NCBI GenBank assembly: GCA_023249635.1 | Contig: JAHFCH010000006.1 | Span: 1-41,239 of the forward strand | Length of the DNA stretch: 41,239 nucleotides | Reading direction: 5' to 3' | Source of the DNA: Fibrobacterota bacterium | Lineage (GTDB): Bacteria; Fibrobacterota; Fibrobacteria; UBA11236 | Shown here: positions 1 to 41,239 of the stretch, in pieces | How positions within the stretch are numbered: the stretch's first letter is position 1 | Layout: every line of letters starts with the position of its first letter | Made by a program: the position numbers and the translations under genes | Notes under the pieces: model-generated | The model's database searches: none | The model's input: only the letters and a program-made list of their open reading frames with translations | Told to the model about the DNA's origin: nothing

Positions 1-1622
1 TTGCCGCGGATGGTGATGTCTTCGGCTCCTTTCACCGAAATCGCGTGAGCGGCCCCGATAGTGCCGATGGTGTTCTTCTCGATGAGGATGCGCTTATGCA
101 GGCCCGGGATACCTGTGGTCGGGGCATCCACGGTGATGGCGATGGCAGCCGCCGCGTCGATGGTCCCATCCCCCCCGCCGTTGCGCACGAAGGTGTTCCC
201 GCGGATGATCACGTCGCGGGAACCTACGCCTTCTTTCCAGGGACCTTCGATGCCGAGCTCGATGGCCGTGCCGGTACTTCCGTAGAACCGGTTATTCTCA
301 ATCAAGGCGGTACGGGTCTTGCACAGGACCGAACGGGCGCGATGCGAGGCCACCCGGCAAGCGCGGAACACCAGGCGCGGCAGGGCGGATACGTTCGCAA
401 GATACCGGTTTGACATGTCCGTCGGAAGCGTGCCCGCGAATTCGAGGGTTACATGGTAATCGGCCGGATCGACCGCGACAATCCTCGTGACGCGGATGGT
501 CGCACCGGTTTCCTCCAGGGTCGCGGCGTTGATAACGGCCAGGCTGTCGCCCACCCTGGGAAAATCGGGCTTTTGCGAGTGCAAGTCGAAGCTCCCCGCC
601 ATGCCCAGCACGGCCGAGTTCGCGCCTGGACGCGATAGGACATTGTCGTAATAGACGTGCACGTTGGTGGCGTCGTCGCCTTGGCCCCCGAAATCGCAAT
701 CCTGGAATTCCAGGGCACCGTAACAAGCGGCGAAATGCGTGGCATCCGTGTTCGAGGAACAAAAGCGGGTACTGTCCTTGGGCACGATCCGCAGGCGGTT
801 GAGGTAGATGTTCTCGGAAAGGTGTCCGACGATGCCCATGCCGGGCTGCGCGTAAATGGACACGTCGTTCAAGGTGGTATTCTTGGCCCGGTACAGCAGT
901 ATCGCCGGCCGGAAATGGAATCCGTGCAAGCCCCATAGCGCGCGCCCGGCCTTGAAAAGCCCGCTGTTGGCCGTAAAGCGGAGCACCTGCGGCCCGATCA
1001 GCTTCCCTTTCCCCACCTCGGCGCCTCCCAGGTAACGGGCCTCGGCGTCGTCCCAGATCATCGTGCGCAAAAATCCGAAGCCGTCCGCCACGGGGAAGCG
1101 GTCGTAGAAACGTACGTCCAGGGTCCCATTGCCTACCGCGACAATGCGCCCGGCGCTGTTGGGGGGGCGCGCATAATCGATGGACAATCCGTTGATGACC
1201 AGATTTTCCGTTTCGGCCAGGGTCAAGGGTTCCATCCAACCGTCGCAGAGGAGCTCCGCTCCCTTCGCTTCGATGGTGAGATCTTTGATACCCGTAAGGT
1301 CCAGCCCGATCACGTACTTGTAATGGGGAGTGAAGATGGCGTTCTGGAGGTCGCTGAATTTCCCGCTCATCGCGGAATCCTGTAAGGCCACCGCCCTCGC
1401 GTCCGCCAGCAAGTACTGGCCGGCAGGGAAGACGAGAGTGGACGCTCCCGTCTTACGGCAATCAGCCACCGCCGCGCGCAACGCTTCGGCATCGTTCCGG
1501 CCGTCGTCGGGAATCGCGCCGTAGTCGCGAACGTTTATGGCAGCGGCTGTTCCCGCCTGCCAGGCGCATAGCGCGGCCATGATCGACATGGCCGCAAAGG
1601 GAAGCCCCTTCCCGAAAACCAA
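1..1622 (-). CDS. Secreted right-handed beta-helix protein, GH110-like (alpha-1,3-galactosidase type), 3' end missing
   Basis: The frame is open from about 1622 to the left window edge, so the C-terminus is missing. Starting at TTG 1622, one nucleotide after the stop of the preceding gene, gives a typical signal peptide: a Lys near the N-terminus, a hydrophobic core and an Ala-rich cleavage region before INVRDYGA. ATG 1589 is the alternative start but lacks the basic N-region. The mature protein opens with the DYGAIPDDGRNDAEAL pattern of pectate-lyase-like beta-helices. A central stretch containing NTDATHFAACYG and then GQGDDATNVH resembles the most conserved part of GH110 alpha-1,3-galactosidases. 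Repeated hydrophobic/Asn rungs such as LIENNRFYGS and VIIRGNTFV fit a parallel beta-helix. It probably acts outside the cytoplasm on a glycan. The beta-helix fold is secure; the GH110 assignment is from motif memory. Confidence 0.6.
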   Translation of the reverse strand, partial: MVFGKGLPFAAMSIMAALCAWQAGTAAAINVRDYGAIPDDGRNDAEALRAAVADCRKTGASTLVFPAGQYLLADARAVALQDSAMSGKFSDLQNAIFTPHYKYVIGLDLTGIKDLTIEAKGAELLCDGWMEPLTLAETENLVINGLSIDYARPPNSAGRIVAVGNGTLDVRFYDRFPVADGFGFLRTMIWDDAEARYLGGAEVGKGKLIGPQVLRFTANSGLFKAGRALWGLHGFHFRPAILLYRAKNTTLNDVSIYAQPGMGIVGHLSENIYLNRLRIVPKDSTRFCSSNTDATHFAACYGALEFQDCDFGGQGDDATNVHVYYDNVLSRPGANSAVLGMAGSFDLHSQKPDFPRVGDSLAVINAATLEETGATIRVTRIVAVDPADYHVTLEFAGTLPTDMSNRYLANVSALPRLVFRACRVASHRARSVLCKTRTALIENNRFYGSTGTAIELGIEGPWKEGVGSRDVIIRGNTFVRNGGGDGTIDAAAAIAITVDAPTTGIPGLHKRILIEKNTIGTIGAAHAISVKGAEDITIRG

Positions 1623-1623
1623 G

Positions 1624-3408
1624 CTAGAACACGATGGGCTGCGAAAGCACACGGCCCGCGCCTTCGGCCCGCAGCACGTGTAATCCGTTCAGGCCTTTGG
1701 CATCGAGGGTGGCGCTGCCCACCGAGGAAGCACCACCGCGCACCAGGCGGCCCTGGAAATCCAGCAATCGCACTTGCAAGGACGACGCGCCGGGCAGGGT
1801 AACCCGCAGGCTACCGGCCAGGCGCTCGACCTTGAGACCGGGCGGTTTGGCGGCCACTACCGGCTTGGAAGCGGTGGTGTTTTCGAAAGGCTGCGAGGGC
1901 GAGATGTTGTTCAGGGTATACCAGCTCTTGGCGTACCACAGGGCCTTGGCATCGGTGGACTTGATGTTGGCGTTCAGGTTGATGTACACCACCTGGCCGG
2001 TCTTGAGTCCGTCGATTTCCAGGAAGGCGCGCTTGCCGTCCGGCGAAAGGGTCACGGATTTGACGGCGCGCGTCTGCACTTCCTGCTTGGGGCCGCCGTA
2101 TTCGCCGGTGGGCTTGTACCACCATTGCTGCACCTGGTAGTTGGTCAGTGTCTTGGCGGCGGCTTCGGCCACGGGCATGCTGAACTCCAGCTCCATGCCC
2201 TTGGCGCGGGAGCGCAAGGCGATGACTTCGAATACCTTGACGCCGTTGGGGGTCAGCTTCTGCAGGCCGAAGGTGGTTTCGTTCCAGCCCTGGTTGCTAT
2301 GGCCGCCGTTACCGAGGCCGCCCACGTAGATTTCGCCGTTGGGTCCGGTGCGCACGCGATGCACGCCCACTTCCAGACCGCCGCTCATGCACCACACCGC
2401 GCCCTGGTATTCCTCGATGCCCGTGGCCGGATCCTTCACCTTTTCCATAAAGGCGCGGTAGATGCCGCCGCGGCCTACATCGCCGTAGATGAACTGGCCC
2501 GCGTAGGGACCCGCCTTCATAAGATAGGGTTCGGTGGGGCTCTCATTCGCTTCGGCATGGGGCGTCCAGATGGCGGGCGGGGTCACCTTGCCGTTGACCT
2601 TGGTCTGGATGGGACCCTTGGGATCGACCTGGTAGCCGTAGAAGCGATCCTGCACGATATGGTGGAACTGGCTGGAGGGGCGCCAGCCGCCCTGGTTGTC
2701 CGTCACGAAGACTTCGTCGTCCGGGCCCATGGCGATGCCGTCCGGGGCGCGCAGGCCTTCGGCCACTATGGAGTATTTGCCGCCGGTGATGGGAAAGCTG
2801 ATGACGCTGCTGCGATCCGGGCCCAGCTGCTTCACGGGCCAGCCGCTGTTTTGCACGCCCACGGCCAGGGCCATGTACAACTTGCCATCCTTATGCACCG
2901 GGCCGAAAGCGTATTCGAACCAGGCATGGTAGGAAGGGATTTTCCCGATTTCCACGCTGGACTCGTAAACACCGTCCCCGTTCGCGTCCACCAGCTTGAG
3001 CACGCGATCGATATCGCCGACGTACACGTCATTGCCCACCACGCATAGGCCCATGGCATCATGGAAGCCTTTGGCGACTTCCGTCACCGTGATCGCGTTG
3101 CGATCGGTTCCCTTCACATTGGTCAGGCGATACAACTTGCCTTCGCCCGTACGCGTTCCGGTGATGGGAATGTCCTGCCCGGTGGAATTGTCGTTGGCAT
3201 TGGGGCCCGTCGTCCCGCGCCAGGTCTCCACCAGCAAATCGCCGTTGGGGAGAAACTCCATGCCGGTCACCTGGGGCTTGAAGCTATCGGGCCGGATGGT
3301 CATGACGGTATAACCGGGATGCAGCCCCAGATCGGGTCCGTGGTTGGCGGAAACCGGAGCGCAAACCGCCGCTGCGCCGATGGCTATGAACGCTATCCTC
3401 TTTCTCAT
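1624..3408 (-). CDS. Secreted beta-propeller protein of the glucose/sorbosone dehydrogenase type with C-terminal sorting-like domain
   Basis: ATG 3408 is chosen because GGGGGAA lies just upstream and it opens a signal peptide (MRKRIAFIAIGAAAV, then a cleavage region before NHGPD). A longer frame reaches 3468 but adds no secretion signal. Residues about 30-410 carry propeller-like blades such as GMEFLPNGDLLVETWRG, GLRAPDGIAMGPDDEVFVTD and GPNGEIYVGGLGNGGH, as in PQQ-dependent sugar dehydrogenase-type or related non-enzymatic propellers. Residues about 415-510 look like an Ig-like domain. The last 70 residues (QVRLLDFQGRLVRGG, then LNGLHVLRAEG) resemble the C-terminal sorting/anchoring domains of secreted FCB-group proteins. 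The stop lies one nucleotide before the possible TTG start of the GH110-like gene, so the two are likely co-transcribed and secreted together. Substrate unknown. Confidence 0.75.
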   Translation of the reverse strand: MRKRIAFIAIGAAAVCAPVSANHGPDLGLHPGYTVMTIRPDSFKPQVTGMEFLPNGDLLVETWRGTTGPNANDNSTGQDIPITGTRTGEGKLYRLTNVKGTDRNAITVTEVAKGFHDAMGLCVVGNDVYVGDIDRVLKLVDANGDGVYESSVEIGKIPSYHAWFEYAFGPVHKDGKLYMALAVGVQNSGWPVKQLGPDRSSVISFPITGGKYSIVAEGLRAPDGIAMGPDDEVFVTDNQGGWRPSSQFHHIVQDRFYGYQVDPKGPIQTKVNGKVTPPAIWTPHAEANESPTEPYLMKAGPYAGQFIYGDVGRGGIYRAFMEKVKDPATGIEEYQGAVWCMSGGLEVGVHRVRTGPNGEIYVGGLGNGGHSNQGWNETTFGLQKLTPNGVKVFEVIALRSRAKGMELEFSMPVAEAAAKTLTNYQVQQWWYKPTGEYGGPKQEVQTRAVKSVTLSPDGKRAFLEIDGLKTGQVVYINLNANIKSTDAKALWYAKSWYTLNNISPSQPFENTTASKPVVAAKPPGLKVERLAGSLRVTLPGASSLQVRLLDFQGRLVRGGASSVGSATLDAKGLNGLHVLRAEGAGRVLSQPIVF

Positions 3409-3639
3409 GTCATTCCCCCATGGCCGGATTATCCTGCGACCGCACCTAAAGATAACCCGCTCTCCCATTTTTCGTTTAGTATTTCATCAACTTTATTTGC
3501 ACTTTTTTTGCGGCCATATCCCCCATTTAAACCAATTTAATGGGTCAATTGAGCATATATCTCGGAAATTGAGGTTTAGTAATCCTATCGAACTATTCCG
3601 AATAAATGGGCCCGGAAACGCAATTTCTAGATTGAAGGC
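3409..3639. promoter_or_regulatory. AT-rich divergent intergenic region
   Basis: This 231-nt spacer separates the minus-strand propeller gene from plus-strand moaD. From about 3465 to 3640 it is markedly richer in A and T than its surroundings, with T-runs near 3506-3512. It must hold the promoters for both directions, but I cannot single out a convincing -35/-10 pair. I see no gene, and no molybdenum-cofactor riboswitch could be recognised by eye. Confidence 0.45.
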
Positions 3640-3894
3640 ATGACGCAAAGCTTCCAAGTCCGCTATTATGCGCAGTTACGGGAAGCCTTACAGGTCTCCA
3701 CCGAGGAACTCAGCCTGGATCTGCCTACCAGCGAGCGGGCCATCCTGGATCGCCTGGCCGAGATGCATCCCAAGCAGCGCGAGCTGTTCTTCGCCAGCCG
3801 CGTGGCGGTCGAGGAAGCCTACGTAGATGCCGACGCGCTCTTGAGCAAATTGGCGGACGGCATCGACATCATTTCCCCTATCAGTGGCGGCTGA
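3640..3894 (+). CDS. moaD: MoaD, molybdopterin synthase sulfur-carrier subunit
   Basis: An 84-residue ubiquitin-like protein with the family's usual length. The N-terminus QVRYYAQLREAL is the typical MoaD opening. The C-terminus DIISPISGG ends in the Gly-Gly that is adenylated by MoeB and converted to a thiocarboxylate, which donates sulfur to precursor Z in molybdenum cofactor synthesis. It is followed with no gap by moaE (stop 3892-3894, next ATG 3895), so the two subunits are translationally coupled. Upstream is only a weak AAGG close to the ATG. Confidence 0.93.
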   Translation: MTQSFQVRYYAQLREALQVSTEELSLDLPTSERAILDRLAEMHPKQRELFFASRVAVEEAYVDADALLSKLADGIDIISPISGG

Positions 3895-4419
3895 ATGATC
3901 ACTCCCCTGATTCCCTCCGCCGCGACCGCATGGCTTACCAACGCCCCCCTGGATATCCGGGCATTGCGCAACGAAGTCGCCGATCCGGCAGCCGGCGCCA
4001 TCCTGGTATTCGAGGGCACGGTGCGCGATCATTCCCCTGGCCATACCGCCGTGATTGCCTTGGAGTACGAAGCCCAAGCGAGCATGGCCCAGCGGGTGCT
4101 TGAAGCCGCCCTGGAATATGCGCTGGAGGTATTCCCGATTTGCAAGGCCGCGGTACGACATCGCCTGGGCCGGGTGGAGTTGGGCGAAGCCACCATTGCC
4201 ATCGCCGTCAGCGCCGCCCATCGCAACGAAGCCTACCAGGCCTCGCGGTACATCATCGACCGCATCAAGCATGACGCCCCGATTTGGAAGCGCGAGATTT
4301 GCCAGGACGGCACGACGGGCTGGAGCCTGGGTTGCCGGGCCCATACCTCCGGCGCGCCCGCGGGGCCGGAAGTGAAAAAGCCGAAAACGGAAAGCGGCCG
4401 CATGGGCACCGGATTCTGA
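3895..4419 (+). CDS. moaE: MoaE, molybdopterin synthase catalytic subunit
   Basis: MoaE forms the heterotetramer with MoaD and inserts two sulfurs into cyclic pyranopterin monophosphate to give molybdopterin. Diagnostic stretches are GAILVFEGTVRDHSPG, VIALEYEAQASMA and HRNEAYQASRYIIDRIK followed by DAPIWKRE, which contains the Lys pair of the active site. At 174 residues it is slightly longer than usual because of a polar tail after GWSLGCRAH. ATG 3895 directly abuts the moaD stop. mqnC starts 4 nt after the moaE stop. Confidence 0.93.
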   Translation: MITPLIPSAATAWLTNAPLDIRALRNEVADPAAGAILVFEGTVRDHSPGHTAVIALEYEAQASMAQRVLEAALEYALEVFPICKAAVRHRLGRVELGEATIAIAVSAAHRNEAYQASRYIIDRIKHDAPIWKREICQDGTTGWSLGCRAHTSGAPAGPEVKKPKTESGRMGTGF

Positions 4420-4423
4420 AAGC

Positions 4424-5527
4424 ATGGGTAGCCTCGCCCCTGTCCCCGCCATTCACGCCATTTTGGAAAAAGCCCTGGCCGGCGCGCGCCTTTCGCCCGC
4501 CGACGCGCTGGCCCTGATCACTTCGCAAGATTGGACCTCCATCGTAGCCGCAGGCCACCAGCGCCGCCTGGCCATGCACGATCCGGGCGCCGTCAGCTAT
4601 ACCGCCTACCGCGTCATCAACTACACCAATTTCTGCGACGTGGACTGCTCCTTTTGCTCCTTCAAGGACGAGATCGAAAGCGATCGCGGCTACACCCTCG
4701 ATCTGGATCAGATCGCGGCCAAGACCGAAGAGGCCTTGGCCCTGGGCGTGGATCATATCTTCCTGCAGGGCGGCGTCAATCCCAAGCTGCCGCTCTCCTA
4801 CTACGTCGATGCCCTGCGTATGCTTTCGGGGAAATACGGCGTGCACGTACGCGGTTTCTCGCCCATCGAATTGCTGCGCCTGGCCCGCAAGGAAAACCTG
4901 CCCTTGCCGGAATTGCTTGCCATTCTGAAAGAAGCGGGCCTGGCTTCGGTTCCCGGAGCCGGCGCGGAGATCCTCACCGATCGGATGCGGCAAATCCTCT
5001 CCCCGAAAAAGCTGAGCGGCGCGGATTGGTGCCACGTAATGGGCGAATGCCACAAGCTGGGGCTGCCCGGCTCCAGCAATATCGTCTTCGGCTCGGTGGA
5101 AACCCCCGAGGACGTGATCGAGCATCTGGGGCTGATCCGCGACCAGCAGGATCGCACCGGCGGCTTCCTGGCCTTCATCCCTTGGGTGTTCCAGCCACAG
5201 ACCAAGAAGTTCACGGTACGCCACGTGGTGGGTTGGGAATACCTGCGCCTCATCGCGGTGTCGCGCCTGTTCCTCGACAATATCCCAAACATCGAAGTAA
5301 GCGTGCTGGGGATGGGCAAGGACCTGGGAGAATTGGCCCTGTACGCGGGCGCCAACGACATCAACAGCATCGTCATCGAGGAGAACGTCTTGCGCTCGTC
5401 GGGACTCAAGACCCTGGGGGCCGCCAAGAAATTCATCCGCGAGGCGGGCTTCATTCCCAGGCGGCGGACCTTGGGATACGAATTCGGCAAGTACGCGGAA
5501 GCGGAAACCGAGTCCGCCCTCCCGTAA
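4424..5527 (+). CDS. mqnC: MqnC-like radical SAM cyclic dehypoxanthinyl futalosine synthase
   Basis: A 367-residue radical SAM enzyme. The Cys triad C71, C75 and C78 in NFCDVDCSFCSF binds the 4Fe-4S cluster. INYTN just before it, FLQGGVNPKLPL, SIPGAGAEILTDR-like text (here SVPGAGAEILTDRMRQI), SPKKLS and TGGFLAFIPWVFQPQ match MqnC rather than MqnE. The C-terminal LALYAGANDINS followed by VIEENV is also MqnC-like. MqnC closes the spiro ring of dehypoxanthinyl futalosine in the futalosine menaquinone pathway. It sits 4 nt after moaE, so it is probably co-transcribed with moaDE, although the pathways are unrelated. No other mqn gene is in the window. A paralogous FO-synthase-type activity is the main alternative. 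Confidence 0.85.
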   Translation: MGSLAPVPAIHAILEKALAGARLSPADALALITSQDWTSIVAAGHQRRLAMHDPGAVSYTAYRVINYTNFCDVDCSFCSFKDEIESDRGYTLDLDQIAAKTEEALALGVDHIFLQGGVNPKLPLSYYVDALRMLSGKYGVHVRGFSPIELLRLARKENLPLPELLAILKEAGLASVPGAGAEILTDRMRQILSPKKLSGADWCHVMGECHKLGLPGSSNIVFGSVETPEDVIEHLGLIRDQQDRTGGFLAFIPWVFQPQTKKFTVRHVVGWEYLRLIAVSRLFLDNIPNIEVSVLGMGKDLGELALYAGANDINSIVIEENVLRSSGLKTLGAAKKFIREAGFIPRRRTLGYEFGKYAEAETESALP

Positions 5528-5551
5528 CTCCAGAATTACCCCCGCGCTATC

Positions 5552-6088
5552 CTATTCCGCCAGGCGATGGCGCAGATCCTCGGCGAGCTTGCGCACGCCC
5601 TTATCGTATCCGGTAATGAAACGGGCCCGGAAGCGGGCCAACGGGCCCGTGATTTCGCCCCTCTCCGTGATCGAGATGCGCGTCTTCCCCTGGGGATCGG
5701 GGATGATCAAGAAGATGCGTTCGCCTTTGCCGGCGGCCACCCCTCCGGGCACGCCGCGATTGCCCGCGGGACCTTCGGATTCGAAGCGATCGATGAACTT
5801 CTCCGCCACCCGGCCTTCGCCGGCATCATGGCGCATGACGCCTCCGCGCGCGTCGGTTTCCCGCCAGACCGGATCGACGGGATTGCCCAGGCGTTCCACG
5901 ATAGCGACGTCGGATCGCCAACCGGGATATTCATCCACCGTGGAGAGGACCTGCCATACGGCTTCCGGGGTGGCTTCGACGCGTAGGGGAGCCGAGGTTT
6001 CATAACGGGGCGGGATCAGCCAGCCCGATAGCCCCACGAACGCGGCCAAGCCGGCGGCGGCGACGAAGCACCAGATCAGGATCTTCAT
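5552..6088 (-). CDS. SRPBCC (START/polyketide-cyclase-like) domain protein with N-terminal membrane anchor
   Basis: A 178-residue protein opening with one hydrophobic segment (about residues 2-24, ILIWCFVAAAGLAAFVG), which is either a signal anchor or an uncleaved signal peptide. The rest looks like the hydrophobic-pocket SRPBCC fold: an N-terminal strand with RVEATPEAVWQVLSTVDEYP followed by a tryptophan, then alternating strands and a C-terminal helix (GYDKGVRKLAEDLRHRL). The pattern 'PEAVW..L...EYP.W' is typical of polyketide cyclase/dehydrase-type lipid-binding proteins. Ligand and function are unknown. It converges on mqnC with only 24 nt between the stops, and I see no terminator there. 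Confidence 0.75.
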   Translation of the reverse strand: MKILIWCFVAAAGLAAFVGLSGWLIPPRYETSAPLRVEATPEAVWQVLSTVDEYPGWRSDVAIVERLGNPVDPVWRETDARGGVMRHDAGEGRVAEKFIDRFESEGPAGNRGVPGGVAAGKGERIFLIIPDPQGKTRISITERGEITGPLARFRARFITGYDKGVRKLAEDLRHRLAE

Positions 6089-6148
6089 GGAACGATTGTC
6101 CCATTCCCGTGGCGCGGGGTCTACGATCAGCGATTTACGAACTGCAAG

Positions 6149-7447
6149 TTACGGCATGAGCGCCTGGTAGGCCCGCCAATGGTGGATGGCAGCGCCGAAG
6201 TAGGATGGATGTTTGCGGAATTCCGGCTCGTCGGCCGCCAGGGCCGCTTCCAGGGCAGCCTCGCCTTCTTCGGAGAAGCTGACCGAGGGCGGATCCAGGT
6301 TGGCCATGGTTTCCACGCCGACCGCCACCTGCTTGCCGGTCGCATCCGCATAGGCCAGCTCGTTGGCGGCACCATCCAATATACCTTTGGCCTTGTCGGT
6401 GTAGTCCATCAGGGTCATCCGATCCGAAGCGTCGGCGATCCACTCGCTTAAAGGGCGGGTTTTGCCCGCGCGCAATACCTGGCGATCGTCGAGCCAGCGC
6501 GGCACGCAGGCCGTCAGCCCCACGCCCGTACCCCGCAATTCGGCCGCCGCCTTTACGTACATGTCCACCCATTGCGTCCCGATGCCGGCGGTATCCGCCA
6601 TGCTATAGGGCTCCACGTCGAATTGGATGGCCGCGGGCACGGCCGCAAGCATCTTGTCTTGCGCTGCCGCCAAGGCCTTGGTCTGCTTGATGAGGTTCAG
6701 GACGGTTCCATGCTGGGCGGTCGTGGCCCATCCGGGTTCGCCGAAAAGCAATTCCACCGCATATCCCCGCGCCTCGGCGGTATCCAGGAAGGCCGCCAGC
6801 GCCGCATCCTTGCTACCCAGTACCCCGCCGGCATTCACGTAATAGGTGCCGATGCCTTTGGATTTTCCGAAGGCGAAGAGGGAATCGCGCAACGCGGCGT
6901 TGGTGAGGACGCCCTCTTCCCACACCCAGAGATGGCGGCGGTAATCACGCTGCAGGGACGCGTCGGCACGGATTTGGCCTTCAGTGAGAGGAATCTTAAG
7001 CATCGTGTAGCCGCGGGCTACGATGACGATTTCGGCCGCGGCTACCGCCGATTTTGCGGCAGCGTTGGGCGGGAATGCCGCCAGGGGTTCACCGGATAGC
7101 GCTCGTCCATCCCCGCGGAAACGGCCCGATCCGGCATCCGCAAAGGTAACTGTTGGGTTACGTCGATCCGTTGTTACCGGCGCGCGGAAGCTTGCGCTCC
7201 GGGGATTCGCGCCCCGGGATACCAGGCCCGTGGTCATGGGCAACGAATAATGCCCCGCGCTATCGGTCATGACGCGCTGCCCCACCGCCGCCACGGTCAC
7301 CCGCGCCCCGGCGACGGGATGTCCGTCCCAGGTTACGGTCCCGGTCAAAGTAGCCGCAGCGGGCAGGCCCGCGAGGCATGCGCCGAGGGCCAGCACGATT
7401 CGATAAGAGAGGGTTGGCCTAGGGCCGGGACGCCGGTTCCGCATCAT
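6149..7447 (-). CDS. Secreted protein: carboxypeptidase-regulatory-like domain plus possible TIM-barrel domain, function unknown
   Basis: Starts possible at 7462, 7447 or 7444; I take 7447 because it leaves the basic N-region RNRR at the front of a signal peptide (hydrophobic part SYRIVLALGACLAGLPAAA). Residues about 35-70 (TLTGTVTWDGHPVAGARVTV, DSAGHYSLPM) are a CarboxypepD_reg-like beta-sandwich. After a linker, residues about 170-432 look alpha/beta: GIGTYYVNAGGVL, GYAVELLFGEPGWA, AIQFDVEPYS, VGLTACVPRWL, MTLMDYTDKAKG and VAVGVETM. The order 'strand ending in D-E, then a D-Y strand' suggests a TIM-barrel glycosidase-like or sugar-binding fold with acidic residues in FDVEP. I do not recognise a named family. 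Confidence 0.65.
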   Translation of the reverse strand: MMRNRRPGPRPTLSYRIVLALGACLAGLPAAATLTGTVTWDGHPVAGARVTVAAVGQRVMTDSAGHYSLPMTTGLVSRGANPRSASFRAPVTTDRRNPTVTFADAGSGRFRGDGRALSGEPLAAFPPNAAAKSAVAAAEIVIVARGYTMLKIPLTEGQIRADASLQRDYRRHLWVWEEGVLTNAALRDSLFAFGKSKGIGTYYVNAGGVLGSKDAALAAFLDTAEARGYAVELLFGEPGWATTAQHGTVLNLIKQTKALAAAQDKMLAAVPAAIQFDVEPYSMADTAGIGTQWVDMYVKAAAELRGTGVGLTACVPRWLDDRQVLRAGKTRPLSEWIADASDRMTLMDYTDKAKGILDGAANELAYADATGKQVAVGVETMANLDPPSVSFSEEGEAALEAALAADEPEFRKHPSYFGAAIHHWRAYQALMP

Positions 7448-7502
7448 TCCCGAGTATAGCATCGGACCGGGAATCCCGCATGGGGAGCGATGCGTATCCC
7501 GC

Positions 7503-8348
7503 TTACAAAGCGGAAACGTGCTGCTTATACCTGTCCGTATAAGCCGATGTCGCGCCCAGATCGGCGAGTTGTTTGAGCTTCGGATCGTCGTTCACGATGG
7601 CAGTCACCGCCTTCACGCGGTTGCTGTTGCCCGGATGGTCGGAAAGCCATTCGGGTACCCCCATGCTTTGTGCCCGTTCGAAATAAGTCGCGATGCCCAT
7701 GGGATTCCGGTTGGTCCGCCCCAGCGCCAAGGTCCCGCCCTTGTCCGCCTCGCTCTCATCGCTGCGCGAAAACTTCAGGCCCGCGAGTTGGAAGGCCACT
7801 CCCGCCGCCATCTGCGATACCTGTCCCGCATTGGTGGCGCCCAACACGCCTTCCAAGGCAAGCCCCAACGCCGTGCTCTTGGCCAATTGCCTCCGATAAT
7901 GATGGTGCGTCACATGCGTGATCTCATGCCCCAGAACGCCGATCAATTCCGATTCGTTCTGCATCTTCTTGAGGATACCGGTGTAGATATACACGTAGCC
8001 CCCCGGCACCGCGAAGGCGTTCTCCACGTCCTTGTCGATCAAGGTATAGGTGAAGTCGTACCCGGGCTTCTCGCTGGCGGGCAAGCTGGCGACAATCTCC
8101 TTGGCCAGCCCGATGATGTAATTCTGCAACTCGGCCTGCGCCGCGTTCTTGGGCACGTACAGCGGCATCTCCCGCATCGCCGTATCGTTCGTCGTCAGCG
8201 TCTTGTTGAACTCGGCCCCGAGCTTGGCCTCTTCCTGATCGGAAACCAGCACCTCCCCGACCCCGCCGAAGAAACCGGCGCAGGAGACGAGGAGAGGAAG
8301 AGCGACGGCAACGGGGAGCAAATGGCGGCGGAGATTTGAAATCGGCAT
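7503..8348 (-). CDS. M48-family zinc metalloprotease, outer-membrane lipoprotein (BepA/LoiP-like), copy 1
   Basis: A 281-residue protein with a lipoprotein signal peptide (lipobox LVSC, Cys23). HEITH at 141-145 and ESEAD at 198-202 supply the zinc ligands of M48 peptidases. The preceding NAFAVPGGYVYIYTGIL is the conserved strand of the family. Relatives such as BepA and LoiP work in periplasmic quality control of outer-membrane proteins. ATG 8348 has AAGGGA about 6 nt upstream. A paralogue with the same plan lies at 10416-11270. The two share the sequence around HEI(T/A)HVT.HHYR and the C-terminal GR/T-NP-GIA pattern. No TPR domain follows, so it is the short form. Confidence 0.9.
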   Translation of the reverse strand: MPISNLRRHLLPVAVALPLLVSCAGFFGGVGEVLVSDQEEAKLGAEFNKTLTTNDTAMREMPLYVPKNAAQAELQNYIIGLAKEIVASLPASEKPGYDFTYTLIDKDVENAFAVPGGYVYIYTGILKKMQNESELIGVLGHEITHVTHHHYRRQLAKSTALGLALEGVLGATNAGQVSQMAAGVAFQLAGLKFSRSDESEADKGGTLALGRTNRNPMGIATYFERAQSMGVPEWLSDHPGNSNRVKAVTAIVNDDPKLKQLADLGATSAYTDRYKQHVSAL

Positions 8349-8469
8349 GGAAAGTCCCTTTCAACGGGATGTGGGTCGGAACCGGTTGCAGGGAAATTAA
8401 ACTCCGGAAGGCGGGGGATCAATCTGAAAGGGCGGTAGAACCGTAGGTATTTTCCTTCCAAACCCCACT

Positions 8470-9168
8470 TTATCCTCCCTGAAACAGACCATTCAAAAGC
8501 GGCGCCTTATCCACCGTGATCCGCATTATCGCTTGCCGTTCCTTTTTAGTCAGGCGGGACAACGCCCATAAAAGTCCCGTTTTCCCTTCCGCGCTCTCCA
8601 TCAGGAACCGCGTCATCTGCTGCGCCGTGTCCAAGTCCTTTTCCTTTTTCGCCGGCTTCTTTCGTAGCTCATGGACGATGAACTTGAACAGAGTATAAAG
8701 TTCCGGCCGAGGTACACGCACGGCGATCCCCTGATAACTCAGGGTCACAAGTTCGTCCTCCTGATAGTTCAGATGTCGAAGTCCCTGTACGGTAATCTTG
8801 AGGGACTTGACGGATTGCACCTGCTCCCCACCGTTCCCTCGCAGCGGAGACAAGAACTTAACCACGAAGCCTTCCCGATTGTATTTCGCATAACCGGTTG
8901 CAAAGGCGATCTCTTCCAAGAATCCCACGTTGGCAAAGGCTTTGGGCACATCCGCTTTCTGCCTAGGCTTGTTGGGCCGAAGCACCAGGAGATCCATGTC
9001 CGTGGTCCTGACAGCCGGAATAAGATCGTTGCCGCCGAAGTTGTGCCGATACAGCAAGAGGCACCAGCTCCCGATAAGGACGAGTTCTTTCAAGGCCCCG
9101 GCTTCCTCCAAGGCCTTGAGCACCAACAGGAACACGTCGTTATACGGTTCACTTCGCTCGGCCGGCAT
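8470..9168 (-). CDS. Nucleotidyltransferase-fold protein (GSU2403/NTP_transf_8-like)
   Basis: A 232-residue cytoplasmic protein. LVLIGSWCLLLYRHNFGG gives the Gly-Ser of a polymerase-beta-type nucleotidyltransferase core, and RTTDMDLLV (D57, D59) gives the paired acidic residues expected to bind metal. This matches GSU2403-like or AbiEii-like proteins more than KNTase or MNT. C-terminal helices are basic (HELRKKPAKKEKDLDTAQQM). It overlaps the small upstream gene by 20 nt and must be co-expressed with it. Base composition looks AT-richer than neighbouring genes, consistent with acquisition. The role is not known; a toxin-like nucleotidyl- or phosphotransferase of an antitoxin pair, or a defence component, is inferred. 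Confidence 0.7.
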   Translation of the reverse strand: MPAERSEPYNDVFLLVLKALEEAGALKELVLIGSWCLLLYRHNFGGNDLIPAVRTTDMDLLVLRPNKPRQKADVPKAFANVGFLEEIAFATGYAKYNREGFVVKFLSPLRGNGGEQVQSVKSLKITVQGLRHLNYQEDELVTLSYQGIAVRVPRPELYTLFKFIVHELRKKPAKKEKDLDTAQQMTRFLMESAEGKTGLLWALSRLTKKERQAIMRITVDKAPLLNGLFQGG

Positions 9169-9469
9169 TCTTTAGCGTCCTTTCGAGGATACGCAGATCC
9201 TTCCGCATCTGGCGGATACTGGTAACTAGGGCGTTACGTTCCTTTACTTGAAGCATAATCTCTTGGTATTTCCGCGAAGGGATCGGCGCCACATATTCAA
9301 AGCGCACTTTGCCACCCACCCGGTAAGCGAGGTACGCGTACTCCCGCAGGCCTCGTTTCTTCACCCACAGGGCCCCCCGCGGCAACTTTTCCACTTTCGC
9401 GGCGTAGAGCAGAATCGCCCCATGTAAGCGGTCCCGCTCCTCTTCAAAAATCCCAAGTAGAACGCTCAT
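9149..9469 (-). CDS. Small basic protein, partner of the nucleotidyltransferase-fold protein (DUF6788-like, antitoxin or DNA-binding candidate)
   Basis: A 106-residue, Lys/Arg-rich protein. The N-terminal half has the pattern KLPRGALWVKKRGLREYAYL then YRVGGKVRFEYVA. This resembles the 'basic strand, YxYLxYR.gGKv...yv' module found in DUF6788-type proteins and near the N-termini of some transposases. The C-terminal 45 residues (IMLQVKERNALVTSIRQMRK, then LRILERTLKN) are predicted as a coiled coil. ATG 9469 lies about 14 nt from the predicted transcription start and shares its RBS region with a half-site of the palindrome at 9475-9514. It is first in the operon and overlaps the nucleotidyltransferase gene by 20 nt, the usual position for an autoregulating antitoxin. 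Function is inferred from layout only. Confidence 0.6.
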   Translation of the reverse strand: MSVLLGIFEEERDRLHGAILLYAAKVEKLPRGALWVKKRGLREYAYLAYRVGGKVRFEYVAPIPSRKYQEIMLQVKERNALVTSIRQMRKDLRILERTLKNAGRAK

Positions 9470-9474
9470 AGGCT

Positions 9475-9514
9475 GTACCTAACAATAAGATTATATCATC
9501 ATTCCGTTAGGTAC
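9475..9514 (-). promoter_or_regulatory. Palindromic operator enclosing a TATAAT -10 box, promoter of the two-gene cassette
   Basis: GTACCTAAC (9475-9483) and its exact reverse complement GTTAGGTAC (9506-9514) are separated by 22 nt. On the minus strand a perfect TATAAT reads 9495-9490, inside the spacer. TTATGT is a weak -35 about 17 nt upstream and overlaps the distal half-site region. Transcription would start near 9483, leaving a leader of about 14 nt before ATG 9469. The proximal half-site also covers the likely Shine-Dalgarno (AGGT). A protein bound here would block both polymerase and ribosome loading. Confidence 0.75.
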
Positions 9515-9756
9515 ATAAGACATAGATGTGCATTTTTGGAGACTTTTCAAAAATAGACACGCGCTCTCATTGCTTACCCGCGGACTCGACAACCCCGGAG
9601 CTGGAAACCTCTACCCGGGGGATCTATAAATTATACCTAACATTTATAATTTATTTATAATTTGTTAGGTATTTAACGGCGTGTTTACCTAATTTTATGG
9701 GATCTTATAAAGATATGCGGTTAGAAAAGCCTTAGAGAGCTGGGTGGCCTGTAAAC
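9515..9756. other. AT-rich non-coding stretch between operator 1 and the HAD gene
   Basis: No convincing gene is present; the longest ATG frame near 9697 is only 8 codons. The stretch is clearly AT-rich from 9620 to 9720 and holds the second palindrome (9633-9672) plus a degenerate half-site TTACCTAAT at 9685-9693. It has the look of the leading edge of an acquired cassette, but I found no flanking direct repeats or integrase gene. Confidence 0.5.
9633..9672. promoter_or_regulatory. Second palindrome with the same half-sites and the same 22-nt spacing
   Basis: ATACCTAAC (9633-9641) and its exact reverse complement GTTAGGTAT (9664-9672) are 22 nt apart, exactly as in the palindrome at 9475-9514. 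The spacer is pure A/T except for none to very few other bases, and contains TATAAT on the plus strand at 9645-9650 and 9656-9661. A minus-strand TATAAT overlaps the left half-site (9635-9630). It probably binds the same regulator and may hold a second, upstream promoter or an auxiliary operator for looping. Confidence 0.65.
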
Positions 9757-10419
9757 TTAGGAAGGTATCAAGCAGGGGGCCAGATTTCCTAATCCATCGA
9801 CCTTCACGGATAACCCTTCCGCCCGAAACGGATCGTCCCCGTTATCCACCCCCGCGAACGGCATCCCCACCGCCAGCGCGGCTTCCTGATCCTTGATGGC
9901 GTCCCCGACGTAAAGGCACTCCGCCGCGTGCAACCCGAATTCCCGCACCATGGCGTGCAAATGCTCCGCCTTGCCCGGCGGCGATCCGCATACCCGCCGG
10001 AAATATTTCCCCAGGTCGAAATGCGCGATGGTCCTATCGATCACCTCTTGCGGTGTACCCGTAACGATGGCGCAGCCGATACCCCGGGCCTTCGCATCCT
10101 CAAGGAATCCGGACGCGCCTTCCTTCAGGCGCATCTTGCCGCGGCTGTCTTCATCATGGGCATTGAAGCGGGCCAGGGCTTCGGCGCAGAGTTCCGCGGT
10201 CATGGCTTTACCGGCGAGAGCCGCGTACATGAGGGGGACCGTTTTCAAGCGCGAGAGGCCCGCGACTTCCAATTGGGATTTGCGGATGGCGTCGCGCGCG
10301 AAGCCCATGCCCGCGAAGGCATGGCAATAGGACTCCAGCTTCAGCTCCATCGAATCCATGATCACGCCGTCGAAATCGAGGAAGACGAACGCCGGAGGCG
10401 CGGGGACGGGCAGCGTCAC
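9757..10419 (-). CDS. HAD-superfamily phosphatase (phosphoglycolate phosphatase-like)
   Basis: A 220-residue HAD hydrolase. Motif I is FLDFDGVIMDS, with nucleophile D15 and acid/base D17. Motif II is IVTGTPQEVI, a Lys follows in GSPPGKAEHL, and motif IV is YVGDAIKDQEAA. The helical insert after motif I (about residues 20-90) is the C1 cap of the Gph/beta-phosphoglucomutase group, which dephosphorylates small metabolites; the substrate cannot be read. The start is GTG 10419, whose GTGA overlaps the stop of the M48 gene upstream, so they are translationally coupled. Confidence 0.85.
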   Translation of the reverse strand: MTLPVPAPPAFVFLDFDGVIMDSMELKLESYCHAFAGMGFARDAIRKSQLEVAGLSRLKTVPLMYAALAGKAMTAELCAEALARFNAHDEDSRGKMRLKEGASGFLEDAKARGIGCAIVTGTPQEVIDRTIAHFDLGKYFRRVCGSPPGKAEHLHAMVREFGLHAAECLYVGDAIKDQEAALAVGMPFAGVDNGDDPFRAEGLSVKVDGLGNLAPCLIPS

Positions 10420-11270
10420 TTCTTGAGGACCGCCGTGAATTGCTGGAAGCGCGAGGCGAAGTTCGTGTTCGCGCTGTCGTTGGCCAGCGCGGTGAGGGAA
10501 GTCGATTTGGCGACTTCGGCTTGCACGTCGGCTACGCGGCTTTCCGAGGCGGGATGCGTCGAGAGCATGGCGGCCAGGCCATCCTTGGGCATGCGCCCGA
10601 AGAACTTGGCGATGCCGAGCGGGTTACGGCCGGTGGAGCCGGAGTATTTGGTGCCGTAAAAATCGGCTTCTGCTTCGTTGTCACGGGAAACCTTGAGGCC
10701 GGCCAACCCGTAGAAGGTCTGCCCCACCATCTGCGCCAGCTTGCCGGAATCATTGCCCAGCAGCACTTGCAAGAGCAGCGACATCGCGCCGTCCTTCGCC
10801 ATGGCATCGCGGTAATGGTGGTTGGTGACGTGGGCGATCTCGTGGCCCATCACCCCGGCCAATTCCGATTCGTCCTTCATGTTCTTGATGATGCCGGTGT
10901 AGATGTACACGTAGCCGCCCGGCACCGCAAAGGCATTGATCACGTTCTTGTCGATGAGGGTGAAGTGGAACGCATAGTCGGGGCGATCGTCGGCAGGCAC
11001 GGCCTTGAGCAGCTCCTGGCCCAGGTCCTGCACGTATTTCTGCAGAGCCAGGCTGTCCGCGCTCTTGGCGGCGAAAACGGGGTATTCGCCTTTGGCCTTG
11101 ATGGAATCGGAGTTGGTGAGCGTGGAGTCGAACGACTTGCCCAGCTTTTCCTCGTCGGCCTCGGATACGAACAGCGCCCCGGTGGTGCCGAAGAAGTCGC
11201 AGCCGCAGCGGGACAGCATTACGGCGGCAAAGAGGAGCGGTAAGAGGGTTTTGGCTTTAGGCAAACGCAT
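10416..11270 (-). CDS. M48-family zinc metalloprotease, probable lipoprotein, copy 2
   Basis: A 284-residue paralogue of the protein at 7503-8348. HEIAH at 143-147 and EAEAD at 199-203 are the zinc ligands, and NAFAVPGGYVYIYTGII is shared almost exactly. The N-terminus is a signal peptide with cysteines at 22 and 24; the lipobox LSRC is imperfect, so lipidation is likely but less certain than in copy 1. ATG 11270 is preceded by GGAGG at a good distance. The HAD phosphatase start overlaps its stop by 4 nt. A membrane-protein gene ends 10 nt before its start. Expected role: periplasmic proteolysis or outer-membrane assembly quality control. Confidence 0.9.
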   Translation of the reverse strand: MRLPKAKTLLPLLFAAVMLSRCGCDFFGTTGALFVSEADEEKLGKSFDSTLTNSDSIKAKGEYPVFAAKSADSLALQKYVQDLGQELLKAVPADDRPDYAFHFTLIDKNVINAFAVPGGYVYIYTGIIKNMKDESELAGVMGHEIAHVTNHHYRDAMAKDGAMSLLLQVLLGNDSGKLAQMVGQTFYGLAGLKVSRDNEAEADFYGTKYSGSTGRNPLGIAKFFGRMPKDGLAAMLSTHPASESRVADVQAEVAKSTSLTALANDSANTNFASRFQQFTAVLKK

Positions 11271-11280
11271 GGAGCCTCCG

Positions 11281-11988
11281 TTACGCCGGCCTGGAGCCGC
11301 GCGAAAGGTAAAATTGGTAATAGACCGCGGCGTGCATGCCGATGGCTACGGGAAACCAGAAGCAGTACACCCAGTTCTGCGGGTAGGAGATCATATACGA
11401 GAAGATCTCGCGGGAGTAGTGCGTGAAAGGCAGATGGGGATTGGAGAGGAAGATTTTGAATTCGGCGACCAGCACCGAAATGATGCCGTAGGTGTTCCAC
11501 AACAGCAGCAAGGTGCGGTGCACCCCGCGGGCGGGATTGTAGCCGAAGTAGAGCGCGACCGCGCCCAGGCCGGTCACCACTTCGCTGAAGCCCACCTGCA
11601 GGCCGAATTCCTCGGGTGCATAGCCGCCGTAGATGGCCAGCACGAAATGCAATCCCATCAGGCGCGTGGTCTGCCACAGGAGCAGCTCCCGCATGGGGAT
11701 GGCGGCGACCTTGCCGCTCAGCTTGCCGTGGAAAACGAGGTCGGCGACGAAGAGGATCCAGGGCAACTGGCCGAAGAGGATGAAGAGGGCGGGTCCTTCC
11801 CAATCCAGGAAATCCCACAGCCCCAGCAGAAAGGCGACGTTGAGGACCAGGAACCAGGAAACCAGCAGCCACACCTTGCGGCCGAAATGGGCTGGCATGA
11901 AGGCGAAGGCCACGATGCTGAAGCCGTAGAGGACGAAATCGGAAACCAGCTTGTCCGCTCGATCAATGTCCGACAGCCACTCCAGCAT
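11281..11988 (-). CDS. Integral membrane protein of unknown function
   Basis: A 235-residue protein with about six hydrophobic spans, for example LYGFSIVAFAFMPAHF, VWLLVSWFLVLNVAFLLGL, ALFILFGQLPWILFVADLV, LMGLHFVLAIYGGYA, VVTGLGAVALYFGY and NWVYCFWFPVAIGMHAAVYY. Conserved-looking polar positions in the membrane (H-F, H-R, N-W) do not point me to a named family. The stop is 10 nt from the start of the downstream M48 gene, so it is probably the first gene of that transcript. No clear Shine-Dalgarno is visible before ATG 11988. Confidence 0.7.
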   Translation of the reverse strand: MLEWLSDIDRADKLVSDFVLYGFSIVAFAFMPAHFGRKVWLLVSWFLVLNVAFLLGLWDFLDWEGPALFILFGQLPWILFVADLVFHGKLSGKVAAIPMRELLLWQTTRLMGLHFVLAIYGGYAPEEFGLQVGFSEVVTGLGAVALYFGYNPARGVHRTLLLLWNTYGIISVLVAEFKIFLSNPHLPFTHYSREIFSYMISYPQNWVYCFWFPVAIGMHAAVYYQFYLSRGSRPA

Positions 11989-12031
11989 GCGGAGGGAAAT
12001 CTAGATAAGTTGACTGGTAAGGGGGTTCTAC

Positions 12032-12397
12032 CTAGAGGTGGCCGAGGCCGGAAAGCACCAGGGAACATGCCTCTTCGACCCGGATCCCGGCCTCGGTGAG
12101 GCGATCCGAGAGCGCATCGTTCTCAGCCCCGGGATTGAAGATTACGCGGGGGATGCCGCTGGCCAGGATGGCGTCGGCGATGGCGCCGCTGCGCTGGGCG
12201 TTCATATAGACCGAAAGCACGTCGATGCCGGGCGGCAACTCGGCCAAAGAGCGGTAGACGGCGATGCCGTCGATGGTCTTGAGGGCGGGGTTGATCGGGA
12301 AAACCTGATGGCCTTTGCCGGCCAGCCGTTTGATGAGCATGTTGCTGTAGCGCTCGGGTTTCTCCGAAGCGCCGAGGATGGCGACTTTGTTGCGCAT
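12032..12397 (-). CDS. CoA-binding domain protein (YccU/CoA_binding_2 family)
   Basis: A 121-residue single-domain Rossmann protein. AILGASEKPERYSNM is the nucleotide-binding loop of CoA_binding_2 proteins; GHQVFPINPAL, SVYMNAQRSG, VIFNPGAEND and GIRVEEACSLVLS follow in the family order. These stand-alone domains resemble the CoA-binding half of succinyl-CoA synthetase alpha; their role is poorly defined. ATG 12397 is the natural start. A palindromic repeat begins about 70 nt upstream. Confidence 0.85.
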   Translation of the reverse strand: MRNKVAILGASEKPERYSNMLIKRLAGKGHQVFPINPALKTIDGIAVYRSLAELPPGIDVLSVYMNAQRSGAIADAILASGIPRVIFNPGAENDALSDRLTEAGIRVEEACSLVLSGLGHL

Positions 12398-12467
12398 ACG
12401 TGGAAGATACGAAAGAATGGTTGGAGAGACCGGGGTGGAAGATTGAACCCTAGGTGTTCTATAGTTG

Positions 12468-12596
12468 CACAGCGTCGGGCGTCGGGCGTACGCAGCGAGG
12501 CGCTGCTCGGCGTCGGGCGTTAAGACAAGGTAAAAGGGAAAGTAAAACTTTCTTGTCTTAACGCCCGACGCCCAACGCCCGACGCCAAGCGCTGTG
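12468..12596. repeat. Long palindromic repeat, copy A, built from GTCGGGCGT units
   Basis: A 129-nt nested inverted repeat in the 12398-12637 intergenic gap. The outer stem is CACAGCG (12468-12474) with CGCTGTG (12590-12596). The middle arms hold two GTCGGGCGT units on the left (12474-12489) and ACGCCCGACGC on the right (12575-12585). The inner stem is a perfect 20 bp: 12510-12529 with 12552-12571, ending in GTTAAGACAAG/CTTGTCTTAAC, with a 22-nt loop. No T-run follows on either strand, so it is not a simple terminator. A related element is at 18787-18890. Confidence 0.85.
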
Positions 12597-12637
12597 ATGC
12601 TAAAAGCACTCCCGCATCTCGCTTCCGCTACACGCTC

Positions 12638-13228
12638 TCAACCACTCTTTTTCCCCCCAAGTCCACCCCTCAAGAACCCAAACGCCCCGCCGCACACGCC
12701 CCCGATGATATGCGCGAATTGCGAGACGTCGTCCTGGGCGAAGGCATTGGCGACTTCCTTGGCCAAGAACAGCAATACCACAAGCACGAAGGTGAGGGGC
12801 AATTCGCCGTCGCGGTGGTTGGTGAAGGATGACAACAAGATCATCATGAATGCCAGGCCGCTGGCGCCAAGCAGGCCGGTGCTGAAGAAGGCCGCGTTGA
12901 GCAGGCCCGTGACCAGGGCGGTAATCAGCATCATCTTGATCAGCCGCGCCGATCCGTACTTCTCCTCGATGAGGGGACCGATCAGGAGGATGACGGAGAA
13001 GTTGGCCGTGAGATGGGCCCAGTTCTTATGCCCCAGGGCATGGGTCACGAGGCGGAGGTAGAACAGCGGCGAAGCCCAGTGGAAGCCGGGATAAGTCGCG
13101 AACAGCGTAGGCGTGATGCGGCCGTGGGAGAGGTTGTCGGCGGCCATGATGACGCAGGCGGCCAAGGCGAAACTGAGGATGACGGGCGAGTTCCAGCTCG
13201 GCTTGAGCGGCAGCTTGGACTTGCCCAT
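12638..13228 (-). CDS. Rhomboid-family intramembrane serine protease
   Basis: A 196-residue polytopic protein with about six membrane spans. The catalytic serine is S123 in GASGLAF and the catalytic histidine is H173 in FAHIIGGVCGGAFGF. The HALGHKNWAHLTANF stretch in the second span is the rhomboid HxxxHxxxN oxyanion motif. Rhomboids cleave membrane-spanning substrates within the bilayer; the substrate is unknown. The C-terminus ends in a Gly/Lys tail. The gene lies between palindrome copy A and the RNA methyltransferase gene. Confidence 0.92.
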   Translation of the reverse strand: MGKSKLPLKPSWNSPVILSFALAACVIMAADNLSHGRITPTLFATYPGFHWASPLFYLRLVTHALGHKNWAHLTANFSVILLIGPLIEEKYGSARLIKMMLITALVTGLLNAAFFSTGLLGASGLAFMMILLSSFTNHRDGELPLTFVLVVLLFLAKEVANAFAQDDVSQFAHIIGGVCGGAFGFLRGGLGGKKSG

Positions 13229-13277
13229 GGATGCGGGGTAAGGCGCCGAGGTGCTGAAGGGCCGGCGGGCCGGTGCC

Positions 13278-14756
13278 CTAGGCCCGCCCGTGGATAAGCT
13301 GGTAGGAGAGGATGCCGTGGGCCACGGCGACGTTGAGCGATTCCACCTTGTTCTTCAGGGGGATTTTCACCACGGCATCGGCCATGTCCAGGAAGGTGGC
13401 TCCGGTGCCCGCGCCTTCGTTGCCCATGATCAATGCCACCTTCTTGCGCAGCTTGGCTTTATCCAAAGTGATGGGCGCATGGGAAGACGTGGCGACGATG
13501 GAGAAGCCCTTGGTGCGCAGGAATTCCATCTTGCCTTGCAAATCCTCGCCGGTCTCGAAAGGCAGGCGCAGCAAGGCGCCCACGGAGGAGCGCACGACCT
13601 TGGGATTGTAGGCATCGCAGGAACCCTTACCCAGGATCACGGCGTCCATGCCGAGCGCCAGCGAGGTGCGGAAAATCGCGCCTACGTTACCGGGATCCTG
13701 AACGGCGTCGCACAGGGTCACATAGCGGGCGGTATTCCAATCGGGACGCAAGGTCGCGAAGTTTGCGACCGCGATGATGGGCTGGGGTGATTCCGCATCG
13801 CTCAAGACGCTGAGCTCTTCGGTGGTCACCTGCATCACCTGCACGCGATTTTTCTTGAGCAGGTCCGCGAGTACCTTATCGTCGAAGGCCTCGGTGATAT
13901 AGACGGCCTGGATGATGCCGGAAGAGACGGTCAGGGCATCGGAGATGTTCTTGGCCCCTTCCAGCAGGAAGCGGCTTTCCTTCCAGCGGCCCTTATCGGT
14001 ACGCAACGGAAGGGCGGGCTTGATATCCTGATGGACGGGCTTGTGATCGCCGCCTACGCGTTCGATGGAACGCGGTCCGGAGGGCGGGAAGGAACGGGGC
14101 CCGTCGAAGCGGGGGGGCCGGGAGTAGCCGCCGTCACGGGGTGGACCTCTGAAGCCGCCTGCGCCCGGTCTTTGGCCTTCACGCGGTCCGCGGTCGAAAC
14201 CACCTTCGCGGGGAGGACGATTGAATCCGGTTTCACGCGGGCCGCGGTCGAAGCCGCCTTCGCGGGGAGGGCGTTTTTCGTAGCCGCCTGGGCGGGGGCC
14301 GGCGCCGGGGCGCGGTCCGAATTTGCCGCCGGACTTGGGCGCACCGGGGCCGAACTTGGCGCCACCGTGGGCGCGCGAGGCATCGGCATCCCGTGAGTTG
14401 GCGCGGGGGCCACGGGGCACGCCGGCGCCGCGGCTGGGGGGCAGATCGCTGCCGCGGGGGTCGCCGTTGCGCGGCGGGAATTTACGGGCGGGCGCCGCGG
14501 CCTTGGGGGCTTCGGGAGCGCCGCTGCGGGGATCGTGGCCGTCGAAGCGGCGGGGGGCGCGTTCGCGCGTGCCTTCCTTAAAGGTACCCTTGATCTTGGG
14601 CCCGGCGGGGTAACCTGCGGGTTTCCCCTCGGCGGCGGCCGGTTTAGTGGCTTTCACACGCGGAGCGGGGGCGGAATCGCCGCCGGCGAAGCCGGAAAGA
14701 TCGAAATCGCCGTCGGAGTCATCGGCTCCGTCCCGGCCTTTGGGCGCATTGGACAT
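13278..14756 (-). CDS. TrmH/SpoU-family RNA 2'-O-methyltransferase with a long Arg/Gly/Pro-rich N-terminal tail
   Basis: A 492-residue protein, roughly twice the length of a standard RlmB/TrmH enzyme. The C-terminal half is typical SPOUT: a substrate-binding domain (GRWKESRFLLEGAKNISDAL), then motif 1 VQDPGNVGAIFRTS, motif 2 VALIMGNEGAG and motif 3 IPLKNKVESLNVAVA, the trefoil-knot SAM site. It probably 2'-O-methylates rRNA or tRNA. The first 235 residues are low complexity, rich in G, R, P and D, and include two near-identical 18-residue units (PPREGGFDRGPRE...). Such RGG-like tails bind RNA in other proteins. dxs ends 3 nt upstream of ATG 14756, so the two are coupled. Confidence 0.9.
   Translation of the reverse strand: MSNAPKGRDGADDSDGDFDLSGFAGGDSAPAPRVKATKPAAAEGKPAGYPAGPKIKGTFKEGTRERAPRRFDGHDPRSGAPEAPKAAAPARKFPPRNGDPRGSDLPPSRGAGVPRGPRANSRDADASRAHGGAKFGPGAPKSGGKFGPRPGAGPRPGGYEKRPPREGGFDRGPRETGFNRPPREGGFDRGPREGQRPGAGGFRGPPRDGGYSRPPRFDGPRSFPPSGPRSIERVGGDHKPVHQDIKPALPLRTDKGRWKESRFLLEGAKNISDALTVSSGIIQAVYITEAFDDKVLADLLKKNRVQVMQVTTEELSVLSDAESPQPIIAVANFATLRPDWNTARYVTLCDAVQDPGNVGAIFRTSLALGMDAVILGKGSCDAYNPKVVRSSVGALLRLPFETGEDLQGKMEFLRTKGFSIVATSSHAPITLDKAKLRKKVALIMGNEGAGTGATFLDMADAVVKIPLKNKVESLNVAVAHGILSYQLIHGRA
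14178..14270. repeat. 54-bp in-frame repeat in the methyltransferase tail
   Basis: A 39-bp block at 14178-14216 recurs at 14232-14270 with three mismatches, a period of 54 bp (18 codons). It encodes the repeated PPREGGFDRGPRE unit. The high identity at DNA level suggests recent duplication or slippage inside the disordered tail. Confidence 0.85.
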
Positions 14757-14759
14757 TTG

Positions 14760-16652
14760 TTACCGGGTCTTGGGATTGAGTTGGGTCTGGCCGAGCATCT
14801 CCAGGGCCTTCTTCTGGATACCTTCGGCATCCATACCCAGGATTTTGTGCAATACGGGGATGTCCCCATGCGTCACGAATTCATCGGGCAGGCTGAGATG
14901 GCGGAGAATGATATCGTTTTTGCCGAGCTCGGTGATGAGCAAGGCCACGGCCTGGCCGTAGCCGCCCATGGGCACGTTGTCCTCGATGGTCAGTACATGG
15001 CGATGGCGGGAGAGCAGGTCGGCGTAAGCGCCGCGATCCAGGGGTTTGGCGAAACGCGCGTCCACCACGGTGGGCCGTACGCCGTCTTTCACGAGCAGCT
15101 CGGCCGCTTTCTTCGCGTAGCCGACCATGTTGCCGATGGCCAAGATGAGGAGGTCTTCGCCTTCTTGCAGGATACGGGGCATGCCGATAGGCAGCTTCTC
15201 GAAAGGCGCCTTCTCGTCGGGCGCCTGGGCGCTGCCGCGGGGGTAGCGCATGGCTACGGGGCCATCATCGTACTTGATGGCGGTGAAGAGCATGTTGCGC
15301 AATTCCTTCTCATCCGAAGGGGCCATGATGACCATGCCCGGGATCATGCCCAGGTAGCTCAGGTCCATGGCGCCATGATGGGTCGGCCCGTCGAGGCCGA
15401 CCAGGCCGGCGCGGTCGATGGCGAAGATCACGTTCAGTTCCTGGATGGCCACGTCGTGGATAACCTGGTCGATGGCGCGCTGCAGGAAGGTGGAATAGAT
15501 GGCCACCACCGGTTTCATGCCTTCGCAAGCCATACCTGCGGCGAAGGTCACCGCGTATTGCTCCGCGATGCCCACGTCGTACACGCGGTTGGGGATTTCC
15601 TTGGCCATGATGTTCACACCGCAGCCTTCGGGCATGGCGCCCGTGATGGCGATGACGCGCGCATCCTGCTTCGCGATCTCTAGGAGCGCGTCGCCGAACA
15701 CCTGGGTATAGCCCGGGGTCTTGGCGGGGGCGGCCTTGGGCTTGCCCGATTCCAGGTCGAAGGGATTGGAGGCGTGCCATTTGATGGCGTCGGCTTCGGA
15801 CTTGTCCCAGCCGTATCCCTTGGTCGTGACCACGTGGATGAGGTTGGGGCCCGGGCGCTTCTTCACGGCCTCGAGGATTTCGATCAGCTCTTCCAGGTTA
15901 TGCCCGTCGACGGGGCCGAAGTAACGGATGCCCAGGTCTTCGAAGAATCCGCCCGGGAGCAGGATCTTCTTGAGGCCTTCGTCCACCTTGCTGGCCAGCT
16001 TCTGCAGGTCCTTGCCGCGGGGCAGTTTGCCCGTGAATCCCCACACCTCATCCTTCAACTTGTTGTAGGTGGGATTGGAGATGATGCGATTCAGGTACTT
16101 GGAGATGCCGCCCAGGTTCTTGGCGATGGACATCTTGTTGTCGTTGAGGATGAAGGTGACCTTCTCCTCGGTCTCACCCGCGTTGTTGAGGGCTTCATAG
16201 ACCATGCCGCCGGTCATGGCGCCGTCGCCGATCACCGCCACCACGTCGAAGTCAAGGTTCTGGTGCGTGCGCGCCGCGGCCATGCCCAGCGCCGCCGACA
16301 ACGAAGTCGAAGCGTGCCCGGCGCCGAAGGTATCGTACTCGCTCTCGTCGCGCTTCAAGAACCCGGAAAGCCCGCCGAATTGCTTCAGGGTATGGAAATC
16401 CTTATAACGCCCGGTGACCAGCTTGTGCGGATAGGCCTGATGGCCGGTATCCCAGACGATCTTGTCCTTGGGGGTCTGATAGACCTTATGCAGCGCGATG
16501 GTAAGTTCCACCGCGCCCAGGCTCGAAGCCAGATGCCCGCCTTTGGCGGCCACCTGTTTCACGATGGTCGCGCGGATCTCGGCGGCGAGAGTCTTGAGTT
16601 GCTCTATGGACAGGCCGCGGAGGTCCGCGGGCGTGTGGATGTTTTCCAGCAT
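14760..16652 (-). CDS. dxs: Dxs, 1-deoxy-D-xylulose-5-phosphate synthase
   Basis: Condenses pyruvate and glyceraldehyde 3-phosphate with thiamine diphosphate, the entry step of the MEP isoprenoid pathway. About 630 residues, normal for Dxs. KGGHLASSLGAVELTIALH, WDTGHQAYPHKLVTGR, VIGDGAMTGGMVYEALNNAG (ThDP/metal motif), LNDNKMSIAKNLGG, YFGPVDGHN and the C-terminal VGIAEQYAVTFAAGMA are all diagnostic. I take ATG 16652; TTG 16658 is in frame two codons earlier, with AGGGG placed between the optima for both. ispA ends 26 nt upstream of the TTG and the methyltransferase follows 3 nt downstream, giving a probable ispA-dxs-methyltransferase transcript. Confidence 0.96.
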   Translation of the reverse strand: MLENIHTPADLRGLSIEQLKTLAAEIRATIVKQVAAKGGHLASSLGAVELTIALHKVYQTPKDKIVWDTGHQAYPHKLVTGRYKDFHTLKQFGGLSGFLKRDESEYDTFGAGHASTSLSAALGMAAARTHQNLDFDVVAVIGDGAMTGGMVYEALNNAGETEEKVTFILNDNKMSIAKNLGGISKYLNRIISNPTYNKLKDEVWGFTGKLPRGKDLQKLASKVDEGLKKILLPGGFFEDLGIRYFGPVDGHNLEELIEILEAVKKRPGPNLIHVVTTKGYGWDKSEADAIKWHASNPFDLESGKPKAAPAKTPGYTQVFGDALLEIAKQDARVIAITGAMPEGCGVNIMAKEIPNRVYDVGIAEQYAVTFAAGMACEGMKPVVAIYSTFLQRAIDQVIHDVAIQELNVIFAIDRAGLVGLDGPTHHGAMDLSYLGMIPGMVIMAPSDEKELRNMLFTAIKYDDGPVAMRYPRGSAQAPDEKAPFEKLPIGMPRILQEGEDLLILAIGNMVGYAKKAAELLVKDGVRPTVVDARFAKPLDRGAYADLLSRHRHVLTIEDNVPMGGYGQAVALLITELGKNDIILRHLSLPDEFVTHGDIPVLHKILGMDAEGIQKKALEMLGQTQLNPKTR

Positions 16653-16683
16653 GTTCAAAAGGCCCCTGGGTCCCGCGGGATGC

Positions 16684-17574
16684 TCAATGCACCCGGGTGA
16701 TGATGTAATCCGCGATCAGTTCCAGCGTGCCGCCCTGGATGGGCAGCTTGCGCAGTTCGAGTTTGGCTTCGTCGATCAATTGCCGCGCCATGTCTTTGGA
16801 GGCGGCGATGCCGACCACGGCGGGATAGGTGGCTTTGCCTTTGGCGAGATCGGAACCGGCGTCCTTGCCCAAGGCCTCGGTCGTCTGCTCCAGGTCGAGC
16901 ACGTCGTCGACGATCTGGAAAGCCAAGCCGATGCGATTTCCGAACGCGCCCAGCCCGGCGATGACTTCTTCGTCGGCGCCGGCGAGCTGCGCGCCCATCA
17001 CGAGGGATGCCTCGATGAGCGCGGCGGTCTTATGGTTGTGGATGTAATTGACGGTCTCGAGGCCGACCTTCTTGCCTTCGCTCTGGATGTCGACCACTTG
17101 TCCGCCGAGCATGCCCTTGGTGCCCAACGCGCGGGCCAGGGTGGCGATACATTCCGGGCGGCCGGATTTGGCAAGCAGCTCGAAGGCGTAGACCAGCAAG
17201 GAATCGCCCGCCAGGATGGCAATGGCTTCGCCGAAAACCTTATGGTTGGTTGGGCGGCCGCGGCGGAAATCGTCGTTGTCCATGGACGGCAAATCATCAT
17301 GGATAAGGGAGAAGGTATGCGTCATCTCCAAAGCGCAGGCCGCGAGCAGCACCGAGTCGCCGATTCCGTGGCAGGCTTCGAAGGAGGCCATCGCCAGGGC
17401 GGGGCGCAAACGCTTGCCTCCGGCGAAGGTGGAATAGCGCACGGCGCGATGCAAATCGGCCGGGGCTTCGGTCTCGGAGGGAAGATGCCGCTCCAACGCC
17501 GCGTTCACGCGCAGGGATGCCTGCTTGAGGTAATCCTCGACCGTGATCGCGATTTGGTTTTTTGGGACTGACAT
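16684..17574 (-). CDS. ispA: Polyprenyl diphosphate synthase (farnesyl/geranylgeranyl type, IspA)
   Basis: A 296-residue trans-prenyltransferase. The first Asp-rich motif is DDLPSMDNDD and the second is DDVLD, which bind Mg-diphosphate. GGKRLRPAL binds the isopentenyl diphosphate. Bulky/aromatic residues before the first Asp motif (THTFSLIHDD) are as in short-chain enzymes, so the product is probably farnesyl or geranylgeranyl diphosphate; chain length cannot be fixed by eye. It is directly upstream of dxs on the same strand, an association common in bacteria. Confidence 0.93.
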   Translation of the reverse strand: MSVPKNQIAITVEDYLKQASLRVNAALERHLPSETEAPADLHRAVRYSTFAGGKRLRPALAMASFEACHGIGDSVLLAACALEMTHTFSLIHDDLPSMDNDDFRRGRPTNHKVFGEAIAILAGDSLLVYAFELLAKSGRPECIATLARALGTKGMLGGQVVDIQSEGKKVGLETVNYIHNHKTAALIEASLVMGAQLAGADEEVIAGLGAFGNRIGLAFQIVDDVLDLEQTTEALGKDAGSDLAKGKATYPAVVGIAASKDMARQLIDEAKLELRKLPIQGGTLELIADYIITRVH

Positions 17575-17678
17575 GTTTCCTGGCCGCTTGAAAATCTACG
17601 GGAACGCCGCGTAAAAGGCCCTTGGAAAGATACAAAAATCGGGCCGGAATCCAGTCGGATTCGGGGTGGGAATGCCTC

Positions 17679-17698
17679 AAACCCCGATAAAACCGGGG
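17679..17698 (-). terminator. Possible intrinsic terminator after folD
   Basis: On the minus strand CCCCG, a 7-nt AT-rich loop, CGGGG and then TTT follow the folD stop (stem 17682-17686 with 17694-17698). The stem is short and the T-run brief, so termination may be partial and read-through into ispA is possible. Confidence 0.5.
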
Positions 17699-17708
17699 CT
17701 GTCGCTGC

Positions 17709-18638
17709 TTAGCGGACGGTTGCCGTCGCCGTGGGGCCCGCCGCGGCGACTGTCTTCTCGGCGAGCGCCGCTTCGGCGCCGCGAACCGTATTGGTCAACA
17801 GCATGGCGATGGTCATGGGTCCCACGCCGCCGGGCACGGGCGTGATCCAGGCGGCCTTCTGGGAGACCGATTCGAAGTGGACGTCGCCTACCAGGCGCGT
17901 TCCCGATTTGGTTTTGTCGCTCTTGATGCGATTTACTCCCACGTCCAAAACCACCACGCCTTCCTTGACCATGTCCCCCGTGATCACCTCGGGCTTGCCC
18001 ATGGCGGCGATCAGGAAATCGGCATCCCGGGTGTAACGCGCGAGATCAGGGGTGCCGGTATGGCATACCGTGACGGTGGCGTTGGCGAAGGCTTCCTTCT
18101 GGATGAGGATGTTGGCGACGGGCTTACCTACTATGTTGGAGCGGCCCACCACCACGACATGCTTGCCCTCTGGGCTCAGGCCGTAGGCGCGCAATAGCTC
18201 CTGTACTCCCCAAGGCGTGCAGGGCCGGAATCCGGGGCGGCCCAGCATCAGGTTGCCCAGGCTGATGGGATGGAAACCATCCACATCCTTTTTGGGGCTG
18301 ATGAGATCGAGCAATTTCTCCGACGGCAAATGCGAGGGCAAGGGCAATTGCAAGAGGATGCCGTGCACGGCCGGGTCTTCGTTCTGCTTGATCAGGTGTT
18401 CAGTGAGTTCGCCTTCGGAGACGGTGGCGGGCAGGCGATGGGTCCAGGCGGTGATGCCGGTTTCCTTGGCCGCCGCATCCTTGGCGCCCACGTAGACTTT
18501 CGAAGCGGGGTCTTCTCCGACCAGGGTCACCGAGAGCCCTGGCGTAACTCCTTTGGCCACGAGCGCGGCCACGCGGGACTTCAAGGCCGAGCGGATGTTT
18601 TCGGCTGTCTTCTTACCGTCGATTAGTTGGGCAGTCAT
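17709..18638 (-). CDS. folD: FolD, methylenetetrahydrofolate dehydrogenase / methenyltetrahydrofolate cyclohydrolase
   Basis: Bifunctional enzyme interconverting 5,10-methylene- and 10-formyl-tetrahydrofolate with NADP. 309 residues. Diagnostic stretches are VGEDPASKVYVGAKDAAAKE (with the Tyr and catalytic Lys of the family), GILLQLPLPSHL, KDVDGFHP, FRPCTPWGV, VVVGRSNIVGKPVA and GGVGPMTIAML. The last 20 residues are an Ala-rich tail. Upstream of ATG 18638 there is no clear Shine-Dalgarno, and a 15-nt tandem repeat begins 22 nt before the start. Confidence 0.97.
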   Translation of the reverse strand: MTAQLIDGKKTAENIRSALKSRVAALVAKGVTPGLSVTLVGEDPASKVYVGAKDAAAKETGITAWTHRLPATVSEGELTEHLIKQNEDPAVHGILLQLPLPSHLPSEKLLDLISPKKDVDGFHPISLGNLMLGRPGFRPCTPWGVQELLRAYGLSPEGKHVVVVGRSNIVGKPVANILIQKEAFANATVTVCHTGTPDLARYTRDADFLIAAMGKPEVITGDMVKEGVVVLDVGVNRIKSDKTKSGTRLVGDVHFESVSQKAAWITPVPGGVGPMTIAMLLTNTVRGAEAALAEKTVAAAGPTATATVR

Positions 18639-18660
18639 GGAGGGAAAGGTAACAAAGGGG

Positions 18661-18750
18661 TTGGGTGAAGATCGGTTGGGTGAAGATCGGTTGGGTGAAG
18701 ATCGGTTGGGTGAAGATCGGTTGGGTGAAGATCGGTTGGGTGAAGGGCGG
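18661..18750. repeat. Tandem repeat, six 15-nt units, upstream of folD
   Basis: The unit TTGGGTGAAGATCGG occurs five times without a mismatch (18661-18735), and a sixth time with two changes (18736-18750). A plus-strand frame through it would give a run of LGEDR but has no gene-like context. The repeat lies 22-112 nt upstream of the folD start and could vary in number by slippage. Confidence 0.95.
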
Positions 18751-19221
18751 TGGGAAAAGGGATGAGAGGAGGTTGTAGCGATATATCGTCGGGCGTCGGG
18801 CGTTTGGCGTCGGGCGTTAAGAAAATGCGGATTGGAAGGGGAGTGAAGCAGTTTTCATTTTCTTAACGCCCGACGCCCGACGCCAAGGCGCGGAGGGAAG
18901 CCCGGGCGCGGAGCGCTGGAAAACCGCGAACGCGCCGTACGCCCGACGCAGACCGTGAAGTATAGAAAGCAGGGGGGTCCGCGCTTCGCGGCAAAATAAA
19001 AACTCCGTCGACTTACCGCCCATTGTTCTCGGACCTTGTGATCATAAGTTTAATGCACCCCATCCAGTTCGCGCTTCCCCGCCGCCGTCCGGCCTGGGGC
19101 CGGGGGTTGGGGGCATGCGCTAGTTGAACGGAAACCGCATTTTTAGTGATCTAGGTTTGTAAGGCCGAGGCGCATGAAAACGAGCGACGGAGTTCTTCCT
19201 TACGATGATGGCCTGGTGCCG
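18751..19221. other. Non-coding region with repeats and hairpins between folD and zapA
   Basis: With the tandem repeat this is a 583-nt gap without a supportable gene. It holds palindrome copy B (18787-18890), a GTCGGGCGTAC fragment on the minus strand at 18938-18948 that matches part of copy A, and a pair of hairpins at 19159-19226. The rest (18950-19150) shows nothing I can name. A 6S RNA was considered because of the zapA neighbour, but its conserved motifs were not found. Confidence 0.6.
18787..18890. repeat. Long palindromic repeat, copy B, built from GTCGGGCGT units
   Basis: The inner stem is a perfect 22 bp pairing 18806-18827 with 18856-18877, around a 28-nt loop. It shares GGCGTCGGGCGTTAAGA with copy A (12509-12525), then diverges (AAATG against CAAGG), but both arms of each copy changed together so that pairing is kept. 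Flanking GTCGGGCGT units stand on the left (18787-18803) and CGACGCC on the right (18877-18884). No T-run follows on either strand. Confidence 0.85.
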
Positions 19222-19227
19222 TCAGGC
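19159..19227. ncRNA. Candidate structured element: two adjacent hairpins at the zapA 3' end
   Basis: On the plus strand GTAAGG (19159-19164) pairs with CCTTAC (19198-19203), enclosing CCG/CGG and CGC/GCG stems and a loop around ATGAAAACGA. Immediately after, GGCCTG and CAGGCC (19210-19227) form a second hairpin that spans the zapA stop. Without a T-run these are not clear terminators. They could be a 3' UTR structure, a small RNA or part of a repeat. I cannot assign a family. Confidence 0.3.
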
Positions 19228-19527
19228 CGGGTTGAGCGCCCGGTCGAGACTGGCGTTGAGCGACCTCGCTTTCTCTTGTAGTTCGTGGTGTTCCCTATCC
19301 TGTTCTTCCACGCGGGCCCGTAGCTCGAACAGCTCACCGGCCAGGTTCATGGCGGCCAGCACCACCACCCGGAATTTGTCCGGGTTGATGCCGCCTTTTC
19401 CCATTTCCCTGATTTTAAAATCCAAATATCCGGCAACGCGTTCTATGGTCTGCGGATTCTGGTCGGATTTTACTTGGAAGGTCTCGCCGCAGATGTTGAC
19501 CTTGTAGGAATGTTCGCTCGGTTCCAT
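19222..19527 (-). CDS. zapA: ZapA, cell-division protein
   Basis: ZapA bundles FtsZ filaments at mid-cell. The N-terminal domain has YKVNICGETFQVKSDQNPQ followed by IERVAGYLDFKIREM, the typical ZapA globular part. LAAMNLAGELFELRARVEEQ begins the C-terminal coiled coil. About 100 residues, the normal length. ATG 19527 is preferred (GGAGG 11 nt upstream, and the sequence aligns from MEPSEHSYKV); GTG 19545 is the alternative. It lies downstream of the ZapB-like gene on the same strand. Confidence 0.9.
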   Translation of the reverse strand: MEPSEHSYKVNICGETFQVKSDQNPQTIERVAGYLDFKIREMGKGGINPDKFRVVVLAAMNLAGELFELRARVEEQDREHHELQEKARSLNASLDRALNPA

Positions 19528-19632
19528 GGTCGATGCGGCCTCCACGGCCCGTCCCCATTGTCCTGGGGGCGGACGGCTGATTCTTAATATACCATCAGGC
19601 CCGCGGCAGGCGCCAGCCTACCTGAGGCTATT

Positions 19633-19899
19633 TCAGGCCAGGGCGGTATCCAATCGGCCCACCAGGTCCCGAATCCGCTCGCCAACCAGGTTGATATTGT
19701 CCGATTTGCTGTTCACGTCGTTCCGCAAAACGGCCAATTCCTCGTCCTTTTCGGCTACGAGCTTTTCGAGGTTTCCGGCCTTTTCCAAAGCCGAATGCAA
19801 TTCGGATTGCAGGTGATTACGCTCCTGCTTCAAGCCGTCGATGGTGGAAACGGCGGCCTCAACCTTGCTGGCCAAAGCGTCGAATTGACTGAAGTCCAT
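19633..19899 (-). CDS. zapB: ZapB-like coiled-coil cell-division protein
   Basis: An 88-residue protein predicted as almost one continuous coiled coil, with heptad-spaced hydrophobics from LASKVEAAVSTIDGLKQERN to the C-terminal RIRDLVGRLDTAL. Length, composition and position just upstream of zapA fit the ZapB/TIGR02449-type partner, which links ZapA-FtsZ to the chromosome-terminus machinery. ATG 19899 has GGAGGAG 6 nt upstream. Because short coiled coils are weakly diagnostic, the assignment rests partly on context. Confidence 0.72.
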   Translation of the reverse strand: MDFSQFDALASKVEAAVSTIDGLKQERNHLQSELHSALEKAGNLEKLVAEKDEELAVLRNDVNSKSDNINLVGERIRDLVGRLDTALA

Positions 19900-19935
19900 T
19901 TGTTCTCCTCCGGATGCGGAAACCGGTCCGCTTAA

Positions 19936-19951
19936 GCGATGGTACCATCGC
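19936..19951. repeat. Perfect 16-bp palindrome between pheT and zapB
   Basis: GCGATGGTACCATCGC is self-complementary and sits 36 nt upstream of zapB. It could be a dyad operator or the stem of a small hairpin. No T-run follows, so a terminator is unlikely. Confidence 0.5.
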
Positions 19952-19993
19952 CCCGATCCAAAAACTACTCGCTGGATTAGGGCCTGTCAGCAC

Positions 19994-22528
19994 TTACTTG
20001 AAGACGATGCCTTCGTCCTTGGCGAGCTCTTGGTTCACCTTTTCCTGGGCCTTGTTCACCTCGTCATCGGTAAGTGTCTTTTCCGCATGGCGATACGTAA
20101 AGGTGTAATGCAGCGCCTTCTTGCCTTCGGGCACGCCGGTACCGCGATAGACCGAGTTGAGCCGCACTTCCTGCAGGATGGAAACGCGCCCGGTAGGCAT
20201 CCGGCCCAGGATATCCCCATGGCTCCGGGCCTCATCAACCAGCAGATTGAGGTCGCGGGAGACGGCCGAGAAATGGCCGAAGGCCTTGAACTTAGGCGTC
20301 TTGGCGGCGGCCGCGAGCAGGCCCGAAAGCGAAATCTCGGCAGCCAGCACCGGGCCTTTCAGATCGAACTGGCTTTGCACGCGGGGATTCAGGACGCCGA
20401 AGGAACCAATACGGACTTCGCCTTTCGACTGCGCCCGCTTGCTTCCGAACAGAATCTCGGCGCCGGTTGGGATCTTGCCCTGCTCAGCCAGGATTACGCC
20501 CGATTCGACGGGATGCAGCCAGGCATCCGTCGCGGGATTGCCCAAGCGGGCCTGCACGCCCGCGGCGGCGAGGAGATTTTCGACCAGGCCTTTGAGATGA
20601 TGGAATTCCACCGGGCCGGAAAGGGCGGTGTCCCCGCTCCAGGGCCGGCGATCGGGCCAATCGCCCGAGAGTACGATGCACAGCATCTCTTCTTCCCAGA
20701 TGCCCGGCAGTCGCGCGCTACGCTCCTCGGGACGATGGTAGAAACTGCGGGCAATCTCGAAGAAGCGCGCATTGCGCTCCTGGTTATTCTGATTGTAGGC
20801 CACCGCGGCCAATAGGGACGGGAGCGCCGTGGTGGGCAGGATTTCCCATTCCTCGCTGATGGGATTGCGCAGGGGCACGCAGGCGGAACGCGGATCTTCC
20901 GCGGGAAGGCCCAACTTCGCCAGGGCTTTGCGCGAGGAGAAGCGCAGGTTCAGGGTTTCGTTGAGGCCGGCATCCTTGAGATGATGGCGCAACAAACGCG
21001 ACAAGGACTCGCCAGGAGGCAGGGCTTTGTAGCCCAAGGGCAAGGTCGGCAGGGTGACGGGAATGGTGTTGTAATCGCCAAGGCGCGCGATCTCTTCGAT
21101 GAGATCGGCTTCGCGTTCGAGATCCCCGCGAAAGCCCGGGATGGCGAAGGCCAGCGCGGGCTGGCCGTGGACCTGGGAGGTCGCGCCGGCTTTAAGACCG
21201 ATGGATTCCAGGCGTCGCGCGCATTCGGCTTCGCCCAGGGCCATGCCGATCAGCTTTTCCGCCCGCGCGGGGCGCAGGTAGACGATGCGCGGCGAGGCCT
21301 GATGCTCCGGAGCGGATTTATCCAGGCGCCCGTTGGCCACGGTTCCGCCGCACCAGAGAGCGATAAGCGCGGCCAGGTAATCGGCGACCTGGGAGGTGGC
21401 CAGGGGATCGATGCCGCGTTCGAAGCGGAAGGACGAATCGCTGGAAAGCCCGTGGCGGCGGCCCTGGCGGCGTACCACGGCGGGGGTGAAGTAGGCGACC
21501 TCAAGGAAAATATCCGTCGTGGTTTCGCTGACTTCGGAATCCTTGCCGCCCATCACGCCGGCCAGGACCATGGGCCCTTGCGCGTCGGCGATGAGCATGT
21601 CGGCCTCGGTGAGCGCGCGGTCGACGCCGTCAAGGGTGGTGAGGCGCTCACCGGCTTTGGCCTTGCGGATGATCACCTGCTTGCCGCGGATGCGGTTGAG
21701 ATCGAAGGCATGGGAAGGCTGGTTGGTCTCGAGCAGCACATAGTTGGTGAGATCGACCACGTTGTTGATGCTGCGCTTGCCGATGGACTTGAGCGCTTTG
21801 ACCAGCCAATCGGGGCTGGGACCGACCTTGACGCCGTTGATGACGCGGCCCACGTACTTACTGCAGCCCGCGATGTCCTCCAGCTGGATATCGATTTGCC
21901 CGGCGATGGCGGGACCGGTTTCCTTGAGCGCTTCCCCGGGGTAACGCAGGGGTTTCCCGAACTTGGCCGCGATCTCCCGGGCCACGCCGGTATGGCACAA
22001 GGCATCGGGCCGGTTCGGGGTCACGTTGAGCTCGTAGGCCACGTCGGAGAGCCCGGCGATCTTTTCCATGGGCAGGCCGAGGGGCGTTTCCGCGGGCAGC
22101 ACCAAGATGCCCTCATGGCTTTCGCCCAGGCCCACTTCGTCCTCGGCGCAGATCATGCCGTGGCTTTCCTGGCCGCGCAGTTTGGCCTTCTTGATCTTGA
22201 ACCCCGGTTCGCCGCCCTTGCCCGGGATCTCGGCTCCCACCTTGGCGAACAGGACCTTCTGGCCCGCGGCCACATTAGGCGCCCCGCATACCACGGGAAA
22301 GGTCTCGCTCCCATCGGTCACGGTGCAGACGGAAAGCTTATCCGCTTCGGGATGCCGCGCGCAGGTCAGCACTTCGGCGGAGACCACGCCGGGAACGGCT
22401 CCGGAAACCTTCATGCCTTCGACTTCGAGACCGAGGGAGGTAAGGGCCTGGGACAGGGCTTGGGGATCGTCGCCGGGAGTGCCGTTGAGGTCGACGTATT
22501 TCTTGAGCCAGTTGAGGGAGACTTCCAT
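19994..22528 (-). CDS. pheT: PheT, phenylalanyl-tRNA synthetase beta subunit
   Basis: 844 residues, slightly longer than the usual 790-820. The N-terminal tRNA-binding (EMAP-like) domain has LTCARHPEADKLSVCTV. The B3/B4 editing region is present. The core has SINNVVDLTNYVLLETNQP and SHAFDLNRI, plus GLSSDSSFRFERGIDP in the domain related to the catalytic fold. The last 95 residues are the ferredoxin-fold anticodon-binding domain (FSAVSRDLNLLVDE, SILQEVRLNSVYRGTGVPEG). It pairs with PheS to form the alpha2-beta2 enzyme charging tRNA-Phe. AAGGA lies just before ATG 22528. A palindromic 115-nt spacer separates it from pheS. Confidence 0.97.
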   Translation of the reverse strand: MEVSLNWLKKYVDLNGTPGDDPQALSQALTSLGLEVEGMKVSGAVPGVVSAEVLTCARHPEADKLSVCTVTDGSETFPVVCGAPNVAAGQKVLFAKVGAEIPGKGGEPGFKIKKAKLRGQESHGMICAEDEVGLGESHEGILVLPAETPLGLPMEKIAGLSDVAYELNVTPNRPDALCHTGVAREIAAKFGKPLRYPGEALKETGPAIAGQIDIQLEDIAGCSKYVGRVINGVKVGPSPDWLVKALKSIGKRSINNVVDLTNYVLLETNQPSHAFDLNRIRGKQVIIRKAKAGERLTTLDGVDRALTEADMLIADAQGPMVLAGVMGGKDSEVSETTTDIFLEVAYFTPAVVRRQGRRHGLSSDSSFRFERGIDPLATSQVADYLAALIALWCGGTVANGRLDKSAPEHQASPRIVYLRPARAEKLIGMALGEAECARRLESIGLKAGATSQVHGQPALAFAIPGFRGDLEREADLIEEIARLGDYNTIPVTLPTLPLGYKALPPGESLSRLLRHHLKDAGLNETLNLRFSSRKALAKLGLPAEDPRSACVPLRNPISEEWEILPTTALPSLLAAVAYNQNNQERNARFFEIARSFYHRPEERSARLPGIWEEEMLCIVLSGDWPDRRPWSGDTALSGPVEFHHLKGLVENLLAAAGVQARLGNPATDAWLHPVESGVILAEQGKIPTGAEILFGSKRAQSKGEVRIGSFGVLNPRVQSQFDLKGPVLAAEISLSGLLAAAAKTPKFKAFGHFSAVSRDLNLLVDEARSHGDILGRMPTGRVSILQEVRLNSVYRGTGVPEGKKALHYTFTYRHAEKTLTDDEVNKAQEKVNQELAKDEGIVFK

Positions 22529-22554
22529 TTGATCCTTCGTGGTCGATGCGTTGG

Positions 22555-22637
22555 GAAGGTTTAAGGTTTAAGGTGGGGTCGGTCGCATGGGATCTGTTTG
22601 GGCCTCTCCCACCTAAAACCTTAGACCTTAAACCTTC
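22555..22637. repeat. Imperfect palindrome between pheS and pheT, built from TTAAGGT units
   Basis: GAAGGTTTAAGGT (22555-22567) pairs with ACCTTAAACCTTC (22624-22636), and inner AGGTGGG (22571-22577) pairs with CCCACCT (22607-22613). One arm carries an extra 6-7 nt unit. Each arm consists of near-tandem TTAAGGT copies. No U-run follows on the transcribed strand, so it does not look like a terminator inside the operon. Confidence 0.7.
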
Positions 22638-22643
22638 TCTTCT

Positions 22644-23705
22644 TCAGAACTGTTTCAAAAACCGGTTATCGTTCCTCGTCAAGTGGCTGATATCCGGGAT
22701 GCCGTACTTCAACATGGTAATCCGGTCGATCCCGAAGCCGAAGGCGAAGCCGGAGTATTCCTCGGGATCCCATCCCAACTTGCCGAACACGTTCGGATCG
22801 ACGCTGCCGCAGCCGCCGATCTCGATCCAACCCGTGGTCTTGCAGGTGCGGCAGGGTTGGCCGTTGTTGTGGCCTTGTCCGCCGCAGAAATAGCACGACA
22901 CGTCCATCTCCGCCGAGGGCTCGGTGAAGGGGAAATAACTGGGGCGGAAGCGCATGGTGGTCTTATCGCCGAACATGTGCCGGGCCCACACGAAGAGGGT
23001 TCCCTTGAGGTGGGCGAAGGAGATGTCCTTGTCCACCACCAGGCATTCCACCTGCTGGAACATGGGCGAATGGGTGGCGTCATTGTCCACGCGGTAAACG
23101 AAACCGGGGGCGATGATGCGGATGGGCTGGCCCGGATGGGTCTCCATGTAATGCGCCTGCACGTTGGAGGTATGCGTGCGCAGCACCACCTGATCGTCCA
23201 CGTAGAAGGTATCATGCATGTCACGGGAGGGATGATCGGGCGGGATGTTGAGCGCCTCGAAGTTGTACCAGTCGTTGTCGACCTCGGGACCGGCGGCCAG
23301 TTCGAAACCCAGCCCTTGGAAGAAGGAGATGATCTCCTCGCGCACCTGGGACATGGGATGCAGGGAACCTTGGGGAATGCGGTACCCAGGTAAGGTGGCG
23401 TCCAGGGTCGAACCCGCCAGGCTGCCGGCGATGTCGGCTTCCTTGATGCCTTGCTGCATCGAATCGAAGAGGCCCTCGGCGTAATCGCGCAATTCGTTGA
23501 CGAGCTTGCCGAAGTCCGGGCGCTGTTCGGCGGGCAGGGTTCCCATGGAGCGCAACAGGCCGGAGATGTCGCCCTTCTTGCCCTGGTAGCGGATCTTGGC
23601 GTCCTCGAATACCTTGCTGAGCCCCTTCTCGCCGGCTGCGAGTTTGGCCTGCAAGGATTGCATTTCCGCGTCGAGGCGGACGCGGATATCTTGGATAAGC
23701 TGCAT
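22644..23705 (-). CDS. pheS: PheS, phenylalanyl-tRNA synthetase alpha subunit
   Basis: 353 residues. The N-terminal coiled coil (about 1-85) contacts tRNA-Phe. Class II motifs follow: LNIPPDHPSRDMHDTFYV, motif 2 VDNDATHSPMFQQVECLVVD, and motif 3 GFAFGFGIDRITMLKYG, which binds ATP. A CxxC...CxxC cluster (CYFCGGQG, CRTCKTTGWIEIGGCG) is present with a small HNNGQP insertion; it is a known feature of some bacterial PheS and may bind zinc. There is no obvious Shine-Dalgarno before ATG 23705. It is first in the pheS-pheT-zapB-zapA run. Confidence 0.97.
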   Translation of the reverse strand: MQLIQDIRVRLDAEMQSLQAKLAAGEKGLSKVFEDAKIRYQGKKGDISGLLRSMGTLPAEQRPDFGKLVNELRDYAEGLFDSMQQGIKEADIAGSLAGSTLDATLPGYRIPQGSLHPMSQVREEIISFFQGLGFELAAGPEVDNDWYNFEALNIPPDHPSRDMHDTFYVDDQVVLRTHTSNVQAHYMETHPGQPIRIIAPGFVYRVDNDATHSPMFQQVECLVVDKDISFAHLKGTLFVWARHMFGDKTTMRFRPSYFPFTEPSAEMDVSCYFCGGQGHNNGQPCRTCKTTGWIEIGGCGSVDPNVFGKLGWDPEEYSGFAFGFGIDRITMLKYGIPDISHLTRNDNRFLKQF

Positions 23706-23823
23706 TGGGTCGGAAAACTCCCGGCTGAACCCGCGGAAATATAGCTATCCCCGCCGACCGGCGCCGGGCGTGGGTGCCGAAGCGGGCCCAGCCGAATGGC
23801 CGTGGTCGCAGGCAGGACGGGCT

Positions 23824-26517
23824 TCAGGGCTCGATGGAAGCCGTGGGCGGCGGCGCATCCGGCTTGGGCGCTTCCCGGCTCACCAGCATTTTGTCGAGGT
23901 ATTTCACCGCGGGCGAATGCTCCATGAAATCATCCAACTGATTGGCCATTTCCTCCTGGGCCACCGCCGACAGGGACCAGCCCAACGGGAGCGGCGCCTG
24001 GGTCTCCTTCAATATGGCCTCGATTACTTTGGCTTTCGGGGCGCCGGGCCGCTGCAGATAGGCCACGCGGGCCATCTGGATCTTGACCGCGTCCAGGGAG
24101 AAATCGCCCCGCGCGCCGCGGGTATTGAGCAAGGTCCGCAAGGGTACCGTGGTCTCCTTGAGCACCAGCAACGGATTGGGCACGGCCCCGGTGCTGAGCC
24201 GGATGGCATTCTTGGAAGTACGCTCCTGGAAGCGGATTACCAGCATGATGGGCACCACGTCCACGGTATCCTTGGCCCTGCAATAACGGTAGCTGGAGGA
24301 ATCGAGCACGCGCCGCGCGGCGTTGAGGATTTCCCCCGCGGTTGCGGATCCCGAATTCTCGAAATAGGCCCCGTCCACCACATGGCCCGCCAGCTTGCCG
24401 TCCTTCACCAAGCTGCCCGCGGGCGATACGTAGGTGAAGCGGGCGCTTACATGGGCCGCGGTGGAAAGCCGCATGGGATGATCGGCCAGTTCCGCCACAT
24501 TGCGGGCGGCGGATACCTCTTCGCGACCCAAGGCCACGGGCGCGCTTATCAGGCGCCAGCCATTCTCGGCCCAGGTCCCGTTGAGGAACAGCGCGGGCAC
24601 GCGCCAGGACGGTCCCGGCTGGCGCCACAGGGAATCGAAGGGCGCCGCGAAATAATCCGAAGTCTTGAAGGTCGACTTCCAGGCCCGCTCCCACGATTGC
24701 TCCAGGGCCCTGCCTCGATCGAAAAAGCCCACGGGAAAAGGCAGGAAGCGTTGCACCAAATCCGGGAACAGGAGGTAGGCCAATGCCGGCGAGAGGAAAT
24801 CGCGCCCCAACACGCTGCGGGAGCAGGCCACCCAGGTGTTCTTGACCGCGCCGTCGTAATCCTTGCAGGCCGGCGGCTCCGCCTGCGGTGAGAGACCGAT
24901 ACGATGGGCCGCCTGGGCCGCGAATACCGATGAGCCCACGCTGCCGCCGGAAACGCCCGAGAGCCCGGCGACGCCGGAAGCGAAGCAGGGATAGCGATCC
25001 TGCAGGGCCGAAAGCACCGAAGCCGTCCAGTACGCGGCGCGGATGCCGCCGCCTTCCGCGGCCACGATGATCATCGGCTGGGCCTTGCCCTGGGCCTCCG
25101 GGCAACGATCGCCCGAACTCGCCAGCCAATCCTGGATGTAGGCGTGCAGGCTGGGCTCCAGCGGCACCGGGTTCGGCAAGGCGCTCATCTGCCGTACGGG
25201 ATGGTTATCGTTGATGATCCCGAACCCGACAAGCGCCAGGATAAGCGCGGTGAAGACGGGTAAGGGATGGGAGCGTTGCCCCGAGACGCCGGGTTGCTTC
25301 TCGGAAAAGGTGGTCAACATGCTACCGATGCTGATCCAGCTGGCGCATGCGAAGATGAGGATGCCGGCGGCGTTGAGGGATCCGGGCAGCTCCGGGAGCC
25401 AAGTCACGATGGCGAGCACGGCCAAGAAGCCGAAGCCCGAGAACCACCAGATGCGCGGGAAGCGCATCAGGGGATGGGTCATGAAGCGGGCGGGATCGTT
25501 CTCGGGCGTCAGCGGGGGATTTCCGGCCGTCATGGCGCGCATCTCTCCCGTAGCCTCGGCGCGCGCGCTCTGGGCCTCGCGCAAAGCACGATGTCCAACG
25601 AAGAACAGGGACAAGACGCCGCCCAGGAACATCTCGATGAGCGCGGCCCGGTTCAGGGAATGCCAGGCATGCCCCTCCACCCCGCCGCGGTCGACGATCC
25701 ACAGACTGGGAAGGTAAGCGGCCAGGTAGGCGGTCCATAATCCCAGCAGCAGAACCGGAAACAGGCGGGGCCCCGCGAAAAGCAAAGCGAAAACGGGGAG
25801 GCTGATAAGCAGGCGGGCCCAGCCGTAGTCGCCGGAGAGGTAGGCATAACTGGCCTGATGCAAGGCCATGGCCGGGATGAGGCAGGCCAGCGCTCCCAGG
25901 ATGCGGGGGAAGTTCACCTGGATGCCGGTGGTGCGATGCTCGGGACGGAAGCGCTCGATGAGGTATGCGCTGGAGAACCACAACGCGAAGGCGAAGAGGA
26001 TGATGCTGCCGTGGAAGAAGCAGGCGCGCAGGTAATACCAGAAATCGAAATAATGCTTGTGCTCGAACAGGGTGCGCAGGGACTCCTCGCCTTGGGGCAC
26101 CAAGAGAAAGGTGGCCCCGACCATGGCCAGCATGGCGACGCCGAAACGGCACAGCCACAGGTAGCTGCCAATCTCGTTGACGGGACCGCGGAGATTCTCG
26201 AAGCAGGTGCGGAAGGTACGCCGCCGCGTCATGGCTATTTGCAGAACGAGCACGCCGAGGGATGCGGCCAAGCCCAGCCATCCGAACAAGGGCCTGTCAT
26301 CGGCGAGGCCGGCCAGCAGATCGCGCTTGGCATAGGCGAAGATGCCGGGGATGATTACGGGAAGCAACGACGAGGAGACCACAATGAAACTGAGGAGCAA
26401 TGATCGGCTATGCGCCAGATCGGCTTTGCTCGGCGTGGCGTTGACCGCCATACGGGCGCCGAAAGTGGCCTGCCCGGGAGGGATTTGCGGAGGGGTTTTC
26501 AAGGTGGGTTCGGACAT
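23824..26517 (-). CDS. Large membrane protein with C-terminal patatin-like phospholipase domain
   Basis: 897 residues. Residues 40-435 contain about ten hydrophobic spans (for example LLLSFIVVSSSLLPVIIPG, LGLAASLGVLVLQIAM, SIILFAFALWFSSAYLI, VLLLGLWTAYLAAYL). Residues about 480-870 form a patatin-like hydrolase. The glycine-rich oxyanion motif is EGGGIRAAY (489-491), the nucleophile is S523 in GVSGGS, and the catalytic Asp is D715 in VVDGAYFENSG, so the Ser-Asp dyad looks intact. Expected activity is acyl-ester hydrolysis of membrane lipid; substrate and side of the membrane are unknown. Patatins are usually soluble, so this architecture is uncommon. It lies alone between the rplT terminator and pheS. 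Confidence 0.82.
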   Translation of the reverse strand: MSEPTLKTPPQIPPGQATFGARMAVNATPSKADLAHSRSLLLSFIVVSSSLLPVIIPGIFAYAKRDLLAGLADDRPLFGWLGLAASLGVLVLQIAMTRRRTFRTCFENLRGPVNEIGSYLWLCRFGVAMLAMVGATFLLVPQGEESLRTLFEHKHYFDFWYYLRACFFHGSIILFAFALWFSSAYLIERFRPEHRTTGIQVNFPRILGALACLIPAMALHQASYAYLSGDYGWARLLISLPVFALLFAGPRLFPVLLLGLWTAYLAAYLPSLWIVDRGGVEGHAWHSLNRAALIEMFLGGVLSLFFVGHRALREAQSARAEATGEMRAMTAGNPPLTPENDPARFMTHPLMRFPRIWWFSGFGFLAVLAIVTWLPELPGSLNAAGILIFACASWISIGSMLTTFSEKQPGVSGQRSHPLPVFTALILALVGFGIINDNHPVRQMSALPNPVPLEPSLHAYIQDWLASSGDRCPEAQGKAQPMIIVAAEGGGIRAAYWTASVLSALQDRYPCFASGVAGLSGVSGGSVGSSVFAAQAAHRIGLSPQAEPPACKDYDGAVKNTWVACSRSVLGRDFLSPALAYLLFPDLVQRFLPFPVGFFDRGRALEQSWERAWKSTFKTSDYFAAPFDSLWRQPGPSWRVPALFLNGTWAENGWRLISAPVALGREEVSAARNVAELADHPMRLSTAAHVSARFTYVSPAGSLVKDGKLAGHVVDGAYFENSGSATAGEILNAARRVLDSSSYRYCRAKDTVDVVPIMLVIRFQERTSKNAIRLSTGAVPNPLLVLKETTVPLRTLLNTRGARGDFSLDAVKIQMARVAYLQRPGAPKAKVIEAILKETQAPLPLGWSLSAVAQEEMANQLDDFMEHSPAVKYLDKMLVSREAPKPDAPPPTASIEP

Positions 26518-26672
26518 GGCTCGCTCCCGTCGCGCGCGCGTCCAGGATTAGGCCGTATTCCGCAGGTTGCGGTAACACGGCGGTTAGCGTCCGCGGCGCG
26601 CCCCAGTATTTAGCTTTTTTAGGTTGGTTCAGGTCGGGAAAGCGAGAGGGGAAATCGCGGATACAATGAAAA

Positions 26673-26696
26673 GGCCGGGGCTTTGGGGCCCCGGCC
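26673..26696 (-). terminator. Intrinsic terminator of the thrS-infC-rpmI-rplT operon
   Basis: A perfect 9-bp GC stem (GGCCGGGGC, 26673-26681, with GCCCCGGCC, 26688-26696) and a 6-nt loop are followed on the minus strand by TTTTCATT. A second small hairpin, GAAACGCG with CGCGTTTC, lies between it and the rplT stop. This is the clearest Rho-independent terminator in the window. Confidence 0.93.
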
Positions 26697-26742
26697 TCGG
26701 AAACGCGAAGCGCGTTTCAATTACTTCGATCCGTTACGAAAC

Positions 26743-27093
26743 TTACTTCGCCTTGGCGAGCTCGACCACTTTCGCGAAAGCGGCCGAGTCGGAGAGAGCC
26801 AAGTCGGCCAGGATCTTGCGATCGAGGTTGATGGCGGCTTTCTTGAGTCCGGCGATCAGGCGCGAATAGGTGGTACCGAGTTCGCGGGCCGCGGCATTGA
26901 TGCGCACGGTCCAAAGCGTACGGTAGGCGGCTTTCCGATCGCGGCGATGCTCCGTCGCGAATTTACGGGCCTTGTCTACCGCTTCCTTGGCGAGCTTAAG
27001 GTTCGACTTCTTACGGCCGTAGAATCCCTTGGCGCGCTTGAGGATCTTCTTGCGGCGTTGGCGTGAGGCTACTGATGGTTTGCTTCTGGGCAT
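26743..27093 (-). CDS. rplT: Ribosomal protein L20
   Basis: 116 residues, the usual length. It opens MPRSKPSVASRQRRKKIL, then KRAKGFYGRKKSNLKLAKEA, RRDRKAAYRTLWTVRINAA and YSRLIAGLKKAAINLDRK, all typical of bL20. It binds 23S rRNA early in large-subunit assembly and in some bacteria represses its own operon; no L20 operator was recognisable here. AGGAG lies 8 nt before ATG 27093. rpmI is 22 nt upstream. Confidence 0.98.
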   Translation of the reverse strand: MPRSKPSVASRQRRKKILKRAKGFYGRKKSNLKLAKEAVDKARKFATEHRRDRKAAYRTLWTVRINAAARELGTTYSRLIAGLKKAAINLDRKILADLALSDSAAFAKVVELAKAK

Positions 27094-27115
27094 TTCTCTA
27101 TCTCCTGATACTCTC

Positions 27116-27316
27116 TTAGCCGCCGATGCCGAGCAGGCGCTTCATGCGCGGCTCTTCGGTGGGGCCCACGTAGAAGGCACCGCCGGCGCGACGCTTCATT
27201 TCGGGCTTCTTCTTGCCCATGATGTGATTCTTGTTCGCGCCCTTGCGCTTCAGCTTGCCGTTGGCGGTAACCTTGAAACGCTTCTTGGCTCCGCTGTGGG
27301 TCTTCATCTTAGGCAT
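27116..27316 (-). CDS. rpmI: Ribosomal protein L35
   Basis: 66 residues beginning [20 protein letters not shown], diagnostic for bL35, with the basic [20 protein letters not shown] stretch following. It ends in GIGG, a residue or two longer than many relatives. Position between infC and rplT is the near-universal arrangement. Confidence 0.98.
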
Positions 27317-27355
27317 TTACTTATCCTCTTCCTTACGCTTCGATACTCGCTTGGC

Positions 27356-28039
27356 TCAAGCCTGCGGGGCCGGAGCCGTTTCGCTCTTGGGTTCCACCGG
27401 CGCTGCCGCCGGGGCGGGAGCACCTTCCGCTTCCGCCGCAGGCTTGGCTCCCGGCACCCCAGGGGCGGCAGGAGCTTTCGGCTTGACGACGGGCTGCACG
27501 TGGTGCTTCACCGGTCCGAAAATCGTGGTCACGTTACGACCTTCTTGTATCGATCCCGTTTCCGCGAGTCCGATACCAACGAGGTCCACGACCATCTTCT
27601 TCAACCAACGCGAACCGAATTCCATGTGGGCCATTTCGCGGCCACGGAACACGACGGTTGCCTTGACTTTGAAGCCCTTTTCCAGGAATTCCTTCGCCTG
27701 AACGAGGCGGTAATTATAGTCATTTTCTCCCGTTTTGGGATGGAACTTGATCTCCTTGACCTTGATGACGTGCTGCTTCGCTTTGGACGCCTTGGCCTTT
27801 TTTGAGATTTCGTACTTATACTTGCCGAAATCCATGATACGGCATACCGGAGGCTGGGCCGTGGGGCTCACCTCGACAAGATCAAGTCCGCGTTCCTTCG
27901 CCCGTTCAATGGCTGCCGGAACCGTAAGCACTCCCAATTGCTTCCCATCGGCGTCGATGACACGCACTTCATAGGTGCGGATATGTTCGTTGATGCGGAT
28001 GGTTTCTTTGGGGGCGCTGAAAAACGGTCTTCTCTGCAA
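27356..28039 (-). CDS. infC: Translation initiation factor IF-3, non-ATG start and Ala/Pro-rich tail
   Basis: IF-3 prevents premature 30S-50S joining and proofreads the start codon. RINEHIRTYEVRVIDADGKQ, LDLVEVSPTAQPPVCRIMDF, KEIKFHPKTGENDYNYR and VVFRGREMAH are diagnostic. The start must be non-ATG: an in-frame TAG lies at 28045-28043, TTG 28039 is the only standard start before the conserved block, and the first internal Met is around residue 69. IF-3 discriminates against rare start codons, so this may be part of autoregulation, as AUU is in E. coli infC. The protein is 227 residues instead of about 175 because of a low-complexity Ala/Pro/Glu C-terminal tail. thrS ends 36 nt upstream. Confidence 0.96.
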   Translation of the reverse strand: MQRRPFFSAPKETIRINEHIRTYEVRVIDADGKQLGVLTVPAAIERAKERGLDLVEVSPTAQPPVCRIMDFGKYKYEISKKAKASKAKQHVIKVKEIKFHPKTGENDYNYRLVQAKEFLEKGFKVKATVVFRGREMAHMEFGSRWLKKMVVDLVGIGLAETGSIQEGRNVTTIFGPVKHHVQPVVKPKAPAAPGVPGAKPAAEAEGAPAPAAAPVEPKSETAPAPQA

Positions 28040-28075
28040 TCTCTACCTTTCGTGAACTTGGTTCCAGGAAAGAGG

Positions 28076-29995
28076 TTAACCCCCTTTTGTGGAAACCTCC
28101 AATTTAAATTTTTCCATGGCCTCGTCTAAGGAAAACGCACCTAAATCCCCGGTTTTACGCTTCCGAAGGGTGATTTTTCCGGACTGGGCCTCTTTTTCGC
28201 CCAAAATGATGAGGTAAGGGACCTTCTCCCGCTCCCCTTCGCGGATTTTGAACCCGATTTTATCGTTCCGCTCGTCCACCTCGGAGAGGTATCCGGCGTC
28301 CAGAAGCTTCCGGTTCACTTCCCGGCTATACTCCAAGGTCTTTTCCGAGACCGGGAGCACCCGTACCTGCTGCGGGTTCATCCACATGGGCAGGTCCCCG
28401 CCGAAGTTCTCGATGAGGATGGCGATGAATCGCTCCAGGGATCCGAATACCGCGCGATGCAACATCACGGGGGCATGTTTGGATCCGTCCGATGCGACGT
28501 ACTCGGCGCCCAAGCGATCGGCGGTATTGAAGTCGACCTGGATGGTGCCGCATTGCCAATGGCGGCCAAGGGAATCCTTGAGGGTGAATTCCAGCTTGGG
28601 GCCATAGAAGGCGCCGTCGCCCTTGTTCATGACGTAGGCGAGGTTGGCGCGGCCGCAGGCTTCGCTCAAGGCGGCTTCGGCCTTGTCCCAGGCGTCGTCG
28701 CTGCCCACGCGCTTCTCGGGGCGATCCGCAAGCTTTACGATGATGTCAGTGAACCCGAACTCGGCGTAGATTTCCTGCAGCAGCTTGCAGAAGTCCGCCA
28801 CTTCGTCCGCGATCTGTTCGACCGTGCAGAAGATGTGGGCATCGTCCTGGGTGAAACCGCGTACGCGCATCAGGCCGTGGATGGCACCCGCCAGTTCGTT
28901 GCGGTGGCATTTGCCGAACTCGGAAAGGCGCACGGGCAGATCGCGGAACGATTTGATCCCTTGCTTGAAGATCTCCACGTGGCACGGGCAATTCATGGGC
29001 TTGATGACGAACTCGCGGTTCTCGCTCTCGGTAAAGAACATGAGGTCCGCGTAATTGGCGACATGGCCGGACTTGACGTAGAGGTTCTTCTCCACCACTT
29101 CGGGCGTGCGCACTTCCTGGTAGCCGCGGCGCGAAAGCTTCTGGCGTATGTATTCCATCAGGGTGGAATACAGTTTCCATCCGCGCGCGTGCCAGAACAC
29201 CATGCCCGGCGAACCTTCCTCCATGTGGAAGTAGTCGAGCTCCTTGCCCACCTTGCGGTGATCCCGCTTCTTGGCCTCTTCCAGCATGAAGAGATGCTTT
29301 TCGAGATCGTCCTTGGACGTGAAGGCGGTGGCATAGATGCGCTGCAGCATGGGCCGCTTCTCGTCCCCGCGCCAGTAGGCGCCCGCTACGGAAAGCAGTT
29401 TGAAATGCCCGAGCTTGCCGGTGGAAGGCACGTGGGGACCGCGGCAGAGATCCCCGAAAGGGCCCTGCTGGTAGAAGCTTACGGAATCGTCCGTCCACTC
29501 TTCCATCATCTCGACCTTGTAGGGTTCGCGATGGGCGGGATCCTTATAATAGGCGATGGCCTCGGAGCGGGGCTTTTCGGAGCGCACCACGGGCAGATCC
29601 GCTTTGGCGAAATCGCGCATCTTGGCTTCGATGGCGGGGAAATCGTCCGGGCTGAACTTGTGCGGCGAATCGAAATCGTAGTAGAAGCCGTTCTCGATGA
29701 TGGGACCGATGGTAAGCAGGGTGCCCGGGAACAGCTCGGTTACGGCCATGGCCATGAGATGGGCCGTGGAATGGCGGATGATCTCCACCGCTTCCGGATT
29801 CTGGGTGGTGAGTACGCGGAGCTGCCCGTCCTCATGGAGGGTGCGGGAGAGATCCATTTCCTTGCCGTTGTAGATGGCGGCGATGGCGCTTTTGGCCAGG
29901 CCGGGGCCGATTTTCTTTACGGCGTCCAGCACGGTGGCGCCGGATTCGACTTCCAGTACGGAATTGTTGGGCAGGGTGACTTTGACTATGGACAA
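28076..29995 (-). CDS. thrS: Threonyl-tRNA synthetase
   Basis: 639 residues, the normal length. The TGS domain (1-62), the editing domain with HSTAHLMAMAV, the class II catalytic core (GFTQDDAHIF, MNCPCHVEIFK with the zinc Cys, RNELAGAIHGLMRVRG) and the C-terminal anticodon-binding domain (VRVLPVSEKTLEYS) are all present. It starts at TTG 29995 with GGAG 5 nt upstream; an in-frame ATG does not occur before the TGS domain. It follows tRNA-Val and precedes infC, as in many bacteria. Confidence 0.97.
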   Translation of the reverse strand: MSIVKVTLPNNSVLEVESGATVLDAVKKIGPGLAKSAIAAIYNGKEMDLSRTLHEDGQLRVLTTQNPEAVEIIRHSTAHLMAMAVTELFPGTLLTIGPIIENGFYYDFDSPHKFSPDDFPAIEAKMRDFAKADLPVVRSEKPRSEAIAYYKDPAHREPYKVEMMEEWTDDSVSFYQQGPFGDLCRGPHVPSTGKLGHFKLLSVAGAYWRGDEKRPMLQRIYATAFTSKDDLEKHLFMLEEAKKRDHRKVGKELDYFHMEEGSPGMVFWHARGWKLYSTLMEYIRQKLSRRGYQEVRTPEVVEKNLYVKSGHVANYADLMFFTESENREFVIKPMNCPCHVEIFKQGIKSFRDLPVRLSEFGKCHRNELAGAIHGLMRVRGFTQDDAHIFCTVEQIADEVADFCKLLQEIYAEFGFTDIIVKLADRPEKRVGSDDAWDKAEAALSEACGRANLAYVMNKGDGAFYGPKLEFTLKDSLGRHWQCGTIQVDFNTADRLGAEYVASDGSKHAPVMLHRAVFGSLERFIAILIENFGGDLPMWMNPQQVRVLPVSEKTLEYSREVNRKLLDAGYLSEVDERNDKIGFKIREGEREKVPYLIILGEKEAQSGKITLRKRKTGDLGAFSLDEAMEKFKLEVSTKGG

Positions 29996-30082
29996 GTGGG
30001 CTCCGCTGATTCTGAAGCGGGAAAATTAGAAAACTAAGGGATTATGGGGGAAAGCGGGGAGGAAGGGTGAGGAGCGGGAACC

Positions 30083-30156
30083 TGGACGATACTGGACTCG
30101 AACCAGTGACCCCTACCATGTCAAGGTAATACTCTAACCAGCTGAGCTAATCGTCC
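30083..30156 (-). tRNA. tRNA-Val (anticodon GAC)
   Basis: 74 nt folding as a cloverleaf. The acceptor stem is GGACGAT with ATCGTCC and discriminator A at 30083. The D-arm contains AGCTCAGCTGGTTAGAG. The anticodon loop TTGACAT is closed by TACC and GGTA and reads GAC (Val codons GUC/GUU). The T-arm is GGTTCGAGTCC. CCA is not encoded; the next bases are GG. It lies 87 nt upstream of thrS on the same strand, probably on one transcript. Confidence 0.97.
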
Positions 30157-30191
30157 GGATTTCTCGGGATCCCGGGTGACAAAATCCGGGA

Positions 30192-30219
30192 CCCAACCTG
30201 GCTTTTAAACCGGGTTGGG
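30192..30219. other. Hairpin upstream of tRNA-Val
   Basis: CCCAACC (30192-30198) pairs with GGTTGGG (30213-30219), extended inward by GG/CC around an AT-rich loop. It would lie at the very 5' end of a transcript starting near 30220, or act as a barrier between the divergent tRNA and biotin transcripts. No T-run follows on either strand. A BirA-type biotin operator was looked for and not found. Confidence 0.4.
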
Positions 30220-30226
30220 ATGGGGA

Positions 30227-30256
30227 AAACTAGTTCGGGCTGCACCGGTTTGTCAA
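30227..30256 (-). promoter_or_regulatory. Candidate promoter of tRNA-Val-thrS-infC-rpmI-rplT
   Basis: On the minus strand a perfect -35 TTGACA reads 30256-30251. Eighteen nucleotides on, TAGTTT (30232-30227) is a weak -10. Transcription would start near 30220, about 64 nt before the tRNA. The -10 match is poor, so this is tentative. Confidence 0.35.
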
Positions 30257-30376
30257 TCGAAGCGCCCCCAACGGTTCCCGCCGATCCCTGGTGCCCGGAT
30301 GGTCCCGGGTATTGGAATTGGCTCTCAGGGTATAGATTTTTGCATGGCCTTTCCCCCCGCGGACGGGCGGAGAACC

Positions 30377-31105
30377 ATGGGCAAGATCCTCTTTATCACC
30401 GGAACAGGTACCGACGTAGGCAAGACCGGGCTCTGCCTGGCCGCTTTGCTTTGGGCCCGGGCCAGGGGTCTGCGGACCGCCTACCATAAACCGGTCCAAT
30501 GCGGAACTTCCCCTTTCGGTGTTCCGCCCCGCGAAGGCGGGGACGCGGATTGGATGTCCTGGATGGCGGGCGGGGCTCCCACCGCCCACGTAACCTATGC
30601 GTTACGCATGGCCGCTTCGCCGCATCTGGCCGCCGAGCGGGAAGGCGCCGAAATATCCCTGGCCGTAATCCGCGACGATTTGCGTGGGCTCTCCCGTTCC
30701 CACGATCTGGTTCTCTGCGAAGGCGCGGGTGGTGCCGCCGTCCCGCTCGATCGCCAAGGCGCGACCTTGGCCCTGATCGCCGCCGAAGCCGGCGCGCCCG
30801 CGCTGATCGCCGCGGCGCCCGGGCTCGGTACCCTGCACCATACCCTGTCCACCCTCGCCTGGTTGCGGCAGGCCGGGGTTCCCATCGCGGGTTTCGCCTT
30901 TTGCCATCGCGCGGCGGTTCCCGATCCCCTGGCCGCGGACAATCGCCGCACCATTTCCGAACTCGCCCGTATCCCCTGCTTCGGCGAAATGCCTTTCTCC
31001 CCCGCCCTTGCCCAAGGGCGCCCGCCCACTGCGGCCGAAGCCCTGGGGCTTTGGCAACCGTTGGCGGCGGCGCTGGATACCTGGTATACCGGGGAGGGTC
31101 CATGA
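30377..31105 (+). CDS. bioD: BioD, dethiobiotin synthetase
   Basis: Carboxylates 7,8-diaminopelargonate to dethiobiotin with ATP and CO2. The P-loop is GTGTDVGKT (9-17). YHKPVQCGT, DLVLCEGAGGAAVPL and APALIAAAPGLGTLHHTL follow in family order. ATG 30377 is chosen because GGAG lies 5 nt upstream and the N-terminus MGKILFITGTGTDVGK is canonical; longer frames exist but add unrelated residues. 242 residues. Its stop overlaps the bioF start by 4 nt (ATGA). Confidence 0.95.
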   Translation: MGKILFITGTGTDVGKTGLCLAALLWARARGLRTAYHKPVQCGTSPFGVPPREGGDADWMSWMAGGAPTAHVTYALRMAASPHLAAEREGAEISLAVIRDDLRGLSRSHDLVLCEGAGGAAVPLDRQGATLALIAAEAGAPALIAAAPGLGTLHHTLSTLAWLRQAGVPIAGFAFCHRAAVPDPLAADNRRTISELARIPCFGEMPFSPALAQGRPPTAAEALGLWQPLAAALDTWYTGEGP

Positions 31106-32277
31106 ACCCGTTCGCGGATCGGTTGGATGCGTTGCGGGACCAGGATCGCCTGCGCTCGATCTCCGCTTGGCCGGGGCTCCCCGGCAAACATATCGAGCGC
31201 GAAGGGCGGCGCTGCCTCAACCTCAGCTCCAACGATTACCTGGGCCTCTCGGGCCACCCGGTGGTGAAGCAGGCCGCGGCCGATGCCGCCCTCCGCTTCG
31301 GTGCCGGGGCCGGCGGATCCCGCCTTCTGGGCGGAGGGCTCCCCATCCATCGCGAACTGGAAGAAGCCGTCGCGGTACTCCGTCCTCTTGGCAAGACCCT
31401 GCTATTCAATACCGGCTTCATGGCCAATCACGGCGCCTTGCAGGCCCTGGCCCCGGTACTGGGGACGATATTCAGCGATAAGCTGAACCATGCCAGCATG
31501 GCGGAAGCGCTGCGCTCCCTGCCCGGCGCGTTCCACCGCTACCGTCATCGCGATCTGGATCATCTGCGCTCCCTTCTGGATGCGCATCAGGGCGCGGGAC
31601 CGGGCCTGGTCTGCACGGAAACCCTGTTCAGCATGGATGGCGACATCGCGCCAATCGACGGTTTGCTTGAGCTGCAGGCGCGTTACGGATTCTGGCTGTA
31701 CCTGGACGAAGCCCATTCCACCGGCTGCCGGCCCGAGCTCGTCTCCCCCGCCCTTGCCGCCGGGATCGCATCGGGACGCATCCTGATCATGGGTACGTTT
31801 GGAAAGGCTTACGGCGGCTTCGGGGCTTACCTATCCGGCCCAGTCGATGCCATCGACTGGCTGGTGAACGCGGCCCGCAGCTTCATCTTCAGCACGGCCC
31901 TGCCGCCCGCCGCGGCAGGCGCGGCCTTGGCGGCCCTGCGCGTCGCCGAGGCGGAATCGTGGCGGCGGCAAAAACTGGCCGAGGTCGCCGGCCATGCGCG
32001 GGAACTGTTCGCGCGGCGCGGGTTCGTTCTCGGGCCCACGGAAAGCCATATCGTACCGGTAATCGCCGGATCGGATCGGGCGGCCCTGCGCATCTCCCAA
32101 GCCCTGTTCCACGCCGGTTACCATGCGCCTCCGGTGCGCCCGCCCACGGTTCCCGAGGGTTCGGCCCGCTTGCGCATCAACCTCACTTGCGAGATGGAAA
32201 AGAGCGAGATCGACGCGCTCGCCGACGAGATCTCCGGTGCCCTCGACGAAAGCGCCAACGAGGCCGGGGATGGTTGA
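31102..32277 (+). CDS. bioF: BioF, 8-amino-7-oxononanoate synthase
   Basis: PLP enzyme condensing pimeloyl-ACP (or -CoA) with alanine. 391 residues. LNLSSNDYLGLSGHP, GAGGSRLLGG, LFNTGFMANHG, YLDEAHSTG (D202-H205) and GTFGKAYGG, with the Schiff-base K235, are all present. Most relatives have a Ser where this protein has G234, and TGCRP replaces the usual TGxxG, both minor variations. ATG 31102 overlaps the bioD stop, and the gene overlaps the esterase gene by 8 nt. Confidence 0.95.
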   Translation: MNPFADRLDALRDQDRLRSISAWPGLPGKHIEREGRRCLNLSSNDYLGLSGHPVVKQAAADAALRFGAGAGGSRLLGGGLPIHRELEEAVAVLRPLGKTLLFNTGFMANHGALQALAPVLGTIFSDKLNHASMAEALRSLPGAFHRYRHRDLDHLRSLLDAHQGAGPGLVCTETLFSMDGDIAPIDGLLELQARYGFWLYLDEAHSTGCRPELVSPALAAGIASGRILIMGTFGKAYGGFGAYLSGPVDAIDWLVNAARSFIFSTALPPAAAGAALAALRVAEAESWRRQKLAEVAGHARELFARRGFVLGPTESHIVPVIAGSDRAALRISQALFHAGYHAPPVRPPTVPEGSARLRINLTCEMEKSEIDALADEISGALDESANEAGDG

Positions 32278-32965
32278 ACCCGTCCTCTGGTTGGGAGGCT
32301 GGGCATCGGGACTGGAATGCTGGCGATCGGAGCTGGAGCAGCTCTACCCTCACCGCGAGCATCGCTTCCTGGATGCCCATCGTGTCCTGGCCCAACCCGA
32401 ACTGTTGCCGGCCGAAGCCGCGCGCTTGCCCGCCGGAGGTTGCCTGGCAGCCTGGTCCCTGGGCAGCCTGCTGCTGCATCGCGCCCTGGCGGACGGTTTA
32501 CATCCGGCCTGCCGTCTGCTTTCCATCTCTCCCGTCTTCTCATTCTGCCGCACTGGGGGTCCATGGCCGCGCTCGGCGGTGAGGCGCATGGCTCGTCGCA
32601 TTGCCGGCGAGCGAGAAACCGTGCTGGCGGAATTCCTGACCTTGGTACTGGGTAACCTGGATGCTACCCATAAATCCCGCGGGGACGCCTGGACGATGCA
32701 GGCCGCTGCCTATTCGGAGGACTCCTTGGAAAAGGGCCTGGAACACCTCGCCGCGGAGACCGTCGACCCCATGGAGTTACCGGATAACGCGCGCCATGTT
32801 TTTCTCGCCAGCCCTTTGGATCCGCTGGCCCCCGCCTGGCAGACCGAACTGGCCGGAAAGCGCCGGGTCGCTTATCCGCATGGCCATGTACCCTTTCTCG
32901 ACTATCCAGAGACGGTGGCCCCGCTCTTCCTCGACATGGATCCTTCCGCCGGCGCGCTGACATGA
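32270..32965 (+). CDS. Alpha/beta-hydrolase in the BioH/BioG position, probable pimeloyl-ACP methyl ester esterase
   Basis: 231 residues. The nucleophile elbow is AWSLGS with S63, and the likely triad partners are D184 (ASPLDPLAP) and H206 (HGHVPFLDYP). WLGGWASGLECW near the N-terminus matches the GWG/GWA...W opening of BioH and BioG proteins. Overall it is divergent and short compared with BioH (about 256). Lying between bioF and bioC, with overlaps on both sides, it most likely removes the methyl group from pimeloyl-ACP methyl ester, ending the disguise made by BioC. Neither bioH nor bioG can be chosen confidently, so no symbol is given. Confidence 0.8.
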   Translation: MVEPVLWLGGWASGLECWRSELEQLYPHREHRFLDAHRVLAQPELLPAEAARLPAGGCLAAWSLGSLLLHRALADGLHPACRLLSISPVFSFCRTGGPWPRSAVRRMARRIAGERETVLAEFLTLVLGNLDATHKSRGDAWTMQAAAYSEDSLEKGLEHLAAETVDPMELPDNARHVFLASPLDPLAPAWQTELAGKRRVAYPHGHVPFLDYPETVAPLFLDMDPSAGALT

Positions 32966-33753
32966 ATTTCCACGCGCGACGCTTCGGCAGGGCGGCCTCC
33001 AGCTATGGCGAACATTCCGGCGTCCAGACAGGGATGGCGGAATCCCTACTGAGCCTTATCCCCCGGGGACGGGAACCGGATCCGGATTCACTGCTGGAAT
33101 TCGGATGCGGCACCGGGATCCTCACCCGTATGCTGCGCGCGCGCTTCCCTGCCGCCCGTATTCTGGCAACCGACGCGTCGGAACGTATGCTCGCGGCCGC
33201 GCGGCTTGCGACACCCGGGGCGGAAATTGATTGGCAGATCCTGGATGCCATGGACGGGACGCCGGCGCCGCTCCCCGCCTGGGCGGCCCGCGGTTTCGCT
33301 TTGGCCGCAAGCAACGCCCTGGTGCAATGGTTCCCTGATCTGAAGCCGCATTTCGCGTTGGCCGCCTCGTGCTTGGCCCCGAGAGGAATATATCTCGTGT
33401 CCGGATTCACCCCGGGCAATTTTCCCGAGTTGAACTCGCTACTGCGGGAGCCGCCGTTCGCATACTCGAGCTTTCCGGGAAATTCCGAAGCGGATGTGGC
33501 CGAAGCCGCGGCGGAGAACGGGCTTTCCGTGGAAAGCTGGAGCGAAGCATCCGCGACGGAAATCTTTCCCGGCCCGGAGCAATTCCTGGCCGCCATCAAA
33601 GCCATGGGATCGGCCCGGCGCCCGGAAACGGGAAAGGCCCTGACGCGGGCCAAGCTCGCCGGACTTATTGCGGCGTACCGCGAACGTTACGGGGTACCCG
33701 GAGGGGTACGGGCGACGTGGAAAAGCTGGCAGGCCTGCCTGCGCAAACCCTGA
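32962..33753 (+). CDS. bioC: BioC, malonyl-ACP O-methyltransferase
   Basis: 263-residue class I SAM methyltransferase. FGRAASSYGEHSGVQ at the N-terminus is the BioC-typical 'F..AA..Y...A..Q' pattern. Motif I is LEFGCGTG (45-52), then ILATDASERML, and NALVQWFPDL is the BioC 'N.alQW' motif. It methylates malonyl-ACP so that fatty-acid synthesis can build the pimeloyl chain. It is the last gene of bioD-bioF-esterase-bioC; bioA and bioB are not in the window. ATG 32962 overlaps the esterase stop by 4 nt. Confidence 0.93.
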   Translation: MNFHARRFGRAASSYGEHSGVQTGMAESLLSLIPRGREPDPDSLLEFGCGTGILTRMLRARFPAARILATDASERMLAAARLATPGAEIDWQILDAMDGTPAPLPAWAARGFALAASNALVQWFPDLKPHFALAASCLAPRGIYLVSGFTPGNFPELNSLLREPPFAYSSFPGNSEADVAEAAAENGLSVESWSEASATEIFPGPEQFLAAIKAMGSARRPETGKALTRAKLAGLIAAYRERYGVPGGVRATWKSWQACLRKP

Positions 33754-33762
33754 AACGATGAA

Positions 33763-33787
33763 AAGGGGCCGCTTGCGGCGGTCCCTT
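33763..33787. terminator. Bidirectional hairpin terminator between bioC and the metzincin lipoprotein gene
   Basis: AAGGG-GCCGC pairs with GCGGC-(GGT)-CCCTT across a 2-nt loop, preceded by an A-run and placed between two converging genes with only 52 nt between stops. The U-run on either side is short, so efficiency is uncertain. Confidence 0.65.
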
Positions 33788-33805
33788 CCCCGTTTCCGAT
33801 TCCCG

Positions 33806-35458
33806 TTACTGCCCGAACTGCCAATTCAGTCCCGAAGCGAAATTGGAAGCGGCGGTGCGTACGTACCAGGTCCCGCTGGTGGGACGCCATACCGCCAGGT
33901 CCTTACGCCCGTCGGAATCGAGATCCGCGTTCGCCAAGGGGAGATCCCCAACCGCCCCGAAGGTGTAGGTACGGTACTGGGTATAGTTCGACCACGAGGT
34001 CAGTACCTGCCATTGGCCCGTCAGCGGCCGATACACGGTGATCTCGTCCTTGAGATCGCCATCGTAGTCGGTGCCGATCATGGGGATGTCCCCCAAGGTG
34101 CCCCACTGCTGCCCGTAGGTGATCGCGTAGTTGGAAGCCGAGGACTTCCAATACCAGACGCCCGTGGTCGGACGGTAGAACACCATATCCGGATGGCCAT
34201 CCCGGTCCAGATCGGTATCCGCCATGGGAATATCGCCGTATCCGCCCCAGGCGTACTCGGTGAAGGCGGTATAGCCGGTCGACGATTTCAGCACCTTGAA
34301 CTTGCCGTCGGTCCAGCGCCAGAGAACCAGATCGGTCTTGTGATCGCCGTCGACATCCATGCCGCCCAGGGGAATGTCCCCGCGCTGTCCCCACTGGTAA
34401 TGGGCCGTGGTCGTATAGTTGGAAGCGGAAAACCCGATGGCCCACACGCCGGTGGAAGGCCTCCAGGTGACCAGGTCGGCGTACCCGTCATTGTCGAAAT
34501 CGCATTTCGCCAAGGGCACGTCTCCCTGCAGGCCCCACTGGTAGCTGATCTCGGTGGTATAACCGGAAGATGATTTCAGGATATGCCAGTAGCCCGAGCT
34601 GGGGCGCCAATACACGAGATCGTCCTTGAAGTCCCCGTCCTTGAACTTCATGCCCGGGAGCGGTACGTCCTTGGGGTACTTGATGATCAGGGCCTTGCGA
34701 TCCCAATCGCTCAGGTTGTCGTAATGATCGCCGCATTGGCCCCCGTTCATAAGGGATGGATCCGAATCCGGCGTGCCGGGTATGAGGGTACCGTCGGCGC
34801 TGTTGGTGTGGGCGAAACCGATGGCGTGCCCGATTTCATGCGCGATGATGTCGATGCGCTCGCGCTCATCGTCCGTCACCGTGCTTTTATCCACGTTAAG
34901 GCTGACGTATCCGTACGGATCGCCGCCGCTGGGGAATCCGGACATGCCGCATACGTTGGATGCGAGGTTGCGCCGGCTTTCGGGTAAGGCCGTCGCAGTG
35001 TCCGCCGCGACCAGGATATCCCCGCCCGAGGCGACGGGAATGAGGCGGATGGCGGATTGCACCGCGTTCCACATGTTGATCGCCTGCATGACATCGGTTT
35101 TCCAGCCCGCGACGGACGGGTGCACCTGGACCTTGATCCACGATGCTTTCGAAGCGCTTACGTTGCCGCCGCTCTGGCGCTGCGATTCCTTGGCCGCCGG
35201 TTGCGGCTTGTCCAAGTCCGATTTGGGGATGAAAATATCCCCTTCCACGATGAAGCCGTCCGATAAGGCCCGGATTTCGGCATTGGCGTAGCCCCTGGCG
35301 CGGAGCATCGCGATGTACTCGGGGTCGCTGTGCTTATTCGCGGCAGCATCCGGGCAAGGAGCGGCGCAGGCCGGGCCCGCGATTTCGATTTCATCGCGCT
35401 GGCAAGCCGAAAGCGCGAACAACAATGGAAGGGCGCATAGGAATTTAGCGTTCCGCAT
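33806..35458 (-). CDS. Lipoprotein metzincin protease (M57/HEIGH type) with six 48-residue FG-GAP/VCBS-like repeats
   Basis: 550 residues. Lipobox LSAC gives Cys19. DGFIVEGDIFIPKSDL (about 67-82) is the N-terminal signature of the M57 'dual-action HEIGH' peptidases. The zinc site is HEIGHAIGFAH (H207, H211, H217) with the Met-turn at M237 (DPSLMNGG). Residues 263-550 hold six repeats of 48 residues. Each opens GD(V/I)P, has a Ca-loop-like D-x-D-x-D-G-x-x-D stretch, then WRPSTG-W and a closing Q/F-W-G. They would form an integrin-alpha-like beta-propeller. Likely a surface protease with a calcium-binding adhesion module. AGGAGA lies 7 nt upstream of ATG 35458. Confidence 0.88.
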   Translation of the reverse strand: MRNAKFLCALPLLFALSACQRDEIEIAGPACAAPCPDAAANKHSDPEYIAMLRARGYANAEIRALSDGFIVEGDIFIPKSDLDKPQPAAKESQRQSGGNVSASKASWIKVQVHPSVAGWKTDVMQAINMWNAVQSAIRLIPVASGGDILVAADTATALPESRRNLASNVCGMSGFPSGGDPYGYVSLNVDKSTVTDDERERIDIIAHEIGHAIGFAHTNSADGTLIPGTPDSDPSLMNGGQCGDHYDNLSDWDRKALIIKYPKDVPLPGMKFKDGDFKDDLVYWRPSSGYWHILKSSSGYTTEISYQWGLQGDVPLAKCDFDNDGYADLVTWRPSTGVWAIGFSASNYTTTAHYQWGQRGDIPLGGMDVDGDHKTDLVLWRWTDGKFKVLKSSTGYTAFTEYAWGGYGDIPMADTDLDRDGHPDMVFYRPTTGVWYWKSSASNYAITYGQQWGTLGDIPMIGTDYDGDLKDEITVYRPLTGQWQVLTSWSNYTQYRTYTFGAVGDLPLANADLDSDGRKDLAVWRPTSGTWYVRTAASNFASGLNWQFGQ

Positions 35459-35692
35459 GGAAATCTCCTGGAATGTGAGTGAAGGGTTATCTGTCCGTCC
35501 GCGACCGGGACCCGGGTCCTGCCCGGCGGTTTCCGGTCGCGGAAGATGTGTCGCGCGTCACATGCGCTTGTTACAGCGTACCCTGCACGTTACCTGGGGA
35601 GATGGGCGGATTTTTTTCGGGGAGCAGGTTACCGGAAAGCGGGGATCAAACGTCGGGGGCGGAGGCGGGATATTCCGCCTCCGACCGCCGTT
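35459..35692. other. Intergenic region with a GC hairpin after the sugar-nucleotide gene
   Basis: No gene is seen in this 234-nt gap. GGAGGCGG (35661-35668) pairs perfectly with CCGCCTCC (35675-35682) a few nucleotides after the decarboxylase stop on the minus strand. It probably terminates or stabilises that transcript, although only C-rich sequence follows rather than a U-run. Confidence 0.5.
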
Positions 35693-36667
35693 TCAGCCTT
35701 GTTGCTGCCGGACGTAGTCCTGCAGGTTTTCGCCCGAGGACAACAGCTTGTCGAAATACGCGATGGTTTTTTCCAGGCCTTGCTTGAGCTCGACCTTGGG
35801 GGTCCAGCCCAGTTCCTTTTTCGCCAGCGTGATGTCCGGCTGACGCTGCTTGGGGTCGTCGCTGGGCAACGGCTTTACGACGATCTTGCTCTTACTCCCG
35901 GATTGGGCGACCACCTGCTCCGCCAACTCGCGGATGGTGAACTCGTTGGGATTGCCGACGTTGACAGGGCCGGTCATGGTGGGATGCTCCATCAGACGCA
36001 CCATGCCTTCGATCAGATCGGAAACGTAGCAGAAGGAGCGCGTTTGCGAACCGTCGCCGTAGATGGTGATATCCGTGCCTTGCAGGGCCTGGACGATGAA
36101 ATTCGATACCACACGGCCGTCGAAGGGATGCATCTTGGGCCCGTAGGTATTGAAGATGCGGATGACGCGGATGTCCACTTTGTTCTGGCGCTTGTAATCG
36201 AAGAACAGGGTTTCGGCCACGCGCTTGCCCTCGTCATAGCAGGAACGGATCCCGATGGGATTGACGTGTCCCCAGTAATCCTCCTTCTGGGGGTGCACCA
36301 CGGGATCTCCGTAGACTTCGCTGGTGGAGGCCTGTAGCACGCGCGCTTTGACGCGCTTGGCCAGGCCCAGCATGTTGATGGCGCCCATTACGCTGGTCTT
36401 GATGGTCTTGACCGCGTTGTACTGGTAATGGATGGGCGAAGCGGGGCAGGCCAGATTGTAGATCTGGTCGACCTCGAGGAAAAGCGGCATGGTCACGTCG
36501 TGCCGGATGATCTCGAAATTCCCGCGGCCGCGCAAATGCTCGATGTTCCGCTTCATGCCGGTGAAATAATTGTCCATGCACACCACGTCATGGCCCTGTT
36601 CAACCAACCGTTCGCAAAGGTGGGAGCCGAGAAAACCCGCCCCGCCGGTAACCAGGATGCGCTTCAT
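35693..36667 (-). CDS. UDP-glucuronate decarboxylase (UDP-xylose synthase), extended SDR
   Basis: 324 residues. The NAD motif is [12 protein letters not shown], the UXS-type continuation is [15 protein letters not shown], and the active site is TSEVYGDP then [11 protein letters not shown] with the catalytic Tyr and Lys. [20 protein letters not shown] and [17 protein letters not shown] are near-invariant in UXS. It decarboxylates UDP-glucuronate to UDP-xylose for cell-surface glycans. ATG 36667 overlaps the coaX stop by 4 nt (ATGA) and uses the A/G-rich end of coaX as its Shine-Dalgarno. Confidence 0.93.
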
Positions 36668-37464
36668 TTTTTCTTCTTTCTTTTTTTGGGACGCCCGTCC
36701 AGCAGGTAATTGATGCCGATGAGGGTGAGATCCGGTTCGATGACGTGGATGGCGCGGGAGCGCCCGCCGAGCAAGGGCGCCAGCCCCCCGGTGGCGATTA
36801 CCGAAGGCGATTGCATTCCCTTTTCCTTGAAGATGGCCTTGAGCAGGTATTCGACCTGGCCGATGGTCCCTTGCAGCATGCCGATGCGCAAGGCATCGTC
36901 CGTAGTCTTGCCCACGGCCTTATCGATCCAACGCAGTTCCACTTCGGAGAGCTTGGCCGCGCTCTGGGCCAGGCCGCGCAAAGAGCTCTGGATGCCGGGG
37001 CAGATGATGCCTCCGTAGTACGCATCCTCGCCGAACACGTCGTAGGTGGTGGCCGTACCCAAATCGATGACCACGCCCCGCTTGTACCCCAGGGCATGGG
37101 CCCCAAGCACGTTGGCCAGGCGATCCGCGCCGATCTGGCGGGGGATTTCGTATTCCAGCTTCAGACCCATGCAATTGGTATAGTCCAGCACCTCGGGCGC
37201 CGCGCCCAGTACCTCTTCCAGGGCCCGCGCCCAGCTGTCGTCCAAGGCGGGCACCACCGAAGCCATGGCCGAGGCGGCGATGGATTCGCGTTCTTCGTCC
37301 GACCGCAACAAGCCGTGCAGCGCCATGGCGATCTCGTCCACGGTGGTATCCTTGCGGGTAGCCAGGCGCCAACGATGCGCGATGGCCTTGCGGGCGAACA
37401 ACCCTATGACGGTGTTGGTGTTGCCTATATCCACCGCGAGGCGGAGATCGCCGGGCTTAGCCAT
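36664..37464 (-). CDS. coaX: Type III pantothenate kinase
   Basis: 266 residues. [12 protein letters not shown] is the ATP-binding phosphate-1 motif. [13 protein letters not shown] and [14 protein letters not shown] (phosphate 2), [15 protein letters not shown] and ATGGLAPLL complete the CoaX pattern. It phosphorylates pantothenate in the first step of CoA synthesis, is feedback-insensitive and usually needs a monovalent cation. The C-terminus is unusually basic ([10 protein letters not shown]) and overlaps the next gene's Shine-Dalgarno. Its start overlaps the nadC stop by 8 nt. Confidence 0.95.
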
Positions 37465-38344
37465 TTTCGCCTACGATTTCGAGGGAGATATCCAGGGCCC
37501 TGACGCTATGCGTCAAGGCTCCCACCGAGATGAAATCCAGGCCCAAACCCTTGATGCGCCGCGCGCGATCCAGATCCATGTTGCCGCTGGCTTCGAGCTT
37601 TAGGCGCGGCGCCCGCGACCGGGCCATGCCAACGCAGGCGGCCAAAGCCGCATCGTCCATATTGTCGAGCAGGATGACGTCCACCCGTGCATCTAGGAGG
37701 GATTCCAGTTCGGAGAGGCTGCGGACTTCGGCTTCCACCGGGTATTTGCCGGAGTAGGCCTCCTCGACCTTGTCGACCGCAGCCCGCACCGAGCCGCAGG
37801 CATCGGCATGGTTGTCCTTGACCAAGACCATGTCGTACAGGCCCATGCGGTGGTTGCGGCCGCCGCCGAGGGTTACCGCGTACTTATCCAGGGCGCGGTA
37901 GCCCGGCAAGGTCTTGCGCGTATCGAGCACGCGGGTGTCCGACCCATCCAGGGCGTGGGCATAGGCGCGCGCCGTGGTGGCGATGCCGGAAAAGCGTTGC
38001 AGGAAGTTGAGCAGGATGCGTTCGCAGGAGAGCAGGGCGCGCAACGGTCCGCGTAGGCGGGCAAGCTCGTCGCCGGCCCCCACCTCTTCCCCTTCTCCGC
38101 GCAGCATTTCGATCTCGACGCGCGCGCCATGATGGCTGAAGACCCGATCGATGCAGGGCAAACCCGCGATGACGCCGGCTTGCTTGCAAAGGAGCCGGGC
38201 CTGCCCGCGCGCCTCGGCGGCCAAGGTGGCGTTGGAAGTGATATCGCCGTTCGCGCCCAGATCCTCGGCGAAGGCGATGGGCAGCAGCCGGTCGAAATCG
38301 GCGTCCGGAAAGGCCGGCAGGGCCTGGTCGGGAGGGGTGGGCAT
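37457..38344 (-). CDS. nadC: NadC, nicotinate-nucleotide diphosphorylase (quinolinate phosphoribosyltransferase)
   Basis: Makes nicotinate mononucleotide from quinolinate and PRPP in de novo NAD synthesis. LSCERILLNFLQRFSGIATT, VLDTRKTLPGYRALDKYAV, GGGRNHRMGLYDMVLVKDNH and the C-terminal LEASGNMDLDRARRI with DFISVGALTHSV are diagnostic. About 295 residues. ATG 38344 is preferred; GTG 38353 would add three residues and neither has a clear Shine-Dalgarno. It overlaps coaX by 8 nt, and the pairing of nadC with coaX (often with birA) is common. Confidence 0.96.
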   Translation of the reverse strand: MPTPPDQALPAFPDADFDRLLPIAFAEDLGANGDITSNATLAAEARGQARLLCKQAGVIAGLPCIDRVFSHHGARVEIEMLRGEGEEVGAGDELARLRGPLRALLSCERILLNFLQRFSGIATTARAYAHALDGSDTRVLDTRKTLPGYRALDKYAVTLGGGRNHRMGLYDMVLVKDNHADACGSVRAAVDKVEEAYSGKYPVEAEVRSLSELESLLDARVDVILLDNMDDAALAACVGMARSRAPRLKLEASGNMDLDRARRIKGLGLDFISVGALTHSVRALDISLEIVGENG

Positions 38345-38364
38345 AGGGCCCACAAGTTAAAATT

Positions 38365-38829
38365 TTATTCCGCGCCCCTGGGGAATGCGGCCATCCCTAT
38401 CCCCGAGCCCTCGGCCAGGCGCGTGATTTCCTCATCGAAATCGTCGTCGAAAATGTCATGCATGCGGTAGGTGCGGCCGGCCCGCGTCTGGAATTCCACG
38501 AAAGGGTAGAACTCGGAATAGGAGCTGAGAAAACCCTTGCGATCCTCCTTCTCCTCCACCCGCCTTATTTCGGCGATATCCGAGAAGAGCAATTCCAATT
38601 CATGGGTCTCCACCACATTCTCGGAGAAGCGGATGGCCTTATCGGTAAGCTCGATGCGTAATTCCCAACGCGGCGCGTAATACAGTACGATGACGCCCGG
38701 CAGCAAGAGCACGCCGCCAGCCAACAGGTTCTGCGTGCAGAGCAGCAATCCGCAAGCGACGAAAACGAACCCCATCAGATAGCGGGAGAAATGGCGGCCT
38801 TTACGCGGCCGGAACAGCAGCGCTTTCAC
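38365..38829 (-). CDS. Small membrane protein of unknown function
   Basis: 154 residues. Two hydrophobic segments near the N-terminus (about 19-33 and 37-50: GFVFVACGLLLCTQN and LLAGGVLLLPGVIVLYY) are followed by a soluble, acidic C-terminal domain of alternating strands (WELRIELTDKAIRFSE, LELLFSDIAEIRRVE, FVEFQTRAGRTYRMHDIF). The layout resembles bacterial PH-like membrane proteins. The GTG start at 38829 overlaps the lipoprotein stop by 4 nt (GTGA), so it is translated with that gene. Confidence 0.65.
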   Translation of the reverse strand: MKALLFRPRKGRHFSRYLMGFVFVACGLLLCTQNLLAGGVLLLPGVIVLYYAPRWELRIELTDKAIRFSENVVETHELELLFSDIAEIRRVEEKEDRKGFLSSYSEFYPFVEFQTRAGRTYRMHDIFDDDFDEEITRLAEGSGIGMAAFPRGAE

Positions 38830-40058
38830 TTCAGCTTCTTCATCTCCCCCTCTACCATCTCCCTATTCTTTCTCACCTTCTGGCTTACCGCCAGCTCCGG
38901 GAAATAGAACAGGCAACTGTCGAGATCGGAAGCCGTGCGTTTCAGGAATTCGCGCTTGGCCGGTTCGGCGGAAGCCTTCTTGAAATCCTTGAACGAGTTG
39001 GCGGCCGAGCGGCGTTTTTCCTCGCAGAAGCGATCGCCGATCTGGGCCTTCTTGTCCTTGACCCACGATTGCTCAGGGCCACCGCGTTCCAGGGTCTTGA
39101 GGGCGGCCACGTACTTGCCTTTGGCGGCCAGCGAATCGGCCTCGGCGGTAATGGCGGCGGCTTCGTTATTGACCGTAGCGGAGGTTCCCGTGGCGGAAGG
39201 ATTCTCGGGATTCGCAGGGGATCCCGCGTCCGATGGTTTCCCGCTGTCCGAAGGCGGGACCGTGGTGCCGGCCGCGGCGGTTGCCTGGGCCTGTTGGACT
39301 TGCGGGCTGATGCGACCGGCGCGCTTGTCGCGTTCCCAGGCGCGGTTGGCCAACTTCTTCAGCTCCCGTTGCAGCTTCACGTCGGAAATGGATTCCAGCA
39401 ATGCCTTCACCTGCCGGCCCACGTCCTCGTGCCCCGCATCCGCCAAGTAGCTCTCGTTCACGTCCCGCAATCTCTTCTTGAGCGAATCGGGGAGGGGCGA
39501 TTGCAGGGCGTCAGTCAGGGTCAACCCCCATTGCGCCTCTTCCATGGTGAACGTCACCGCGGCCTTGCTCTGGGTGATTTCCTTCCAGCGCGCCCGGGCC
39601 CGCTCCCAGTCGCCTTCACGGGCGGCCTTGTCCGCCGCTTCCGAGGCCGAACGGATCACCTCCTGCAGTGAAAGCTTATCGCCGTTGGTCACGGTGAATA
39701 CCCGCTCGCCGCCTTCCTGGGACTTTAGGCCTCCATGGCGGAGCACCGTCTCCAGGCGATCATAGGCATCGCGGCTGCGTTTCACGGTTTCCTTGTCCAG
39801 CGATTTGGCGTCGGGATTGCGGAGCAGCAGCATGCGGTAGCCCAACATCAGATCCAGCACCAATTGGTCTTCCGGGGTCTTTACGGCCTTGGCCACCTCG
39901 GAGAGATCGCCGCCTTCGTCCACGCGCACGGTTCCGCCTGCTTTGTCCGCGGGAGGGGCGGACTTCTTCGCGCCGGTGCCTCCGCAGCCGACCAAAGCCA
40001 GCCCCAGCATCGCCGCGGTTACGGTACCACCCCAGTTACCCAAGTTCATCGCAAGCAT
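38826..40058 (-). CDS. Lipoprotein with helical and low-complexity regions, function unknown
   Basis: 410 residues from ATG 40058, which has GGAGG four nucleotides upstream; a longer open frame exists but adds out-of-character Arg/Pro/Ser-rich sequence. The signal peptide ends in ALVGC (Cys25). Residues 55-285 are mainly helical and TPR-like in spacing (LVLDLMLGYRMLLLRNPDAK, AADKAAREGDWERARARWKE). Residues about 280-325 are a Pro/Ser/Ala/Gly linker, followed by another helical segment (EADSLAAKGKYVAALKTLER). Periplasmic scaffold-like. It begins 13 nt after the penicillin-binding protein gene ends, suggesting an envelope-assembly role. Confidence 0.7.
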   Translation of the reverse strand: MLAMNLGNWGGTVTAAMLGLALVGCGGTGAKKSAPPADKAGGTVRVDEGGDLSEVAKAVKTPEDQLVLDLMLGYRMLLLRNPDAKSLDKETVKRSRDAYDRLETVLRHGGLKSQEGGERVFTVTNGDKLSLQEVIRSASEAADKAAREGDWERARARWKEITQSKAAVTFTMEEAQWGLTLTDALQSPLPDSLKKRLRDVNESYLADAGHEDVGRQVKALLESISDVKLQRELKKLANRAWERDKRAGRISPQVQQAQATAAAGTTVPPSDSGKPSDAGSPANPENPSATGTSATVNNEAAAITAEADSLAAKGKYVAALKTLERGGPEQSWVKDKKAQIGDRFCEEKRRSAANSFKDFKKASAEPAKREFLKRTASDLDSCLFYFPELAVSQKVRKNREMVEGEMKKLK

Positions 40059-40071
40059 CCCGCCTCCAGAC

Positions 40072-41239
40072 TCATTCTTCGCGGATGAGTATCGTCGTGT
40101 ACGCCGCCGCGTCCGCGGATTCCGCGTCGCCGGCCAATTCGTCGGACAGGTCCTCGGTGTACGCGGCCTCGCCCTGCAAGGTCTTCTCATCCGCGCCCGG
40201 CAGCGGCAGGCCGGTGCGTTTGGAGACGGTGAATTTCCGGTATTTTTCCTGGTTGAACATGGGGGCCTGCCCCGAGGATTGTATGTCCAGATCCAGCAGA
40301 TCGATGCGGTCGGCGAAGGCGTCCACCTCGGCCACGGCGCGGGCCTGCATGATCCAGGCGGGGATGGCAACGGAACTTCCCGTGCCTTTGAAGCCCTTGC
40401 GCAGCATGGAGACGTTATCGTCAAAGCCGGTATAATCCCCAAGCGCGTATCCGCTCGCGGCGTCGAAGCCCTTATTCTGCCCCTTGGGAGCGGCGATGAA
40501 ACCCAGGAAGGCGCCATTGCGGTAGTCGTTGGTGGTACCGGTTTTTCCGAAGGCGGGCAGCGGCAGTTCCGGCCCGCCCTTATCGCCCATGGGCACCTTG
40601 AGGTCGCGACCGATCTGCTGGCCAGTGCCGCCCTTGACCACGGAGGCCAGGATGGCTTCGATGCCGGCGCGCGTCCGCTCGGAAACCACACGCTCACGCT
40701 CCAGGTAGTCTTCGAAGATTACCGTGCCGTCGTGCAGGCAGATCTTCTCGATGAAGAGTTGCGGCTCGCCGAACTTGGTCTTGTAGGTATACCCGTCCTT
40801 CAAGGCCTGGTATACGTTGACCGCCTCGCCCAAGGTGATGACGTTGACGCCCAGCGGATACGAAATGACGGGATCGAGCGGCGAGGTGATGCCCAACCGG
40901 CGACTGAACCTAACGATATAGCGCAAGGCGGCCAAGGCCCGGAAATCCACGGAAGCGTACAGGTTCTCCTTGGTGTATCCCGCGGCATCCCCGCCCCCGC
41001 GCGCATCCAGCTTCAACGCCAGCCGCTTCAAGGTGCCCACGCCCACTTCGCCTTCCACCAGCGCCGAATCTCCCCCCAGCCACGAGTCGGGATCCCCGAT
41101 TGGCGTCCAATTGCTGTCCGGGTGTCCCGCGAAAATGCCGATCTGTCCGCCGGTATTGTGCCGGGCCAGGGTGAAATGCTGCGCGCCATTGGCCCGATTC
41201 TCCCAGGCCCGCGCCTCCAGACCGTAGGCCAGGAAGTTG
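40072..41239 (-). CDS. Penicillin-binding protein, C-terminal transpeptidase part (class A-like), 5' end missing
   Basis: The frame runs open to the right window edge, so only the last 388 residues are seen. The KTG motif is present as FGKTGTTNDYRNGAFLGFI. Upstream, YPLGVNVITLGEAVNVYQAL is the typical PBP1 helix between SxN and KTG, and FEDYLERERVVSERTRAGIE AILASVV-like text (here split by a few residues) matches the region before KTG. The catalytic SxxK lies outside the window. A helical, acidic C-terminal tail follows the catalytic domain. Such enzymes cross-link peptidoglycan on the outer side of the inner membrane; whether a glycosyltransferase domain is attached cannot be seen. Confidence 0.85.
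   Translation of the reverse strand, partial: NFLAYGLEARAWENRANGAQHFTLARHNTGGQIGIFAGHPDSNWTPIGDPDSWLGGDSALVEGEVGVGTLKRLALKLDARGGGDAAGYTKENLYASVDFRALAALRYIVRFSRRLGITSPLDPVISYPLGVNVITLGEAVNVYQALKDGYTYKTKFGEPQLFIEKICLHDGTVIFEDYLERERVVSERTRAGIEAILASVVKGGTGQQIGRDLKVPMGDKGGPELPLPAFGKTGTTNDYRNGAFLGFIAAPKGQNKGFDAASGYALGDYTGFDDNVSMLRKGFKGTGSSVAIPAWIMQARAVAEVDAFADRIDLLDLDIQSSGQAPMFNQEKYRKFTVSKRTGLPLPGADEKTLQGEAAYTEDLSDELAGDAESADAAAYTTILIREE

Follow-up and report, generated by a model that had tools for sequence, protein, structure and literature searches.

Two inverted repeats upstream of a two-gene cassette in a Fibrobacterota bacterium belong to an operator architecture that is conserved upstream of relatives of its small first gene in four or more bacterial phyla. 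The repeats are likely to be the operators of an autoregulated, toxin-antitoxin-like cassette, an explanation for which there are no binding, repression or toxicity data. Gene 1, the small first gene, is very probably the operator-binding autorepressor, with both its binding and its repression inferred; gene 2 encodes a nucleotidyltransferase.

Operators and promoter of the cassette

The window, i.e., the whole stretch of 41,239 nucleotides analyzed here, carries both genes on the minus strand. Gene 1 (9149..9469, 106 aa), a probable operator-binding autorepressor and antitoxin-like partner, is supported by its open reading frame, a predicted structure and a residue-base correspondence. Gene 2 (8470..9168, 232 aa), a probable toxin-like partner with a PF12281 (NTP_transf_8) nucleotidyltransferase domain, overlaps gene 1 by 20 bases including the stop. 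The proximal operator, to which no strand is assigned, lies at 9475..9514 as an exact GTACCTAAC-N22-GTTAGGTAC repeat: its half-sites, 9475-9483 and 9506-9514, are 9-bp arms with 22 nt between them and centres 31 bp apart. The distal operator, likewise without strand, lies at 9633..9672 (half-sites 9633-9641 and 9664-9672), is an exact ATACCTAAC-N22-GTTAGGTAT repeat with the same spacing, and stands 158 bp upstream of the proximal one. The pattern TACCTAAC-N22-GTTAGGTA occurs twice in the window against 0.00 expected from shuffles, and in the 6.75-Mb genome it is found only at these two sites, both upstream of gene 1, with no match to a reversed control pattern across the same 6.75 Mb.

An extended −10 element, TATAAT (TGATATAAT), is located on the minus strand at 9490..9495, inside the proximal operator spacer, with an exact hexamer. 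A good −35 element is absent (best, 2/6), and a transcription start near 9483 is inferred from the −10 position. The inner arm of the proximal operator lies within ~15 nt of the gene 1 ATG (9469), and the only AGG near this ATG, a weak ribosome-binding site, comes from that arm. In the Smithella-type loci and some others, a TTGACT-N17-TATAAT promoter is interleaved with the arms, the left arm falling between the −35 and −10 elements and the right arm 10 bp beyond the −10; the overlap of operator and promoter is shown by computation. The promoter scan was ambiguous in the remaining loci because the AT-rich spacer gives many matches. At the distal operator, a second minus-strand TATAAT (9630-9635) overlaps the edge and two plus-strand TATAAT hexamers lie inside; a second promoter beneath it is possible.

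These results bear on an initial annotation made from the sequence alone. Its claim of two inverted repeats with identical half-sites and 22-nt spacing held, both being exact, and so did its claim of a perfect minus-strand TATAAT within the nearer repeat with the inner arm over the ribosome-binding site. The degenerate fifth half-site that it placed at 9685-9693 exists as letters (TACCTAAT at 9686-9693) but failed on significance: about seven matches with one mismatch or fewer are expected by chance in the window, and no partner at operator spacing was seen by eye. It was therefore dropped.

Conservation of the operator and its correspondence with gene 1

Relatives of gene 1 were found in 27 of 168 Fibrobacterota genomes, in records of Chitinispirillaceae, Chitinivibrionales and Fibrobacter, and, by a genome search with a four-sequence set, also in records named Latescibacterota, Spirochaetaceae (Spirochaetota), Deltaproteobacteria and Smithella (Smithella-type Desulfobacterota). 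Sampled genomes from the phyla of two of the non-Fibrobacterota groups yielded more relatives; the phylum of the Latescibacterota genome, one spirochaete order and one small class added no loci. Viral contigs searched with the four-sequence set gave no match, nor did phages, and plasmids gave one partial match only.

A stretch no more than 170 bp upstream of gene 1 was scored as an operator when it held two half-sites that were complementary at 8 or more of 10 bases, included three or more G/C pairs, had an inner ACA on one side and were separated by a spacer of 19-22. By this measure, 10-bp half-sites ending in ACA lie just upstream of gene 1 in 52 of 58 non-redundant loci, against 0.185 loci expected by chance from sequences that were Markov-sampled to match the dinucleotide usage of these upstream stretches. 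The initial annotation would have been refuted by homologous cassettes lacking the repeats; with repeats at the same geometry in those 52 loci, it was not. Among the six loci that fail, three (L006, L028, L029) carry weaker versions and two (L098, L101) carry TTGTACAA-type repeats, as judged by eye. Spacer length is almost constant, being 21 in 24 loci, 20 in 23, 22 in three and 19 in two, and the loop sequence is variable. Half-site sequences vary between lineages; the TACCTAACA of the window is found again in the distant relatives L005, L010, L031 and L040. Of 64 loci, 28 have a second operator copy, usually at a distance of 42-101 bp (two values of 30 bp are cross-pairings of neighbouring copies), and the 158 bp of the window is the longest found; with these spacings, the fixed helical phasing that was looked for between the two operators was not seen. 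No such operator was found in a distant gene-1-like group (L143, L154-L166) from one spirochaete order and one genome of a Desulfobacterota class. Five loci of this group were inspected, and in four (L143, L155, L161 and L163) a galactokinase-like gene comes next.

Four half-site positions track four residues of the gene 1 sheet, a correspondence shown by computation with rules chosen after most of the data had been seen. With half-site bases counted from 1 to 10 in the direction of the spacer, G occupies position 3 in 20 of the 21 loci that have Arg39 and in 0 of the 41 that lack it, and C occupies position 5 in all 42 loci with Lys37 and in 4 of the 22 that lack it. At position 6, a base other than C is found in 24 of the 26 loci that have Phe or Tyr57, and C in 37 of the 38 remaining; at position 7, A is found in 24 of the 28 loci that have Ala or Ser48, and another base in 35 of the 36 remaining. 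The sole exception to the Arg39 rule is the window itself, which has Arg39 with A3 and fits the other three rules. The residues were chosen after column scores on the first 52 loci, so that Fisher values are not independent tests, and three controls were applied. First, gene 1 was compared with the nucleotidyltransferase, whose columns have had the same history, in the 34 loci with a full copy of the latter: at all four positions, the best gene 1 column beats all 203 variable nucleotidyltransferase columns (in order, 0.39/0.26, 0.48/0.34, 0.35/0.33 and 0.31/0.29), by a small margin at positions 6 and 7. Second, greedy independent contrasts over the four traits gave 17 concordant, no discordant and six unchanged; the tree was built without the sheet, contrasts are shared between traits, and well-supported branches carry only two or three contrasts per trait. 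Third, among loci read after the rule was written, L138, L139, L146 and L147-L152 fit all four positions, while L153 misses one and L144 two. L138, L139 and L147-L153 are similar to loci already in the first set, and L146 is the most independent of them.

The two gene products

For the product of gene 1, Pfam, NCBIfam and PADLOC gave nothing above noise; DUF6788 (PF20586) matched one of 25 relatives at E 0.072 and did not match the protein of the window. AlphaFold2 with 13 sequences (mean pLDDT 91) predicts a helix (2-28), three strands (33-39, 42-51 and 54-63) and a second helix (66-104). From the strand register, not from coordinates, residues 37, 39, 48 and 57 are inferred to share one sheet face with Y46, R50, Y44 and Y/F59, and these are highly conserved: Y46 and R50 in 64/64 loci, Y44 in 62/64 and Y/F59 in 63/64. 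The top three PDB fold matches are the arm-type domains of tyrosine integrases, 3ju0, 3rmp and 3jtz, a weak likeness of fold only (E 0.07-0.08, TM 0.28-0.34). Integrase arm-type domains use a three-stranded sheet on DNA. Gene 1 differs from them in two extra long helices and in the absence of a recombinase domain. Sequence comparison with solved structures gave no convincing relative for either protein, the matches of gene 1 being designed coiled-coil proteins. No HEPN match was found when a HEPN partner was considered, and the predicted helix, three strands and helix of gene 1 are not all-helical.

A gene-1-like N-terminal region also occurs in longer chains. Single chains of 335-341 aa (L069, L071, L075 and L083) join it to a PF12281 nucleotidyltransferase, whereas in the window the two are separate genes with a conserved operator; the L069 and L071 fusions have upstream operator-like repeats of the type TACCCCACAA-N17-TTGTGGGGTA. 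The region is found as well on a Fic protein (L106), an AAA_14 ATPase (L108, with L105 and L107 similar) and an HNH endonuclease (L079).

Gene 2 matches PF12281 at 78.3 bits, against a curated cut-off of 26.3. In the literature searched, no function is on record for proteins of this family, and searching from the side of gene 2, PF12281 matches in Fibrobacterota are mostly at gene-1 loci. Its predicted fold is best matched by a fungal nucleotidyltransferase-like protein, followed by MenT3/TglT, ANT(2'') and MenT1; a viral structure library gave no convincing fold match. The GSW and DxD elements of the active site are present, and the conserved Glu before Phe-Leu, which we take to be the third metal-binding acid as inferred from the fold, is Lys (VVKFL) in the window. 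Of 40 aligned copies, 38 have Glu at this site, one has Asp and only that of the window has Lys. Because Lys stands where relatives are acidic, the nucleotidyltransferase of the window may be enzymatically dead while the operator and gene 1 remain intact, a possibility inferred from sequence.

Among 55 assessable loci, 30 have an intact gene 2, 14 a broken one and 11 none, and the operator is kept in 24 of the 25 loci without an intact nucleotidyltransferase. Survival of the operator after loss of the nucleotidyltransferase is thus shown by computation. The count of broken genes is perhaps inflated by errors in draft genomes, and the loci were found through gene 1, which biases them to those with an intact gene 1. 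As judged by eye, an ORF resembling a PIN domain adjoins gene 1 of L014, which has no nucleotidyltransferase, and the truncated gene 1 of L049.

Proposed mechanism and alternative explanations

In the proposed mechanism, which is inferred throughout, the gene 1 product would read each 10-bp half-site with one face of its three-stranded β-sheet. The long C-terminal helix probably links two sheets into a dimer, which would act as a caliper reaching across some three helical turns along one side of the DNA; the claim that two 39-residue helices could keep the sheets about 100 Å apart is arithmetic, not a model. Protein bound there would mask the −10 element together with the start region and so shut off transcription of both gene 1 and the nucleotidyltransferase, with the distal operator adding occupancy or cooperativity. 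Probably, gene 1 also restrains the nucleotidyltransferase in the manner of an antitoxin. Gene 1 alone suffices to explain conservation of the operator, because the operator outlives loss of the nucleotidyltransferase and its arms co-vary with gene 1 residues; the same conservation, correspondence and retention make it very probably an autorepressor. The initial annotation had proposed an operator spanning three turns and bound by the small first-gene product or its complex; this is supported, the small protein being the very probable binder, with binding and oligomeric state inferred. Added to it here are the spread of the system, a geometry that hardly varies, an operator that does not depend on the nucleotidyltransferase and a recognition code that can be tested.

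That the gene pair is a toxin-antitoxin module is likely, on the basis of layout, decay pattern and fold resemblance only; toxicity of gene 2 and its neutralization are inferred. The case for an antitoxin role is built on asymmetric decay, as seen in draft genomes, and gene 1 may be a repressor only. The alternative that survives best keeps gene 1 as autorepressor and makes the nucleotidyltransferase a non-toxic enzyme under feedback control, without any toxin-antitoxin module. Single-chain fusions of both parts, unusual for a toxin and its antitoxin, and the galactokinase-like gene beside distant gene-1 relatives speak for it; the overlapping layout with the small gene first, the patchy spread, the frequent loss of gene 2 with gene 1 retained and the resemblance of its fold to MenT toxins speak against it, and we consider this alternative possible but less likely than not.

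It is unlikely that the gene-1/nucleotidyltransferase complex, or the nucleotidyltransferase, binds the operator and that gene 1 alone does not do so usefully. The two genes overlap and travel together, and half-site bases show a correlation with some nucleotidyltransferase columns too; among type II modules, furthermore, there are many in which the complex is the best binder. However, the operator is kept in all but one of the loci with a lost or broken nucleotidyltransferase, and gene 1 columns predict the bases better.

RNA hairpins, acting as an attenuator or in translation control, are very unlikely, although no RNA folding was computed: the arms are perfectly complementary and the inner arm lies over the ribosome-binding region, but the −10 element is enclosed by the arms, in the window as in the clearest loci, so that transcripts from that promoter lack the outer arm, and spacer length is near-constant with a varying loop sequence while the bases track gene 1 residues. 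Equally improbable are readings of the repeats as the ends of a mobile element, as sites of recombination or as the target of some unrelated host regulator, for which the patchy distribution, the lower GC of the upstream stretch (0.40 vs. about 0.6) and the weak resemblance of gene 1 to integrase arm domains could be cited, since the genome has two copies only, both upstream of gene 1, and the repeats of relatives lie within 170 bp upstream of gene 1 and change in sequence with it.

The preferred reading, autorepression by gene 1 within a toxin-antitoxin-like cassette, has known parallels. In AbiEi/AbiEii (type IV) and in Rv2827c/Rv2826c of M. tuberculosis, as in the arrangement proposed here, an antitoxin gene precedes a toxin of nucleotidyltransferase fold. 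The AbiE-type antitoxin represses its own promoter via inverted repeats, of which Rv2827c uses two pairs; the AbiEi/Rv2827c repeats are 23 bp each and 3 or 13 bp apart, the toxin belongs to DUF1814 and the antitoxin has two domains (PMC7319586). By contrast, the present cassette has half-sites of ~10 bp spaced 20-21 nt apart, a PF12281 gene 2 and a 106-aa gene 1 of helix-sheet-helix type, and AbiE profiles (DUF1814/AbiEii and AbiEi) gave no Pfam, NCBIfam or PADLOC match in either gene. The cassette thus appears to work like AbiE, with repression inferred from the sequence pattern, and is not a member since the AbiEi and AbiEii profiles fail. As to MenAT, the PDB structures that gene 2 resembles best in fold include MenT3 and MenT1, but identity across the fold match is 9-14% and no Pfam overlap was found; gene 1 had no match to MenA1 or MenA3 in the libraries searched.

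A bolder reading, which we favour by a narrow margin, is that gene 1 founds an undescribed class of antitoxin-repressors, built as helix, three strands and helix and gripping, by the exposed sheet face, two 10-bp half-sites about 30 bp apart; that its code, in which residues 39, 37, 57 and 48 read bases 3, 5, 6 and 7, respectively, has diversified over at least four phyla; and that its domain has been fused to nucleotidyltransferase, Fic, AAA ATPase and HNH partners. Self-repression via inverted repeats is already familiar. Here, however, the probable repressor is one without a curated family or a sequence relative among solved structures, whose many naturally diverged operator/protein pairs, e.g., TTGCCTAACA vs. 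TTACACTACA members, make an unusually legible DNA-recognition code, and whose operator is a DNA signature for locating the cassette in further genomes.

The surroundings of the cassette in the window have a feature of their own. Two lipoprotein-type metalloprotease genes, at 7503-8348 and 10416-11270, look similar (HEITHVTHHH and HEIAHVTNHH), and between them lie the cassette and a HAD-family gene (9757-10419); possibly, the pair is a duplication around an insertion site.
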